A stretch of DNA of 64,000 bases. Source: Psychrobacter sp. LV10R520-6. Its GTDB lineage: Bacteria; Pseudomonadota; Gammaproteobacteria; Pseudomonadales; Moraxellaceae. Below the pieces are notes generated by a model. That model was not told the DNA's origin and did not search any database. It saw only the letters and a list, made by a program, of their open reading frames with translations. The stretch is taken from NCBI RefSeq assembly GCF_900182925.1, contig NZ_LT900024.1, positions 806,001 to 870,000 on the forward strand, read 5' to 3'. Position 1 is the stretch's first letter. Every line of letters begins with the position of its first letter. Positions 1 through 64,000 of this stretch are shown piece by piece. The position numbers and the translations under genes are program-made.

Positions 1-1
1 T

Positions 2-847
2 GTGCCCGCTACCGAAAACCGCCCAGGTCTCACCCAAACGCAGCAGCGCGGTGAATATCTGGTTAATAATTTAGAACATTGCGGCACTTGCCACACCCCG
101 CGCAACATCACTCAGGGACTTGATAAAGATATGTACTTATCCGGTGCGCCGCTTGGTAAATGGTATGTGCCAAACATCACCCCTGATAAGGATAGCGGTA
201 TCGGGCGCTGGAGCGAGCAGGATATTGTCACTTATTTGCGTACTGGAATGCTCGATAAACGCGCTTATGCTGGAGGGCCTATGGCTGAGGCCGTTGCACA
301 CAGTACCCGTTATCTAACTGATAAAGATTTGAGCGCAATGGCCGCTTATCTAAAAGTAGTGCCGATTATCAAAACAGATGATTACCTAATACCGGTGAAT
401 GTCGCACGCTTACCAAGTCCAGTAAGTCGATCTATTACCTATGATTTACTTGAACAAAAAGACTATTTAGCCCAAGCGAAAGCCAACACTGCGACAAAAG
501 CCAACACTACTACTAATAACAGCACTGTCGATGGCAACTCGTCAAAAGCGCTATATCTCGCTAACTGTGCCAGCTGTCATGGAGTGGACGGCTACGCACA
601 ACCTGATGCTCGTTACGCGTCTATCGTTGGACTCAGTAGTATCCGCCGTGCTAAGCCTGATGCGCTGATCAACGTCATTGCTTATGGGGCCAAAGGCGCG
701 TTAAATACAGCGCCTAAAATGCCCGGTTTTGCTAAAGAGCTAAGTCCTGTGCAGATTGCCAGTATCACCAATTACGTCCGTGTCAATTTCGGTGGTCTTA
801 CTAGCAGTGATGTCAGCGCCACTGAGGTTAAACGCATACTGAAGTAA
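2..847 (+). CDS. c-type cytochrome subunit, 5' end outside window
   Basis: The frame is open from the first bases of the window, so the true N-terminus is missing. Two covalent heme motifs are visible, CGTCH near residue 27 and CASCH near residue 189, joined by a Thr/Asn-rich linker around residues 160-180. This matches the last two heme domains of the three-heme cytochrome c subunits that carry electrons from periplasmic alcohol- or aldehyde-type dehydrogenases to the respiratory chain. That family assignment is by architecture only. It lies 90 bases before an exported flavin amine oxidase on the same strand, and a second cytochrome c follows that gene. The partner may therefore be the amine oxidase or an enzyme encoded before the window. 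Confidence 0.8.
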   Translation: MPATENRPGLTQTQQRGEYLVNNLEHCGTCHTPRNITQGLDKDMYLSGAPLGKWYVPNITPDKDSGIGRWSEQDIVTYLRTGMLDKRAYAGGPMAEAVAHSTRYLTDKDLSAMAAYLKVVPIIKTDDYLIPVNVARLPSPVSRSITYDLLEQKDYLAQAKANTATKANTTTNNSTVDGNSSKALYLANCASCHGVDGYAQPDARYASIVGLSSIRRAKPDALINVIAYGAKGALNTAPKMPGFAKELSPVQIASITNYVRVNFGGLTSSDVSATEVKRILK

Positions 848-937
848 GCGCTATTAACCCAGCTATTAACCTTAGCTACAAAAATATAAGTCACTATCTG
901 TGGTCATGGACGAGTGCGCTCTTACAAGGACAATAAA

Positions 938-2539
938 ATGAACGATCTATTCCAATCGCCCACACGAAGACAGTTACTCGCGATGATTGGTAAGACCGCT
1001 GGGGCAACCGCTATGTATCAGGCGATGACCACGTTAGGGTTTGCTTCCGAGTCGAGTTTTAAACAAGAAATGGAGTTAAAGGGAGCGCCTGCTGATGCCA
1101 GCATTGTCATACTTGGGGCAGGGTTAGGCGGTCTCACCGCTGCCTATGAGCTACGCAAAGCGGGCTATAAAGTGACCGTCCTTGAGTTTCAAAATCGTGG
1201 TGGCGGGCGCAGTTGGACATTGAATAGTGGTGATAAATATACCGAGCTTGGTGGCGGCGAGGTGACCTGCGACTTTGAAAAAGGCAATTATTTCAATGGT
1301 GGACCATGGCGACTGCCGGTTCATCATTATGCGGTATTTCATTATTGTAAGAAGTTTGGGGTAGCGTTACAGCCATTTATACAAACCAATGACCGTGCCT
1401 ACTTACACCGTATCAATCATTTTAATGGCGCACCGCAGCGCTTGGGTGAAGTGCAAAGTGACATACGTGGTTATGTTTCGGAGCTATTGTCTAAAGCGGT
1501 TAACGTAGGCAGCCTTGATAGTAGGGTGACTAAGGAAGACAAAGAAAAACTGTTAGAAGGTTTAAAAGGTTGGGGTGTGCTTGATAATAATTATTGCTAT
1601 ACCAAAAGCCATGACACCAGTGAGCATCGTGGCTATAGTGTTTATCCGGGTGGTGGGTTGATGCCTGATGCCAAGCCGTCGACACCGATACCAATGAATA
1701 AACTATTGGAGTCGGGCATGTGGTCAGATATTTATGCCAACTATACTATCTATGATCATCAACCGGCGATGTTCCAGCCGGTAGGCGGTATGGGAAAAAT
1801 CGGTGACGCGTTTACCCGTGAGTGCCGCGATATGATTGAGTTCAATGCTAAAGTTACTAAGATCTACCAAGACGATAGCGGCGTGACTGTTGATTATGTC
1901 GATAGCACTAATCCAGATAGCGCATCCAAAACCATTCGTGCGGACTGGTGTATCTGTAATATTCCATTATCAGTCTTAACGCAAATTGACATCAACGTTT
2001 CAGCACCGATGAAGCAAGCAATGGCGGCAGTGCCTTACGACAGCTCTTATAAAGTGGGTTTGGAGTTTAAACGTCGGTTTTGGGAAGAAGACGAATGGAT
2101 TTATGGGGGCATTAGCTATACCGATATGCCTATCTCCCAAATCTCGTATCCTTCACAAGATCTGTTCACTACTGGCTCAGGGGTACTACTGGGTGCGTAT
2201 GGATTTGGAGAAGCCTCTTATAAATTTAATACGCTAAGTCCAAAAGAGCGTATTAATGCGGCACTACAGTATGGCAAACAGATTCATCCGCAGTACACCA
2301 AAGAGTTCCGCTCTGGCACTTCAGTCGCGTGGCACCGTATTCCATGGTCACTGGGCTGCTATGGTATCTGGAGCGAATCAAGCCGTGATCAATATTACGA
2401 TACTCTATGTAGTATTGACCATCGTATCGTGCTGGCAGGTGAGCACTGCTCGCATATTCCCGCCTGGCAAGAAGGAGCGATTTTGTCAGGCATGGATGCA
2501 GCCCAGCGCTTACATCAAAAAGCAAAAAAGCTGGGCTAG
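938..2539 (+). CDS. Tat-exported flavin amine oxidase/dehydrogenase
   Basis: FAD-dependent amine oxidase family (MAO/NicA2/LAAO type), 533 residues. The ATG at 938 is chosen over an upstream GTG at 914 because AAGGA lies seven bases before it. The N-terminus has a twin-arginine signal (TRRQLLAMIG, residues 9-18). The dinucleotide-binding motif GAGLGG and the GGGRSW motif follow, and the typical C-terminal flavin motif LAGEHCSHIPAWQEG lies near the end. The family oxidises amines to imines. Some members, such as NicA2, are known to use cytochrome c rather than oxygen as acceptor. Here cytochrome c genes lie on both sides, so a periplasmic cytochrome c-dependent amine dehydrogenase is a reasonable inference. 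The substrate cannot be told from the sequence. Confidence 0.85.
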   Translation: MNDLFQSPTRRQLLAMIGKTAGATAMYQAMTTLGFASESSFKQEMELKGAPADASIVILGAGLGGLTAAYELRKAGYKVTVLEFQNRGGGRSWTLNSGDKYTELGGGEVTCDFEKGNYFNGGPWRLPVHHYAVFHYCKKFGVALQPFIQTNDRAYLHRINHFNGAPQRLGEVQSDIRGYVSELLSKAVNVGSLDSRVTKEDKEKLLEGLKGWGVLDNNYCYTKSHDTSEHRGYSVYPGGGLMPDAKPSTPIPMNKLLESGMWSDIYANYTIYDHQPAMFQPVGGMGKIGDAFTRECRDMIEFNAKVTKIYQDDSGVTVDYVDSTNPDSASKTIRADWCICNIPLSVLTQIDINVSAPMKQAMAAVPYDSSYKVGLEFKRRFWEEDEWIYGGISYTDMPISQISYPSQDLFTTGSGVLLGAYGFGEASYKFNTLSPKERINAALQYGKQIHPQYTKEFRSGTSVAWHRIPWSLGCYGIWSESSRDQYYDTLCSIDHRIVLAGEHCSHIPAWQEGAILSGMDAAQRLHQKAKKLG

Positions 2540-2615
2540 TAGCAATAGCTCTCAATTAGGTGTAATGATTAAGTAGGGATAGTGGTTAGTAATAATAATG
2601 AACTCAGAGGTAATC

Positions 2616-3269
2616 ATGGATATGATCAAACCAAACCTGCTGGTTACGGTAATAACATTGAGTGTCGGAGTGACAGTCGCATTATCAGGCTGTAGTCGCT
2701 ATAACAAAGACCAAACCGCTCATACAGCAGCCACCCTTGCTAATCTACAAGCAGCGCAAGTGGTATTTGATAATCAAGCCAGTCGCAATAATGGCGCGTG
2801 GGGCGCAGTTTATATGACTAAAGAGGCGCTCAGATCGCCGCGAGCCAATATCGTTGATGTTAGCTCGCTACCAAAAATGTCAGACGATGTAAATCTACAG
2901 CAGTGGCTAGCAAAATTTGAAGGTAGTTTAGAAGGTAAAACCGGATTTTTTACTACCAATGGTAAAAAGCTCTACGACGACTCCTGTGCGGGCTGCCATA
3001 TGAAAAAAGGCGAAGGTGCGCAAGGCGCAGGCTATTATCCACCGCTAGCTGACAACAGTAAGATGCAATCTAAATACTATATTATCAGTGTTGTGATCAA
3101 TGGCTTGCGCGGCATGCCCTCATTTCACAGCATGATGAATGATCAACAAATAGCGGCGGTCACGCAATATGTGCAAAGTGACCTTAATAATTTTACCGAT
3201 ACTGTCACTGCTGCTAATGTCGCTCAGCTGCGCCATGACTTCCCGCCAGGTTCTGATCCGAGTGAATAG
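2616..3269 (+). CDS. monoheme cytochrome c lipoprotein
   Basis: A single CAGCH heme motif lies in the second half of the protein, followed by a C-terminal cytochrome c fold ending near AAVTQYVQSDL. The N-terminus is a lipoprotein signal with lipobox LSGC, so the protein is probably anchored to the inner or outer membrane and faces the periplasm. The ATG at 2616 has AGAGG five bases upstream and is preferred to the ATG at 2598, giving 217 residues. It follows the amine oxidase by 76 bases on the same strand, which suggests co-expression and a role as its electron acceptor. That role is inferred from context only. It converges on tolB with only 49 bases between and no clear terminator. Confidence 0.82.
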   Translation: MDMIKPNLLVTVITLSVGVTVALSGCSRYNKDQTAHTAATLANLQAAQVVFDNQASRNNGAWGAVYMTKEALRSPRANIVDVSSLPKMSDDVNLQQWLAKFEGSLEGKTGFFTTNGKKLYDDSCAGCHMKKGEGAQGAGYYPPLADNSKMQSKYYIISVVINGLRGMPSFHSMMNDQQIAAVTQYVQSDLNNFTDTVTAANVAQLRHDFPPGSDPSE

Positions 3270-3318
3270 CCTTAATGCGTGATAAATAAAAAATTAACTA
3301 TAGTTGTGCTGATGTTAC

Positions 3319-4611
3319 TTATTTAGGACTGGCAGACCACACTGGTGAGCGGAGGATCCCTTGACCTGATTTATCGAATGATTCTCCACCGTTGAGAGAC
3401 TTAATAGTGAGTACACCTTTGCCGCCCTGAGTTGAGGCGTAGACCACACGTTTACCGTTGGGTGAAAAGCTGGGGGCTTCATCAATACCAGTGTTGCCAA
3501 GATTGGCCGTTACCGCGCCGCTGCTGTTCATAATGGCTGCTGAGCGCCCATTTAAGAAGGCAATTTGCGACCCATCATTACTAAACTGCGGACTAGTCGC
3601 ATAACCGCTGTTAGACACTTTGATAGTACGTCCTGAACCGAACTCATAGCGGTAAATTTGCGGTTTATTAAATCCAGATTTATCAGAGACGAATACAAAA
3701 GATTGGCCATCAGGTGCATAGTTTGGCTGGACTTCACTACTTGGCCAATTGATAATCCGTCTTGGTGTGCCACCACTAGCACTCATCTCATAAATATCAG
3801 AGCTGCCTTCAAAGCTACTAGAGAATAATATCCGGTTGCCATCCGGTGAAAATGAAGGGCTTAAATTGCTACCAGCAAACGGGGTTAGTACACTGGCGCC
3901 GCCGCCACTGACACTTTGTACATAAATGACCGGGTGTGATTTTTCACGCTGTACGGCATAGGCGATACGATTGGCATCGGGCGACCATACTGGCGAGAAT
4001 ATAGATCCTGTGACCTCAGTGATAGTTCTGGCATTTTCGCCATCAGCATCCATGACTTTTAGCCGTGAGACTTTATCCTTGCCGCGTCCAATCTCTTCAA
4101 TATAGGCTATACGTCCTGAGAAGTCGCCTGGAGTTCCGGTAATAAGCTCATACACTTTATCAGCGATGACGTGACCGGCGTAGCGCATACTTTCTTTGTT
4201 ATTGTCAGCGCTTAAGCTTTGCTTGCCTTCAATGACTAGTCCTGACTTCACATCAATCACTTCATAATCGGTGACTATTTTACCGCGATTGGTACGGGTA
4301 CTACCGATGACTAGATAGGGAATGCCCATGTTTTGCCAGACCGGTAATGTACCAGCCAGCTCACTACTACTACGAGGCTGCTGTGGTAGATTTTTGCTGG
4401 TGACATTCAGCTCAGTTCGACTCAAGTCGCTTAGGATAATAGGTGATAATACGGAATCACCAGCAAAAGGGACAAAAGCGACTTGGTTTTGTTGTACAGG
4501 GATTTCGTAATCCAATTCCAATACCACAGGTGCAGCGAATAGACTGGGGGCGACCAGTAAACCTGAGGCGCTGGCAAGTAGAGTAATTAGTAGTTTTTTA
4601 TGGGTACGCAT
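3319..4611 (-). CDS. tolB: Tol-Pal system beta-propeller protein TolB
   Basis: Periplasmic TolB, 430 residues, the usual length. There is a Sec signal peptide ending near LFA-APV, an N-terminal alpha/beta domain, then a six-bladed propeller. Its repeats carry the typical (S/A)P-x-(F/W)-SPDG motif (SPVWSPDANRI, SPSFSPDGNRI, QPNYAPDGQSF, SPQFSNDGSQI, APSFSPNGKRV). TolB links the inner-membrane TolQRA motor to the outer-membrane lipoprotein Pal and helps outer-membrane constriction at division. It is the last gene of a tolQ-R-A-B order. pal and ybgF/cpoB, often next in the cluster, are absent: the next gene is on the opposite strand. Confidence 0.97.
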   Translation of the reverse strand: MRTHKKLLITLLASASGLLVAPSLFAAPVVLELDYEIPVQQNQVAFVPFAGDSVLSPIILSDLSRTELNVTSKNLPQQPRSSSELAGTLPVWQNMGIPYLVIGSTRTNRGKIVTDYEVIDVKSGLVIEGKQSLSADNNKESMRYAGHVIADKVYELITGTPGDFSGRIAYIEEIGRGKDKVSRLKVMDADGENARTITEVTGSIFSPVWSPDANRIAYAVQREKSHPVIYVQSVSGGGASVLTPFAGSNLSPSFSPDGNRILFSSSFEGSSDIYEMSASGGTPRRIINWPSSEVQPNYAPDGQSFVFVSDKSGFNKPQIYRYEFGSGRTIKVSNSGYATSPQFSNDGSQIAFLNGRSAAIMNSSGAVTANLGNTGIDEAPSFSPNGKRVVYASTQGGKGVLTIKSLNGGESFDKSGQGILRSPVWSASPK

Positions 4612-4759
4612 GACTAAATTGAACTCCTAAAAATAGTGTAATAGCTGTTCTTTATAGACGATAAGTTGGCTATTACGGTAAGACAATATGGCAGGCGGTG
4701 CAAGTTGCTTAAGGTAAAATTAGCGGTAATAGAGTAGATAGTAAGGTTTGAGCAATTGA

Positions 4760-5791
4760 TTAGTTGCTGCCCTTAAACTGTATGGTAAAAGTAGGGTATT
4801 TAGGATCATCAGTATCAATTGGCAGATTACGGGTGCTTAGCACCGCTTGTTTGGCGGCTTCATTGACCGCACTATCAGAGCCTGAGGCAGAGACGGTCAC
4901 CACATCACCATTGGCATTGACAGTAATCGTCAAGGTAGCACGCTGGGTCGAGCCTTTAGCCGCTATGGGTGGGTTATAGTTACGTTTGATTAAGTTGATA
5001 ATCTCGCTATTACTGGCCCCACTACTACCATTTGACGCAGAGCGGCTACTACCTTTTGAGGTACTAGAAGTTGCCATGTCGCCAGATAAGGTAGATTGGC
5101 CCTCTGATAAGCTATAATTTTTGCCGCCACTACCTGAGCTACCGGTATTGATTTCTATATTACGCTGGTTGCTATTAGGACGCTCAATCTTGGGGAAAGT
5201 GTTCTGTTTGGTGCGAAACTCTTTTAGTTTTTCACGCTCTTCTTCGAGGTTGCTTTGTTTGTTTTGTTCAACGCGCTCTAGTCTTTCTAACGTTATATCA
5301 TCCTGTTCTGCTGTCCACTCAGCGAGATTACGGTCATACTCTTGTGATTGCTCAGTCAGTCGTTCCTGCTGCTCTTGACTCATGAGCATAGGCTCATCAG
5401 AAGGAGCGTCTGAGCGCATAAAGACAGGTACCTGCTGGGCAGTTGAGGATGAGCTGTTGTTGGGTGCTGCGACGCTATTATCATTGGGGTTTAGCGGCTC
5501 GTTACTTATAGCACCGCTAAGGCTATCATTGGTTTCTGCTGAGCCATTAGAAGCAGCGGCACGATTGGCTAATATTTGTCCTTGCATCTCAGCCAGTTGT
5601 TCAGGCGACACCATAACGGTTTCAATACTGCCAGCAGTTTCTACTTCAATATTTTGATAAGTATAAATCAATATCCCAATCACTAGACCATGCGCCAGCA
5701 AGCTTAATAGCGTGGGCAACGTCAGCCCATTACCTTCAGGCTGGGTAGGCACATAGACGGCAGGAGCATTATGCATTACGTTGATACTCAT
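4760..5791 (-). CDS. tolA: TolA inner-membrane spanning protein
   Basis: TolA, 343 residues. One transmembrane helix near residues 25-45 anchors it in the inner membrane. A charged, Gln/Glu-rich helical stalk follows at residues 140-195, then a Ser/Gly-rich linker, and a C-terminal TonB/TolA domain with NPPIAAKGSTQRATLTITV. The family transmits TolQR-driven motion across the periplasm to TolB and Pal. The stalk is shorter than in E. coli TolA (about 420 residues in total). It lies 119 bases downstream of tolR and 148 bases upstream of tolB. Confidence 0.92.
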   Translation of the reverse strand: MSINVMHNAPAVYVPTQPEGNGLTLPTLLSLLAHGLVIGILIYTYQNIEVETAGSIETVMVSPEQLAEMQGQILANRAAASNGSAETNDSLSGAISNEPLNPNDNSVAAPNNSSSSTAQQVPVFMRSDAPSDEPMLMSQEQQERLTEQSQEYDRNLAEWTAEQDDITLERLERVEQNKQSNLEEEREKLKEFRTKQNTFPKIERPNSNQRNIEINTGSSGSGGKNYSLSEGQSTLSGDMATSSTSKGSSRSASNGSSGASNSEIINLIKRNYNPPIAAKGSTQRATLTITVNANGDVVTVSASGSDSAVNEAAKQAVLSTRNLPIDTDDPKYPTFTIQFKGSN

Positions 5792-5910
5792 GGACGTGAT
5801 TCATAGGGTTGTCTACTTTATTAAGCCAAGCTTGTTTGGTTGTTTAATGGAGCGAATTTCATGGAGGGGTACATCATTGATAGCTATGTCATCAATAGAT
5901 AGGTCACTCA

Positions 5911-6369
5911 TTATAATGTAGGCGTGGGTAGGGGAGCACCGGTTAATAGCCCCACCTTTTGAATGCCTGCTTGTTGCAAGTTTGCCATTAGCGCCATGAT
6001 GGCACCATATTGATTATTCTGATCCGCATTAATCATCACTTGTAATGGCTGCTCACCGGTATTACTGTTTTGTGTTTGCAGGTTTGACAAGGTATTGATC
6101 AGTTCCGGTTCACTGATTGGCATGTCGATGTTGTTCTCATAACTGATAAAAATCTCGCCGCTGCCCGTTAAGGAGACAATCACTGGCAGCTGATTTTGAC
6201 TCAAAGTATTGGTTTGCTCTCTTGGCAAGTCCACATCGACCCCAGTCGTCAGCATTGGGGTGGTCACCATAAATATCACCAGCAGCACCAACATTACATC
6301 GATATAAGGAACTACGTTCATTTCCGCATTGAGCGCTTTTTTCTCACGGCGGTAGGGACTTGGCTTCAT
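5911..6369 (-). CDS. tolR: TolR proton-channel subunit
   Basis: ExbD/TolR family, 152 residues, with one N-terminal transmembrane helix and a periplasmic domain. The helix contains the functional aspartate in the context PYIDVMLVLLVIF, expected to take part in proton flow together with TolQ. The start overlaps the tolQ stop by four bases, which indicates translational coupling and a fixed subunit ratio. Confidence 0.95.
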   Translation of the reverse strand: MKPSPYRREKKALNAEMNVVPYIDVMLVLLVIFMVTTPMLTTGVDVDLPREQTNTLSQNQLPVIVSLTGSGEIFISYENNIDMPISEPELINTLSNLQTQNSNTGEQPLQVMINADQNNQYGAIMALMANLQQAGIQKVGLLTGAPLPTPTL

Positions 6370-7109
6370 AGTCCTTGTACCTGAGTGGTTTGTTTGCTTG
6401 CTTGACTGCCTAGGCTGGATGAGGTGGCAGCTACGGGATTATCTGTGCTGGTTTCACGCTGTAGCATACCGGTCATCTCATCACAGAAGAGCGCGCGCGA
6501 ATCATAAAGGTGACTTGATTTGGCGGTAAAATGGTTATAGGCCAGTACAGCGGGAATAGCCGCAAATAACCCCATCGCCGTGGCAATTAATGCTTCAGCA
6601 ATACCAGGAGCGACTGAGGCAATGGTAGCTTGTTCGGTTTGGGACAATCCCAAAAAGGCATTCATAATACCCCATACCGTACCAAATAGTCCGACATAAG
6701 GTGCCACCGAACCTATACTGGCTAAGGTCGTCAGTCCAGACTCTAGTTGTTGCTGCTGGCGACCCAGTCCAACCCGTAACTTACGCTCAACACCGTCGAT
6801 GATATCGTCTTTGGGTTGACGTTTTTTATGCATTCTTAAGTATTCAGAAAACCCGACATAGAAAATCTGCTCAAGGCCCTGACGCTCCGGTGAGCCTTGA
6901 ATGCCTTGATATAGCTTGGCTAAGTCTTCACCTGACCAAAACCAGGTTTCAAACTGTTCATCGAAGTTCCTGGCGGTACCTAAGCGCGCGCTCATACGAA
7001 AAATAATAACCCAGCTGAGCAGCGAGGCTAATAATAATAATGCCATTACAATCTGCACCAGTAGACTGGCTTGGGTGATAAGATCGATAATGTTTAGTGA
7101 TTCAGGCAT
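6366..7109 (-). CDS. tolQ: TolQ motor subunit
   Basis: MotA/TolQ/ExbB family, 247 residues. There is an N-terminal transmembrane segment at residues 15-35 and two later helices in the conserved block around LASIGSVAPYVGLFGTVWGI and IAEALIATAMGLFAAIPAV, characteristic of TolQ. With TolR it forms the proton-driven stator that energises TolA. It is the first gene of the visible tol cluster. ybgC, which often precedes tolQ, is not present. A 0.7 kb spacer separates it from the divergent permease gene. Confidence 0.95.
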   Translation of the reverse strand: MPESLNIIDLITQASLLVQIVMALLLLASLLSWVIIFRMSARLGTARNFDEQFETWFWSGEDLAKLYQGIQGSPERQGLEQIFYVGFSEYLRMHKKRQPKDDIIDGVERKLRVGLGRQQQQLESGLTTLASIGSVAPYVGLFGTVWGIMNAFLGLSQTEQATIASVAPGIAEALIATAMGLFAAIPAVLAYNHFTAKSSHLYDSRALFCDEMTGMLQRETSTDNPVAATSSSLGSQASKQTTQVQGL

Positions 7110-7610
7110 GTAATAGACTCACGGATAATTAATAACAACTAAGCTAAGCGGCACACTTAGGCCAGATAAAACCTTTCATGGCTGATATGAACAGATAACA
7201 GCTTAAGAAGCCCATATTATAGTAATAAGCATTTATACGTGTTCATAAGGTAGCTCTTTGATAATACTATATTAAAAGTACATAGGTTAAACAAAGGATA
7301 CAGAATAGCGCGGTAGGCTCACATTAACCCGCTAGTGTACTGTTAAATGATAAAAAGGTCATTTATTAATGTGTTAAATGCGTATTGAACAATCGCTTTA
7401 TTAAATAAGTAATGACAACCTTCTAGATATATATTACTGTGCAATTAGTAAGACAAATTGTAACTTTGTACTCACAAGGTAAGCGTAATGATTGAATTCG
7501 TAAGCCGAATTCTCTAAGATGTTAATCTTTGTTACTGCAACTTTCTAATTATAACGTTACCATTTTTTCTTCAGGTAATTTGTTTAGTATTCATAAGCTG
7601 TTTATCATTT
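7110..7610. promoter_or_regulatory. AT-rich spacer between divergent tolQ and permease genes
   Basis: This stretch holds no open frame with recognisable homology. It must contain the promoter of the tol cluster and probably that of the permease. A short GAATTCGTAAGCCGAATTC inverted repeat (about 7494-7512) is the clearest structured element. No riboswitch was recognised. Confidence 0.4.
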
Positions 7611-7820
7611 AGTTAGAAGCGTCATCTACATTCACGGTTCGGAAGCGTTATTTATAGTCGCCATTAGGAGGCGTCATTCATATTCGCAATTTGGAAGTGT
7701 CATTTACATCCTCAATTTAAAAAGACGTTTGTTTATAGCTGCAATTTGGAAGCGACATTGACTTAATGCAATTTGGAAGCGACATTTACTTAACGCCATT
7801 TGGAAGCGATATCTATGAAT
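7611..7820 (+). repeat. degenerate ~27-bp tandem repeat running into the permease start codon
   Basis: About eight degenerate units of 24-28 bases are aligned on a core like TTGGAAGCGACATT. The last three are nearly identical (7741-7767, 7768-7794 and 7795-7820). The final unit carries the GGAAG ribosome-binding site and the ATG at 7815, and the first coding bases (GCAATTGAACGCTAT) still resemble a unit. Earlier units carry GGAAG or GGAGG at the same place, so the array is effectively a string of copied ribosome-binding-site segments. There is no spacer diversity, so it is not CRISPR. Confidence 0.8.
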
Positions 7821-9110
7821 GCAATTGAACGCTATTTTGGTATTAATGGTGAAAACACCACGATCAAAACAGAAATTCTTGCTGGTGCAACCACGTTTTT
7901 AACGATGGCCTACATTATTTTTGTGAACCCTAATGTATTGGCAGAAGCTGGCATGGACAAAGGCGCGGTATTTGTCGCCACTTGCTTAGCTGCTGCGGTG
8001 GGTTGTTTTATAATGGGTATCTACGCCCGCTTACCGGTCGCATTAGCGCCAGGCATGGGACTCAACGCTTTCTTTACTTATGGCGTGGTTCTGGGTATGG
8101 GCTATGCGTGGGAAACCGCACTGGGTGCTGTATTCCTATCGGGTTGTATCTTTGTACTTTTAAGCTTGTTTAAAATTCGTGAATGGATCATCAATGCCAT
8201 TCCAATCGCTCTTAAACAAGGGGTGGTCGCTGGTATCGGCGCGTTTTTAGCCTTTATTGCGCTGCAAAGCTCTGGCATTATCATCGGGCAAGACGCGACC
8301 TTGGTTGCTCTCGGCGATATGACAACTTTTGCACCCGTGATGGCTTCGTTAGGGTTCTTTGTCATCGTGGGCTTATCCTATAAAAAAATCCCTGGTGCGG
8401 TAACGATTGGTATTTTATTGGTCGCCTTAATCAGTTTATTAACAGGTAATACCCAGTTTACTGGGATTATGTCTACGCCGCCATCAATTGCGCCAACCTT
8501 AATGCAGCTTGATATTGCTGGCGCGTTTGACGTGGGCATGATCAGTGTCATTTTTGCCTTTCTGTTCGTAGATTTATTTGATACCGCAGGTACCTTGATG
8601 GCTACCACTAGTCAGGCCGGTCTGGTTGAAAAAAACGGTAACGTTCCTAACCTAGGTAAGGCGTTGTTAGCGGATTCAACAGCGACTGTTGCAGGCTCGT
8701 TGTTTGGTACGTCATCGACGACCAGTTATGTTGAAAGTGTCGCAGGGATCGCCTCAGGTGGCCGTACCGGACTGATGGCAGTAACGGTCGGCGTGCTGTT
8801 CTTACTCAGTATTTTCTTTGCGCCATTAGCCGGTATGATTCCAGCCTATGCCACTGCTGGTGCCATTTTTTATGTGGGCGTATTGATGCTGGCTACCCTA
8901 AAAGATATCAATTGGGGAGATGTAACGGATGCCGCACCTGTGGCAGTCGTGCTGTTGTTTACACCGCTAACATACTCTATCGCTGACGGTATTGCTCTTG
9001 GTTTTATTACCTTCACTGCGGTTAAATTATTGGCAGGTAAATTTTCTGAAATTACCCTTGCCGTTTGGGTATTAACGCTAATTTTACTGGCTAAAATTAT
9101 ATTTTTATAA
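7815..9110 (+). CDS. NCS2-family purine permease (AzgA/GhxP type)
   Basis: Integral membrane protein of 431 residues with about 12-14 hydrophobic segments. The N-terminus (ERYFGINGENTTIKTEILAG) and the motifs ALAPGMGLNAFF, LFVDLFDTAGTL and GTSSTTSYVES are typical of the AzgA-like branch of NCS2, which imports adenine, guanine or hypoxanthine by proton symport. The exact base cannot be decided. The ATG at 7815 has GGAAG eight bases upstream. An in-frame TTG at 7800 inside the repeat is less likely. The gene ends before a strong intrinsic terminator and so looks monocistronic. Confidence 0.9.
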   Translation: MNAIERYFGINGENTTIKTEILAGATTFLTMAYIIFVNPNVLAEAGMDKGAVFVATCLAAAVGCFIMGIYARLPVALAPGMGLNAFFTYGVVLGMGYAWETALGAVFLSGCIFVLLSLFKIREWIINAIPIALKQGVVAGIGAFLAFIALQSSGIIIGQDATLVALGDMTTFAPVMASLGFFVIVGLSYKKIPGAVTIGILLVALISLLTGNTQFTGIMSTPPSIAPTLMQLDIAGAFDVGMISVIFAFLFVDLFDTAGTLMATTSQAGLVEKNGNVPNLGKALLADSTATVAGSLFGTSSTTSYVESVAGIASGGRTGLMAVTVGVLFLLSIFFAPLAGMIPAYATAGAIFYVGVLMLATLKDINWGDVTDAAPVAVVLLFTPLTYSIADGIALGFITFTAVKLLAGKFSEITLAVWVLTLILLAKIIFL

Positions 9111-9160
9111 CTGAATCCAGATAACTCAATAACATTGCACTACTAATATTATTCAGATTT

Positions 9161-9199
9161 AAACCCTCCTTATTATTGAATAATAAGGAGGGTTTTTTT
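9161..9199 (+). terminator. intrinsic terminator of the purine permease gene
   Basis: A perfect 15-bp stem (9161-9175 with 9181-9195) around a five-base TTGAA loop is followed directly by a T run. It lies 50 bases after the permease stop codon. Confidence 0.93.
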
Positions 9200-9818
9200 A
9201 TTAAAAATGAGAGCAGTTTGTAAGGCTTTATTTAGCGTGATTCGTTGATAGAATTGTGCTTAATCGTCAATAGTAAACAAAAAACTATAACTTAAGCGTC
9301 ATTACTACGAATGTTCTGTTATCTGTTTGTTTTTAAAGAGTATATTTATTCGTGCAAATGGCCGATATCGTTAGTTTGAAAATTTTTTTCGTGATAACAT
9401 AGCGGAGTTAAGCGCATCACCTCAATCAACGCCGTAGAGGTTTTTCTTACAGTGAATTAGCATCATCCAAGATCACAAGTTGACGATATTAAGGCTATGC
9501 TTCGCCATACTTTAATAGTCGGATAATCTACTGGTCATACTCCTTTCACTACCAACAAGAAGAAGGCACTAATGCCGCTTAACTGTTCGTTGTTGCCTTT
9601 GCATTGTTAACGTAGTTCGTTGAACGCTCGAACGACATACTTAACCGTCTCCAGCATATGCTGGATTTGCTCGTTTTGTGATGGCGCCGTTCGGTTCTTT
9701 GTTGATAGTTTTTATAAATTAACGGCTTGTGTAAATAACTGGCTTTTATAAACCGCTTTCATAAAAAGTTCCTGCGCACCATTTATTATGGTTTTTAAAC
9801 GATAGTTGTGGAGTTGGT
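9200..9818 (+). promoter_or_regulatory. putA upstream region with palindromes
   Basis: A 0.6 kb region without a recognisable gene. It holds an imperfect hairpin at 9482-9520 (arms around TATTAAGGCTATG and CATACTTTAATA), a GTTC-GTT-GAAC element at 9615-9625, and a perfect 16-bp palindrome TCCAGCATATGCTGGA at 9650-9665. The PutA here lacks the ribbon-helix-helix domain of enterobacterial PutA, so an external regulator, for example a PutR/Lrp-type protein, would have to act. The palindrome is a candidate site. No binding evidence is available. Confidence 0.45.
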
Positions 9819-12800
9819 ATGAACCCAATAGACCAGTTTGCCCCGAAAGAGCCGATTTTATTTAATCCCACCGAGTTATTGGTGCCAGAGTATATTGAGC
9901 AGTCAGCAGATGAGCTGTATGCACGTATCTCGCCATTATATAGTGTGGACGAAGACCGCTGGTTAACCGACTTGCTGCCACTTGCCAAGCCTAGTGATGA
10001 AGAGCGCGAAGCTGCTGCTCAGCAGACGCGCAAGCTAGTCGAGTATGTGCGCAATGATGGTAAAGCCGTCAAGATGGTAGATTCACTACTGCTTGAGTAT
10101 AGCCTCGATACTCAAGAAGGTATTTTGCTGATGAGTCTGGCAGAAGCCTTAATTCGGGTGCCAGATAACTATACCGCTGATGCACTCATTCGCGACAAGA
10201 TGAGCGTCGCGGATTGGAAAAAGCATCTCAAAGGTGACAATGGTTTTATCACTAATACCTCGACGTGGGGGTTGATGATGACCGGACGTGTGGTTAGTAT
10301 TGATAGTGATACAACGGCGTCAGGATTTTTGGATCGCATGACCAAAAAAATGGGCGAGCCGATGATTCGCGGCGCCATGCAAAAAGCCATGCGCGTTATG
10401 GGTCATCAATTTGTATTGGGCGAGACCATTGAAGAAGCCAACAAGAACAGTCAAAGCTACCGTAATAAAGGCTATACCTATTCGTTTGATATGCTAGGTG
10501 AGGCCGCGGTTACTCATAAAGATGCTGAAAATTATTTTAACGACTATTTGCATGCAATTAAGTCTACGGCCAATATCAAAGTCAAAGACGGCATGCCTAA
10601 GCCGTCCGTATCTATTAAGCTATCAGCGCTACATCCCCGCTATGAAGCGACCCAAGAAGCACAAGTGATGGGACTGTTGCGTCAGCGCTGCTTATTGCTT
10701 ATCGAAGCGGCACGTGAAGTTAACGTCGATCTCAGTATCGATGCTGAGGAAGCGGATCGCCTAGAGATTTCCTTAAAGCTGTTTGAATCGCTATATCGTG
10801 ACCCGCTAACCGCTGACTGGGACGGTCTTGGTCTGGTCGTGCAAGGCTACGCAAAACGTGCTATTGCTATTTTTGCATGGGTGGCTCGCTTGTCTACTGA
10901 AGTCGGTGATCGTATTCCGCTACGCCTGGTAAAAGGCGCGTATTGGGATACTGAAATTAAACTGGCTCAGCAAAAAGGTCTGTCCGGTTATCCGGTATGG
11001 ACGCGTAAAGAAGGCACGGATACCGCTTATCTGGCATGTGCGCGTTTCTTATTATCAGAGCATTTGCGTGGGTTAATTTGGCCGCAGTTTGCAACTCATA
11101 ATGCCCACACGTTAGCGACCGTAATGACCATGAGCGCGCATAGAGACTTTGAGTTTCAACGTTTGCATGGCATGGGCGATGCGCTTTATGATCACATTTT
11201 GCAAGCCTATAACATTCCTGTGCGCATTTATGCACCGGTTGGTGCGCATAAAGACTTGCTGCCATATTTGGTGCGTCGCCTACTTGAAAACGGTGCGAAC
11301 AGCTCATTTGTCCATCAGTTATTAGATAAGTCTTATCCTATCGATAAGCTGGTCGTGCATCCGTATGACAAGCTGCTCACTAATGACACCTTGCACAATC
11401 CAGATATTCCATTGCCACTTAATCTTTACGGCGATCGCCGCGCCAGTTATGGCCCCAATATATTCGTCGAGTCGCAATGGCATCCGTTTAAAACAGCTGT
11501 TGATACTCATTTGCATAAATCATGGACAGCGGCGCCTATTATAAATGGCCAAACTATTAGCGAGTATGCGGTTGATGGCGTATCTAGTAAGCTTGATAGC
11601 CACACGATACGTGCCCCTTGGAACCATGAAATCATTGCAGGCAAAGTGCGCTATGCCAATGCGGAACTTGCTCGTAAAGCTATAGATACAGCGGTTGCTG
11701 GGCAAGAGGCGTGGCAAGCAGTATCTGCATCTAAGCGCGCTGCGATATTGCGTAAAACAGCTGATTTATATGAAGAAAACTACGCTGAGTTTATGGCACT
11801 ATGTCAAGTTGAAGCGGGCAAGACCATTCAAGACAGTATTGATGAAATTAAAGAAGCCGTTGACTTTTGTCGCTTTTATGCGGATGAGGCTGAGCGCTTA
11901 GACGACGTCGTTCATCAGTTTACCGATTTGACTGGCAACCAATCGCGCCAAGTTTATAAGGCGCGCGGCACATTTGTCTGTATCAGTCCTTGGAACTTTC
12001 CATTGGCCATTTATACCGGTCAAGTGGTGGCAGCATTGGCCGCTGGTAATACAGTGGTTGCTAAACCTGCCGAACAAACCAGTTTAATTGCCCACTTTGG
12101 TGCGCAATTGATGTATCAAGCGGGCGTACCTGCCGAGGCACTACAGTTTGTTACGGGTGCTGGCGAAGTTGGTGGTGCACTGACCGCAGCGGATAATCTA
12201 TCGGGTGTTATCTTTACCGGCTCAACCCAAACGGCTCAACGCATCAATCAAAGTCTCAATGACCATGCACAAGCCAGTGGCGAGCTACCGGTATTGATTG
12301 CTGAAACGGGCGGTCAGAATGCTATGATCGTCGACTCAACTGCCTTGCCTGAGCAAGTGGTCAAAGACGCGGTATTATCTGCCTTTGGCTCAGCCGGTCA
12401 GCGCTGCTCGGCGTGCCGTATCTTATGCGTACAAGAGGAAGTGGCCGATGGCATCATTGAGCTATTACAAGGCAATATGGCCGAGTTGGTCGTGGGCAAT
12501 CCTATTCATGCTGCCACTGATGTGGGACCAGTTATTGATAGTGATGCCAAGCAAGGCCTTGAGGAGCACATTGAACGTATGATTGCTGAGCCAACGGCGA
12601 CTATTCTAGCGCAGACTCCTATGAGTGCTAGCTCAGTGGTTAGCGAAGAGCAGTCTACCTTTGTATTGCCAACGGCTATTGAAGTGCAAAGCATTGATGT
12701 GATCGGTGGCGAGCACTTTGGCCCGATATTGCATGTACTGCGTTATCAAGCGCGCGATTTAGACAAGCTTATTGACGCGATTAACGGGACTGGCTTTGGC

Positions 12801-13064
12801 TTAACCTTAGGTATTCATAGCCGTATTGAAAATATCGCTGAGCATATTGAGCGCCGTGCTTTTGTGGGTAATACCTACGTCAACCGTAACCAAATCGGTG
12901 CGGTGGTCAACGTGCAACCCTTTGGTGGTTGTGGTCTCTCTGGCACAGGTCCAAAAGCCGGTGGCCCGCATTATGTTCCACGCTTGATGCGCCTCATTAA
13001 TGCAAACGATACTAAAGCAAGCAGTGGCACTACTCATTCATCTCTTCAAACTGACATCGCATAA
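9819..13064 (+). CDS. putA: PutA proline dehydrogenase / glutamate-semialdehyde dehydrogenase
   Basis: Bifunctional enzyme, 1081 residues, oxidising proline to glutamate through pyrroline-5-carboxylate. The FAD-binding proline dehydrogenase barrel spans roughly residues 170-480 (PSVSIKLSALHPRYE, RLVKGAYWDTEIK). The NAD-dependent aldehyde dehydrogenase part spans about 560-1060, with catalytic Cys863 in SAGQRCSACR and the general-base region IAETGGQNAMIV. There is no N-terminal ribbon-helix-helix domain, so self-repression as in E. coli is not expected. The protein ends soon after the dehydrogenase domain, and the C-terminal ALDH-superfamily/flap domain of long PutAs is encoded by the next gene. 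GGAG lies five bases before the ATG. Confidence 0.96.
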   Translation: MNPIDQFAPKEPILFNPTELLVPEYIEQSADELYARISPLYSVDEDRWLTDLLPLAKPSDEEREAAAQQTRKLVEYVRNDGKAVKMVDSLLLEYSLDTQEGILLMSLAEALIRVPDNYTADALIRDKMSVADWKKHLKGDNGFITNTSTWGLMMTGRVVSIDSDTTASGFLDRMTKKMGEPMIRGAMQKAMRVMGHQFVLGETIEEANKNSQSYRNKGYTYSFDMLGEAAVTHKDAENYFNDYLHAIKSTANIKVKDGMPKPSVSIKLSALHPRYEATQEAQVMGLLRQRCLLLIEAAREVNVDLSIDAEEADRLEISLKLFESLYRDPLTADWDGLGLVVQGYAKRAIAIFAWVARLSTEVGDRIPLRLVKGAYWDTEIKLAQQKGLSGYPVWTRKEGTDTAYLACARFLLSEHLRGLIWPQFATHNAHTLATVMTMSAHRDFEFQRLHGMGDALYDHILQAYNIPVRIYAPVGAHKDLLPYLVRRLLENGANSSFVHQLLDKSYPIDKLVVHPYDKLLTNDTLHNPDIPLPLNLYGDRRASYGPNIFVESQWHPFKTAVDTHLHKSWTAAPIINGQTISEYAVDGVSSKLDSHTIRAPWNHEIIAGKVRYANAELARKAIDTAVAGQEAWQAVSASKRAAILRKTADLYEENYAEFMALCQVEAGKTIQDSIDEIKEAVDFCRFYADEAERLDDVVHQFTDLTGNQSRQVYKARGTFVCISPWNFPLAIYTGQVVAALAAGNTVVAKPAEQTSLIAHFGAQLMYQAGVPAEALQFVTGAGEVGGALTAADNLSGVIFTGSTQTAQRINQSLNDHAQASGELPVLIAETGGQNAMIVDSTALPEQVVKDAVLSAFGSAGQRCSACRILCVQEEVADGIIELLQGNMAELVVGNPIHAATDVGPVIDSDAKQGLEEHIERMIAEPTATILAQTPMSASSVVSEEQSTFVLPTAIEVQSIDVIGGEHFGPILHVLRYQARDLDKLIDAINGTGFGLTLGIHSRIENIAEHIERRAFVGNTYVNRNQIGAVVNVQPFGGCGLSGTGPKAGGPHYVPRLMRLINANDTKASSGTTHSSLQTDIA

Positions 13065-13075
13065 GGAGTAGCAAT

Positions 13076-13768
13076 ATGGCGACTGAATTCAAAAAAAATC
13101 ATGCCCAAGTTTGTGAAGCTTGGCGATTACTTAGCGCGGTCAATCGTGCTATCTATCTTGAAGCAGCTATTCCCAAACTGGCATTGCTTACTGGTGATGC
13201 TAATAAAGCGCGGCGCTTATTCAATCATTTATTAAGCGCAGCACCTAAGCTTGACGAAGTGCAACGTATGAGCGGTGCAACTGGCGAGTCTAATGAATTA
13301 TATGTGACCGCTCGTGGTAAAACGATGGTTATCGGCGCCGAATCAGCCAGAACGATGGCAGTCCTTGGACAGCTTATCGCCGCTTTATTAACGGGTAATG
13401 AGGTAATACTGCATTGCCCAAGCCAAGATGATATGTGCATAGAAGCCGTAAAAGTGCTTTATGAGACCGGCATCAGTGATGATGTCATCAGTATCGCTAA
13501 TGACTCACAGACGATTACTTTGTTATATATCGATCGTCTCGCGCAAGTGGCCGTTACCGGTAATAATGCTGAAGTACAAACCGTCAGTCAAGAGCTCGCC
13601 AATACGGACGGTATCTTAACGCAAGTGATTGCGGTAACCGATATGGAAGGCTTATCAGATATGCTCACACCTGATTATCTGTATCGTTTTATCACTGAAC
13701 GGGTAAGAACTATCAACACCACCGCGATTGGTGGTAATGCTAGCTTACTTGAGCTTGGTACAGAATAA
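13076..13768 (+). CDS. separate PutA C-terminal (ALDH-superfamily/flap) domain protein
   Basis: 230 residues, starting 11 bases after the putA stop. The putA stop codon is part of its TAAGGAG ribosome-binding site. The last residues, INTTAIGGNASLLELG, match the conserved C-terminal motif of long (type B/C) PutA proteins, where this segment covers the substrate channel of the dehydrogenase. The preceding part (residues 85-200) resembles a degenerate ALDH Rossmann domain without a catalytic cysteine motif. PutA plus this protein add up to about 1311 residues, close to the 1320 of E. coli PutA. I infer that it assembles with PutA as a second polypeptide. It is not expected to have catalytic activity alone. 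Confidence 0.8.
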   Translation: MATEFKKNHAQVCEAWRLLSAVNRAIYLEAAIPKLALLTGDANKARRLFNHLLSAAPKLDEVQRMSGATGESNELYVTARGKTMVIGAESARTMAVLGQLIAALLTGNEVILHCPSQDDMCIEAVKVLYETGISDDVISIANDSQTITLLYIDRLAQVAVTGNNAEVQTVSQELANTDGILTQVIAVTDMEGLSDMLTPDYLYRFITERVRTINTTAIGGNASLLELGTE

Positions 13769-13868
13769 ATAGCTTGATATGGATTGAATGACTATAAGAT
13801 TAATAGGACGCTGTTTGGACTTGCTAGATAAAGAATGAGCAGCGTTTATTGATTAAATATTTAGTCTA

Positions 13869-13909
13869 AAAAAACCGATATCTGGATGTATTCCGGATAT
13901 CGGTTTTTT
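13869..13909. terminator. bidirectional terminator between putA operon and roxA
   Basis: The stem 13875-13885 pairs with 13893-13903 around a seven-base loop (CCGATATC arms plus a GG/CC extension). It is flanked by an A run on the left and a T run on the right. It can therefore stop both the putA operon and the converging roxA gene. Confidence 0.88.
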
Positions 13910-13937
13910 ATGGCGCTAATTTAAGTTTTATTAAAAA

Positions 13938-15122
13938 CTACTCAGCACAATCTATCCAAATCCAACCATTTTCCAGCCATTCCATCAAATCGTCTGGGTC
14001 AACATCTGTAATATCTTCAGATTTTATATGTTCACCATTGGCAAGGCGTACCAGCAGTGCTGTGGCATGATTATCAACACCATCAAGCCGCTGGCCATTG
14101 ACGTATATGCTTATGCCATCAGCATTCTGGTTATATAATAAACGACCACTATAATCCGCTTGTAGCGTGGCACCTTGCGCCAAAGTTTGTATCAGCTCAT
14201 CGGTATTCATCGTTTCTTCAGGAACTAGCGCATCATATTGACGCTTACTGACCACTTCACATACCGCTTGGCGAATAATATCAGCACCACGATCCGACTG
14301 TAGTAGCTGTAATAATTGTGCGGTGATGGCATCTATACTTTCCGCTTGTAATTCACCTGAAGCTTGTGGCGCTTGTGGCAGAATCATCGGAATAAATAAA
14401 TCACTATCGTTGGTCGCTACATCGGCAATACTGTCGATAATTTGCATTACATTAGGGCGACGGCAGCCAAATGAAAAGGTCATACAATCGTCTTGCGCCA
14501 CGCCAAAATGAGATAATTTAGGCGGCACATATAGCACATCACCAGCTTCTAAAACCTCATCAAAGATAATCTCGCCCATATCATCAAAAATACGAATCGG
14601 CTCATCAGGTACAAACTCAGTCCGCTCATCACAAAATTTGCCTAACTGCCAACGGCGCTGGCCGTAACCTTGTGCTAAGAACACATCATAATCATCATAA
14701 TGCTTACCGACTGAACCGCCTTTGGGTGCATAAGACACCATAATGTCATCGCGCTGCCACTGCGGGATAAAGTCAAAGGCTTGCCATAATTGCCCCAGCT
14801 CAGGTGACCACTGTTCTAAATTTTGTACCAGTACCGCCCACTGCTCGGGCAAGTTGTCAAAGTCAGTTTCGGTCAACGGTCCTTTTTTAAGTTGCCATTG
14901 TGGTTGGTTAGCTTGCTTGGTTGATGATTGGGTTAGTAGGCGAGTTGATGCATCCTCTTCAAGGGCAAGCCCGAGCATATCATCTGGCTCAAACATATCA
15001 ATCAGCTGCGGCAAACCTTGTTTGATTAGTAACGGCTTTTTTTGCCAGTATTCTGCTAGAAACTGTTCTGGTGTTATGGAATCGGGTAAACAAAGTCTTA
15101 AATCACTCATTGATAAATCCAT
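13938..15122 (-). CDS. roxA: ribosomal protein L16 arginine hydroxylase RoxA (YcfD-like cupin)
   Basis: JmjC/cupin 2-oxoglutarate- and iron-dependent oxygenase of 394 residues, the length expected for the YcfD/RoxA group. The iron ligands are visible: His141 and Asp143 in GKHYDDYDVF and His205 in PPKLSHFGVA. The N-terminus (EQFLAEYWQKKPLLIKQ) is the typical cupin_8 opening. Members hydroxylate an arginine of ribosomal protein L16. The start is uncertain between codon 1 and the Met at codon 5, since neither has a strong ribosome-binding site. Confidence 0.88.
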   Translation of the reverse strand: MDLSMSDLRLCLPDSITPEQFLAEYWQKKPLLIKQGLPQLIDMFEPDDMLGLALEEDASTRLLTQSSTKQANQPQWQLKKGPLTETDFDNLPEQWAVLVQNLEQWSPELGQLWQAFDFIPQWQRDDIMVSYAPKGGSVGKHYDDYDVFLAQGYGQRRWQLGKFCDERTEFVPDEPIRIFDDMGEIIFDEVLEAGDVLYVPPKLSHFGVAQDDCMTFSFGCRRPNVMQIIDSIADVATNDSDLFIPMILPQAPQASGELQAESIDAITAQLLQLLQSDRGADIIRQAVCEVVSKRQYDALVPEETMNTDELIQTLAQGATLQADYSGRLLYNQNADGISIYVNGQRLDGVDNHATALLVRLANGEHIKSEDITDVDPDDLMEWLENGWIWIDCAE

Positions 15123-15264
15123 GTCATTTAATTCATTTAAAATGGTTAGGTTGCTTTAGAAAAAGAATTTAATAGTTTATGATTGCCAGTAATCTAGTTA
15201 TTGATACTCAGTCATTGTTATCTCATTGCTGTTATCAAGCCATTCAATCAGTCATAGGACTTTC

Positions 15265-15456
15265 ATGAAAAAATTACAAATTATCGCTCTACTTGCTAGC
15301 GTCTTTCTACTACAGGCTTGTGTGCACAAACTGGTTACTGTACCTGTCAAAGTTGCCTATAAAACTACCAAAGGCGTGGTCAAAGGCACGGTCGCGGTTA
15401 CTAAGGCCATCATACCTGGTGGCAATGAAGAAGAGGACCAAAAAGATAAAAAATAA
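15265..15456 (+). CDS. small Moraxellaceae-type lipoprotein
   Basis: 63 residues. A lipoprotein signal (MKKLQIIALLASVFLLQAC) is followed by VHKLVTVPVKVAYKTTKG and a charged C-terminus. AGGA lies five bases before the ATG at 15265, which rules out the longer frame from 15226. I recall closely similar short lipoproteins of unknown function in Acinetobacter and Psychrobacter. The amphipathic, valine-rich segment could lie on the membrane. No function is assigned. Confidence 0.8.
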   Translation: MKKLQIIALLASVFLLQACVHKLVTVPVKVAYKTTKGVVKGTVAVTKAIIPGGNEEEDQKDKK

Positions 15457-15513
15457 AACCTTACTCTGCATACTATGTTTTATTAAGAAAGCCATAGTAT
15501 GCAGAGTAAGGTT
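15457..15513. repeat. perfect 21-bp inverted repeat after the lipoprotein gene
   Basis: The arms 15457-15477 and 15493-15513 are perfectly complementary, with a 15-base loop. The left arm begins at the base after the lipoprotein stop codon. No T run follows, so it is not a standard intrinsic terminator. It could still stop RNA polymerase or protect the mRNA 3' end between the converging lipoprotein and purB genes. Confidence 0.8.
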
Positions 15514-15564
15514 ATAGATTGGACTTATTTAAATGAGTAACTAGCAAATGCTCATTTTTATCTC

Positions 15565-16971
<1,407 letters not shown>

Positions 16972-17086
16972 TCAAGTAGTTTTAGTAATGAAAGAAATTA
17001 AGAAATAAAACAGCATTTAAAAAATTAAATTTTTATTAAAAATCTGACTCAAAAAGTGGATATAAAACAGTACGTTTTTTCTTTTA

Positions 17087-18334
17087 TTAAAACCCACACG
17101 GCGCATCAATAGACTCAATCACACCACCGCCTAAGCAAATCTCGTCAATATAAAATACCGCTGATTGACCAGGAGTTACTGCGCGTTGGGGCTTATCAAA
17201 TACTACCCGTACTTGGCTGCCATCATTCTCATTATTACTATTGGCAGCAAATACGCGGCACGCTTGATCCGGCTGACGATAACGAGACTTTGCCATACAG
17301 CGCAGACCGTCTGAGCTAAAGATAGCAGTAGGCGGTAGACCATCGACCCAATCAAGCTTATAAGCGTGCAACTCATTGCTTAGCATCATGGGGTGTTCAT
17401 GGCCTTGACCGACTATTAAACGATTCTTATCTAAGTCTTTTGCCAGTACAAACCAAGGCTCCTCGGGGCGGTCTTTGACGCCGCCAATACCGATACCACC
17501 GCGCTGACCTAAGGTATAGTACATCAGCCCGTCATGGGTGCCAATGAGCTTATTATCATCAGTAATGATTTCGCCTTTTTGAGCAGGCAAGTACTGCTGT
17601 AAAAAGTCTTTAAAACGGCGCTCACCGATAAAGCAAATACCGGTAGAGTCTTTTTTATTGGCGGTAATTAAATCATGCTCTTCGGCAATTTGACGGACGA
17701 CAGGTTTTTCAAGTTCGCCGACTGGGAAGAGGGTTTTAGCAATTTTGTCACCGCCAACCGCATGCAAGAAATAGCTTTGGTCTTTATTATTATCAAGGCC
17801 GCGTAATAGTTGCGCGACACATGTGCCATCAGCGTTGGTATAGTTAACACTGCGGCGGGTATAATGACCGGTAGCAATATAGTCTGCGCCCAGAGTTAAG
17901 GCATAATCTAAAAAGGCTTTAAACTTAATTTCTTTATTACATAAAATATCAGGATTGGGCGTACGTCCCGCTTTATATTCAGCCAAAAAATGCTCAAATA
18001 CTCGGTCCCAATATTCCATGGCAAAGTTGGCCGTATGTAGCTTGATGCCAATTTTATCGCATACCGACTGCGCGTCTGCTAGATCGTCCATCGCGGTACA
18101 ATATTCGGTGCCGTCATCTTCTTCCCAGTTCTTCATAAACAGCCCTTCCACCAGAAAGCCGGCCTGCTGAAGCAGAACGGCAGATACGGAAGAGTCAACC
18201 CCACCTGACATACCGACAATGACGCGCGTGTCGGCAGGATTGTTAATATCGGCAAGGGTCAAGGCGCGATGGGCATTAAAAGAATCAGATAAAGGCGTGG
18301 CTGATACATCTGGCATGGCTGGCGTAGCTAACAT
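17087..18334 (-). CDS. mnmA: tRNA-specific 2-thiouridylase MnmA
   Basis: 415 residues. The PP-loop ATP-binding motif [12 protein letters not shown] lies near residue 43. The catalytic cysteines are expected in [12 protein letters not shown] and [11 protein letters not shown], and both are present. The protein thiolates uridine 34 of tRNA Lys, Glu and Gln. About 38 residues precede the core domain, longer than E. coli MnmA (368 in total); the ribosome-binding site at the annotated start is weak, so a later start is possible. mnmG, which modifies the same nucleotide, lies 2.2 kb away. Confidence 0.96.
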
Positions 18335-18536
18335 AAAAAGCGCTCAACAACTTATGGTAAAATAAGCGTCATATTATAACAGCTAATTGAAACCGGTGGC
18401 GAGCTGCACGCTTTTACTGCTTTAAAATTTTAGATAACAATCATTGATAGACTTCCATTGATAAATATTGGAATAACGGTTTTCAAAACTTATAAATCAC
18501 TTTTACCTCTCATTTCTAATAGCTTTTGGAATAATC

Positions 18537-19028
18537 ATGATAAAAATTGGTCAAGGTATCGACGTTCACGCTTTTCATAATAATGGTCAGCAGCAGCAAT
18601 ATGTAGTGCTGGCTGGCGTAGCTATTGAGCACAGCCATAGTTTACTCGCGCATTCTGATGGCGATGTGGTATTACATGCCCTTGCGGATGCCTTACTTGG
18701 CGCACTAGCGCTGGGGGATATTGGACAGCATTTCCCTGATACTGATACGGCGAATGCTGGTCTTGATTCTCGAGTTTTGCTGCGTTATGTTTATGGTAAA
18801 GTACAAGCGGCGGGCTATACATTGGGCAATGCCGACATTACTGTCATGTGTGAACGGCCAAAGCTGGCGCCTCACAACCAAGCGATGCGTACTAATATCG
18901 CCAGCGATTTGCAAACCGAAGTCAGTAATGTCAGTGTCAAAGCAACCACCACTGAAAAGCTTGGTTTTACCGGTCGCCAAGAGGGTATCATGGCCAATGC
19001 CGTGGTATTATTAATCCCAAATACTTAA
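18537..19028 (+). CDS. ispF: 2-C-methyl-D-erythritol 2,4-cyclodiphosphate synthase
   Basis: 163 residues, the family's length. Metal and substrate motifs are visible: GQGIDVHAF (Asp9, His11), [18 protein letters not shown], and IGQHFPDT. The C-terminal [16 protein letters not shown] is also typical. It makes the cyclic diphosphate intermediate of the MEP isoprenoid pathway in the cytoplasm. It is transcribed divergently from mnmA. ispD, often adjacent, is not in the window. Confidence 0.97.
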
Positions 19029-19209
19029 AACCCCCGTACGCTTTAGTGTCAAATGCGCAAATATTACGACATGAAGTCTTGCGTAGATAAAATAAGCTTG
19101 TAATGTGGGGATTATCGCCCCATGTAGCAGAAGTATGCAGACCTTACTGTTTAATCTTAATATTTAGTATAGTCCTCTTTAATAAATTGTTTAATCAATA
19201 GGAGCTTTT

Positions 19210-19560
19210 ATGAGTGAGCAAACCCCAAATACCGCCGCGAACGACGTTGAACAGCTGATTCGTGACCAAATTAAAGATAATAAAGTTATCTTATATATGA
19301 AAGGCACGCCGCAGTTCCCACAGTGTGGCTTTTCTGCCAAATCGATTGAAGTACTCACCCAAATTGGTCGTCCGTTTGCGTTTGTGAATATTTTAGAAAG
19401 CCCAGAAATCCGTACTACTTTGCCAAAAGTCGCTAATTGGCCCACCTTTCCACAGCTATGGATCGATGGCGAATTAATGGGCGGATCAGATATTATCCTG
19501 CAAATGTATCAGTCAGGCGAGCTTAAGCCTTTGGTTGAAGCCAATAGCCCTGCTGCATAA
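19210..19560 (+). CDS. grxD: monothiol glutaredoxin GrxD (Grx4)
   Basis: 116 residues with the CGFS active site (Cys39), the KGTPQFPQC approach loop and the WPTFPQLWIDGELMGGSDI glutathione-binding region. CGFS glutaredoxins bind and deliver 2Fe-2S clusters, often with BolA-type partners. AGGAG lies just before the ATG. The upstream 180 bases include a short TGGGG/CCCCA hairpin (about 19106-19123). Confidence 0.96.
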   Translation: MSEQTPNTAANDVEQLIRDQIKDNKVILYMKGTPQFPQCGFSAKSIEVLTQIGRPFAFVNILESPEIRTTLPKVANWPTFPQLWIDGELMGGSDIILQMYQSGELKPLVEANSPAA

Positions 19561-19614
19561 GTAAATTTTTACGTAGGCGTCTTTGATGTCTACGTAAATA
19601 AGCTTTGCAACATG

Positions 19615-19649
19615 AAGCCCAAGTAGTCTAATGAGGACTGCTTGGGCTT
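19615..19649 (+). terminator. hairpin terminator after grxD
   Basis: A 14-bp stem with one G-T pair (19615-19628 with 19636-19649) is followed by a T-rich stretch. A second inverted repeat (TTTACGTAG / CTACGTAAA, about 19568-19597) lies between the grxD stop and this stem. Confidence 0.75.
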
Positions 19650-19761
19650 TGTGGTTTTTGAGCGCTGGTCTTGGCAATTCATTTGTTTTTACTGTTTTTA
19701 CCCCCATACAGTGCTCATGACAAATACCCTATAAAGACAGTTTGAATAATAAGAGAAAACT

Positions 19762-20268
19762 ATGAGTAATCAGTCGAATGAGCAACAAGCAATCGAGAAA
19801 CGCCGTGAGTGGCTGAAGCTTGAGTCAGCGCGTATCATTGATATTGCTAATAGCGAGTCGAATTCAGCGCTAAAATGCATTCATCAACTCAGTGTGGCGG
19901 GTGGCGCGACCGAAGGCACTTATATCGCTATTGAGCAACGTATTGTTGCGGATCAAGATACCGCTGGGGCCTATCACTTGGCATTACTGGCACAAAATAC
20001 GCCAGATTTACCGATTGATGCACGCCAACTTATCGAGCTGGTAGTGAATAAAGGCGACAATCAACAGCGTTTGGCATTGCTCAAAAACTTACCATTACCG
20101 CCAGTTGATACCATTAAAGAACTGATCTTGGCCAGTAATGATGGTGATGCGATTGGACAAATGAATGCTTATTTGCAAATCAATCCCGAAGGTTATGGTA
20201 GCCAGCATATGCTTGCAAGTGGTCAGGCTGATCGAATCGTACCGTTAAGCCCTGGTAATAACCGTTAA
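19762..20268 (+). CDS. hypothetical protein, 168 residues
   Basis: Not recognised. It is soluble, with no signal peptide or membrane segment. The acidic, helix-rich sequence opens with EKRREWLKLESARIIDIANSE. Several Leu/Ala-rich helical segments could form an alpha-solenoid. The frame is a normal coding frame between grxD and mnmG, 56 bases or more from either terminator-like hairpin. Codon use resembles its neighbours. It is probably a lineage-specific core gene. Confidence 0.7.
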   Translation: MSNQSNEQQAIEKRREWLKLESARIIDIANSESNSALKCIHQLSVAGGATEGTYIAIEQRIVADQDTAGAYHLALLAQNTPDLPIDARQLIELVVNKGDNQQRLALLKNLPLPPVDTIKELILASNDGDAIGQMNAYLQINPEGYGSQHMLASGQADRIVPLSPGNNR

Positions 20269-20516
20269 TAGGGGCTTGCTTAATAACAGTACTGATCATC
20301 AACGACTAATTTCAAGATTTTTAACGCAAAGATTTTTATGCCGTGCAATTATTGTTATAATTATCGGCTATCTATTCAGATTTTAGCGGCTTATCTCAGC
20401 CGTTAACCATTTTTTAAAATACGATTAACGTTTATTCGTCACCCAGTAGGTCATTGTTATCATTTTAATAAATGCCCCGTGGTCAACAGTCGCGTTATGA
20501 GTCAAGTGAGGCACAC

Positions 20517-22412
20517 ATGCAATACCCAAAAACTTACGACGTGGTGGTGATCGGCGGCGGTCATGCTGGCACAGAAGCGGCACTTTCGGCTGCACGTATG
20601 GGTGCGCAGACTTTGCTATTGACCCATAATATTGAGACGCTCGGGCAGATGAGCTGTAATCCGGCGATTGGCGGTATCGGTAAATCGCACTTGGTGCGTG
20701 AAATTGATGCGCTTGGCGGCGCGATGGCGCTCGCCACTGATAAAGCCGGTATTCAGTTTCGGGTATTGAACAGTCGTAAAGGCGCTGCCGTCCGAGCGAC
20801 GCGTGCGCAAGCGGATCGTATTCTATATAAGGCCGCTATTCGCCAAACCCTTGAAAACCAGCCCAATCTTGACATATTTCAACAAGGCGCTGATGATATC
20901 TTAGTCGAAAATGGTCGTGCCACTGCGGTGGTGACTTCTACTGGTATTGTTTTTAAGACAGAAACGGTCGTACTAACCTCAGGAACGTTCCTAGGCGGTG
21001 TCATCCATATTGGCCTTGAGAATTCTAAAGGTGGACGAGCAGGGGACCAGCCTTCGATTAAACTTGCGGACCGTTTGCGCGAGCTTAAGCTTCCGGTCGG
21101 ACGCCTTAAAACAGGCACGCCAGCACGTATTGATGCGCGTAGTGTTGATTTTAGCGTGATGAGCACACAGCCGGGCGATACTCCATTACCGGTGATGAGC
21201 TATATGGGTAACGTTGCCATGCATCCTGAGCAAGTCAACTGTCATATCACCCATACCAATGCGCGTACCCATGACATCATCCGTGAAAATTTAGATCGCT
21301 CACCGATGTTCTCTGGCAAAATTGAAGGCGTGGGTCCGCGTTATTGTCCGTCTATTGAAGACAAAATCCATCGCTTTGCTGATAAAGACAGCCATCAGAT
21401 ATTTATTGAGCCGGAAGGTCTGACCACTCATGAGCTATATCCGAATGGTATCTCAACCAGCTTGCCGTTTGATGTGCAGTTAGACTTTATCCATAGTATG
21501 AAGGGGCTTGAGAATGCTCACATCACGCGTCCCGGTTATGCGATTGAATATGACTATTTTGATCCACAAAGCTTAAAGCCAACGCTTGAAACTAAGTCTA
21601 TTGATCGTTTGTATTTTGCTGGTCAAATCAACGGTACCACCGGTTATGAAGAAGCGGGCGTTCAAGGTTTATTAGCAGGCATTAATGCGGCCTTGGTTAC
21701 TCGAGATAATAGCGAGTTTGAAACTTGGACACCGCGCCGCGATCAAGCCTATCTTGGTGTACTTGTCGACGACTTAATCACTCACGGGACTACTGAACCA
21801 TACCGGATGTTTACCAGCCGCGCTGAGTATCGTTTGCTATTACGTGAAGACAATGCCGATCAGCGTTTGACTGAAACCGGACGTAAACTTGGTTTGGTTG
21901 ATGATGTGCGCTGGCAGGCCTATCAAGAAAAAATGGAAGCGATCAGTAAAGAGACCTCTCGTCTAAAAGATCTATGGGCCACCCCAGCGAACGCTCTAGG
22001 GGAACAAGTAACCGCGCAAACCGGCGAGGTACTGTCGAAAGAATCTACCGCTTATGATTTGCTAAAACGCCCGCAGATACATTTTAATGATATTGCTGCT
22101 ATTACTGATTCACAAGTCGATGCAAAAGTGGGCGATCAGATTGAGATATCGGTCAAATATGCCGGTTACATCGACCGTCAGCAAGAAGAAATTGATCAAA
22201 TGAAGCGCTTAGAGAACACAGCGTTGCCAATAGATTTTGATTATAGTGTGATATCTGGATTATCAAATGAAATTGTCCAAAAGTTGACCCAAGTTCGTCC
22301 CGCGACATTGGCACAAGCCGGTCGCGTTAGCGGTGTGACGCCTGCAGCGATTCAGCTATTGGCGATGACCGTCAAAAAGCATAAAAAAGCGAAAGCCGCT
22401 TTAGAGTCATAA
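20517..22412 (+). CDS. mnmG: tRNA uridine-5-carboxymethylaminomethyl modification enzyme MnmG (GidA)
   Basis: 631 residues from the ATG at 20517, close to the 629 of E. coli MnmG. GAGG lies five bases upstream, so the longer frame from 20472 is not used. It has the FAD motif [19 protein letters not shown], the conserved [20 protein letters not shown] region (quoted here in parts: [20 protein letters not shown]), and the C-terminal helical domain that binds MnmE. With MnmE it modifies U34 of several tRNAs, the nucleotide that MnmA thiolates. Confidence 0.97.
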
Positions 22413-22453
22413 AGTTATGTGTGATCAGGCAATAAAGATGTGAACTACAAGGA

Positions 22454-22488
22454 TGTCAGGCTGTTGACAATTTCAAAACAGCCTGACA
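22454..22488 (+). terminator. hairpin after mnmG
   Basis: A 12-bp perfect stem TGTCAGGCTGTT / AACAGCCTGACA around an 11-base loop. The T run afterwards is poor, so termination is likely but not certain. Confidence 0.6.
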
Positions 22489-22582
22489 CTTAGTCATTTT
22501 AGTTTGAGGGTTAGCCGTGTGTAAAAATACGATAACTAACCGCAATGACCTAAATGAACAATAAGAGACAAGGAATACTCTT

Positions 22583-22807
22583 ATGCCTTATGATAAATTA
22601 TCAGACTTACCAGATGCTGTAACCGATTACTTACCGAAACACGCGTAACAGATATTTCAAGCGGCATTTAATAGCGCCAGCAAAGAATATGAGGATGAGT
22701 CGCGCTGGTTTGCTACTGCATGGACAGCAGTTGAAAAAGTCTACGAAAAAAATGAAGATGACAACTGGGTCAAAAAACCAGACTATAACCAGAACAAAAA
22801 TAGTTAG
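22583..22807 (+). pseudogene. chaB: chaB-like gene interrupted by a stop codon
   Basis: The frame opens with MPYDKLSDLPDAVTDYLPKH and, after an in-frame TAA at 22646-22648, continues without another stop to a TAG at 22805: QIFQAAFNSASKEYEDE and later WTAVEKVYEKNEDDNWVKK. Both parts match the ChaB family (MPYKTKSDLPESVKHVLPSH..., AFNSAWDQY, DDDKWHKK in E. coli, 76 residues). The family normally has Gln right after the SHA/KHA segment, so the stop is probably a CAA-to-TAA change. ChaB is a small putative regulator of cation transport. A ribosome-binding site AAGGA lies upstream. A sequencing error cannot be excluded from one read of the sequence. Confidence 0.82.
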
Positions 22808-22918
22808 ATAATACGCATTATAGTCAACCTTCCCTAATTCAGCGCAATCTAAATCCAACGCGACCTACAGCAATGCTGTCCTTATTAATTTAGCCACTTT
22901 GCTGACTTGAGCCTATTT

Positions 22919-23878
22919 ATGATTGAAGCTATTCTATTTGCGATTACTATTGTTCTACCCAACCTGGCTTTAATAGGGTTGGGTTTTTTTATGCAAAGAC
23001 GCGGTGAGGTGAGTCAAGCCTTTATTGACCAAGCCTCAAGCTTTGTCTTTAACTACTGCTTACCTTGTTTACTATTTTTTAGTGTGGTCGATAGTAACGT
23101 GAACTATGCCAAGCAAATAATATTAATAATTGCCGGTATTGTGGTGACGTTTATTTTATTTATTAGCTCAGAGATTTATGCCAAACGTTTTATAAGTCAG
23201 CCAGCCGACCAGGGCGTTTTTGTACAAGGTATCTTTCGCAGTAATATGGCGATTATTGGCCTTGCAACCGTCGCCAACGCTTACGGGGAGCAGGGTCTGA
23301 GTATTGCTGCCGTGTATATGGGTGTCGTGACGATATTGTTTAATATCTTAGCGGTGATTACGCTTAGCCGCGTGTCCAAAAGTGCCGATGACACTTGGCC
23401 TAGCCGTAGCATTATGATTATCAAAAAGCTATTTACCAATCCGCTTGTCCTCGCATTATTGGCAGCGTTTGCTTACAAAGCATTGCCACTACCACCAATT
23501 CCAAGTGTTATTAATACTACTGGCGGTTTACTTGCGGCTGTTGCGTTGCCGTTGGCACTGATTTGTGCAGGTGCCAGTATTGATTTGAAATCTATGCTGA
23601 GTCCTTCGGGGCTATCGATGCAAGCCAGTATTGGCCGCATTGTTATCGCGCCCTTAGTAGCCATTGCAGTTGGGCTTGGTTTTGGACTGACAGGCATGCA
23701 TATGGGCGTGCTGTTTTTGATGGTGGCATCGCCAACGGCGGCAGCCAGTTATGTGATGGCAAAAGCCATGGGTGGGAATGACATATTGGCGGCCAATATT
23801 TTAGCGTTTACTACAGTAGTTGGCCTATTCGGTATGGCAATCGGGGCGGCGCTCTTACGTGGATTGGGAATGATGTAG
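22919..23878 (+). CDS. AEC-family transporter (auxin efflux carrier type)
   Basis: About 319 residues and 10 predicted transmembrane helices in two five-helix bundles, each with the kinked, Asn/Gly/Pro-containing helix typical of AEC/BART permeases (FVFNYCLPCLLF, FRSNMAIIGLATVANAYGEQ, MVASPTAAASYVMAKAMGG). The substrate is unknown; family members export or import malonate, malate and related acids. The ATG at 22919 has only a weak TGAG signal, and a TTG four codons earlier is possible. Confidence 0.85.
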   Translation: MIEAILFAITIVLPNLALIGLGFFMQRRGEVSQAFIDQASSFVFNYCLPCLLFFSVVDSNVNYAKQIILIIAGIVVTFILFISSEIYAKRFISQPADQGVFVQGIFRSNMAIIGLATVANAYGEQGLSIAAVYMGVVTILFNILAVITLSRVSKSADDTWPSRSIMIIKKLFTNPLVLALLAAFAYKALPLPPIPSVINTTGGLLAAVALPLALICAGASIDLKSMLSPSGLSMQASIGRIVIAPLVAIAVGLGFGLTGMHMGVLFLMVASPTAAASYVMAKAMGGNDILAANILAFTTVVGLFGMAIGAALLRGLGMM

Positions 23879-24002
23879 TTGCTAAAAGTGAACTCTTTCA
23901 TGATTACAATAATAAATGTACTCATGCTTTTTTTGTTCTATCGACTTTAATTAAGATACGAAGAGCTAAATACCCTGTACTCTGTAGTAAGTACTCATCC
24001 AG

Positions 24003-24593
24003 TCATATCTCTGGACAGTCGTTTTCCTCGTCCATAAACCTATGCTTGTTTTCCATCAATTCTTCAAAAAAGGCTTTGCCTGCTTCTGATAACACGTAAG
24101 ACTTACTGCTTGGCTTTTCCAGCATGATACCTCTATCAACCAGCAGGTTTTTAACGTGACCCATTAAGCTATCTTCGCTCTTACCAGTCATTTTGGATTT
24201 TTCTAAAATTTGATCAACGTAGGGAATATTTGCCATCTCCTTAAAATCATCAGGGGTCAGGCCACCCGTATGTGAGGTGATTTTAGTTATAGAATGCCCA
24301 TTAACCGTTAGGTATTTACCTATAATTAAAAGAAGAAAATATACTTTCATACTAATATCAGTCTTACCATCCAACCCGCCTGCATCATTTAAGTAAACGT
24401 AGGTTGGCGTTTCTATTAACTCAAACCCGTTCATTGCGTTATTCTTACGATAGTCTGCTAGGTTATCCATGATCTCAGTGAATAGAGGGTCTGCTATTGG
24501 CTCACCACTGTTGCTTAATTTATACTTATTGATGATACGCCCATTCATTAGCTGGTCAAATATCTCAACGCTCAACCCCATGTTTATACTCAT
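24003..24593 (-). CDS. jetB: MukE/JetB-like condensin subunit of a Wadjet-type system
   Basis: 196 residues, last gene of the operon. The start overlaps the kleisin gene by four bases (ATGA). The sequence is mixed alpha/beta with two winged-helix-like halves. The C-terminal part (SLMGHVKNLLVDRGIMLEK ... YVLSEAGKAFFEEL) reads as a winged helix with a final beta strand. That fits the MukE/MksE/JetB subunits, which bind the kleisin and DNA. The family call depends mainly on position next to the SMC and kleisin genes and on size, since sequence conservation in this family is low. Confidence 0.72.
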   Translation of the reverse strand: MSINMGLSVEIFDQLMNGRIINKYKLSNSGEPIADPLFTEIMDNLADYRKNNAMNGFELIETPTYVYLNDAGGLDGKTDISMKVYFLLLIIGKYLTVNGHSITKITSHTGGLTPDDFKEMANIPYVDQILEKSKMTGKSEDSLMGHVKNLLVDRGIMLEKPSSKSYVLSEAGKAFFEELMENKHRFMDEENDCPEI

Positions 24594-25963
24594 ATTGTTT
24601 CTTCCTCACGGTAGCTTAAGACTATATATTCGTAAAAGTATTTATTGTCACTAATCTTGTTCCTAATGTTTTGCTGTTGCAGGCCATTAGTGTCTAGTAG
24701 GGGTAACAGGTATTCAATGCCATACAGAACGTCTATCAAGCTGAAGTCAGTAAGCGCCGTAAATAAGGTCTCATAAACAAACAAATATATATCATCAACT
24801 CTGCTTGGTACATTTACCTCACACATCAGGTCAAATATTCCATTGTCCTTTTCGTGCTCAATAATCATATCCATCGGCAGCGGTTTTAGTTTTGATGGTG
24901 CAGGCTTGATTTGCCTAGTTTCTATCTGCTCAAACCAAACCTTAAAGGCCAACATAGAATCATCTTGCGCTAGCGGGCGATTGAGGCGTTTATAGTAGCG
25001 TTGCTTGAAAGTAAATAGACCGTCGAGTGAGTTTAAGTGCTGCAACACCTTGCTATCAGCGGTAAGGAATTTGTTTTGTATTCGTCCATGTTGGAGCGGC
25101 TCAATGGATTTAACAAGGTCGCTAAACGCACGCTCTATCACCATGAAGTACTTACGGTCTTCAGCAAGGCTACTTAGATAGTGCTGCAACCTTGCGGTGA
25201 CTCTATTTAAGTCTTTATAGTAAGAAGTCACTGCCGTCTTGCGATACTGAATATAAATATCGTCACTAATAAGCCCTTTTTCCTCGTAAAAAACTTGTAG
25301 ATTATTTAGTGACTCAATAAACGTATCGCCACCTTGTAGTCGCATCGCAGGGTCGATAAATTGTAAGCAAGGTATTATGTTTCTCGTGTACAGCTTGTCG
25401 GCTTTTTCATATAACTCAATGACAGATATTTCACACAAGCCCTGCTCCTTTTGGCGATATAAGTCGGATATTTCATCTACCTTGATATTTAGTACCTCAA
25501 TGTTGCTTTTGATCTCACTTAGAATGTCATTAATAATTTTATTAAAGTGAGTATAGGCTTCCTTGTAATCATCGCTACTGCTTGGGTTTGCCATTATATT
25601 TTTAACCGTGGCGGATATATTCTGTCTAAAGTTGGCAAACTCTATACTGCTAAATTCACGACTGCGTGATATATCCAAAAAGACTAAAAAGTCATACATG
25701 GCTTTTGATAAGCCAATCATGCCTGAGTTTTTATTATCATAGACAAAAACATCACTTTTAACCAGAGCATCTAAGCTCATGATGTTCTTTAAGGCGTTAT
25801 CCTTATGTACCCTAACGATTTTCTCATAGAACGCTAAATAAAGGCGTTTAGGAAACTCTGAGGCAGTGTTGTTTTCATGGATATAGTCAATAAATTTAAA
25901 AAAATCGCGCTCAAAGCCATTAGCAAATATCTCTTTTATGATGGTCTGTCTATTAATTCTCAT
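24590..25963 (-). CDS. jetA: kleisin-like JetA/MksF subunit of a Wadjet-type system
   Basis: 457 residues, almost entirely helical, with no enzymatic motif. The N-terminal part (residues 1-130) reads as a winged-helix region, and long amphipathic helices follow in the middle (residues 130-300). Its length and its overlap by four bases with both the SMC gene upstream and the MukE-like gene downstream fit the kleisin JetA/MksF/MukF that bridges the SMC heads. The assignment comes from architecture and context; the sequence itself gives only weak signals. Confidence 0.75.
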   Translation of the reverse strand: MRINRQTIIKEIFANGFERDFFKFIDYIHENNTASEFPKRLYLAFYEKIVRVHKDNALKNIMSLDALVKSDVFVYDNKNSGMIGLSKAMYDFLVFLDISRSREFSSIEFANFRQNISATVKNIMANPSSSDDYKEAYTHFNKIINDILSEIKSNIEVLNIKVDEISDLYRQKEQGLCEISVIELYEKADKLYTRNIIPCLQFIDPAMRLQGGDTFIESLNNLQVFYEEKGLISDDIYIQYRKTAVTSYYKDLNRVTARLQHYLSSLAEDRKYFMVIERAFSDLVKSIEPLQHGRIQNKFLTADSKVLQHLNSLDGLFTFKQRYYKRLNRPLAQDDSMLAFKVWFEQIETRQIKPAPSKLKPLPMDMIIEHEKDNGIFDLMCEVNVPSRVDDIYLFVYETLFTALTDFSLIDVLYGIEYLLPLLDTNGLQQQNIRNKISDNKYFYEYIVLSYREEETI

Positions 25964-28878
25964 ACGACACGCTCTTCAGCTGAATCTCTTTTACCAAAAG
26001 TGTCTATGTGTTGCGGTAAGATATGCAGCACACAGTCAGGGTGCATTAAGTCTTTGTTAAATTTGCAATAATCAATATTGATGTGGTTGCCAACGTGCTT
26101 ACATACCGTACTTAACCGATGCGGGGTCGCACAGAATACAGAAAAGCCTGATTGAGCGATTTGGTTAACAATGGTTTTAATGTTTTTCTTATCCATGTCA
26201 GCAATTTCATCGACGATAACCGGCATCATAAGGGTGCTGTCTTGGGCGAAAATCTTGCTAAGCAGTATAGAGATAATAAAAGAGGTCACTGTGCTTGTGG
26301 TGCCACCAGACTGTGGTTTTGTCTCTATATGACCGGTGTCTTCAACGTACTCGTAGCTGATAGATTTAATGAGATTAACCATCTTTAGCGTACGTTTTTT
26401 ACTATGGCTATTCTCTTTAATGTAGCTTATGAGCGAAGTATAAAATTCAGGCTCAAGCAAGGTATCTTGGCTCAAGTCATACTTACTGCAATTGTCTAAT
26501 AGATTTCTATAGTCGGCTTGAGTGGTTAGGCGCAGGCGTACCGCATCAAAGTTAGATACTTTATGGTGGCTCAGCTCTTGGTTCATCGCGGTTATTTCTG
26601 ACTGTAGCAGCCTGTTTGCATTCTTAATTTCTTCAAGCATGCTGGCAAGATAGGAGTGATGCTCATAGACTTTGTGCTTATAATCCTCTTTTTTAACATT
26701 AATTCTGTCAAAAGTGTTCTTGTACAGGGCTATAATCTCGCTGTACTCATGCAGGCCAGTTATTTCTTTGTGCGGATCAAGATCTGCAAGCGGTATGTCT
26801 TCCATAAACCGTTGTAACTTTGTTTTATACTCAGATTTCTCGGCAGCTAGTGCTATCGCTTTATTTTGTAGTTTTTCAAAGTCTTCAAGCTCTAAGACTA
26901 GTATGCCATCAAGTGTCGCTAAATACTGCTCATCATCATCAGGGATGTAGGTTGCTTGAAAGTGACTATTGCTGCGTTCAATGATTTTGTCAGTAGTATC
27001 AAAGCGACGTATGAAGCTCTCAATGTCCTCTTTTTGCTTGCTGTAGTCGGTATAGGCTGCATAATAACCATTTAACTCTTCTTGCTTGCCAGCGTGCTTA
27101 TCGGTTGCTAACCCATGCTCTTTAATTACTTTATTTAACGTCGCTTTGCTCTCAGAAATTTGCCGTTTGATGACTGCCAAACCACCTATGTCATCGATAT
27201 TTAAGCTGATTTGATCATGCTCTGTTTTTAGTTTCTTTTTACTGTGATCTGCCACTGAATTATTGGCGTCAGCGATAATACTATTGAGGCTGCCAATATC
27301 CTTCCTTAGTTTCTGAATATGAGCTTGATTGTTAATTATTTGCTCTACATTCTTTTTGGCCTCTGTCTCTTTATCATAAAAAACAAAATTGGTATTAGCC
27401 AGCGTTGACTCTTTAAATGTTAATACACCTTTCTCGCTATTGAACAACTCAGCAAAGGCATTAATAGTTTGAATATCACTATCCGACAAATCACAAATTA
27501 ATTCTGAAAACTCGTTATTTAAGCTGATTAAAACACTGGCACTATGTTCAGGCAATTGACTGGTCGCCAGCAGACTTAGATTATCCTCTGCGGACTCTAA
27601 GCGTGCAAGGCGTGCGGTTAGGGTACTGATCTCATGAGTTTTGGTTGTGATAGCTGTGGTCGCCTGATCTATATTATCAATGCTTTTTAACATATCAGAC
27701 AGCTCTTCAAGACGAACTCTAAGCTCATACATAACCACATCAGCAGGCTTATTAAACTCACTTAATATGGTCTCAACGGCAATCTGCTTTTGCTCGTAGA
27801 TGTTGATGTTTGTCAGAAGAGATTTATGCTGGGTATTGAGCTCGATAAGCTGAGTCTCAAGGTTTTTAACCTCGCCTGCTAGTGGGTTTTTCTTGGCATT
27901 AATGCTATTAAGTTGCTGGGTGATATCGCCAAGTTTATTAGCTTGCTGTTCCTGACTACGGTTTAGATAGGTCTTTAGTACTTTAAATGACAGGCTGTAA
28001 TCATTAACCGATGCTAGCATCGCATCAAACTGACCTTTTAGAGTCTCGTAAACTATCTTGTTGTTTTCATACTTTTTGAGCATCATGCCTTCATTGGTCA
28101 ACTTCTCATAATCATCTTGAAGGGCACTGAAATCAGCATCCATCCGCTCTTCATCTCGGCCCCGCCGCATCTCAATTATAGTAGCTATCGCTTGGGGCAA
28201 GGTGCTTTCCTCACCTTTACCTGAGTTGAAAGCCAGCTCAAAAATATTGATAAAAGCCTCTATTGATGACTCTCTTTGGTCTTTGAGCGGCACTAAGCAG
28301 TATTTTGCATCTGCACTAGCGAAGTTACCAAATAGAATTTTAGATAATATGGCCTTATTGCTGACGTGTAACCCTTTATAGGTCTTTACCGCACTGAGTA
28401 TCGTTTGCACGCTAAGATTGGGCGTGAAGTAGTTGTTTTCGCTATCCCAGAATAAATGGCGGATATCATCGAACGGTACAGGCAGTAGCACACGGTTATA
28501 CTCATAGTTGCCTGCTCGGTATAGAATCATGCAAAATTCACCTGACGGGTTTTTACCTTCCATAATCAAAAAAGAATTGGCAGTGGGAAAGTAATACTCA
28601 TATGATTCGTCACGCTTGAATTTTCTGCCTGACTTGCTGACAAAGTTAAACTTGCTCTCACACTTATTAAAGTTAGTTTCAGGGTAGAGTAGTAGCTTGG
28701 TTGCCGACAGGCTTGCCGTCTTACCTAAGTTATTGTCACCGAACATCGCCAGATGCTGATCAAGGGCTAGCTCTGTATAAGCATGGCTCGCTGAATTAAC
28801 AAATACAATTTGCTTGAGCACATAGCTGTAATCAAAATGCTCATCGTTTAATAGCTGATTAAAAGTATCAGTCGGCAT
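25960..28878 (-). CDS. jetC: SMC-type ATPase JetC/MksB of a Wadjet-type system
   Basis: 972 residues. Walker A GDNNLGKT lies at residues 47-54. A signature-like SGGTTSTVTSF is found near residue 855, and Walker B MMPVIVDE ends at Asp890-Glu891. Between the head halves lie two long coiled-coil arms (about 260-440 and 520-800) rich in Lys/Glu/Gln/Leu. This is the MukB/MksB/JetC layout, with the ATPase head split between the two ends. In Wadjet the SMC complex extrudes DNA and activates the JetD nuclease on circular plasmids. The start overlaps the nuclease gene by 11 bases. It is shorter than typical JetC proteins (about 1100). Confidence 0.88.
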   Translation of the reverse strand: MPTDTFNQLLNDEHFDYSYVLKQIVFVNSASHAYTELALDQHLAMFGDNNLGKTASLSATKLLLYPETNFNKCESKFNFVSKSGRKFKRDESYEYYFPTANSFLIMEGKNPSGEFCMILYRAGNYEYNRVLLPVPFDDIRHLFWDSENNYFTPNLSVQTILSAVKTYKGLHVSNKAILSKILFGNFASADAKYCLVPLKDQRESSIEAFINIFELAFNSGKGEESTLPQAIATIIEMRRGRDEERMDADFSALQDDYEKLTNEGMMLKKYENNKIVYETLKGQFDAMLASVNDYSLSFKVLKTYLNRSQEQQANKLGDITQQLNSINAKKNPLAGEVKNLETQLIELNTQHKSLLTNINIYEQKQIAVETILSEFNKPADVVMYELRVRLEELSDMLKSIDNIDQATTAITTKTHEISTLTARLARLESAEDNLSLLATSQLPEHSASVLISLNNEFSELICDLSDSDIQTINAFAELFNSEKGVLTFKESTLANTNFVFYDKETEAKKNVEQIINNQAHIQKLRKDIGSLNSIIADANNSVADHSKKKLKTEHDQISLNIDDIGGLAVIKRQISESKATLNKVIKEHGLATDKHAGKQEELNGYYAAYTDYSKQKEDIESFIRRFDTTDKIIERSNSHFQATYIPDDDEQYLATLDGILVLELEDFEKLQNKAIALAAEKSEYKTKLQRFMEDIPLADLDPHKEITGLHEYSEIIALYKNTFDRINVKKEDYKHKVYEHHSYLASMLEEIKNANRLLQSEITAMNQELSHHKVSNFDAVRLRLTTQADYRNLLDNCSKYDLSQDTLLEPEFYTSLISYIKENSHSKKRTLKMVNLIKSISYEYVEDTGHIETKPQSGGTTSTVTSFIISILLSKIFAQDSTLMMPVIVDEIADMDKKNIKTIVNQIAQSGFSVFCATPHRLSTVCKHVGNHINIDYCKFNKDLMHPDCVLHILPQHIDTFGKRDSAEERVV

Positions 28879-29686
28879 ATAAATAGCTCTCTTGTTCGAT
28901 GAATTTCATGTGGTTACGAATTATTTCGCAGATAGGTTTAAGTGGTGGGCAGTCTTGGCCAATCGTGATTACTTTGCCTAATTCTTCATTGCCAAACTTT
29001 TCTACCACGCCAGCCAGTCGCTTCTGAATGTCGCTTGGGTATAAAAAAACTTTAGAATTATTCATTGATAGGTTATATAGATTCTTAGCTATGGTCAGTC
29101 CACCTAAGTCAAAATCAAACAGCATATATAAGGTATCGTATTTACTCAATAGTTTCTTATGTAGACTATTGGATATCTCATTACCTGCACCGAATATAAT
29201 ATCTAATTCATTATCTTTGGGTAGGTTGCAGTGTTGATATAGGAAGGTCAGTGTTCTCTCAATATAGATAAATAGCTGACGATTTTCTATAAGAAGGGCT
29301 TGCTTGGCAGGGTGGTGGGTGTGCTGGCAGGTGTGCTGATAATTACCATCAGTATCAAACAAAATCACTGCGGGATATTCTACTGATTTGCGAATAAGGA
29401 GTATTGAGCCATCAACCTTATAGTCATGACTTCTGTTTTGTCGCGCCCCTGATACCCTGTCTTCATCCACACCAGCGGTAAGGCGACGTAATTCACTCAT
29501 GAGGTCCTCATCAACACTTTTTATAAGATAGTAACCAAGTTTTGCTGTACGACTAGCGTTAATATTAGTTGGGCTATATCTGTGAGTGAGGCTTAACTGT
29601 TCAATCATTTTTTGTAGACGGCGAAGATTGACAGGTTTGCTATTATCAATACTATTAATAAACCTTTTTAAGGTTTTCACGCTCAT
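28868..29686 (-). CDS. jetD: JetD-like toprim nuclease of a Wadjet-type system
   Basis: 272 residues, first gene of the operon. The toprim catalytic pattern is clear: IEN with Glu134 in LLIENRQLFI, then GAGNEISNSL, then FDFDLGGL with Asp191 and Asp193. The C-terminal IEQES matches the EQE ending of the DUF2220/JetD family. JetD is the topoisomerase-VI-like subunit that cuts plasmid DNA after the SMC complex has sensed it. The protein is shorter than usual JetD (about 380-400), mainly at the N-terminus. Wadjet operons are usually written A-B-C-D; here the nuclease gene is transcribed first. Confidence 0.82.
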   Translation of the reverse strand: MSVKTLKRFINSIDNSKPVNLRRLQKMIEQLSLTHRYSPTNINASRTAKLGYYLIKSVDEDLMSELRRLTAGVDEDRVSGARQNRSHDYKVDGSILLIRKSVEYPAVILFDTDGNYQHTCQHTHHPAKQALLIENRQLFIYIERTLTFLYQHCNLPKDNELDIIFGAGNEISNSLHKKLLSKYDTLYMLFDFDLGGLTIAKNLYNLSMNNSKVFLYPSDIQKRLAGVVEKFGNEELGKVITIGQDCPPLKPICEIIRNHMKFIEQESYLYAD

Positions 29687-29834
29687 GCTATATCCCTTTG
29701 TTTTTTAGTTATATTGTTGGTCAATCAGAACGTCTTGTTGGTTAGCATTAATATATTTTGTTATAGTCAATACCAAATAAAATAGACACACACGTAATTT
29801 CGCATAGTAGGTAAAAAATTTTCTAGCTTGCTAT

Positions 29835-29847
29835 GTGACTGTGTCAC
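29835..29847. promoter_or_regulatory. palindrome upstream of the Wadjet operon
   Basis: GTGAC-TGT-GTCAC lies about 150 bases before the jetD-like start in a 0.47 kb spacer that is otherwise AT-rich and without recognisable genes (29687-30160). It is a candidate operator for the divergent jetD and dadA-like transcription units. No regulator gene is adjacent. Confidence 0.4.
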
Positions 29848-30160
29848 TCCAGAGGCTGCGAAAATTTCTCCCAGCCATACTGTGTTCGTTTCAAAGTGGC
29901 TCAACTATATACCTAAACTAAGGCGTGTCATCAATTAAAACATTTTTAACCCTCATAATCTAATTGATGATAAGCCCTAGAATGTTCTTAATGATAATAC
30001 GTGATTATTACCTTTCAATACCCACTTAGCGCCCTTTAATACCTGCACTATTCCAACCGAAAGACTGTTTGAAAGAGAGCCATAACCAAAAGTAATTAAT
30101 AACAAAAAATTCTGTTAGATAGTAGTTTAATATTTATCATAATGGCGTTACTATGACCCT

Positions 30161-30223
30161 AATATTCAAGGCTGAGATTTTAATATTCAAGACTTGGGTT
30201 TTAATATTCAGGATTCTATATTC
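30161..30223 (+). repeat. three 21-bp tandem repeats before the dadA-like gene
   Basis: Units at 30161-30181, 30182-30202 and 30203-30223 all begin AATATTCA and share the A/T-rich tail; the third is the most diverged. The array ends 21 bases before the ATG of the DadA-like gene, just before its AAAGGA ribosome-binding site, so it lies in the 5' untranslated region or promoter. Confidence 0.8.
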
Positions 30224-30244
30224 CTATCGTCAAAAGGATAAGCT

Positions 30245-31510
30245 ATGCGCTACGAAGTTATTGTTATTGGTGCGGGTATGGTTGGCACATCGATTGCTTG
30301 GCACCTACAAAAGAATAACTCTAAAGTTCTATTGTTAGACAGAAAGCTACCAGGACTCGAGACCTCATACGGTAATGCTGGGCTGATACAGCGCGAAGCG
30401 ATTCATACCCATCCCTTTCCTCGACAGCTGACGGAGCTGGTAAGAGTCATGCCCAATCGTGGCACTGATATTCGCTATCGCTTGCCAGCTATCCTGCGTT
30501 ATCATCAGGCGCTCCTCCAGTATTGGAAGTATTCTACGCCAGCCTCTGTCAAAAAAATAGAAGCAGAATGGCAGACCCTGATTGCCCATTGTACCAGCGA
30601 GCATCAGACCATGATTACCGCATCAAACGCTGATGAGTTGATTAGACGTGATGGTTGGCTGCAGTTACATCGTTCTGAAGATACCCTTAAGACCGCCGCT
30701 GCCTTAGCCATAAGTGACCGTGAGCAAGGGGTTGAGCATAAAGTATTGTCCGTTGAAGAGTTAAAAGTGCTTGAACCCAATGCTAATTTTGATGGTTTTG
30801 TCGGTGCGATTCATTGGTTGAACTCATGGCAGGTCTCCAACCCAAGTATGCTAGTAAAAGCCTATGCCAAAAATTTCGAAGACATGGGTGGTACGACACA
30901 AGAGAAAAATGTAAAAGAGATCACTCCCGATGACAGTGGTGATGGTCAGGGTTGGAAGGTAGTCACTGATAATGACACCTATTATTGCGATGATTTGGTA
31001 GTCGCTGCCGGTCCTTGGTCTAACGAGTTGATAAAACCGCTGGGATATAATTTGCCATTATTCCCGATGCGCGGCTATCATCAGCACTTTAAAACCACTG
31101 GTAAAAATACGATCAATCACAGTATGTTTGATATGGATAAAGGCTTCGTTATGGGGCCGATGCAGCAAGGTATTCGCATTACCACCGGCGCTGAGATGAC
31201 TACGATGGATGCGCCAAAGAACTTTGGACAGCTAAAAACAGTACTGAAGCTTGCTAGAAAAATATTGCCATTAGAGGAAGCGGTAGAATCTGAGGCGTGG
31301 GCTGGCTCGCGTCCGTGTATGCCGGATATGAAGCCGGTCATTGGTCCTGCGCACAAACATGAGAAGTTATGGTTTGCCTTTGGTCACAGCCATCAAGGTT
31401 TTACTTTAGGACCTATGACCGGGCGCATTATGGAAGAGCTGATTCATAATAAACCTGTCATCGTAGATGTAGAACCATTCAATGCGCAGCGTTTCTCTAA
31501 GATTAAATAA
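30245..31510 (+). CDS. DadA-like FAD-dependent D-amino acid dehydrogenase
   Basis: 421 residues of the DAO/DadA fold. The FAD-binding motif VIGAGMVGTSIAWHL lies at the N-terminus, ETSYGNAGLI matches the DadA second motif, and GSRPCMPDMKPVIGPAHKHE and FAFGHSHQGFTLGP match the C-terminal flavin region. Such enzymes oxidise D-amino acids (D-Ala, or D-hydroxyproline in relatives) to imino acids and pass electrons to the respiratory chain. AAAGGA is placed six bases before the ATG. A RidA-type gene follows 55 bases later, consistent with removal of the imine product. The exact substrate is unknown. Confidence 0.85.
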   Translation: MRYEVIVIGAGMVGTSIAWHLQKNNSKVLLLDRKLPGLETSYGNAGLIQREAIHTHPFPRQLTELVRVMPNRGTDIRYRLPAILRYHQALLQYWKYSTPASVKKIEAEWQTLIAHCTSEHQTMITASNADELIRRDGWLQLHRSEDTLKTAAALAISDREQGVEHKVLSVEELKVLEPNANFDGFVGAIHWLNSWQVSNPSMLVKAYAKNFEDMGGTTQEKNVKEITPDDSGDGQGWKVVTDNDTYYCDDLVVAAGPWSNELIKPLGYNLPLFPMRGYHQHFKTTGKNTINHSMFDMDKGFVMGPMQQGIRITTGAEMTTMDAPKNFGQLKTVLKLARKILPLEEAVESEAWAGSRPCMPDMKPVIGPAHKHEKLWFAFGHSHQGFTLGPMTGRIMEELIHNKPVIVDVEPFNAQRFSKIK

Positions 31511-31565
31511 ACGGTCACTCATTTAAAACCTTTAATAAATAAGTTAGATATAAGGATAAACCGTC

Positions 31566-31904
31566 ATGCAAAAACTGCATAGCAATCATCGTATGAGTAA
31601 AATCGTCATCCATAACCAGACCATTTATTTATCAGGTCAAGTGGGCAATGCTGAAGACGATATCGCTGCTCAGACCTTAACCTGCCTAGAGAAAATTCAA
31701 GGCTTGCTAGAAGAGGTGGGCAGTGATAAGTCAAAAATTCTATCGACAACCGTATGGATAAAGACCATGTCAGATTTTGCCGCTATGAATGAGGTATGGG
31801 ACAAATGGTTTGAAGGTACGCTACCGCCAGCTCGAGCTTGTGGTGAATCGGCTTTGGCGCGTCCAGAGCTGTTAGTAGAAATGATTGTAATCGCTGCTGA
31901 ATAA
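31566..31904 (+). CDS. RidA-family imine/enamine deaminase
   Basis: 112 residues of the YjgF/RidA family. The active-site arginine is in PPARACGE and the conserved LSGQVG lies in the first third. RidA hydrolyses reactive imines or enamines to ketones plus ammonia. Directly downstream of a D-amino acid dehydrogenase, this copy probably handles that enzyme's imino acids; this is inferred from context. AAGGA precedes the ATG by nine bases. Confidence 0.9.
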   Translation: MQKLHSNHRMSKIVIHNQTIYLSGQVGNAEDDIAAQTLTCLEKIQGLLEEVGSDKSKILSTTVWIKTMSDFAAMNEVWDKWFEGTLPPARACGESALARPELLVEMIVIAAE

Positions 31905-32164
31905 CCGATCAGAAGTATTAAAAGCTATTTTTTATCAAAATTTAAATAAAAAAGTGTTTAACAATGTCGGTCGGTCAGCATTATTTATTATGAATGGCTA
32001 TAAATTCAGTGCTTAAAGCGCTACTCATCAAGCTTTCTCTTACCTGTATAGTCTTAAATGCATAATAATAAATGAATGTATATATTTTAATAAGTGAATG
32101 TTATAGATATTATATACAAAATAATATATTATAATTAAATATATAACGTATTTTAAATTAGTTA

Positions 32165-32224
32165 CTTTGATATCAGGGACTTTGATATCAGGGACTTTGA
32201 TATCAGGGACTTTGATCTCAATGA
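32165..32224 (+). repeat. four 15-bp tandem repeats in an AT-rich spacer
   Basis: Three identical units CTTTGATATCAGGGA (32165-32179, 32180-32194, 32195-32209) are followed by one diverged copy (32210-32224). They lie in a 0.58 kb gap (31905-32488) that holds no recognisable gene and is very AT-rich around 32080-32160. Each unit contains the palindrome GATATC. The array is about 265 bases upstream of the SQR start. Confidence 0.9.
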
Positions 32225-32488
32225 CTGTTATTACATTAATTATATTTAATAGTTCATTTTTGTCTTTTGGTATTTAAAGTATAACTCTCAAATATTTTAG
32301 TCATTAGCAGACCTTAATTATAAATAGGGAGTCTCTATTACCGGTGGTTATGAGGCGTGGGTTGAGGCAAGCCAACTTTGATGCCAAATGTTGGGGTTGA
32401 TTTTGGTTAGTCTATTATTTTAACGGTCAGTGTTAAAAGGTACAGATGAACAGAATCTGATATAACGATTGGCCTATAAGGACATATC

Positions 32489-33934
32489 ATGAAACGATCT
32501 TTGAGTAACTCGCCTCATACATCTAATCAAGGTGTTAATGCCTCTGATACTAATATTTCTAATACCAATTTTTCTATTACCGATGTTTCTAATAATAATA
32601 GCGCTGATAATGCCCTAAAGCTCAATGACTTAAAACTGTTAAACCGCCGTCAATTTATTGGTGCGGGTGTGGCGACTGGGGCGGTCATGGGGAGTATGGC
32701 ACTGATCGGCTGTGCGTCTTTACCCAAACATCAAGAAAAAGCCAATATCGTTATTGTGGGTGCTGGCATTGCAGGGTTAGCGGTGGCCAATCGATTAAGC
32801 CGTCAACTGCCCAATGCTAAGCTGACCATTTTAGACAGTCGCCAGGCGCATTACTATCAACCTGGTTACACGCTTTTAGCAACGGGGGTCTGGAATAATA
32901 CTGACAAGGTCACTGATAGCAATGCTGACTTAATACCTTCGAGCATCGCCTGGGTGCAAGAAAATGCCCGTGAGTTTTTACCTGATAGTAATCAAGTGAT
33001 AACCGACAGTGGTAAAAAAATTAATTATGATTATTTGGTAATAGCGACTGGATTGAGATTGGGTTTTGAGCAGATTGAGGGTTTGAGTATTGAAGATTTA
33101 GGAACTGACGGTATTGGTAGTGTCTATCCTAGCCCAGAAATCGCCTTAAAAACCTGGCACCAAATAGATTCATTTCGCCAAAAAGGCGGTCGTGCTGTGA
33201 TGACGCTAGCCCATACCGATATGAAATGTGCAGGTGCGCCATTAAAAATGACCTTTATGTTGCACGATAGACTCATACAAGCAGGTACTCGAAAAGATAG
33301 CGACATTCAGTTTTTTAGTCCGCATAAGACGGTGTTTAGTGTCCCTGCTGTCAATGAGAATATATTGTCACGATGGGCTGCTTACGATCCACCGATTGGG
33401 ACGAATTTTGAGCAACGCTTAACAGCAATCGATAAAGGGGCCAAAGTGGCCTATTTTACGAATGAGCAAGGCACTCAGAGTCGCCAAGATTATGATTTTA
33501 TCCACGTTGTACCGCCCATGTTCGCGGTAGATAGTGTGCTAAATAGTCCATTGGCAAATAAAAAAGGCTGGCTAGATGTTGATAAATATACACTACAGCA
33601 TAAGCATTATGACAATATTTTTGGTGCTGGTGATATCAATGGGACGCCAAAAGGAAAAACCGCTGCCACCATCAAAAATTCTGCCCCGATAGTGACGGCT
33701 AATCTTATTGACGTCATACAGGGGAATGTGCCAAGCCAAAAATTTAATGGCTATACTTCTTGTCCGCTGTTAATAGAAGAAGGTAGGGCGATGCTGGTTG
33801 AGTTCGATTATGAAAATAAATTGATACCAAGCGTTCCTTTGGTTGACCCTTTAAAAGAAAGCTATTTTGCATGGTTCTTAGAAGAGATGATGCTAAAGCC
33901 TGCCTATATGGCGGTTGCCAAAGGTCGAGTTTAG
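32489..33934 (+). CDS. sulfide:quinone oxidoreductase (type II-like), Tat-lipoprotein type
   Basis: 481 residues of the SQR family. The FAD motif VIVGAGIAGLAVA lies near residue 88. The two redox cysteines are in DMKCAGAPLKM (Cys247) and GYTSCPLLIE (Cys425), both contexts typical of type II SQR, the group of the mitochondrial enzyme. A twin-arginine motif NRRQFIGAG (residues 52-60) is followed by a hydrophobic stretch and a lipobox-like LIGC (Cys75). About 50 low-complexity Asn/Ser/Asp residues precede the twin arginine. AAGGA six bases before the ATG supports this start. The enzyme would oxidise sulfide and reduce quinone; export through Tat with lipidation is inferred. Confidence 0.85.
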   Translation: MKRSLSNSPHTSNQGVNASDTNISNTNFSITDVSNNNSADNALKLNDLKLLNRRQFIGAGVATGAVMGSMALIGCASLPKHQEKANIVIVGAGIAGLAVANRLSRQLPNAKLTILDSRQAHYYQPGYTLLATGVWNNTDKVTDSNADLIPSSIAWVQENAREFLPDSNQVITDSGKKINYDYLVIATGLRLGFEQIEGLSIEDLGTDGIGSVYPSPEIALKTWHQIDSFRQKGGRAVMTLAHTDMKCAGAPLKMTFMLHDRLIQAGTRKDSDIQFFSPHKTVFSVPAVNENILSRWAAYDPPIGTNFEQRLTAIDKGAKVAYFTNEQGTQSRQDYDFIHVVPPMFAVDSVLNSPLANKKGWLDVDKYTLQHKHYDNIFGAGDINGTPKGKTAATIKNSAPIVTANLIDVIQGNVPSQKFNGYTSCPLLIEEGRAMLVEFDYENKLIPSVPLVDPLKESYFAWFLEEMMLKPAYMAVAKGRV

Positions 33935-34024
33935 ATCGGCATTAAACGTTAGTATTGTTTATACCCGTGCTTTATATTTTCTTAAACTAAGACTGCTTAG
34001 AAGAAGGTTTACAAAGGAGCGGCC

Positions 34025-34372
34025 ATGTTATTTTTAAATCAAGCGTTTATGATGTTATGGGAAGCAATACTAGAGAATGCCACGTTGGTCAGTGCATTAT
34101 TACTAATATTATTAGCCGCATGGATTTACTGGGCCGTTGCAGGTAGGCATAAAAAACTGGCATATGGTCTTGCTGGCATACTGGCGAGTGCCATTGCAGT
34201 GGTCGGATTTTTTACCTTACCGCTATTTTTTAATGCCAGCTTAGGAGACCTCACCTATTGGGTAGATTGGGTGTTCCATTTGGTTATGGTAGTGGCATTG
34301 TTGGTTTATGCCTATGTAGTAATGTTGCCACTAGTCACAGGTCTGACTGGTTCGATCAAACGTAGGGTTTAA
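34025..34372 (+). CDS. small membrane protein, 115 residues
   Basis: Three hydrophobic helices (about residues 20-38, 47-68 and 82-108) with short loops and a basic C-terminus SIKRRV. AAGGAG precedes the ATG. It starts 90 bases after the SQR gene on the same strand and may be co-transcribed, but the family is not recognised and no function is given. Confidence 0.75.
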   Translation: MLFLNQAFMMLWEAILENATLVSALLLILLAAWIYWAVAGRHKKLAYGLAGILASAIAVVGFFTLPLFFNASLGDLTYWVDWVFHLVMVVALLVYAYVVMLPLVTGLTGSIKRRV

Positions 34373-34607
34373 TTTATCATCATCAGCTATCTTATGATGG
34401 TAATGTATGAGCAAGGACTTCAGTGTTAATTAACCATATTGCTAACGATTGCTAAATCATAGCTGTCTACAATTTTTAATCTTGACGTTCAGCTGAAAAC
34501 TTAAAACCCTAACTCTTGATCCTTGTCAGCTGGACGCAACTTCTCTTGATAACGCTTATAATAAAAACTACGATAAGCATCTGAAGCATCTGAACGGGAG
34601 AAATTCA

Positions 34608-35846
34608 TTGCGCGCTGTCCCCTATAAATATGTAGTTTATGTGGTTATTGGCATACTGCTGATGCTTGCAGCTGGTTCTGCTGTATTTCGCTGGTGGCAG
34701 GGACCGCTATTGCCGAGCTATACCGTGATTTCAAGGCCATTGGTACAAACGGTAGTGGCGACTGGGCGAGTGGTGACGGTATCACGCACTGAAGTGGGTA
34801 GTGAAATTACCGGTGTGGTACTTAAGCGCTTGGTAGAGGAAGGTGATCAAGTTGCAAAAGGCGATCTGTTGCTGGTACTGAGGTCGGATGAGGTTGCTGC
34901 CCAAGTGCGGCAAGCGGAGGCTACGCTGAGCGAGCTTGCGACCAGCACGCGTCCACAAGCGGCAGCGGATTTGGCTAATGCCAAAGTACAGTTAGCACAA
35001 GCCCGCGGTAACGTTGAGCGTAGACGTGAGTTGGCTGCGATTTCGGCAATTTCGGCTGAAGAGATGGCGCAAGCAGAGCAGGCTCAAAGTCAGGCACTGA
35101 ATAATCTTGAGTCAGCACGTTTAAAAGTAGCCGCCTTGGCTGCTGGCGGGGTCGAGGAGGCTCTGCTGCGCGAGCGTTTGACTGCGCTACAAGCTCAGTT
35201 CGCTAAAACCGAAGTACGAAGCGAGGTGACAGGAACAGTGTTAACCCGTAATGTGGAGACCGGCGATCTGGTACAGCCAGGTCGGATACTGTTCACCATT
35301 GCGCTAGAGGGTAGTACGGAAATCCGAGTGCCGCTTGATGAGCGTAACTTATCACGGCTGGCGTTACAGCAAAGAGCGGTAGCTATTGCTGATGCCTACC
35401 CAGAGAGTCCTTTTCCTGCTCGTATCAGTTTTATTGCACCAAGTATTGATCCACAGCGTGGTACGGTAGAAGTTAGGCTGACTGTTGATCCTGTGCCTGA
35501 GTTTTTGCGTCAAGATATGACAGTGTCAGTGAATATTGAAACGGATCGACGCACGCAGGCACTAGTGATCCCGAATGATGCTTTAGGCAGTGTACAAGGA
35601 GATAAGGCGGTAGTGCTGTTGCTGCGTGATGGAAAAATACAACGCCAGAGAGTAACGCTTGGTTTACGGGGCTTGGCAATGTCTGAAGTAATTGCGGGTT
35701 TAAGCCTAGATGATCAGGTACTGGCCGATGCCGCATCGTCGTTAGCTAATGGTGCGCGGGTACGTATTAAGTCACAACAGCTCCCATTTATGGATAGTGT
35801 TGACGCTATAGGTCTTAGCAATGAATTACCGGAGAAAACCAATTGA
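34608..35846 (+). CDS. periplasmic adaptor of an ABC exporter (HlyD/MacA type)
   Basis: 412 residues. An N-terminal membrane anchor at residues 7-28 is followed by a biotinyl-lipoyl half (SRTEVGSEITGVV), a helical hairpin rich in Ala/Gln/Glu (residues 90-180), the second lipoyl half (TEVRSEVTGTVLTRNV), a beta-barrel domain and a membrane-proximal domain. The start is a TTG at 34608 with GGGAG seven bases upstream; no ATG fits. It connects an inner-membrane ABC transporter to an outer-membrane channel. It is the first gene of a three-gene operon with overlapping reading frames. Confidence 0.88.
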   Translation: MRAVPYKYVVYVVIGILLMLAAGSAVFRWWQGPLLPSYTVISRPLVQTVVATGRVVTVSRTEVGSEITGVVLKRLVEEGDQVAKGDLLLVLRSDEVAAQVRQAEATLSELATSTRPQAAADLANAKVQLAQARGNVERRRELAAISAISAEEMAQAEQAQSQALNNLESARLKVAALAAGGVEEALLRERLTALQAQFAKTEVRSEVTGTVLTRNVETGDLVQPGRILFTIALEGSTEIRVPLDERNLSRLALQQRAVAIADAYPESPFPARISFIAPSIDPQRGTVEVRLTVDPVPEFLRQDMTVSVNIETDRRTQALVIPNDALGSVQGDKAVVLLLRDGKIQRQRVTLGLRGLAMSEVIAGLSLDDQVLADAASSLANGARVRIKSQQLPFMDSVDAIGLSNELPEKTN

Positions 35847-37066
35847 CTGGCTTTTTCGGGCGACTATGGATCGAGTCAACCATTGCGATGAGCTTTTTGC
35901 GCGAGGGGCGCATGCAATCGATCATGATCACCGTGGGTGTAGCAGTAGGCGTGGCAGTTATTATTTTTATTACCGCTTTAGTTCAAGGGCTACAGTCTAA
36001 CCTTATCGAAAACACCCTAGGTACTCAGGCCCATATTCGTTTATTACCAACGGATGAAATTAATATGGTACTTCCGCCTGTAGCGGGTACCGTGCAGTTG
36101 CTACAGGAAGATAAACGGCCACAGCGGCTACGATCAATTAACAACTGGCAGCAAATTACCGCTACTCTGGATCAATTACCATTATTAACGGCTGTATCGC
36201 CAACGGTGTCAGGACCCGCGTTTGTAAGGCGTGGTGAGGCATTAGCGTCGGTGGCGTTAGTAGGTACGGACCTTGAACGTTATCAGAAGATCATACCGCT
36301 TGAAGAGTATTTGGTCAGTGGCCAACTGCGAATGGGCGCTGACAATGTACTGATTGGCAGCCAGTTAGCTAAAGATCTAGGGGTGCAAGTAGGTAATAAG
36401 CTGCGCCTAGAAACCGGGCAGCAGAACAGTGCAGTGGTGAATATTGCCGGTATATTTGAGCTGGGTGTGCGCGAGCTAGATGCACGCTATGTATATTTGG
36501 ACTTAAAGCAGGCACAATCGCTACTCGGTCTCCCAGGGGGTGTCACGGTGATCGATCTGACCGTAGCAGATATCTTTGAAGCAGAAAATATTGCAGCACA
36601 GGTAGGACGCTTGACATCATTGCAAGCAGAAAGCTGGATTATGACTAACGTGCAGTTGATGAATGCGCTTTCAGCACAAAGTTTGTCTACTAATATGATA
36701 ATTGTCTTTGTGGCTATTTCCGTGGCCTTTGGTATTGCTAGTGTGTTATCAGTCAGTGTCGTACAACGAACCCGAGAAATTGGTATTTTGCGGGCGACTG
36801 GCGCGACAAGGCAGCAAATCTTACGTATATTTTTGATTCAAGGTGCCGTATTTGGTCTGTTAGGTTCGGTTGTGGGTAGTGCTGCCAGTTACGTGCTGGT
36901 GTGGGTATTTAATACTTTTGGCCCAGGGTTATTTTATATTCCAATCTCTGTAAAGCTGGTTATAGTGGCAATGTTACTGGCGACACTCACAGGCGTACTG
37001 GCTGCTGCTATACCATCGCGCCGAGCAGCAGCACTGGATCCGGTGGAGGCCATTCGTTATGTCTGA
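35843..37066 (+). CDS. MacB/FtsX-type ABC transporter permease
   Basis: 407 residues. The first helix is at residues 25-50, followed by a large periplasmic domain and three C-terminal helices with VQRTREIGILRATGATRQQIL and [17 protein letters not shown], the hallmarks of FtsX-like permeases. The start is a TTG overlapping the adaptor's stop (TTGA, four bases) with GGAG upstream. Unlike E. coli MacB, the ATPase is a separate protein encoded next. The substrate is unknown; relatives export peptides, antibiotics or glycolipids. Confidence 0.9.
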   Translation: MTGFFGRLWIESTIAMSFLREGRMQSIMITVGVAVGVAVIIFITALVQGLQSNLIENTLGTQAHIRLLPTDEINMVLPPVAGTVQLLQEDKRPQRLRSINNWQQITATLDQLPLLTAVSPTVSGPAFVRRGEALASVALVGTDLERYQKIIPLEEYLVSGQLRMGADNVLIGSQLAKDLGVQVGNKLRLETGQQNSAVVNIAGIFELGVRELDARYVYLDLKQAQSLLGLPGGVTVIDLTVADIFEAENIAAQVGRLTSLQAESWIMTNVQLMNALSAQSLSTNMIIVFVAISVAFGIASVLSVSVVQRTREIGILRATGATRQQILRIFLIQGAVFGLLGSVVGSAASYVLVWVFNTFGPGLFYIPISVKLVIVAMLLATLTGVLAAAIPSRRAAALDPVEAIRYV

Positions 37067-37766
37067 TAAGTCTCATGAAGTCCTACGCTTAGAGTCGCTG
37101 CGCAAATCTTATAATGTTGGCCAGCCCAACGAGATTGAAGTACTACATGGTATTGATTTGTATATTGGCAGCAATGATTTTGCGGCACTGATTGGTCCCT
37201 CTGGCTCTGGCAAAAGTACCTTATTAAATATACTCGGCTTGCTTGATAAGCCCAGTGATGGTGAGCTTTATTTGTTAGGTCAGGCCACCAGCGCTATGGA
37301 GGACGCTGGACGTACTGCGCTGCGTGGTAATAGTATCGGTTTTGTTTTTCAGTTTCACCATCTGATCCAAGCATTTACGGCATTAGATAATGTGTTGATG
37401 CCGTTGATGCTGACACAGGGTAAACCAGATAAACTTGTGCTACAGCAAGCGCGTGAGTTGCTTTCTGCTGTTGGGCTGGAGAAGTTTGCTAATAGTAAGC
37501 CTAATGAACTCTCGGGAGGTCAACAACAGCGAGTAGCTATTGCCAGAGCCCTTATAACCCAGCCTGCGTTACTATTAGCCGATGAACCTACCGGCAATCT
37601 TGATACGGTTACGGCTGCTGAGGTATTTGAATTATTCCGTAAAGTTAATCGCGAGCGTGATTGTGCGGTACTGCTTGTAACTCACGATCCACGGTTGTCA
37701 GCATCCTGTGATCGCACTATTAATCTAGTTGATGGTCGTATTGAAAGTGACTCGCTAAATATATAG
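37059..37766 (+). CDS. ABC transporter ATPase (MacB/LolD type)
   Basis: 235 residues. Walker [11 protein letters not shown]-loop region FVFQFHHLI, signature [15 protein letters not shown], Walker [13 protein letters not shown] and the H-loop LLVTHD are all present. It overlaps the permease gene by eight bases, so the three proteins probably form one tripartite exporter. A hairpin overlapping the stop codon ends the operon. Confidence 0.95.
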
Positions 37767-37798
37767 CCCCACCACTTATAAAGTAGCAGGGCTATTCT
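37763..37798 (+). terminator. hairpin at the end of the ABC exporter operon
   Basis: ATAGCCC (37763-37769, including the stop codon) pairs with GGGCTAT (37789-37795), with an inner ACTT/AAGT pairing. A short T-rich tail follows. The rest of the 0.3 kb gap to the glycerate kinase gene shows nothing recognisable. Confidence 0.6.
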
Positions 37799-38077
37799 TA
37801 TTTGTTCACTTTACTGGCTTATTTTATCTCGACATCAATTATATTTACAAATAGGAGATAACCCTTAAATCAATCACTTAATGCTTCATCTATTAGTTTG
37901 GTATTATTAAGACGATGCAAGTTTAGTGTTAGTAATATCATTTCATCAAAGCTATCGTTTAGAAACAAGCTTCGATAGTCTTTTACCTAAAAAGCTACTC
38001 TGCTTGATGGATCTTCAGTACATCTCTCTTTAAATTTTACTATTTTATGATTTTTAAGCAATCAGCCATTAAAACGA

Positions 38078-39238
38078 TCATTTCAATTTCTGTCCTAGCC
38101 GAATAGCAGCGGCAATATTTACCGCAGTGGTTTCGATATTGTCATAAGCATTTTTCAATACATTATCAATAGAATCTACTTTTTGGATACTGGGCATAAC
38201 CACATCAAATTGTGTAGTGTGATCATGCTTAAGTCCATCCACACTACCGCAAATGGCAATAACAGGCGTCTGACTGAGCTTAGCAAGTTGACTGATACCG
38301 CCAGCAACTTTACCCATTGAGGTTTGCGCGTCGAGCTTACCTTCCCCTGTTATTACTAGGTCAGCATTCGCAATGTGCTGTGATAGATTGACCGCCTCGG
38401 CCACGGTATCAAACCCTGATTGCAACTGTGCGCTGCAAAAGGTCATTAAGGCAAACCCAAGACCACCTGCGGCGCCTGCACCTGATACGTTTTGATAATT
38501 CTCATTACTATAATAATTACCATTTTGTTTATTATGCTGACGACAAACCGTCGCAAAGTGATTTAAAGACTTATCTAAAAGCTCAACTTGTTCAGGGCTT
38601 GCACCTTTTTGTGGGCCAAAAACAGCACTGGCTCCTAACGGACCATATAACGGATTGGTCACATCGCAGGCCACTTCAAAGACAGTATTTAAAATATTCG
38701 GATTGAATGCTGAGCTGTCTACCTGTTGCAACTTATTAAGTTGCCCACCGCCTTGTTTTAAAGGCTCTCCTTGCTGATCATAAAATACCATTCCTAGAGC
38801 CGTTAGCATGCCAACACCCGCATCGTTGGTAGCACTACCTCCAAGACCGATAATAATACGTTTTGCCCCTTCATTTAAGGCGTCTTTGATCAGTTCGCCA
38901 ACTCCGTAGCTACTGGTAATAACTGGGTTGCGCTCTTCTACCGTCAACAAATGCAGACCGCAAGCCTCGGCAATTTCAATAACGGCCGTAGCATCAGGTA
39001 ATAGCAAATATTTTCCAGTAATGGGTCTCATGAGCGGGTCATGTACCACCACATCTTTCCAACGTCCGCCGAGTACATAGGACAAAACAGCGGCAGTGCC
39101 TTCGCCGCCATCGGCCATTGGTAATAACGTATAGTCTGCATCCGGAAATACCTGACTAAATCCAGACTTGATAGCCTGGCAAACCTTAATAGCTTGTAAG
39201 CTTTCTTTAAACGAGTCTGGGGCGATTAAAATCTTCAT
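38078..39238 (-). CDS. glycerate kinase (GarK/GlxK family)
   Basis: 386 residues, the standard length. It opens MKILIAPDSFKESLQA, carries LPMADGGEGTAAVL and IIIGLGGSATNDAGVGMLTALG, and ends with the conserved VITGEGKLDAQTSMGK and VIAICGS. It phosphorylates D-glycerate to 2-phosphoglycerate. No glyoxylate or glucarate genes flank it, so its pathway context here is not shown. Confidence 0.95.
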   Translation of the reverse strand: MKILIAPDSFKESLQAIKVCQAIKSGFSQVFPDADYTLLPMADGGEGTAAVLSYVLGGRWKDVVVHDPLMRPITGKYLLLPDATAVIEIAEACGLHLLTVEERNPVITSSYGVGELIKDALNEGAKRIIIGLGGSATNDAGVGMLTALGMVFYDQQGEPLKQGGGQLNKLQQVDSSAFNPNILNTVFEVACDVTNPLYGPLGASAVFGPQKGASPEQVELLDKSLNHFATVCRQHNKQNGNYYSNENYQNVSGAGAAGGLGFALMTFCSAQLQSGFDTVAEAVNLSQHIANADLVITGEGKLDAQTSMGKVAGGISQLAKLSQTPVIAICGSVDGLKHDHTTQFDVVMPSIQKVDSIDNVLKNAYDNIETTAVNIAAAIRLGQKLK

Positions 39239-39439
39239 TGAGCTCTCTTGAAATAATAGGGACGCTAAAATATTGATGGCTTCATCGCCAGTATTGCTTT
39301 ACTGGTGGCTGAACGCTTGGCGCCGTGAGTAAAGCAATACGCTATATTTGCTCATCATTCAGTCGAGCCTGGTCATGCACGTTTACTTAAATTATTGGAT
39401 ACTGAACTATGTCAATTTTAATTAATGGTTATATAACCA

Positions 39440-40258
39440 TCAACGTCCTGTCCATACCGCATGTCGCTTCTCGATAAAGGCATCAATTCCCTCTGCCACA
39501 TCGTCTGCCATCATATTACCTACCATTACCTCACTGGCATAATCATAAGCATCCGCCAAACTCATATCCAACTGTTTATAGAACATGTTTTTGCCGGTGG
39601 TGACTGCAATAGGAGATTTAGCAGTAATGGCGTCTATTAAAGACTGCAGGGTATCGTCTAATTGATCCGCTGGAGCCATACGATTAATCAATCCTTGTTG
39701 TAAGGCGGCATGCGCATCAATAAACTCACCAGTGATAAGCATCTCAAACGCTTGTTTGCGAGCTAGATTGCGACTGACAGCGACGGCAGGCGTTGAACAA
39801 AACAGCCCAACATTTATCCCAGAAGTCGCAAACTTTGCACTATCAGCGGCAACTGCCAAGTCACACGTAGCAACCAGTTGGCAGCCTGCTGCCGTAGCGA
39901 TGCCTTGTACTTTGGCAATCACGACTTGTGGCATATTATTGATGGTAAGCATCATTTGACTACATTGCTCAAATAATGATTGGTGGAATGCTTTATCTGA
40001 ATTTGCTCGCATTTCTTTGAGATTATGACCAGCACAAAATGCTTTGCCATTCGCCGCAATCACTACGACTCGGACAGTGCTATCTTGTGAAATGTTATCC
40101 AGCTCTGTTTGCATAGCAGATAGCATATCGACGGATAACGCATTGAATTGTTTAGGACGGTTTAGAGTGAGGGTAACAACGCCGTTACTGTTTTCTCTTA
40201 TGACCAAAGGGTCTTTTGAGTCGGGAGCAGCGCTCGTAATAGGATTAGAGTGTGTCAT
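39440..40258 (-). CDS. enoyl-CoA hydratase/isomerase family protein
   Basis: 272 residues of the crotonase fold. The oxyanion-hole segments GKAFCAGHNLKEMR and GIATAAGCQLVATCDL are present, and the C-terminal KRHAVWTGR is common in the ECHDC3-like group. AAGGA lies before the ATG. The exact acyl-CoA substrate is not known. It stands alone between glycerate kinase and a decayed region. Confidence 0.88.
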   Translation of the reverse strand: MTHSNPITSAAPDSKDPLVIRENSNGVVTLTLNRPKQFNALSVDMLSAMQTELDNISQDSTVRVVVIAANGKAFCAGHNLKEMRANSDKAFHQSLFEQCSQMMLTINNMPQVVIAKVQGIATAAGCQLVATCDLAVAADSAKFATSGINVGLFCSTPAVAVSRNLARKQAFEMLITGEFIDAHAALQQGLINRMAPADQLDDTLQSLIDAITAKSPIAVTTGKNMFYKQLDMSLADAYDYASEVMVGNMMADDVAEGIDAFIEKRHAVWTGR

Positions 40259-40467
40259 TTATCATCCTTGATAATTGATATTAATAGTTGGCTTCAATAA
40301 ATTTTTTGTATAGTAATTTGAATAGCATTCTAAAGAGTAGTCTGAGTAGTAGCATATCTTATAAATCGTATAATAGAAAGTTTTACAGGGGGTTAAAGTC
40401 TTCAACAAGACCATCAAAAAAAGTATCTAGGCTTAAAATATCATATTGGTAAAGGTGTTCAACAGAG

Positions 40468-40740
40468 TTAATATATGACAGCTAAATCACGACCAAAGTT
40501 GCTTCTTATTCCTTTGTTCTCATCAACGGTAAATACGGCATCTTTAATATAATCTTCTGACTGGGCTGCCATGCGTATATCAAAATAATAATGACGCTAA
40601 ATCTAAATAGCCTGGTCTTTATTAATACGCGTCTGTACTGGTGTCGCCAATCCTATCGCTTGCTCAAAGTGTTCAGTCGCTGTTGATGAATCCAGCCAAG
40701 ATCTAGCCAATATTTTAGTAGTACCGTCGATTTATGACTA
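40468..40740 (-). pseudogene. decayed coding remnant, family not recognised
   Basis: Within the 0.58 kb gap 40259-40837 two minus-strand fragments read like protein but are broken by stops. One runs about 40735-40602 (SWLDSSTATEHFEQAIG ... TPVQTRINKD), the other about 40597-40468 (HYYFDIRMAAQSEDYIKDA ... GIRSNFGRDLAVIY, stop). They could be pieces of one gene separated by two stop codons. Neither family is recognised, and chance cannot be excluded. Confidence 0.35.
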
Positions 40741-40837
40741 GTCTAGAACACAGCTTTGATAAATAAGGAGCAATCAGCAGTCCTAATTTTGAATACTATG
40801 CAGCGCCTAGGTTTCTGTAAACTATTTCTGTAAATAT

Positions 40838-41539
40838 CTATTGTAAATTGCTTTTTTCTAAATTTGCTAAAAATGCTGCAAAACCTTCTGTCGCCCGAGC
40901 TTCTAAACGGCTACTGGTAATCACACGGACGCGATTGCTCCAAGCGATAGCATAGCCTTTAGTCTCAAATTTTTTAACCAAATCCACATCTTCATAGCAA
41001 GATAATGAGGCAAAGCCGCCAACAGCGAGATAGGCCTCACCGCTAAAACTTAAATTTGCCCCATGAATATGGCGATGTCCCATAATATCTTGGTAATGAG
41101 TGATATAAGATTCCCGCGTTTGCGGCGTCAAATGCGCCCAGCTATCAACGCTCACCACGCCGCAAATCATATCAGTAGGCTGGTGCGTAATATGTTCGAT
41201 TTGCTGCACCAACCAATCTGTAGTCACTATTGAGTCTGCGTCTGTACAGGCAAGCCATGTTGCTCCGTGGGTGATAGCATGGCGAATGCCCATATCTCGC
41301 ACCCGTCCTACACACTGATAATCACAGCATATATAATCAACCCCCGCGGCTTTGACTAACGCCAGCGTGTCATCGGTGCAGCTATCAAGCACCACCAGCG
41401 GATACGCCGCAATGGTTGAAGGTAGTTGCTCAATGGCTGTTTGAACCGACGCCAGGCAATTGGTAATAGTCAGCGCCTCGTTATGAGCGGGAATCACAAT
41501 ACCGATTTTTATATCACCCATTATCTTGCTGACTGTCAT
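40838..41539 (-). CDS. glycosyltransferase family 2 protein
   Basis: 233 residues of GT-A fold. IGIVIPAHNEALTITNCL is the N-terminal nucleotide-sugar motif, LVVLDSCTDDT follows, CTDADS is the DxD-type metal site, and GANLSFSGEAYLAVGGF lies in the acceptor region. It is probably cytosolic. It starts six bases after the methyltransferase stop codon, as the fourth gene of a tightly packed cluster (ACAD, PIG-L, methyltransferase, GT2). The product of the cluster is unknown. Confidence 0.88.
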   Translation of the reverse strand: MTVSKIMGDIKIGIVIPAHNEALTITNCLASVQTAIEQLPSTIAAYPLVVLDSCTDDTLALVKAAGVDYICCDYQCVGRVRDMGIRHAITHGATWLACTDADSIVTTDWLVQQIEHITHQPTDMICGVVSVDSWAHLTPQTRESYITHYQDIMGHRHIHGANLSFSGEAYLAVGGFASLSCYEDVDLVKKFETKGYAIAWSNRVRVITSSRLEARATEGFAAFLANLEKSNLQ

Positions 41540-41545
41540 ATCATG

Positions 41546-42460
41546 TTATACCAAGTTTTCTTGCATGGCGACCGAATTTGGAGCGTTTTGCCAAACGTCT
41601 AATAAAAAATTGGTATCTACAATCTTACTTTGATGACTAAAAGCTGTGGGATGATTAAAAGCTACTGGATGACCTCCTTCATTATTTGCGTTATTTGCTA
41701 AGCTAAACGCTTGGTGTAAGCGTTGGTGCACCGTCTCGCCCGTCATCGCAAAGCCATCAATAGCGTATCTCCAATGACAGCACAGTAATGTACCGCCTAT
41801 GGCAAGATTTTGCCCAATCCAAGCGATAACCGTATTAATATCATTTGGCGATAAATAATATAGAATTTCACTAATGACTATTAGGTCAAAAGGTGGTTTA
41901 TTAGCGAGCGATTTATTAGCAAATGGTTCATCAGCGAGTGGTTTCTTAGAAAATGGGTTATCTGATAAAGGATAAGCTGTTAAAAGCGCCTCTTTTAAAG
42001 TCAATAATGCGTTAGGAATAGCCCCTTGTATAACCCTAACATGGGGTAACCCCGCCAAGCGTTGTTTGGCAAGTTGCACCGCTTTGTTATTACCATCTGT
42101 ACTTACTAAAGCTTTACAACGACGGGCAAGTAATTCACTAAACACGCCATTACCGCACCCTAACTCAATGGCATTGTCATATTGAGCTTGCGGCAGTACC
42201 GCTAGACAGATATCACGTTTTCTTTTTTCATACCAGCGGGTCTGATACTGCCATGGGTCAGTATTGTCGCTATATAACGCATCAAAATAGCTTTCTGAAT
42301 AGGTCGCTGAATACGTTTCTAAACAGGGGACAGATTGGCTTTGAGATTGGGTACAGTCAGCCGAGGTCGTTTTAGAAACAGTCAAACTGTCCGTAAGGTT
42401 ACTTTGACTGTCGGTAAGATTCGTATTAGTAGACGTCGTAGATTTAGGGGTGTGACTCAT
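41546..42460 (-). CDS. class I SAM-dependent methyltransferase (NodS-like)
   Basis: 304 residues from the ATG at 42460, chosen because GGGAGG lies nine bases upstream. The longer open frame to 42568 overlaps the PIG-L gene by 125 bases and is unlikely. The SAM motif AIELGCGNGVFSELLA and ALVSTDGNNKAVQLAKQRL are clear, and the opening FDALYSDNTDPWQYQTRWYE is typical of the NodS-like group. Two low-complexity stretches are unusual: Thr/Ser-rich residues 5-40, and a short repeat of the type NPFSKKPLADEPFANKSLAN near residue 180. The overlap with PIG-L is 17 bases. Fused PIG-L/methyltransferase proteins are known in other bacteria. Confidence 0.87.
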   Translation of the reverse strand: MSHTPKSTTSTNTNLTDSQSNLTDSLTVSKTTSADCTQSQSQSVPCLETYSATYSESYFDALYSDNTDPWQYQTRWYEKRKRDICLAVLPQAQYDNAIELGCGNGVFSELLARRCKALVSTDGNNKAVQLAKQRLAGLPHVRVIQGAIPNALLTLKEALLTAYPLSDNPFSKKPLADEPFANKSLANKPPFDLIVISEILYYLSPNDINTVIAWIGQNLAIGGTLLCCHWRYAIDGFAMTGETVHQRLHQAFSLANNANNEGGHPVAFNHPTAFSHQSKIVDTNFLLDVWQNAPNSVAMQENLV

Positions 42461-43352
42461 ATAAATAAACCTCCCAGGGCTGGCTAATTCTAGCGATAGT
42501 TTGGGCAGATAAAATTGGCGGGTTGCCCGTACTCTCATCAACGGTAATTTGACTGGCAAAGCATTCAATTGCTTGGGTTTTACGCTGTAATTGCTCAGCA
42601 GTTAAATCTAATCGGATGGCACAGTGCCAAGGAATACGACTATCATCAGGCTTTGCCCAATGCCATGCCCAAATTAATACTTGATAACACGCTAAATGGT
42701 GCTGCTTGGCAAATGCCGCTACCACTTGCCCTGTTGCTTCGTGGTCGGGATGTCCGTCGCGCATAAAGGTCGTCACTAAAATATCGTCAGGCTGGACAAT
42801 AGCGGCTAATTTTTTGGTAAATTGTGCTTGTTGGGAAAACACGTCGCCATCGGTTAAATCTAGGGCAATAGACGTGACCTGATGAGCCACGCCTAATACT
42901 TCTAACGCCGCAAGGCTTTCTTGTGGACGGATGATATTAAGCTTTTGCGGGGGATAAATCTGCGAATTTGGGTGGCTTTGTTCGCCATTGGTCACGCAAA
43001 CAACGACGATAGGATTACCATTAGCAGCCAACTGTTGCAGCATACCGCCACAGCCCAACACTTCATCGTCAGGATGCGGCGCAAAAATGCACACACGCTG
43101 GTGTGGCGGAAAACTTTTTGCAATATTTAATCGGGGTAAATTCTGCAACCCTTGCCAATTTTTCCAATCGTTCTGACTGGTCCCATCGCCTTCAATAACC
43201 CGGTCACCAACAATCGGATGGTTGTGTTCAGGCGTTATGGCTTGATTGGTTAGGACATTCATATGAGTCGCCGTAACACTGTTGGTGGATGAAGGGTCAG
43301 GGCTTGCAGGATTTGCTGCTACATCGAGTGCTGAAACATTAGGGACTGCCAT
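42444..43352 (-). CDS. PIG-L (LmbE) family deacetylase
   Basis: 302 residues. The zinc/catalytic motif APHPDDEVLGCGGML lies near residue 90, with FMRDGHPDHEATGQV as the second metal-binding segment. The family removes acetyl groups from N-acetylglucosamine-type substrates. AGGA six bases before the ATG supports the start at 43352, which overlaps the preceding acyl-CoA dehydrogenase frame by 34 bases. The first 60 residues are a low-complexity, Ser/Ala/Asn-rich leader not needed for the fold. Confidence 0.88.
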   Translation of the reverse strand: MAVPNVSALDVAANPASPDPSSTNSVTATHMNVLTNQAITPEHNHPIVGDRVIEGDGTSQNDWKNWQGLQNLPRLNIAKSFPPHQRVCIFAPHPDDEVLGCGGMLQQLAANGNPIVVVCVTNGEQSHPNSQIYPPQKLNIIRPQESLAALEVLGVAHQVTSIALDLTDGDVFSQQAQFTKKLAAIVQPDDILVTTFMRDGHPDHEATGQVVAAFAKQHHLACYQVLIWAWHWAKPDDSRIPWHCAIRLDLTAEQLQRKTQAIECFASQITVDESTGNPPILSAQTIARISQPWEVYLYESHP

Positions 43353-44227
43353 ATATTTTCCTGCCCATCTAATAAGTCACTGGTTTCGTCACTGATTAAT
43401 TCGCCAATCTTTTGTAAATCAAACGCCCCATGACTTTGGCGAATAAACACCGCTAAATCTGCTGATAATCTTGCGAAATGGGCATTACGACAAAATGGCA
43501 CTGCCCCCAATGCCTGTCCGACGGTCTCTATCACTAGGCGAGCCAGCTGCTCGACGTTTGATCTTAATTGACGAATGGCAAGTTCATGGCTCCGTTGCGG
43601 TTGGCTATCTATTAAGCTTGAGACACGATGAAAATACTGCTGAGTGACGGCTAATGCCGTACTAATTTGCCCCAAATACATGGCTTTATAATCATGCGGT
43701 TTTTGCTGATAAGCCGTCATTAGATAGGATGCTAAGTAAGCCGTTGCGCCATACCAGCAAGCGGCAATACCTGCCGCTCCATGCCAAAATCCCATACGTT
43801 CTAGATACGCATTCGCCGCCCCAACATTACTGGCCGTTGCCTGATTAAACTGTACGGTGGCAGTACCAGTGGCTTGCATTCCTACCGCTTGCCATTCACT
43901 ATTGTCAATCTCAATCCCAGTTTGCTGCATGTCCACAATAAGCAGTTGCGAGTGACCGTGGTTATCTCGATAAGTCATTAGCGCATGATCAATAATATTC
44001 GCCCCCGAACACCAAGCCTTTGTGCCACTGACTTTGCCCTGCTGGTAACGTATAGGATCGGAGTGACCTTCTGACGCCCAAACTGCCCATAGTCCATTGG
44101 TATTTTTGTCATAGCCCACTTCATGTAAAATACTCAATGCATCTAAGTGTGATTCAAACCATTTTGCAATCGTTAAATCAATACTCGCAACATATTCTAA
44201 AATTTGCCAACGGGTTAATGTAGGTGA
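43319..44227 (-). pseudogene. acyl-CoA dehydrogenase, N-terminal part missing
   Basis: The frame is open without a plausible start for 30 codons beyond the TTG at 44137 (TLTRWQILEYVASIDLTIA...). It reads through the beta domain (GTKAWCSGANIIDHALM, TVQFNQATASNVG) to the C-terminal helical domain (IRQSHGAFDLQKIGEL). About 300 residues are present, against 370-390 for family members. The missing part is the N-terminal helical domain. No ATG, ribosome-binding site or signal for a short version was found. It is probably inactive, though the three genes after it remain intact. Confidence 0.75.
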
Positions 44228-44359
44228 ATTTGTCCTGTCGCTCCTAATGAGCCATATCTGGAGTGAGAAAATAAATTCGAACTCTCGACCCAGATGTTTA
44301 TCCAGCTACCCAGGAAGAATATTGTCTTTTACGATAAAAAACTGACTGCATAATTGTAT

Positions 44360-45076
44360 TTATACCGATTCTAGTGCGCGCTGGCATGCTTTAGTTAAAT
44401 AAGGATCAACACTATCTTGTTTAAGCAGCCACTTAAGATAGCCTGCGCCATCAGAATTGGTAGCTAGATCTGCAATAGCCTCACCCTTATGTTTACCAAA
44501 ACTCAAATGTGTAGGTATGCGTGCCATTTGGCTAAATTCATATAAGCTATTCACATCAGTTATGGCATGACCTTGACTATTAGCCAGATCAATCAGGCTG
44601 CTAAGCACCAGCTGAGTAAAGTAAATATCAGCAATGGCAGCGTGTGCATCCTTTGCTTGACTACGTGCGATATCTCGGTGGAAGTAATAGAGTAGTGCGA
44701 CTAATTTATGGCTGTCGAGTGTCGGCAGAAGATGGGCAGCCATTGCAAAAGTGCATATCAGCTTAGGTGTATGAGTCACGCCAGCATTGTTTAAGACCTG
44801 CATATCAAAATCAATATTGTGACCAACTAAATACTCAACACTGCTAGGTAGTCTAAACTCTGTATGAGGGGTCTCGTTCGCAATATCTCCCTCACATATA
44901 TGCGATGTTGCCATAGACCCTAAGCTAATTTCTTTAAGAGGATTAAAACGCTTAGCTCTCGGATCCTGTAATACCTTTACCTTGCCATCGTTTATCTCAA
45001 CAATAGAGTAGGCCGCTTCCGTCATGTGCGGTTCACTTAGTCCTGTCGTTTCTGTGTCCAGTATATAAGTACTCAT
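44360..45076 (-). CDS. DEDDh 3'-5' exonuclease, ExoX-like
   Basis: 238 residues. The catalytic residues are Asp7 and Glu9 in LDTETTG, Asp91 in HNIDFD, and His145 and Asp150 in DAHAAIAD, giving the DEDDh set. The C-terminal SFGKHKGEAIADL segment matches the small domain found after the nuclease in exodeoxyribonuclease X. ExoX degrades DNA from 3' ends in repair and mismatch correction. It is transcribed divergently from the mes genes. Confidence 0.87.
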   Translation of the reverse strand: MSTYILDTETTGLSEPHMTEAAYSIVEINDGKVKVLQDPRAKRFNPLKEISLGSMATSHICEGDIANETPHTEFRLPSSVEYLVGHNIDFDMQVLNNAGVTHTPKLICTFAMAAHLLPTLDSHKLVALLYYFHRDIARSQAKDAHAAIADIYFTQLVLSSLIDLANSQGHAITDVNSLYEFSQMARIPTHLSFGKHKGEAIADLATNSDGAGYLKWLLKQDSVDPYLTKACQRALESV

Positions 45077-45330
45077 AATTAGCCTTGGTTGTTTTGATTT
45101 GTTATAGGTTTTGACTTGTTATAAATAGTTCCATTATATCAGTCTATTTCGAGTGATCTATTGATGGATTAAAGGCTACATACAGATGGTTCCATTAGGG
45201 CATATGCCAAGTCACATTCTAAGTATTTATAATTCATAAACTTAAAATGTTTTACAGGCTTAATTTTTCATTAAGTCAGTAGTCAAAATTTCCGCTGTCC
45301 ACTCCTCTTTCATACCATAAACTTACAAAA

Positions 45331-45345
45331 ATGAATTTTATTCAT
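45331..45345. promoter_or_regulatory. MetR-type operator upstream of mesX
   Basis: ATGAATTTTATTCAT contains TGAA-N5-TTCA, the consensus of the LysR-type methionine regulator MetR. It lies 104 bases before the mesX ATG in the 0.37 kb divergent spacer. MetR activates methionine synthase genes in gammaproteobacteria, so control of mesX-mesD by MetR is plausible. Confidence 0.6.
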
Positions 45346-45388
45346 CTTTAATTTAAGTTAAGTCATTTTTATTCATGTATTGGTTCAG

Positions 45389-45406
45389 GTATGATTTATT
45401 TCATAC
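45389..45406. promoter_or_regulatory. 18-bp inverted repeat upstream of mesX
   Basis: GTATGA-N6-TCATAC is a perfect inverted repeat 43 bases before the mesX ATG, in the core promoter or early leader. It could be an operator for a second regulator. The regulator is unknown. Confidence 0.45.
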
Positions 45407-45448
45407 AGAAATTGGGTTTTATCTCAGAAATTAGGGTAGCAGATCACC

Positions 45449-46456
45449 ATGAGTAAAGAATTTACCTGTTCAATTAAGAGCATTCGTTTTGATGAAAACT
45501 ATCATCCTGCAGACAGCACGCGTCTTACGACTAACTTTGCGAATTTGGCTCGTGGCGAGCATCGTCAAGAGAACTTAAGCAAAACACTAAGAATGATCAA
45601 TAATCGTTTTAACGCTTTGGCGCATTGGGATAACCCGACAGCAGACCGTTATTCTGTTGAAGTTGACATCATTTCTGCAGATATGGATATTGAAGGCAAG
45701 GGTAATACATTCCCTGTAATCGAGACGTTGAAAACAACTATTGTTGACCACAAAGACAACAAGCGTATTGACGGTATGATCGGCAACAGTTTCTCGTCTT
45801 ATGTACGCGATTACGACTTTAGCGTCGTACTGTCAGAACATAGCAATAAAAACTTAGCATCACCAACGCCAGAGCATTTTGGTGATTTACATGGCAAACT
45901 GTTCCAATACTTATTGAACTCAGAGGCATACAAAGCCAACTTTAATAAAAAACCTGTGATTTGCATCAGTGTTTCAACCAGTAAAACCTATCACCGTACT
46001 GCCAATCAGCATCCTATATTAGGGGTTGAATACATACAAGATGACTATTCGTTAACCGATGACTATTTCCACAAAATGGGCTTAACCGTTCGCTACTTCA
46101 TGGCTGCAAATAGTGCTGCGCCTTTAGCGTTTTATTTTGCGGGTGACTTGCTGAGTGATTACACCGATCTTGAGCTGATCAGTGCTATCAGTACCATGGA
46201 AACTTTCCAAAAGATCTACCGCCCTGAAATTTACAATGCCAATTCTACAGCAGGTCAAGTGTATCAACCAAGTTTGAAGTACCAAGATTATTCACTGACT
46301 CAAATTGTGTATGATCGTGAAGAGCGCAGCCAGATGGCGGTAACCCAAGGTAAATTTACTGAAGAACAGTTCATCAAGCCATACCAAGCCATTCTTGAGC
46401 AATGGGCTGCAAGCTATGATGTTAAGAAACAAGCTGTTAAAAAACATGCAGCCTAA
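45449..46456 (+). CDS. mesX: MesX, DUF1852 putative oxygenase for MesD methionine synthase
   Basis: 335 residues of DUF1852. It opens EFTCSIKSIRFDENYHPADS and carries YVRDYDFSVVLSEHSN and ISVSTSKTYHR, all well conserved in the family. MesX has been shown to be required with MesD for folate-independent, oxygen-dependent methionine synthesis in Acinetobacter-type bacteria. mesD follows 67 bases later on the same strand. Confidence 0.9.
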   Translation: MSKEFTCSIKSIRFDENYHPADSTRLTTNFANLARGEHRQENLSKTLRMINNRFNALAHWDNPTADRYSVEVDIISADMDIEGKGNTFPVIETLKTTIVDHKDNKRIDGMIGNSFSSYVRDYDFSVVLSEHSNKNLASPTPEHFGDLHGKLFQYLLNSEAYKANFNKKPVICISVSTSKTYHRTANQHPILGVEYIQDDYSLTDDYFHKMGLTVRYFMAANSAAPLAFYFAGDLLSDYTDLELISAISTMETFQKIYRPEIYNANSTAGQVYQPSLKYQDYSLTQIVYDREERSQMAVTQGKFTEEQFIKPYQAILEQWAASYDVKKQAVKKHAA

Positions 46457-46523
46457 CCAATAGAAATCTAGCCGAAATATAGAAGACCAACATATAAAAG
46501 CAAAATATAAAAAGTGGATCAAC

Positions 46524-47582
46524 ATGACAACATTATTACCGACACCATTACTGAAACCAACGTTATTACCGACGTCAACCGCTGGCAGCTTACCGAAACC
46601 TTCTTGGCTGGCAGAACCTGAGAAAATTTGGTCACCTTGGAGATTAGAAGGTGACGGGCTTATTGAAGGCAAACAAGATGCTTTACGTGTGTCATTGCAG
46701 GAACAAGTGAGTGCAGGGATTGATATTGTCAGTGATGGCGAGCAGACCCGTCAGCATTTTGTGACCACCTTCATTGAACATCTTGATGGCGTAGATTTTG
46801 AGAAGCGTGAGACCGTTCGAATCCGTAATCGCTATGATGCGAGTGTGCCGTCAGTGGTTGGTGCTGTGAGTCGTCAAAAGCCTGTATTTGTTGAAGATGC
46901 TAAGTTTTTACGTCAGCAAACCAATAAGCCAATCAAATGGGCACTGCCAGGCCCGATGACGATGATTGATACGCTGTATGATGGTCATTATAAAAGCCGT
47001 GAAAAATTGGCTTGGGAATTCGCCATCATACTCAATCAAGAAGCGAGAGAATTAGAGGCAGCGGGTGTGGATATTATCCAATTCGATGAACCTGCCTTTA
47101 ATGTGTTCTTTGATGACGTGAACGACTGGGGTATTGCAACGTTAGAGCGTGCAATTGAAGGTCTAAAATGTGAAACGGCGGTCCATATTTGCTACGGCTA
47201 TGGCATCAAAGCCAACACCGATTGGAAAAAGTCACTGGGTTCAGAGTGGCGCCAATATGAGAAAGCGTTTCCTAAACTGCAGCAGTCTAAGATCGATATT
47301 ATCTCACTCGAATGTCAAAACTCACGTGTGCCCATGGATTTGCTTGAATTGATTCGTGGTAAAAAAGTGATGGTCGGTGCCATTGATGTGGCAACCAATA
47401 ACATTGAAACCCCTGAAGAGGTTGCCAATACGCTTAGAGCTGCACTGCAATTTGTCGATGCTGACAAGCTCTATCCTTCGACCAACTGTGGTATGGCACC
47501 TTTGTCTCGCCAAGTTGCACGAGGCAAGTTGAGTGCTTTAAGCGCAGGCGCCCAAATCGTTCGTAAAGAACTGACTGCCTAG
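46524..47582 (+). CDS. mesD: MesD folate-independent methionine synthase
   Basis: 352 residues, homologous only to the C-terminal catalytic domain of MetE. It has the core STAGSLPKPSWL opening, SDGEQTRQHF, the zinc-site elements FDEPAF, VHICYG and STNCGMAPLS, and lacks the MetE folate-binding N-terminal domain. MesD makes methionine from homocysteine with a non-folate methyl donor and depends on MesX and oxygen. The first residues, TLLPTPLLKPTLLPTSTAG, contain a short internal duplication at DNA level (46530-46578), so the N-terminus is about 14 residues longer than expected. Confidence 0.9.
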   Translation: MTTLLPTPLLKPTLLPTSTAGSLPKPSWLAEPEKIWSPWRLEGDGLIEGKQDALRVSLQEQVSAGIDIVSDGEQTRQHFVTTFIEHLDGVDFEKRETVRIRNRYDASVPSVVGAVSRQKPVFVEDAKFLRQQTNKPIKWALPGPMTMIDTLYDGHYKSREKLAWEFAIILNQEARELEAAGVDIIQFDEPAFNVFFDDVNDWGIATLERAIEGLKCETAVHICYGYGIKANTDWKKSLGSEWRQYEKAFPKLQQSKIDIISLECQNSRVPMDLLELIRGKKVMVGAIDVATNNIETPEEVANTLRAALQFVDADKLYPSTNCGMAPLSRQVARGKLSALSAGAQIVRKELTA

Positions 47583-47731
47583 CACTTGTCAATGCACTTA
47601 CCGATTCTTAAGCGGTGTGAAGGGTCTCATCAAATTGATTCATTCGGTTTGATTGAACAAATCTGATTAGACCATTAAGTAGCCCTAGCTCCATCTAGAA
47701 ACAAGCTATAATCAAATTTAGGATTGCAGCA

Positions 47732-48244
47732 ATGATTAAAGATATGATTGAAGCAACCGACTTTAGAAATGCAATGTCTTCGTTAACGACTGCGGTCAAT
47801 GTGGTCACCACACAAGGCACATCTGGTCTTCACGGGTTTACTGCGTCTGCGGTATGTAGCGTCACAGATACACCACCAACGTTGTTGGTCTGTATGAATC
47901 AGACGTCTCGGTCACATGCCCATTTTATTGAAAATAAAATTTTAAGTGTCAATGTGTTAGGCGCACAGCATGAACAGATATCCAATGCATTTGCATCGAA
48001 ATTGGGTTCAGAAGAGCGATTTAAACAGGGTTCTTGGACTGAATTAGCAACAGGTGCCCCTGTTTTAGAAGATGCGTTGGTGAGTTTTGATTGTGAGATT
48101 GAGAACATTCAAGAAGTTGGAACGCATAGTATTTTTATGTGTCGTGTTGTCGCAATCAAACACAGTCAACAAGATGAAAGTTTGGTTTATTTTAATCGTG
48201 CTTATCATCAGGTTGGTCAAGTTGGTCAAGTAGAAATCGCTTAA
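47732..48244 (+). CDS. flavin reductase-like FMN-binding protein of the mes cluster
   Basis: 170 residues of the flavin reductase (HpaC/RutF-like) family. The FMN-binding region TTAVNVVTTQG ... GFTASAVCSVTDTPPTLLVC and the C-terminal HSIFMCRVVAI ... LVYFNRAYHQV are present. It follows mesD by 149 bases on the same strand. Because MesD/MesX need oxygen, a flavin reductase could supply reduced flavin to MesX. This is inferred from context, although the gene is often near mesX-mesD in related bacteria. Confidence 0.85.
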   Translation: MIKDMIEATDFRNAMSSLTTAVNVVTTQGTSGLHGFTASAVCSVTDTPPTLLVCMNQTSRSHAHFIENKILSVNVLGAQHEQISNAFASKLGSEERFKQGSWTELATGAPVLEDALVSFDCEIENIQEVGTHSIFMCRVVAIKHSQQDESLVYFNRAYHQVGQVGQVEIA

Positions 48245-48323
48245 GTTAGCTGTCATTTAACTAAATTTATTCTTAACGTAAGCTGTGACTTTAGTGCAGC
48301 ATTCTACTTTTGTAAAATATTTC

Positions 48324-48351
48324 AGGGAAATTCTATTTAAAGAATTTCCCT
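48324..48351 (+). terminator. hairpin after the mes cluster
   Basis: An 11-bp perfect stem AGGGAAATTCT / AGAATTTCCCT with a six-base loop lies 80 bases after the flavin reductase stop. No T run follows. A second hairpin AAAGGTCT-GGG-AGACCTTT lies at 48378-48396. Confidence 0.6.
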
Positions 48352-48396
48352 TGCAAAGTTATGAGCTAGGAAAAAATAAAGGTCTGGGAGACCTTT

Positions 48397-48831
48397 GTCC
48401 TAGTGCAAGAGAAGATTTATAATTTTCTAGCAGTACAATTTTTTAACGCTTTTCAGGGTTAAAGACCCAGTCTACGCCAATAAAATTAAATCAAACTATG
48501 CAGTAAATATCCCGTGGAATTAATCATTTTCTTAATATATGCAGCGTTTGTCGCTCATAATGTTTGCTACCTGATTAGATACTGGCGCTTGACAGAGCAA
48601 CTCAGCAGGTCGTTTTTTAGGTCTTTTAGGCTCATATAGGCAATTAACAACGGTAGCGTAAGGGTCCATATGTTGCATACTTAACCATATCCCGAGTAAC
48701 TAGATTGTATTATCCATGATTATAAAAATGCTGAAGACATTAATGATAACCAAGATCTTCAAAATTCTGTAAGGTTTCATAATAGACCGATCGCAGAGAA
48801 GAAAGGCTAGACGCATACGATCATTTGATAA
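48397..48831. other. non-coding or decayed spacer
   Basis: No intact gene is recognised. A 48-codon minus-strand frame (48678-48532; MQHMDPYATVVNCLYEPKRP...) looks protein-like but has no known family and no good ribosome-binding site. The stretch may contain decayed genes. Confidence 0.3.
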
Positions 48832-48839
48832 AAATTTTA

Positions 48840-48871
48840 AAAGCCAGATAATAGAAATATTATCTGGCTTT
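48840..48871 (-). terminator. intrinsic terminator of the MetX-like hydrolase gene
   Basis: A perfect 14-bp stem (48840-48853 with 48858-48871) around a four-base loop is followed, on the minus strand, by a T-rich run. It sits 20 bases after the stop codon. Confidence 0.9.
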
Positions 48872-48891
48872 AGCTGATGAGATATTTCTTT

Positions 48892-49971
48892 CTATACTTG
48901 TATATCAAGTAGTTCAGCTAGATGCTGATCCAATTCATTAAGGTAGCTTTGATCAAAGCCAAATAGGCCTAGATGTCCAGTGATAGTATGCAACTCTCTT
49001 AATTCACTATTTGGAGTTATTGCTTGCTCAGCTGCACAATCCGCTGTTGGGAAAAACATATCGTGGTCTATCGGCATTACGAAGGTTTTTGCAGTAATAC
49101 GACCTAATGCCGCTTTAAGATCACCATCAGTATTTCGAGCAACATCACCACGTTGCCACTTCCAAGCCATTGTCAAAAGAGCATTGGGATCCATCATTCG
49201 AAATATAGTACGTAAAAATCCTTCTTGAAATTCTTCAAAAGAATTATAACCTTGTTCCTCAATTAGAGGTTGAATGCTACGCCAATATTCTGTTTTCCAG
49301 AAGTCAGTCGAAAAACCCATCACTGCCCAAAGGTCGGCGTGACGCTCTAGCCCATCCGATACTTCAGTATGTGAGCTATACTCACCATCAGCAAAACCAG
49401 GGTCGCTAGTAATAGCATCGATCAACGTCTGTGCAAAAATGAAGTTGTGTGGCGTATTTTGAGCAGTACCAGCAATAGGGGCTGCCCTCAGTACCCGCTC
49501 AGGGAATCGAACAGCCCATTCCCAAGTCTGCTGTGCCCCCATTGAACCACCAACAACCAACGCTAGCTTATCAACACCAAAAACTTCTCGTAGTAGTTTT
49601 TCCTGAGCACGAACATCGTCACTGATACGCACTTTTGGAAAGCGAGACATGGCAATAAGCTTATCTTTAGTGTTGTGAGGCGAAATTGAAAGACCGTTAC
49701 CAATTTGGTTGACCACGATAATAAAGTACTTTTCTGGATCCAAAGCACGGCCATGACCAATATAAAACTGCTCCCAAACACTGTGTGTCCCAGCGAACCA
49801 GGTTGGAATGAGAATAGCATTGCTTTTATCCGCGTTCAAAGACCCGTAAGTTGCAACTGCAAGCTTTAGATCGGGAATAACACTTCCTTCCTCAAGTTCG
49901 AATTGTCCTATTGAATATAAGTCATACTTTCCTTGTGCTTCCTGCGTATAAAACGGATTGTCTAATAGCAT
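48892..49971 (-). CDS. alpha/beta hydrolase of the homoserine O-acetyltransferase (MetX) superfamily
   Basis: 359 residues. The nucleophile elbow GGSMGAQQ (Ser in the GxSxG position), the acid in VMPIDHDMFFP and the histidine in TGHLGLFG form the triad. The N-terminal LAVATYGSLNADKSNAIL and NQIGNGLSISPHN are MetX-like. True MetX proteins make O-acetylhomoserine for methionine synthesis, and the mes genes 0.65 kb away would fit. However, several family members act on other substrates, and motifs such as NPFYTQEAQGKY suggest a divergent subgroup. AAGGAG precedes the ATG. Confidence 0.75.
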   Translation of the reverse strand: MLLDNPFYTQEAQGKYDLYSIGQFELEEGSVIPDLKLAVATYGSLNADKSNAILIPTWFAGTHSVWEQFYIGHGRALDPEKYFIIVVNQIGNGLSISPHNTKDKLIAMSRFPKVRISDDVRAQEKLLREVFGVDKLALVVGGSMGAQQTWEWAVRFPERVLRAAPIAGTAQNTPHNFIFAQTLIDAITSDPGFADGEYSSHTEVSDGLERHADLWAVMGFSTDFWKTEYWRSIQPLIEEQGYNSFEEFQEGFLRTIFRMMDPNALLTMAWKWQRGDVARNTDGDLKAALGRITAKTFVMPIDHDMFFPTADCAAEQAITPNSELRELHTITGHLGLFGFDQSYLNELDQHLAELLDIQV

Positions 49972-50331
49972 TATTTTGATCTCCTTTTCTAATTTATTTC
50001 CCTATCATCTTTCAGACTTTTATAGTCTGACTGGACTACTGATACTATCATTAAGAATTAGAACCACCTAATCTCGTACTCTAGGTTTTGTTTAATTTTA
50101 TCAGATTTGAGTCTACGTTTTGCTTAGCATGGCTCAAAGGTTGGCAGTGTTGAGCAGCTAAAAAAAGTAAATTTGTTTGATGCTATGATATACATGGATA
50201 GTATGAACGATATTTGAAAAATATAACGCCTGCAAAACAACCGTTTCTTAGGTTTCGTTGACTAGGCTTTAATGGTAGTAATCATTTCTAGTCATAATAG
50301 ACATTATGGTTAGCGCCCTGATAAAGGCTTC

Positions 50332-50472
50332 GTGAGTAATCAAGATACCTCTGAACGAGTAAGTCAGTGGGCATATCAGATGGCAATTGAAAATAACGAT
50401 CTTGTCTGGACGCCGCCCAAACAACTAAAAGTAATCAGTAAGCTAACAACCCCCAAAATATTGATTTTATGA
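50332..50472 (+). CDS. possible 46-residue ORF coupled to the methyltransferase remnant
   Basis: A GTG-started frame (SNQDTSERVSQWAYQMAIEN...) ends in a TGA that overlaps the ATG of the next gene (ATGA, 50469-50472). That is the pattern of translational coupling. No family is recognised and the start is weak, so it may instead be the tail of a decayed gene. The 0.36 kb before it (49972-50331) shows nothing else. Confidence 0.35.
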   Translation: MSNQDTSERVSQWAYQMAIENNDLVWTPPKQLKVISKLTTPKILIL

Positions 50473-51088
50473 CGGTCATTAATAACACGCTTAATTATTA
50501 TCAAATCAATGCCAATGAATATGCTAAGGCTACTTATTTAGTTGATATGGCAGATTTATATAGACCATTTTAAAGAAACTAGCAGCTCCTATAATTCATC
50601 ACATATTAGATGTCGGCTGTAGCTCTGGGCGAGATGCTACCTATTTTGCTTCTTTGGGTTATCAAGTAACAGCGATAGATGCCAGTGTTAATTTAATTGA
50701 AGGGGCAAAGGAACATTGTAGTTCGAATAAAATTGATTGGTGTGCTTTGAGTTTCAAAGATGTTAAAAGCCAGCCGTGGCAAGGCAGGTTTACTAGGATT
50801 TGGGCCTGTGCTTCATTATTACACGTGCCTTTTAGTGAATTGGCTGCAGCTATTGAATTATTACTAGATACGCTGACTGAAGATGGTGTGCTGTATGCGT
50901 CGTTTAAATATGGGGAAGGGGAGCGAATAGAGAGTGAGCGCTTCTTTTGCGATATGAATGAGGCGCGTTGGACTACCATCGTATCTGAAACACATCATGT
51001 GATTGATTGTGATATCTGGTTATCAGAGGATAGGAGACCTGAGCATAAGGGTAGGTGGTTTAATGTTATTTTTAAGAAAAATAACTGA
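50469..51088 (+). pseudogene. class I methyltransferase with a one-base frameshift
   Basis: The first frame reads MTVINNTLNYYQINANEYAK ... MADLYRPF and stops at 50571. From there the next frame continues the same family without a break: LKKLAAPIIHHILDVGCSSG, ATYFASLGYQVTAIDAS, IWACASLLHVPFSEL, YASFKYGEGER, GRWFNVIFKK. One added T in the TTTT run at 50568-50571 restores a single protein of about 206 residues. The family is SAM-dependent methyltransferases of unknown substrate. The break could be a real mutation, reversible slippage or a sequencing error. Confidence 0.8.
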
Positions 51089-51300
51089 ATTTGAGACGAC
51101 TTGAATTGGAACGAGACTATAGCGAATCATACGAGCGTAAAGTATTTTAAGCCAATATATCAACTTTATATCAAAAGATAATCGATAGTCAGTAGAAGCT
51201 AATTATACTACTAAAATCTTAAATATGATCCAACCTAGAAGATAAAATTACAGGTTGTCCGCTATACTAGCCTTTGTGATCAACACAGGGGTTCACTGCT

Positions 51301-52170
51301 ATGAATACTTCCTCAAATGAACGCTATCCAAAATCCATCAATTCAATAGCGCAAGCTTGCGCCATAACTTTCCAAGGCAATGCCAGTAACCAGCGTCAGC
51401 AGGATGCTTTTTTCTTTTTGGATAACTGGTATCAAGAGACCTCAGGTATTACAGAAATTATATCTATAGAAATGCCATTTTGCTTTGCGGTATCGGATGG
51501 GGTAGCCAGCTCTAACTATTCACAGTATTGCTCAAAGGCAGTTGTAAAAGCAATCAAAGCTTTATGGGATGGCAATCAATCAACTACTCAACCCATCACT
51601 TCAAATCATATTCATCATTTAATCAGTCAAACCAAGCACTCGCATAAACGTTATGGCGCCGCAGCCACTCTCGCTATGATTACAGGAACATTCAATAGTG
51701 ATGAAACCATTAGCGTGAGAATAATGCATGTTGGTGACAGTCGTGTCTATAAACTGCTTAAAGGTGAGACGCAATGGCAGTGCTTGACTCGAGATGATAA
51801 CTTACTCAATGAACTAATTGATCAGCAGGCGCATGAGCAAGGGAGACAAGCTACGTTTGCAGATTATAACCGTGACGGTATGGCAGGTAGCTTGTACAGC
51901 ATCACGGAATGCTTTGCATTGACTGCTGATAATGATTTTCCGAGCAGCGAGGCGCCAGATAGTACCGCGCAGACCATTACTATTCAGTCAGGTGACTGTC
52001 TAGTGGTTTGCACTGATGGAATTCATGATTTGGTACCAAGTAAAGATTGGCAGCCTATCAATGCCGAGACTGATTTACAAGACTGGCTAAAAGCCCTTAA
52101 AACTCAGGTGTATCAATCTGATGGTCATGCTTATGATAATGGCACAGCGATTGTGGTTCGTTTTTATTGA
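51301..52170 (+). CDS. PP2C-type Ser/Thr protein phosphatase
   Basis: 289 residues of the PPM/PP2C fold. The metal-binding motifs are NQRQQDAFFF (motif 1), FAVSDGVAS (motif 2), AAATLAMI, VGDSRVYKL, LTRDDNLLNEL, CTDGIHDL and a final AYDNGTAIVVRF, so the active site appears complete. It would be a soluble cytoplasmic phosphatase. No Ser/Thr kinase is encoded nearby, which is unusual for a bacterial PP2C. It is the first intact gene of a same-strand run that continues with a WYL regulator and a nuclease. Confidence 0.88.
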   Translation: MNTSSNERYPKSINSIAQACAITFQGNASNQRQQDAFFFLDNWYQETSGITEIISIEMPFCFAVSDGVASSNYSQYCSKAVVKAIKALWDGNQSTTQPITSNHIHHLISQTKHSHKRYGAAATLAMITGTFNSDETISVRIMHVGDSRVYKLLKGETQWQCLTRDDNLLNELIDQQAHEQGRQATFADYNRDGMAGSLYSITECFALTADNDFPSSEAPDSTAQTITIQSGDCLVVCTDGIHDLVPSKDWQPINAETDLQDWLKALKTQVYQSDGHAYDNGTAIVVRFY

Positions 52171-52270
52171 TTGACCATGTTAGTTGATAACCGACTAATC
52201 AATCGAGTAGTAAGTATGATTATTAGGATTCAAGCTTAAGCACCCATAATCTCTATAAAGTGAAATCACT

Positions 52271-53359
52271 ATGCCCACACATGCTATCGCCAGCTATAAC
52301 AAATCAGAGCGCTTATTTATCCTTTATCAACGTTTGCCGCGTGATAAAGAGAAAGCCATATCATTAACGGAGTTAATGACAACTTATGGTAACGATCCTA
52401 AGCATTTCGCTAATGAGCGCAAGAACTTAGAAAATGATCTTATTAGCTTAAAACAAATATTTAACGATATATTTTATAGTCAGGCTTTAGTACGAGCACC
52501 AGCATGGGAGCAAAATATCAGTGGTAAGACAGCAAGGTTTTATATTGAAGCTGGTTTTAGCATTGATATCATTAACGAGCAAACACTGTTTTTTTGGGAG
52601 ATGCTTAGCAATTATACCGCGTACTATTTGCCAGTCTCTATGCAGCTGACCATATCTGATAAGCTGTCGCAGATTCGCCGGCAAGATAAGCAGGCCTTTG
52701 ATAGTAGTCCATTAGGGCAATGGCAAGAGCATCTGATTACCTTACCAAGCATTGTGCAAGCGCCAACGCTTAATAGCGATGTGCTTGCCAGCATTCATGA
52801 ATCCTTACTGCAAAACTGCCTGTTGCATATCTGTTATCACAAAAAATGGGAGGATAGTCCCATTCAAAGGGTGATTTATCCGAAAGGACTGGTTTTTATT
52901 GACAATATGATGTATTTCACAGGCTTTAATGCTATTGAAGATAATATTGATGATGAGGTGTTACTGAAGCAGCATCGTAATTTTGCGGTCAGTCGTATTG
53001 TTGAGGCTACAGTCATTGATGAGCAAGTACCTGACTGGCTAGGGCGAGATATCTTTACCCTGACAAGCTTACAGCAATTGGGCAAGCTAGAGTTTACCGA
53101 CAATACTGAAATTAGCTTGGTTTTAAAAGTACAGAAATATGCCTGTCAGCACCTTTATGAACGTCCACTCTCAGCAGATCAGAACATTGCTATTGTTGAT
53201 GATACTTGGAATCAAGTAAGCGCTACTGTTGCTAACACGCAACGCTTGCAAGACTGGCTAGTGAGTATGTCGCAGCTAGCAGTGGTAGTAGAGCCGATAT
53301 CATTGAAAGTCATTATTCTTGAGCGCTTACATAGTGCGTTAGAGTTGTATGAGGATTAG
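52271..53359 (+). CDS. WYL-domain transcriptional regulator
   Basis: 362 residues. The N-terminal part (residues 10-60) reads as a winged helix. The WYL domain is near residues 175-250 (ICYHKKWEDSPIQRVIYPKG, LVFIDNMMYFTGFN), and a C-terminal WCX-like region follows (residues 275-360). WYL regulators such as BrxR and CapW repress or activate phage-defence operons, often by sensing a small molecule or nucleic acid. The 100-base gap before it holds a nested inverted repeat (ATTGATT 52166-52172 / AATCAAT 52197-52203) that could be its operator. It starts 51 bases before the nuclease gene. Confidence 0.8.
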   Translation: MPTHAIASYNKSERLFILYQRLPRDKEKAISLTELMTTYGNDPKHFANERKNLENDLISLKQIFNDIFYSQALVRAPAWEQNISGKTARFYIEAGFSIDIINEQTLFFWEMLSNYTAYYLPVSMQLTISDKLSQIRRQDKQAFDSSPLGQWQEHLITLPSIVQAPTLNSDVLASIHESLLQNCLLHICYHKKWEDSPIQRVIYPKGLVFIDNMMYFTGFNAIEDNIDDEVLLKQHRNFAVSRIVEATVIDEQVPDWLGRDIFTLTSLQQLGKLEFTDNTEISLVLKVQKYACQHLYERPLSADQNIAIVDDTWNQVSATVANTQRLQDWLVSMSQLAVVVEPISLKVIILERLHSALELYED

Positions 53360-53410
53360 TAAAATAATATGTATTCAACAACCATTAATAAATGATAAGG
53401 AAGCGTAAAT

Positions 53411-54649
53411 ATGAGCGCAGTGAAGAGTTTAATAAATGAAGTCAGCCAAAAGCTTAGTGCCTTAGAGACTGCGCAAGCACTCTACAGTCGTCAGCTCTCA
53501 CCTGACTTTAATACTTTTGATTATATCAACACCGATGAATTGGGTCTTAGTCGTATTTTAGCGTCTCTGCTTGATCCTAAAGGCAGTCATGCACAGCAAG
53601 GAAGCTTTTTAAGTCTATTCGTTGAGTACTGCTTACCTACCGTATATAAAGAGAATAAATGGCAGGGTTTTCTTGATAATATAGATAAAACTGATGTTTT
53701 TCTTGAAGAAGTAACTGGAAAAAGCAATAGCCAACGACGTATGGATATTTACTTAAGGTGTCAGGTTGGTGATGAAAGCTATGGTATTTGTATTGAGAAT
53801 AAGCCTTACGCAGGAGATCAGTTTGAACAATTAAAAGATTACGCTATAGAGCTTGATAATAGAAAGCACAAGGCTTGGCATCTCATATACCTAAGCGAGT
53901 ATCAGGATGTACCAAGTGAGTATAGTATAAAACCTGATGACTTAAATACTTTGACTGATAACAATCAGTTTAGCGCTGTAAAGTTTAGCGATCTAATAGG
54001 TTGGCTCAAGGCCTGCCAAGTCGAATGCCAAAATCATAGCGTCAGTGAATTTATTGCACAATTAATTAAGTTTATTCAAAAGCAGTTCATGGGAATAGAA
54101 GATATGAATGAAGATAATGCAGTTTTAGATATTATTAAAAAAAATGCAGCTACCATCGATGCCAGTATCAAGGTGTCTAACACTGTAGATCGAATGAAGA
54201 AAGAGCTAATGGCAAAGCTGAAAATAGACTTATTAGCAAAATGTAAAAAAACTGATTATGAATTGGATATTAGTTACCTCGGTGATGGCAAAAGCTATGA
54301 GCGGATTAACCTTATAATCCCAGGCTACGATATCGGATATATTTGTTTTGAGTTTCAGAATAAGAATTTTGACAAACCATGTTTGGGTATTAAGTTTATC
54401 TCAGCAGAGGCAGTAAAAACCTCTCCATATACAGAAAAAATGAAATCGGTGCTAAATATAGCATTAACCGACAAAAATATTTGGAGTTCATCACTTTGGC
54501 CAGCTGGTTATTACTTTCAGCCTCAAGACTGGAAGGGCTGTAGCAAAGCATGGCTAATGATAAATGAAGGTACAATGGCAGATAAGATTTTGGATGAAAT
54601 GGACAAAATCTTTAGTTTGTTAAAAGATAACAACCTTCTTATTCAATAA
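53411..54649 (+). CDS. PD-(D/E)XK nuclease-like protein (PF14281 type)
   Basis: 412 residues. The N-terminal ELGLSRILASLLDPKGSHAQ is the typical opening of this group. The catalytic pattern is the Asp in RRMDIYLRC followed by IENKPYAGDQFEQLKDYA (the ExK motif is ENK). The second half is helical and then beta-rich (YELDISYLGDGKSY...), probably a recognition or regulatory domain. It is likely a DNA nuclease; related genes are common in defence islands. Two more relatives lie at 59.8-63.4 kb. It is between the WYL regulator and the LRR gene on the same strand. Confidence 0.82.
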   Translation: MSAVKSLINEVSQKLSALETAQALYSRQLSPDFNTFDYINTDELGLSRILASLLDPKGSHAQQGSFLSLFVEYCLPTVYKENKWQGFLDNIDKTDVFLEEVTGKSNSQRRMDIYLRCQVGDESYGICIENKPYAGDQFEQLKDYAIELDNRKHKAWHLIYLSEYQDVPSEYSIKPDDLNTLTDNNQFSAVKFSDLIGWLKACQVECQNHSVSEFIAQLIKFIQKQFMGIEDMNEDNAVLDIIKKNAATIDASIKVSNTVDRMKKELMAKLKIDLLAKCKKTDYELDISYLGDGKSYERINLIIPGYDIGYICFEFQNKNFDKPCLGIKFISAEAVKTSPYTEKMKSVLNIALTDKNIWSSSLWPAGYYFQPQDWKGCSKAWLMINEGTMADKILDEMDKIFSLLKDNNLLIQ

Positions 54650-54716
54650 TAGTTAACAAAAACTGAGCCAAAGATTTTTAGCCTACTAAACATAACTCAA
54701 TAAAGGAATCCATAAT

Positions 54717-57431
54717 ATGTCAGCTATCGATAATGTGGTTGATACTGCTACAACAGAGCCATGGATGACAGAGTTGTGGATGTGGGCCGATAAGTTTGAA
54801 ATTCCTGAAAAGGATTTGCCACGTAATAAGGATGATCTGTTAGCTATAATAAATTTAGATATTAGCTACAAAGGATTAACTGAGCTACCTGATAGTATCG
54901 GTCAGCTCAGTAATTTGGAATCGCTAAATATCAGTGGAAATCAGCTCATCACGCTACCAGAGTGCATAGTTAGGCTGAAGAAGCTGGTTTGTTTTATTAT
55001 TGATGAGGGTGGTTCTACTCATAGTGCTAATAAGCTAATTAATTTATCTACAGAAGTCACTGATTTTTTACGAGTCTTAGGTGAGGGTTGTAGAGGATGG
55101 AGTGACCCTATCAAATCCACTAAACCTAGCAATAGTATTCAAAAGTACATACAAAGACAGATAGTATCGAATAAAAGACAGATAATCATAACTGAAAACA
55201 TCGACAGGGAGGCACTACAGTCAGTCATCGACTGGGCAGAGTCATGTGACCTATCTGTTTATAGCATTCCAAGAGATATTGATGAACTGGCTAACAAGAC
55301 ATATATATCGATCGATTCGTACACGCAGCCAATACCAAAAGCTATTGGTTGTTTGACGCAACTAAGACACTTATCTTTATGTGAATCTATGTCATTAGGT
55401 GACAATAATTGCCAAGCTGATGATAGATTGCCAGACACTATTACCAATTTGGTGAATCTTGAAGAGCTCAGATTAACTTGTAACGATTCTGATTTTATAC
55501 TTACTAACTTAAATGAACTAAAAAGTCTAAAAACTTTGGAAATTAGGTTTCATGATGTGTCTACGGTTCCTAAGGTATTGGTAGAGATGAGTTGTGATAT
55601 CAAATTGCATCTATCTAGTAAGCAAGATAAGTTACCAGACAACTTGACGGATATCAGATGTCTAACCGAATTATTTATCGATGATGACCGCTTAACTGTA
55701 TTGCCCGATAGCATCGGAGCATTAACTCAGCTTCAGTCTTTAGGCCTAAGTTGCAACAGCCTTACTCATTTACCTGAGACAATCATAGGATTGGAGCAGT
55801 TAACTGAACTTACTGTTTGGAGCGAGAGTCTAACGGTGTTACCCGATGCCATTTCCAAGTTAACAAGCTTAAAAGAACTACAACTTGATTGTAGGCATTT
55901 AACCTACTTACCTAATTCATTAGAATGTCTAAAAAACTTGCACGAACTAACTATCAGAAGTGAACACTTAAGCAAATTACCCAACGATATCGCTGAGTTA
56001 ACCGGTTTAAAAGAACTGCACATGGCTTGTCCAAGTATGAAAACTTTGCCAAGTAGTATCGATAGACTGCAAAATATTAAGACTTTACTCATCAATTTTG
56101 ACAACGATGGTCATGTGGAATCATACCAAGGTAGCAGAGGTGAGGCATCGATATTATCAGGGCAGGTCACTACTTTACCTGAATCGATAGGGAACTTGCC
56201 AAATTTGGAAATATTAAAAATTCGTAGTACTTATCTAGATAAGTTACCCGATAATATCGGCAGTTTGAAGACCTTAAAAGAATTAACAATCACCAGTCAT
56301 CATTTAAAACAACTCCCACAGACTATTGGTGGTCTAACTAGCCTGACGGAGTTAACGCTAAACTGTGAGAGTCTTGAGTGTTTACCAGAGACATTGGGAC
56401 AGTTGATTCGGCTAGAGAAGCTCACTATCGCCAGTGATGAAATAAAGCAACTTCCAGAGACTATCGGTGATCTAACAAGCCTGACGGAGTTAACGCTAAA
56501 CTGTGAAGGTCTTGAGTGTTTACCAGAATCGTTGGGGCAGTTGATTCGCTTAGATGATCTCACTATCGCCAGTGATGAAATCAAGCAACTCCCAAAGACC
56601 ATCGGTGATTTAACCAGCCTGACGAAGTTAACTTTAAGCTGTGAAGGTATTGATTGTTTACCAGAGGCATTGGGAAAATTAGTTCGGTTAGAGTGGCTCA
56701 GTGTCACTAGCAATAAAACCAAGCAGTTCCCTAAGAGCTTGGTTAACCTAACCCATTTACGTTCACTGCATATTCCTGTTCAGTTAGTTGGTCTGTTACC
56801 GCCAATTGTCATCGAAAAGTATCGCAATCAAGAGCTCCGGCTGTGTGGGCTACCTTGGACTGCTTTATACACACCGTTGGCAGGAGATTATCGCTTATCT
56901 AATTACGGATTTTTCCTCGTTGATGATGGCTGGGATGAAAAAGCACTAATCGATCTAAAGTATAAAACAGGAGTGAGTCTCTTATTCGGTTTGCAAACGT
57001 CTGACAAAAGCATTGATGAATTCGATGTGATAGATGGCATTATTATTTGCCAGCCAGCAGAGGTAGAACAAGTAATAGGGGTGTTTAAATCCGTATTAGA
57101 AAGAACAGGCTTGGTTGGTATCAGTATTGATGATTTTGAGATGGGTTGTTTGTCTGGAAAATATGCCCGCTTCATACAGGCTAATGCAATGGGGGAGTTT
57201 GATTCAGACCGAGCAATCGAGCAAATTATAAGCCAAATCCCCAAAGGTCTTAGTATTAACTCTATGATGTTTGAAGTTAAAAGTAATTGTAGTATATCGC
57301 TTAAGAAATTTGAAGTTATAGTAACTGCGATTGAGAGTAGGGCTGTGGTTGACGCACCTGTGTTCTACGGTACAGAAATTATTGATAAGCCTAAATATTG
57401 CTGGATGGGAGCGATATATGTTGCTAGCTAG
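54717..57431 (+). CDS. leucine-rich repeat protein with an FtsZ-C-like C-terminal domain
   Basis: 904 residues. Residues about 45-95 and 200-690 are bacterial-type leucine-rich repeats of about 23 residues (consensus L-x-x-LP-x-x-I-x-x-L). An insert with no clear repeat lies at 100-200. From about residue 715 the sequence is a separate alpha/beta domain: FFLVDDGWDEKALIDLK, VIDGIIICQPAEVEQV, ISIDDFEM, FIQANAMGEFDSDRA, SISLKKFEVI, then a final strand near GAIYVAS. This domain is clearly shared with the protein at 58077. Its order of elements resembles the C-terminal domain of FtsZ (VDFADV, GedRA, LTLFEV, rVTVIAT). No GTPase tubulin signature (GGGTGTG) is present. There is no signal peptide, so it is cytoplasmic. 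The function is unknown. Confidence 0.75.
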   Translation: MSAIDNVVDTATTEPWMTELWMWADKFEIPEKDLPRNKDDLLAIINLDISYKGLTELPDSIGQLSNLESLNISGNQLITLPECIVRLKKLVCFIIDEGGSTHSANKLINLSTEVTDFLRVLGEGCRGWSDPIKSTKPSNSIQKYIQRQIVSNKRQIIITENIDREALQSVIDWAESCDLSVYSIPRDIDELANKTYISIDSYTQPIPKAIGCLTQLRHLSLCESMSLGDNNCQADDRLPDTITNLVNLEELRLTCNDSDFILTNLNELKSLKTLEIRFHDVSTVPKVLVEMSCDIKLHLSSKQDKLPDNLTDIRCLTELFIDDDRLTVLPDSIGALTQLQSLGLSCNSLTHLPETIIGLEQLTELTVWSESLTVLPDAISKLTSLKELQLDCRHLTYLPNSLECLKNLHELTIRSEHLSKLPNDIAELTGLKELHMACPSMKTLPSSIDRLQNIKTLLINFDNDGHVESYQGSRGEASILSGQVTTLPESIGNLPNLEILKIRSTYLDKLPDNIGSLKTLKELTITSHHLKQLPQTIGGLTSLTELTLNCESLECLPETLGQLIRLEKLTIASDEIKQLPETIGDLTSLTELTLNCEGLECLPESLGQLIRLDDLTIASDEIKQLPKTIGDLTSLTKLTLSCEGIDCLPEALGKLVRLEWLSVTSNKTKQFPKSLVNLTHLRSLHIPVQLVGLLPPIVIEKYRNQELRLCGLPWTALYTPLAGDYRLSNYGFFLVDDGWDEKALIDLKYKTGVSLLFGLQTSDKSIDEFDVIDGIIICQPAEVEQVIGVFKSVLERTGLVGISIDDFEMGCLSGKYARFIQANAMGEFDSDRAIEQIISQIPKGLSINSMMFEVKSNCSISLKKFEVIVTAIESRAVVDAPVFYGTEIIDKPKYCWMGAIYVAS
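56310..56723 (+). repeat. 138-bp tandem duplications inside the LRR gene
   Basis: Three copies of a 138-base unit (46 residues, two LRR modules) begin at about 56310, 56448 and 56586. Long identical blocks such as TAGCCTGACGGAGTTAACGC occur in the first two. The number of modules could change by recombination. Confidence 0.85.
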
Positions 57432-57525
57432 TTTTATTAAGCATAAATATTGCTTGAATGAGGTTGTAAGAACTGTTGGTAGATAATTATCACTTAAGAA
57501 GCAAAGAAGATATAAGGTGAGAGAT

Positions 57526-57975
57526 ATGAATAAAGCTTTGTTTAATGATCTTATTCATGCCCAAAATACGGTTTATCCACTGGTTATTGAGGAGCTGACT
57601 CAAGGTAAAAAGCGTACGCATTGGATGTGGTTCATTTTTCCTCAGATCAAAGGATTGGGACATAGTGTACGGGCTCGACGTTTTTCGTTACAGAGCCTGG
57701 AGCAAGCAAAAGAATATCTACAGCATGATGTGCTTGGAGTACGGTTAATAGCGTGTGCTGAATTACTGCTGTTGCATCCTGATAAAAGCGCTTTAGAGAT
57801 TTTTGGTACACCGGATAATCTGAAGCTGCAATCTTCTCTGACTTTATTTGCCTTTGCAGCTGGTAACGATTGTGTTTTTGAGCAACTTTTGTATCAGTTC
57901 TACGCAGGCAATTACGATATAAACACTATAAGAATGTTAATGCAATTAAGTGATAAACAATATCAGCAAATATAA
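57526..57975 (+). CDS. DUF1810 family protein
   Basis: 149 residues from the ATG at 57526; a GTG at 57517 is less likely. The family motifs HWMWFIFPQIKGLG, SLEQAKEYLQHDVLGVRL and TPDNLKLQSSLTLF are all present. DUF1810 proteins are small, cytoplasmic and of unknown role. It lies 94 bases after the LRR gene and 101 bases before the second FtsZ-C-like gene, on the same strand. Confidence 0.88.
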   Translation: MNKALFNDLIHAQNTVYPLVIEELTQGKKRTHWMWFIFPQIKGLGHSVRARRFSLQSLEQAKEYLQHDVLGVRLIACAELLLLHPDKSALEIFGTPDNLKLQSSLTLFAFAAGNDCVFEQLLYQFYAGNYDINTIRMLMQLSDKQYQQI

Positions 57976-58076
57976 CCGAACGAGACTTCAAAAGGTGATG
58001 TAATGTCGTCAACTCTCACCACAAATTTATACTTTTGAATACATTAAAAAACCACTAATTATCAGTGAGTATAACT

Positions 58077-58700
58077 ATGAAGTACCAGATTGATGACTCG
58101 TATATAGATGATATACCTAGTGCTGTTATGTATCGACGGACCATGGAGCATTGCCCTAAGTCTACTATTGGTTGTTTTATAACGAGCGATGATTGGAATG
58201 AGCAGACTCTACTAGAGCTAAAAGAGGGATCAGAGGCTTGGTTTTTAGTGGGCTTACAAACAGATAATATAGATTTTGAGCGCTTAGATATTATAGAGGG
58301 CGTTATTAGATGTCAGCCTGATGAAGTAAACGATGTCATTAAACTGCTTAATGTAAACTCTGCAAGTACTATTATCGGTATAGATGTTGTAGATATTAAA
58401 AGTATGTTTGAGTGTGATAATTTATTTCAATTCATCCAAGCAAGTGCCACAGGTGAATCTGACTCAGATTTAGTAAAGATAGCTACACAGCAGTTAGTTA
58501 GTCAACTTATAAAAGCACGTCATACTAAAGGGTTGTTTATTGGAATGGAGAGTGTCGAAAGTCCCTCACTAGAGGTATTTTCTTATGTATCAGAAGCTGT
58601 TGAAGCCTTATTGTCTGATGATGTGTTTATATATTACAGTTCAAGTATTACTGATGAGCCTGATTGTTTTCGTTTAAAGGCGATATATGCTTCGGCATAG
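58077..58700 (+). CDS. stand-alone paralogue of the LRR protein's C-terminal domain (FtsZ-C-like)
   Basis: 207 residues from the ATG at 58077. It aligns with residues about 715-904 of the LRR protein throughout: SDDWNEQTLLELK, IIEGVIRCQPDEVNDV, VDIKSMFE, FIQASATGESDSD, and a final strand near KAIYASA. The same resemblance to the FtsZ C-terminal domain applies. It has no LRR, GTPase or signal segment. The two copies probably arose by duplication and may bind each other or a common partner; this is an inference. Confidence 0.75.
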   Translation: MKYQIDDSYIDDIPSAVMYRRTMEHCPKSTIGCFITSDDWNEQTLLELKEGSEAWFLVGLQTDNIDFERLDIIEGVIRCQPDEVNDVIKLLNVNSASTIIGIDVVDIKSMFECDNLFQFIQASATGESDSDLVKIATQQLVSQLIKARHTKGLFIGMESVESPSLEVFSYVSEAVEALLSDDVFIYYSSSITDEPDCFRLKAIYASA

Positions 58701-58708
58701 CTCAGTTT

Positions 58709-58890
58709 TGTAGTGGTCAAGTACTGACGTAACATAGGTAATAGCATCACTTGGTTGCTGCTATTACCTGCTGAGTCTGCTTGTGTCTGTACTCTAGTGC
58801 CTTTAGGACTACGCAGATTTAAGCATTGCTCAGGAGAAAGGTAACGATAGCCTAAATTCATTAGTAGTGTTAAAGCAGGAATTTAGGCGC
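58709..58890 (-). mobile_element. possible insertion-sequence remnant
   Basis: TGTAGTGGTCAA at 58709-58720 is identical to the first 12 bases of the IS3-family element at 60935. Minus-strand reading from about 58860 gives NLGYRYLSPEQCLNLRSP, which looks like the end of a transposase. An inverted repeat GGTAATAGCA/TGCTATTACC (58737-58768) lies within. The fragment is short and has no opposite end, so this is tentative. Confidence 0.4.
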
Positions 58891-58965
58891 TGAATTCTTC
58901 TTTGAAGTTGATGCTAGGGTTGGTCATATGAATATTCTTATAGTTATCGCTTGATAAGTGTGAAG

Positions 58966-59652
58966 CTAGTCGCGGCATTTTTTATAATTTGAAGAAGCAT
59001 CATTCCAGTCGGCTTTGATACGTACACTTTTATTTGCTAGATATTCGTACTCTATTGTGTGTATGGCTGGTTCAGCTTCATAATAAAATGCGCCGGTGAC
59101 ATTTAATACATTAGAGGAGCTAGGATCTACTTTTATAACCTTGAAGTGTTGAGTGCCATTTGATGAGCCTGTACTATCGCTTAGAAACGCTGACTGACGA
59201 TCTCCTTTAGCATACTCGCACTCTCCCCAAGAGCCTTGGTATTTTGTAGGAACCAAACTAGATTTTTTTGAGTAAACGTAAGAGCCGTTAAAAGCTTTTT
59301 CAGTAGAGGTACAGTTGCTTAAGTTTTTTAGCTGAATTTCATTGGGTGAAAAAGCAACTTCCACTCGGCAACCTAAGTTAGATTGATAATCTAGGTAGCC
59401 ACTCTCTGGCACCGTAAAAACAACCGTTTGACTGTCTTGTATAGGCTTGGCTTTACTAGCAATAACAAAGCTAGAGTCGCCAATCATATTGGCAAGAAAA
59501 AGCTCATAATGTTTAGCGCCCTCATATTCAAAGCTGCTTAGATGTACTCGCTTATTGTTATTGGTACCGCTTACATAGACACCTTCTACTACAGGAGCGG
59601 CCATAGCGGTCAGTGGTAGTGTGGCAAGTAGTACAAAAGCTTTTTTGAACAT
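58966..59652 (-). CDS. secreted hypothetical protein
   Basis: 228 residues. A Sec signal peptide MFKKAFVLLATLPLTAMA is followed by APVVEGVYVSG. The mature part is beta-rich with four or five cysteines (GCRVEV, SNCTS, GECEY, KKCRD) that could form disulfides. No family is recognised. It is likely periplasmic or released. It lies between the LRR-related genes and the nuclease pair, on the minus strand. Confidence 0.75.
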   Translation of the reverse strand: MFKKAFVLLATLPLTAMAAPVVEGVYVSGTNNNKRVHLSSFEYEGAKHYELFLANMIGDSSFVIASKAKPIQDSQTVVFTVPESGYLDYQSNLGCRVEVAFSPNEIQLKNLSNCTSTEKAFNGSYVYSKKSSLVPTKYQGSWGECEYAKGDRQSAFLSDSTGSSNGTQHFKVIKVDPSSSNVLNVTGAFYYEAEPAIHTIEYEYLANKSVRIKADWNDASSNYKKCRD

Positions 59653-60946
59653 GAGGTAATTCCTTTATATGATTCAACCGTTCTCATTGATAGGCGCAAA
59701 GCCTAAGCCTATTAATCCACCTTAACCAGCTTTGCGATTGGTTATCATGCTTCGAGATAGGTCGGATATAGGCGATGCTTAAAGTCCATACAACTAAAAT
59801 ATTTATTCAATCAATGTTGGACGATAATTTAGCTCTAAGTTGTTTAGGTGACCCATTAATTCAACAATATTGGCTGATAGTTCTTCTAAATCAAAATTTT
59901 TAAATGTAAAAGATATACCCCAGTAAGTGTTATTTATTTCATACCAAGGTTCACCTTTAAACTCTAGCAATGCATCGCCAATGAAGTTTTCGAATTGCTC
60001 TGTCAACTCATCAGACTGCTTGGCAATATGCAAATTAATCTTATGCGATATGTCATTATCACTAGCCTTCATCCATAGAACGATATCAGAGCCTGTTGTC
60101 CAGTTGAGGTTAGTGAATTTAATGACAGGTTCATAGTAATACCACTTACCGTGTTTTACTTTACATTCAAAATTTTGAAGATCACTGGCATTTAAGTCTG
60201 ATGAGATTTTTGCTCCAATCTTAGGCATCAGATTGTTGTAGATATAATCATTCAATTGGGCAAATTCATTCAAGTTTTCAGTTAAAAAAGAAATTTCATT
60301 TGCATTGATATCAGTCATCGTGTTCAAGCCTTTTAAATGTAATAGAAACTCTCTGGCAAACAAAGTCCATTTGTTATAAGGGTTGTCAAACATGGTTTTT
60401 GACAAGCGTTTTTCAATATGTTCAACCAGTTCGTTGTATGAGATGCCATGCCAGCCATCTGCTGCCAGATCTGCACTGACGTTACCATTGAGGCAGAGCA
60501 CCATTTTAACGAGTGTCTTTGAGGTTGAGCCTTTAGAGCCATTATTGATACGCTCATTACCAAAGGCTGTGTATTCATCAAAGGGGTTGTTTTGATGATG
60601 GTGGATTTTACATTCAATCACTATTACTTCAGTGTCAGTCTCTACGAGTAAGTCAATACGCTTGCCATTTTGCGTAGATACTTCCGTCTCTACACTCTCA
60701 AAAGTACCTAAGTCGGATAGTATGCCCTTTTTAGCGATAGCAGACTCTAGACCTCTAAAGAAACTGTTACCCAAACCGTGGTGGTTGGCTGAATCTAAGA
60801 AGAAGCTGAGCAGTTCAGTCGTTGGGTTTTCAAAATGCCCTCGTGTGCCAACATCAAATAGATTTAAATCCTCATCCGTAAAGTCTAGCGCTCTAAACTT
60901 ATCTATAAGGGCTTTAAACCTATCAAGGTCATAGTGTAGTGGTCAA

Positions 60947-61762
60947 CTAATTTAGGACACCTGACAAGAGGTTTTGGTTAAAGTAGCGTCTCTCTTTTTC
61001 AGCTGGTGACAGATGATCATTGAAGCTGTGCGGTCTCACGGTTTGATAGTAGCCCCAAATATAATCACTAATGGCGCTCGATGCTTCAGCGATATCCTCG
61101 TAACCACCCTTTGGCATCCACTCGGTTTTGAAGCTTCTAAAGAACCTTTCAGTAGGTGCGTTATCCCAACAGTTACCTTTTCGGCTCATACTCTGCGTCA
61201 TACTCTTACAGTCAGCTATGGCTTCAGCGAATTTCTCACTGGTGTAGTGCGTGCCTTGGTCTGAATGGAACAGTATGTTGCTCGGTTTAAATCTGGTGTG
61301 ATACGCCATCTGTAGTGCTGAGCTTGTCAATATGCTATCAGGAGAGTCTGATATGCTAAAGCCTACGATACGACGCGCAAACAGATCTAGAACCACAGCC
61401 AAATAGCACCAGCCCCCTTTGATACGAATATAAGTCACGTCCCCCGTCCATACTTGGTTCGGTGCTGCTGGGCTAAAGTTGCGATCTAAGATATTGTCAT
61501 GGGTTCTATGTATTTGATCACAGTGCTTGTACTTGTGTGTCTTTAACTGGCAACTGATGAGCCCCATTTGCTTCATAAGCTTAGCAGTTAGGTAACGTGT
61601 CAGCTTAATACCATGCTCATTAGCCAATATAGCGATAACAGTGCGAGCCCCTGCTGATTGCTTTGAGTCGTTGAATATTTGACGTATCAAAGCCTTTAGT
61701 TTGACACGTTCTACATCAATGGGCTTAGTCTGTATACCATAGTAGTAGCTGCTTCTCACCAC
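60947..61762 (-). CDS. IS3-family transposase OrfB (DDE integrase domain)
   Basis: 271 residues from an internal ATG; the real product is probably the OrfAB fusion made by -1 frameshifting. The catalytic residues are in WTGDVTYIRI (Asp), FHSDQGTHYTS (Asp) and NAPTERFF (Glu). HTH_21-like residues precede the catalytic domain. It inserts and excises the element. Confidence 0.92.
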   Translation of the reverse strand: MVRSSYYYGIQTKPIDVERVKLKALIRQIFNDSKQSAGARTVIAILANEHGIKLTRYLTAKLMKQMGLISCQLKTHKYKHCDQIHRTHDNILDRNFSPAAPNQVWTGDVTYIRIKGGWCYLAVVLDLFARRIVGFSISDSPDSILTSSALQMAYHTRFKPSNILFHSDQGTHYTSEKFAEAIADCKSMTQSMSRKGNCWDNAPTERFFRSFKTEWMPKGGYEDIAEASSAISDYIWGYYQTVRPHSFNDHLSPAEKERRYFNQNLLSGVLN

Positions 61763-61824
61763 GCCAAATAGGTCACATAACTTACGCTTGCTTAATCGTT
61801 TGTCCTGCTCTGCAAGCTTGCTTA

Positions 61825-62136
61825 TCAGTAGTAGCCTTTTAGACTGTCCGATGCCAACAGAGCTGAAGCCTTTTTTAAAATATCACGCTCCATTCTTAGA
61901 CGCTTATTCTCTTTGCGCAGCTGTTGCAACTCTCGCTGCTCATCTGTTAAAGCCAAGCCTTGGGTTGGGGCAACGCCTCGCTGCTCTAGTCGATACTTTC
62001 GTACCCAGTTGTCTAAAGTGGAGATGCCAATCCCTAGCGACTCTGCCACTTCTGCAACCTTGCGCTTGTGATCAATCACTAAGCTGATGGCTTCTAATTT
62101 GAATTCTCGGGTGTATTCTCTGCGTTTGGTAGTCAT
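61825..62136 (-). CDS. IS3-family transposase OrfA
   Basis: 103 residues. A helix-turn-helix (REFKLEAISLVID ... VAEVAESLGIGISTLDNWV) is followed by a leucine-zipper-like segment (ELQQLRKENKRLRMERDILK). It binds the element's ends. The frame ends shortly after the slippery A6G, consistent with frameshifting into OrfB. Confidence 0.92.
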   Translation of the reverse strand: MTTKRREYTREFKLEAISLVIDHKRKVAEVAESLGIGISTLDNWVRKYRLEQRGVAPTQGLALTDEQRELQQLRKENKRLRMERDILKKASALLASDSLKGYY

Positions 62137-62341
62137 ACTAATGTCCTCTTTGAGTTAGTATAACCTCTTAAACACTGTCCAATTTTATTATGCCACTACA
62201 TAGGGTACTTGCACTGATGTCATTGTAATTCCTTTTATCGGTCGTTTTTATGTTGTTGGCTTAGAGATTCCTAGAGATATCCTTGAAATGATGCACAGCG
62301 TACTGTACATCATTGTTAATGTTCACTACGACAATAAAAAC

Positions 62342-63439
62342 CTATAACTGGCTACGCACTTCAGTTTCAAACTCGTTTATTAAAGTCAGTTTATGTATTA
62401 AGCCTTCAAGCGCTATCGTTTTGTCAAATTTTTCAAACGGTGCTTTATAACCTAAGGTAGTATCATTTTTACCTGTCTTCCATTGTTTAGTGCTATATCT
62501 CTTTAGGTGTTGATTGGCTTTATTTGCCAAGTCTTGGTGCCCTATATCAGTCACATAGTAGTTTATACAAAATGACTCGCCTGCACGTGCGTCTAAATAT
62601 AGAGCGACAAATGAATTGGACTGCCATTTTTTGAAAGCAAAACGTAGAGCAGGGTACCTATTCCAAGTGCTTAATTTAATATCTATTTTTTCATTGGGGA
62701 AAATATTACTTAATTCTTGCAAGAGCTCTGAATGAAAAGCTTTAATGGTTTTGTCTTTTAATCGCTCAGCTTGATGTATTTCTCTTAAGTTTTCCAAAAT
62801 GTAATCTGTAGTCTCAGGAGAAATGGTTGAACCAGACATAATACCTTCCAAATGTAATATAAATTCACGAAGCAAGACTAACCATTTATTGAGTGGCTGA
62901 TTAATAAAGGCCTGTGCTAATTTTTCTCTGACGCTATCCAGTAATGCAGGGTAGCTTAAACCGAGCCAGCCTGTAGGTGCATTACCCTTAGGCGATAGCA
63001 CCACAAAAATAGGGTGTTTGTCTTGGTATTGTTCTTCTCTATGAATATGCTGTTGATAGCTTTTAAACGGGTTGTTTAGTTTATGAAAAACCTTATTTTC
63101 GATTACCATGACCCAGTCATTTCCTTCTAACAGGATATCGATATATTTGTTATCCTCAGTAAAGACTTCGCGCTCAGGCTCAGTGATGATAGAGAAATCG
63201 CTGAAGTCAAAATCGGCTGACTCTGGATTAGAAACAGTGAGAGCATCAAATAATGCTTCCGTCATCAAGTTACCTAAGCCATGATCACCTTCACTGTCAC
63301 AGAAAAAGGCTAGCACATCAGAGGTTGGGTTTTCGTAGTAACCACGGCTACCAATGCCGAATATCGTCAGCTCAGGTGTTTCTGGGGTGGGTAAGCTCTT
63401 GATATGCTCTATTAATTGTTTTAACTGAATAATATTCAT
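62342..63439 (-). CDS. PD-(D/E)XK nuclease-like protein, intact paralogue
   Basis: 365 residues. The opening IFGIGSRGYYENPTSDVLAF and DHGLGNLMTEALFDAL match the IS-split gene next to it. The catalytic pattern is the Asp in KYIDILLEGNDWVMVIENKV (ENK as ExK). The helical C-terminal half includes NKWLVLLREFILHLEGIM, also shared. It probably encodes a DNA nuclease; the role is unknown. Together with its disrupted neighbour and the gene at 53411, it makes three members of one superfamily within 10 kb. Confidence 0.82.
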   Translation of the reverse strand: MNIIQLKQLIEHIKSLPTPETPELTIFGIGSRGYYENPTSDVLAFFCDSEGDHGLGNLMTEALFDALTVSNPESADFDFSDFSIITEPEREVFTEDNKYIDILLEGNDWVMVIENKVFHKLNNPFKSYQQHIHREEQYQDKHPIFVVLSPKGNAPTGWLGLSYPALLDSVREKLAQAFINQPLNKWLVLLREFILHLEGIMSGSTISPETTDYILENLREIHQAERLKDKTIKAFHSELLQELSNIFPNEKIDIKLSTWNRYPALRFAFKKWQSNSFVALYLDARAGESFCINYYVTDIGHQDLANKANQHLKRYSTKQWKTGKNDTTLGYKAPFEKFDKTIALEGLIHKLTLINEFETEVRSQL

Positions 63440-63713
63440 TAATTAATTCACCTTAATTCGTTTCTTACCTGTTAATAATTGCTGCGTAATAAAACCCCGA
63501 CATTCACAAAGCCACCTGGCAAATCTTACTATTAGCAATTTGTAGTGCTAGCTTTATATAAACAGGCTTAGATAAATTATCAATATAGTGTGTTCATATT
63601 TTGGCTGATAATCAGTATATCTATAAATGCTATTTATAGACCCGTAGTATTATAGGTAATCACATCTAATAATTTTTAAATATATGGATATAAGTTAATT
63701 CTGCAAAAGCTCA
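63440..63713. other. AT-rich spacer
   Basis: About 270 bases between two minus-strand genes. It presumably holds the promoter of the nuclease gene. No ORF, RNA gene or clear hairpin was recognised. Confidence 0.35.
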
Positions 63714-64000
63714 TTATTTCAAAACCACCTTGCCAGCCACACCATCCATTCGATAGTTTTTAATATCCCCTGCGATAACCAGGTTAATTGCCTTTTCGAT
63801 CTCATCAAGGGGAACGTTGAACCACTCTGTCGCCTTGTAGATATTATCATCACCTGCTTTTGAGGATACTTTGATCCTCTGATCATAGAAGAAAGCATGC
63901 AATACACTCTCAACGCTGCGGGCATTTGCATCATAAACTTGCCACTCAGCAATAATATCTACTGGTTGTTGCAGGAATGCTGTATCTCTAATCGAGTGCT
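63714..64000 (-). CDS. GIY-YIG/T5orf172-type protein, C-terminal part
   Basis: The frame runs to the end of the window without a start, so at least 95 residues of the C-terminus are visible. ARSVESVLHAFFYDQRI ... EWFNVPLDEIEKAINLVIAG matches the second half of the T5orf172/MUG113 branch of GIY-YIG nucleases, which contains the metal-binding glutamate (VESVLH). The catalytic GIY-YIG start lies outside the window. A short internal frame from 63902 is not the start. It extends the accessory island. Confidence 0.65.
   Translation of the reverse strand, partial: HSIRDTAFLQQPVDIIAEWQVYDANARSVESVLHAFFYDQRIKVSSKAGDDNIYKATEWFNVPLDEIEKAINLVIAGDIKNYRMDGVAGKVVLK

Follow-up and report, generated by a model that had tools for sequence, protein, structure and literature searches.

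Degenerate FtsZ proteins in a putative WYL-controlled, defence-associated cassette of Moraxellaceae

The stretch of Psychrobacter sp. LV10R520-6 DNA analyzed here (64,000 nucleotides; hereafter, the window) encodes two neighbouring proteins, one of them carrying a leucine-rich repeat (LRR) array, whose common module is almost certainly a degenerate FtsZ devoid of GTP-binding motifs. Both modules keep the FtsZ fold, its C-terminal domain and, in most members of the family, the aspartates of the T7 loop. These pseudo-FtsZ proteins belong to a gene set with its own operator, composed of a PP2C phosphatase, a WYL regulator, an optional PD-(D/E)XK nuclease, a first pseudo-FtsZ with or without LRRs (A type), a DUF1810 protein and a free pseudo-FtsZ (B type), and the whole is very probably a WYL-controlled cassette (Table 1). 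They thereby constitute a defined and testable family of naturally dead FtsZ proteins in a regulated, accessory and defence-associated setting.

Table 1. Location of the cassette features in the window
Feature	Position	Strand	Evidence or remarks
Cassette operator/promoter: near-palindrome AACCT..(N)..AGGTT into TATACT -10-like box	51232..51268	+	32 bp 5' of PP2C start codon
PP2C-type Ser/Thr phosphatase, 289 aa, cassette gene 1	51301..52170	+	Pfam PP2C_2 2.5e-9; NCBIfam Stp1 family 1.1e-16, below cut-off
WYL/WCX-domain transcription regulator, 362 aa	52271..53359	+	Pfam WYL 4.9e-8, WCX 8e-8; PADLOC WYL 4.2e-19
PD-(D/E)XK (PDDEXK_4) nuclease-like protein, 412 aa, optional member	53411..54649	+	Pfam PDDEXK_4 6.8e-27; PADLOC PDC-S26 9.6e-46
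LRR - pseudo-FtsZ fusion (A type), 904 aa	54717..57431	+	ORF; Pfam LRR_14 7.8e-67, LRR_8 5.8e-32
Leucine-rich repeat array, ~residues 46-690 of A	54852..56786	+	Pfam LRR matches
Pseudo-FtsZ domain A, residues 701-904 of LRR protein	56817..57428	+	
T7 (synergy) loop equivalent of A: GLVGISIDDF	57108..57137	+	Alignment with own FtsZ
DUF1810 protein, 149 aa	57526..57975	+	Pfam 3.9e-48; 20/41 clusters
Free pseudo-FtsZ (B type), 207 aa from ATG	58077..58700	+	BLASTP 3e-30 to A; NCBIfam ftsZ 0.0062; FtsZ matches in congeners; Foldseek
T7 (synergy) loop equivalent of B: GIDVVD	58377..58394	+	Alignment and counts

Relationship to FtsZ

The original prediction held that the end of the LRR protein and the protein encoded downstream share a module resembling the C-terminal domain of FtsZ. 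The quoted sequence blocks were found, and in a single BLASTP comparison residues 695-904 of the A-type protein align end to end with the B-type protein (30% identity, E = 3e-30); the turn described as GE-x-x-RA lies in the region indicated, but its actual letters are GEFDSDRA. The program-made list of open reading frames places the start of the B-type protein at a GTG (58065), whereas the ATG at 58077 yields the 207-residue product.

The suspected likeness to FtsZ is one of true homology. On its own, the B-type protein matches the NCBIfam ftsZ profile at positions 208-310 with an E-value of 0.0062, far below cut-off (15.9 against 295.2 bits for TIGR00065), and its Pfam score for PF12327 is also below cut-off (12.4 against 27 bits). 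In 24 of 105 Psychrobacter genomes, its own among them, its residues ~95-194 align to frames of FtsZ size (405-468 aa; E 2.3e-6 to 7.3e-4), and five of these 24 frames are confirmed as FtsZ by Pfam FtsZ_C. Profiles of the pseudo-FtsZ family, in turn, match the host's own FtsZ at 3.8e-10 and 8.1e-13. Structural comparison likewise returned FtsZ and not an unrelated fold, all 50 Foldseek matches listed for a low-confidence model of the B-type protein being FtsZ. By fold, however, the module is a shrunken version of the whole protein instead of the C-domain alone that had been proposed: model residues 11-203 cover FtsZ residues 11-317, and the match to the FtsZ fold extends to the module's residues 1-95. 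For the N half, the assignment to FtsZ comes from this fold and a hand alignment, in which strands S4-S5-S6 are putatively traceable. With FtsZ as target, hhalign gave no match for either the first 98 residues or residues 24-98 (P 0.28 to 0.77), and a PDB sequence search with the C-terminus of the LRR protein yielded alpha-repeat proteins and further short matches, with no FtsZ among them.

As anticipated, the tubulin GTPase motif is gone: the GGGTGTG signature occurs in 0 of the 46 aligned pseudo-FtsZ rows and in all 60 members of an FtsZ comparison set that was picked by the presence of this very signature. The T7 synergy loop departs from NxDxxD, most members retaining two of its three positions; over the 46 rows, Asn is found in 0, Gly in 34, the first Asp in 40 and the second in 43. 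The window's B-type protein (GIDVVD) retains both catalytic-Asp positions and has lost the Asn, while its LRR copy (GISIDD), aligned with the host's own FtsZ, reads GxSxxD and is without the first Asp. Both window proteins terminate at strand S10 and hence are without the C-terminal partner-binding peptide of FtsZ. Sequence homology and fold place the modules in the FtsZ/tubulin superfamily as degenerate members, which differ from FtsZ proper (TIGR00065; C domain PF12327) in a core of ~205 instead of ~310 residues, in the absence of the tubulin signature and the T7 Asn, and in scores far below the curated cut-offs.

Cassette organization and regulation

The pairing of an LRR-module protein with a free copy stands as originally described, but the two belong to a more extensive conserved gene set in which the LRR array is an optional add-on, since several A-type proteins do without it; the DUF1810 gene between the two had gone unmentioned. 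Across 41 clusters, same-strand genes within 5 kb include WYL in 29, PP2C in 26 and both in 26; the PD-(D/E)XK gene is present in 12. Twelve clusters are without a same-strand WYL gene at this distance, one of them having a WYL gene on the opposite strand and some of them being truncated at contig ends. In the window, the LRR array contains a 138-bp tandem repeat at 56305-56700 (2.9 copies, 83% matches; Tandem Repeats Finder). The LRR protein also gave NCBIfam matches to type III effectors, all of them far below cut-off and presumably due to the LRRs, and a weak match to Pfam DUF6990 (0.15) was disregarded.

Of 21 loci, 20 have the near-palindrome upstream of their PP2C gene, as counted with a search expression composed after viewing the alignment, and a stricter operator pattern occurs twice in the 3.2-Mb genome, each time at a pseudo-FtsZ locus. 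The WYL protein would be the one binding this operator. With its WYL and WCX domains and an inverted repeat at the promoter, the regulator resembles the BrxR/CapW type of defence regulator, and BrxR itself reportedly has an inverted repeat at its promoter, as in the cassette.

This organization bears on two alternative explanations. That the modules are functionless, decaying FtsZ duplicates is very improbable: some copies are indeed truncated or interrupted by stops, such as a remnant in the same genome (C1:1200195), but the frames are mostly open, certain positions are nearly invariant across the 46 rows, and gene order and operator are conserved across species. The A-type protein, LRR-fused or bare, might instead be an effector that the B-type protein keeps inactive through contact between the two pseudo-FtsZ modules, PP2C or the nuclease playing an accessory part. 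A and B are indeed diverged, neighbouring paralogues, usually with DUF1810 between them, but such a toxin-antidote or autoinhibited pair is a poor candidate given that eight loci away from contig ends hold just one cassette pseudo-FtsZ (L036, L044, L045, L050, L052, L080, L091 and L092) and that in L045 the LRR is joined to a B-type domain instead.

Distribution and origin

Pseudo-FtsZ is patchily distributed, occurring in 47 of 105 Psychrobacter genomes, and one copy resides on a plasmid. A GmrSD/DUF262-like gene lies within 5 kb in 11 of the 41 clusters, HsdR, SIR2 and GmrSD are found among the sampled neighbours, and PADLOC classes the nuclease as candidate PDC-S26. Patchy occurrence, plasmid carriage and restriction-type neighbours all indicate that the cassette is accessory and not housekeeping. 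In PADLOC 2023, the LRR-pseudo-FtsZ, DUF1810, free pseudo-FtsZ and PP2C proteins match 0 families at E 0.01, whereas WYL and PDC-S26 are matched. No pseudo-FtsZ was found in the phage records searched, and a scan of viral contigs for close relatives of one B-type protein returned none.

At the class level, 0 of 368 other sampled genomes gave a match at 1e-6. An order-level search (293 genomes) returned, outside the genus, FtsZ-sized frames (381 to 466 aa) aligned over the C half only (query residue 87 onwards), and within the genus two frames of 325 to 329 aa pointed to a second degenerate type. One genome of another genus (G298) has three pseudo-FtsZ copies; two end in that genus's FtsZ C-terminal peptide and the third is joined to an FtsK that has lost its P-loop, comprising an FtsK-like motor and gamma domain. 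Tree tests, in which long branches were flagged, reject neither an independent origin of the G298 copies from their own FtsZ (AU p 0.073) nor a sister relationship of pseudo-FtsZ to Psychrobacter FtsZ (p 0.446). The FtsK fusion and the C-terminal peptide would suit an adaptor or scaffold devoid of any phage role, which recruits FtsZ partners or brings the phosphatase or the nuclease to the septum in normal cell-cycle control. Presence in fewer than half of the Psychrobacter genomes, the plasmid copy and the restriction-type neighbours all speak against it, and we consider it improbable.

Possible retention of the bottom face

Taking the bottom face of FtsZ as T7, H8, H10 and S9, following PMC8936486, Psychrobacter pseudo-FtsZ shows an identity of 0.304 to its own FtsZ on this face versus 0.158 in the remaining C half, and the G298 genus shows 0.381 versus 0.164. 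Cross-genus identities are 0.222 and 0.263 for the bottom face and 0.143 and 0.147 for the rest, so that preference for the FtsZ of the own genus is largely restricted to the bottom face. The signal weakens when the control keeps neighbouring columns together: 8 of 106 circular shifts match or exceed the observed retention in Psychrobacter, and 3 of 111 do so in the G298 genus; within the face, H8 is barely retained (0.09). With an unrelated gammaproteobacterial FtsZ as reference, there is little difference (0.199 vs 0.145, p 0.08), and column-by-column tracking of the genus goes in the expected direction in 7 of just 12 informative columns.

A retained bottom face would likewise be expected of an FtsZ antagonist. 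Such a cap or poison subunit, induced when WYL senses infection or DNA damage, would use its bottom face to bind the GTP face of host FtsZ and, offering no top face, stop division. Loss of GTP motifs with retention of the T7 aspartates fits this scheme, as do the two G298 copies with an FtsZ C-terminal peptide and the precedent of DriD in Caulobacter, a WYL regulator that drives the cell-cycle inhibitor didA (PMC12340889). Since D210N and D213N suppress assembly of SaFtsZ (PMC8936486), the retained aspartates could equally signal contact with FtsZ. The same study, however, describes N208L as suppressing SaFtsZ assembly, and this is the asparagine lost in 46 of 46 rows. Moreover, an operator pattern with two genomic sites does not resemble a damage regulon, the LRR fusion and its variable array are left unexplained, and T7 phage without gene 0.4 is disadvantaged (PMC13423816), so that a division block is not obviously harmful to the phage. 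Overall, we regard an antagonist as doubtful.

A possible decoy for FtsZ inhibitors

Our tentative proposal is that pseudo-FtsZ may be a decoy for phage proteins that attack FtsZ. The original prediction had offered sensing or blocking of FtsZ in phage defence as a guess; such a role is plausible, and we lean towards sensing. Lacking the T7 asparagine and the GTP face, pseudo-FtsZ would be unable to enter the FtsZ filament, while presenting the bottom, synergy-loop face of host FtsZ, which would be the binding face of division inhibitors from phages and other mobile elements. A phage inhibitor resembling T7 Gp0.4, for example, would be caught by the decoy and, in LRR-fused forms, the array might read the resulting complex or link it to a partner. 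Infection would lead the WYL regulator to switch on the cassette through its own operator, and PP2C or the nuclease might carry out the response. More speculatively, Moraxellaceae could have built an immune cassette from dead versions of their divisome proteins (FtsZ, joined in one genus by FtsK) that track host FtsZ on its inhibitor-binding face, amounting to encoded decoys of host targets. In plant NLR integrated decoys, a dead copy of the pathogen target is fused to an LRR protein, and the LRR-fused forms would be formally analogous to them. The likeness lies in this dead target copy, the mechanism here being putative, and the window's LRR protein has no NTPase domain reported by Pfam or NCBIfam.

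If pseudo-FtsZ proteins are decoys, bacteria would guard their divisome through mimicry, and the proteins could serve as bait for new phage FtsZ inhibitors; if antagonists, they would be natural FtsZ blockers of a type other than SulA or MciZ. Under either reading, the inhibitor-binding face of FtsZ has been naturally split from the GTPase.

Comparison with known systems

A literature search covering few subscription papers found nothing on FtsZ decoys, on degenerate FtsZ in defence or on the cassette, and papers retrieved with the term DUF1810, judged by title and the start of the abstract, included none on DUF1810 function. The closest defence logic is that of CapRel-Ebc, which, like the cassette as proposed, revolves around phage attack on the synergy-loop face of FtsZ: T7 Gp0.4 is modelled onto this surface and the Gp0.4-FtsZ complex activates CapRel-Ebc (PMC13423816). 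In the same work, other FtsZ inhibitors (SulA and two Kil peptides) fail to activate it, so the sensing described is not general. CapRel also uses the cell's real FtsZ, whereas the cassette encodes dead copies beside putative defence genes, and scanning the cassette proteins with Pfam, NCBIfam and PADLOC reported no CapRel match.

FtsZl1 and FtsZl2 (Makarova & Koonin 2010, PMC2875224) are also divergent members of the FtsZ superfamily, the former in operons of its own, but they were identified by a GGGTG(S/T)G loop that pseudo-FtsZ lacks. FtsZl1 operons also mostly encode a vWA protein; the pseudo-FtsZ operon is different, and no vWA gene was reported among the neighbour proteins sampled with Pfam. 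Lastly, BrxR and CapW (PMC9122601, PMC9122588) are likewise WYL-WCX proteins adjoining defence genes and reportedly regulate BREX or CBASS, whereas the genes putatively under the cassette's WYL regulator are PP2C, pseudo-FtsZ and DUF1810.

Degenerate FtsZ modules in two neighboring proteins

Both open reading frames were recovered where the original prediction had placed them (ORF listing of the window); the genome is a single contig of 3.2 Mb, of which the window is the segment G000:C1:806001-870000. The C-terminal ~210 residues of the 904-residue LRR protein match the 207-residue protein end to end (30%, E 3e-30), so that the module they were said to share stands. A DUF1810 gene (Pfam) sits between them. 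The proposed likeness to the FtsZ C-terminal domain was upheld by profile-profile alignment of the C half of the module with FtsZ (P 4.8e-10), while its N half alone gave no match to FtsZ by the same approach. Against the free protein, the NCBIfam ftsZ model scores E 0.0062 at C-domain positions, and Pfam FtsZ_C scores 0.2 against the C-terminus of the LRR protein, both far below cut-off. As sole query, the free protein matched, through residues about 95-194, frames the size of FtsZ (405-468 aa) in 24 of the 105 genomes of its genus, its own included (E 2.3e-6 to 7.3e-4); the frames of five of the 24 were confirmed as FtsZ. Profiles with only these shrunken FtsZ-like sequences (hereafter pseudo-FtsZ) as input reached the host's own FtsZ at 3.8e-10 (profile A2) and 8.1e-13 (A3).

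The absence of a GTPase motif noted for the two proteins extends to their relatives: none of 46 pseudo-FtsZ rows (a chosen set, 14 of them database proteins retrieved as relatives of the free, or B, type) carries the tubulin signature. At the T7 loop (NxDxxD in FtsZ) the Asn is found in no row, with Gly in its place in 34, and the first and second Asp persist in 40 and 43. In FtsZ filaments, the T7 aspartates position the catalytic water against the GTP of the neighboring subunit, and the T7 Asn touches that subunit.

Organization and regulation of the cassette

Features located in this analysis (C1, contig of the window's genome; L, fetched loci)
Feature	Location	Strand	Remarks
Candidate operator	window 51232-51268		
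LRR-fused pseudo-FtsZ (A type)	window 54717-57431		904 aa
Tandem unit, 138 bp	window 56305-56700		2.9 copies, within LRR array
Free pseudo-FtsZ (B type)	window 58077-58700		207 aa
Further PDDEXK_4 protein	window 59803-60774	-	Pfam
Two-ORF transposase-like pair	window 60947-62136	-	between the two PDDEXK_4 genes; named by eye
Further PDDEXK_4 protein	window 62342-63439	-	Pfam
Second operator site	C1:1196355-1196381		
A-type remnant	C1:1200195-1200548		C half; L075
PDDEXK-LRR-pseudo-FtsZ A frame	L042 10191-12437	-	748 aa
FtsK-fused pseudo-FtsZ	L073 7823-9715	-	630 aa
Second degenerate type	L142 1933-2865	-	also L144-L148
Plasmid pseudo-FtsZ	L174 7540-8606		pP62BP1, NC_019274.1

Gene content was counted over 41 pseudo-FtsZ clusters, namely the window and 40 fetched neighborhoods, some cut by contig ends and five genomes appearing twice. 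Counting genes that lie within 5 kb and share the strand, WYL is present in 29 clusters and PP2C in 26, all of which also have WYL; DUF1810 is present in 20, PDDEXK in 12 and another type of PDDEXK in 5. A GmrSD/DUF262-like gene, counted on either strand within that distance, occurs in 11. The usual order is PP2C - WYL - [PDDEXK] - A - DUF1810 - B, reduced to PP2C - WYL - pseudo-FtsZ in two loci (L080, L092). The A type is either bare (224-234 aa) or LRR-fused (329 to 904 aa in total), and in one locus (L045) the B-type domain carries the LRR fusion. The length of the LRR array varies widely among congeners; judged from this variation and the tandem unit in the window, the array is a recent repeat expansion. 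The single open frame of L042, from a genome 85% complete, could be a genuine fusion of nuclease and sensor, or else an artefact of sequencing or of a frameshift.

A near-palindrome (ACCTAGAA..AGGT), captured by an expression composed after the alignment had been inspected, lies upstream of PP2C in 20 of 21 loci, the miss being L073, and is followed by TATACT in 19. A stricter pattern has two sites in the whole genome and none backwards: one at the window operon and the other (C1:1196355) 3.8 kb from a pseudo-FtsZ remnant that shares 87% DNA identity over 347 bp with the window copy and adjoins a Mutator-family transposase. Site and remnant are probably a decayed second cassette. Genome-wide there are two matches to Pfam WYL.

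Distribution

By hand count from a profile search (best E below 1e-20), pseudo-FtsZ occurs in 47 of 105 Psychrobacter genomes and in two genomes of a second genus (g8), among 348 genomes of the family; a sample of 368 further genomes from the class yielded none at 1e-6. Relatives with an organism name in the match lists are from Psychrobacter, as are the named contigs. One of the g8 genomes holds a broken copy next to a transposase-like frame (L074), and on plasmid pP62BP1 a copy follows a HicA-family toxin gene and a small ORF, with a restriction-modification pair nearby. Sampled neighbors elsewhere include GmrSD-type proteins, an HsdR, SIR2 and a DUF3427 helicase. PADLOC labels the PDDEXK protein PDC-S26 and gave no match for the pseudo-FtsZ proteins. 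The phage records and viral contigs searched gave no match; two uncharacterised proteins of the phage Siphoviridae sp. ctMaD24 in BFVD have predicted structures that match the pseudo-FtsZ model (A0A8S5LVA2, E 4.8e-5; A0A8S5LUX6, E 9.8e-3).

In three genomes a lone subtype of 240-260 aa (L053, L078, L079) lies near a gene of similar length (861-869 aa), which in L053 is an FtsX-like permease by Pfam; the subtype perhaps marks a fixed locus separate from the cassette. A second degenerate FtsZ-like type (307-314 aa; T7-like motif GYDFND, lacking a tubulin signature on visual inspection) is full length in five of 105 Psychrobacter genomes and fragmented in a sixth; by profile it relates to pseudo-FtsZ (P 9.5e-7) and has no detectable relation to FtsZ directly.

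An apparently retained surface and its possible role

The longitudinal contacts on the T7 side of FtsZ, its bottom face, comprise T7, H8, H10 and S9 (PMC8936486). Psychrobacter pseudo-FtsZ (43 rows, redundancy-weighted to an effective 15) matches its own FtsZ at 0.304 of these positions, compared with 0.158 over the remaining columns of the C half (p 0.0008 by column permutation, yet 8 of 106 circular shifts were equally high). H8 alone agrees at 0.09, and dropping it post hoc gives 0.344 against 0.150 (1 of 106 shifts). The three rows of the other genus give 0.381 and 0.164 (3 of 111 shifts). Against the FtsZ of the opposite genus, the bottom face drops to 0.222 (Psychrobacter rows) and 0.263 (other genus), with the rest at 0.143 and 0.147; comparison with a single unrelated FtsZ, from a gammaproteobacterium, gives 0.199 for the bottom face and 0.145 for the rest (p 0.08). 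Since FtsZ itself is conserved the opposite way (0.47 bottom, 0.61 rest), this retention is not explained by how FtsZ is conserved in general. By mean C-half identity, the nearest FtsZ is that of Psychrobacter for 40 of 43 Psychrobacter rows (exceptions L053, L054 and L080) and that of g8 for all three rows of its genome G298. This own-genus pattern would be expected from one origin with co-evolution, and also from separate origins if the bottom face is under constraint. All 24 pseudo-FtsZ rows used in the tree fall on one side of a single branch (99/95; 98% of 200 bootstrap trees), with long-branch warnings, and separate origins are compatible with the tree tests.

The division inhibitors SulA and MciZ bind the bottom face of FtsZ. 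Phage T7 Gp0.4 has been located on the same face from a model and mutants, and compared by its authors to SulA and MciZ (PMC13423816). The best fit, which we advance tentatively, is that pseudo-FtsZ would act as a decoy for phage FtsZ inhibitors, because dead copies of a phage target appear to stay target-like on the attacked face, because they can fuse to an LRR array, and because the cassette, apparently self-regulated, is accessory and near restriction-type genes. A regulated FtsZ antagonist, for which DriD-didA is a precedent (PMC12340889), would also account for the kept bottom face, but it does not explain the LRR or why the T7 Asn is missing from every row, and we regard it as somewhat less likely than the decoy. 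Bearing on a decoy, the bacterial immunity protein CapRel-Ebc is triggered by the Gp0.4-FtsZ complex, though not by SulA or Kil peptides (PMC13423816).

A pseudo-FtsZ locus in a second genus

G298 carries three pseudo-FtsZ copies with WYL and PP2C genes (L073), in a locus that also contains SIR2 and GmrSD. Two copies terminate in GNPIREYLKRQQHNKKS and GNSIKEYLRRQW, and the FtsZ of G298 in TGNSIQDYLRRQQNR; a DIPAFLRRQ-like peptide ends 40 of 41 FtsZ from outside the family. The remaining copy is joined to FtsK motor and gamma domains (Pfam, 4.8e-33 and 1.2e-23), and its FtsK part, compared with P. aeruginosa FtsK (2iut, 3.6e-72), has AGRSKETIT in place of the P-loop AGTTGSGKS. Hence, with pseudo-FtsZ and an FtsK that has lost its P-loop, L073 brings together dead forms of two division proteins.
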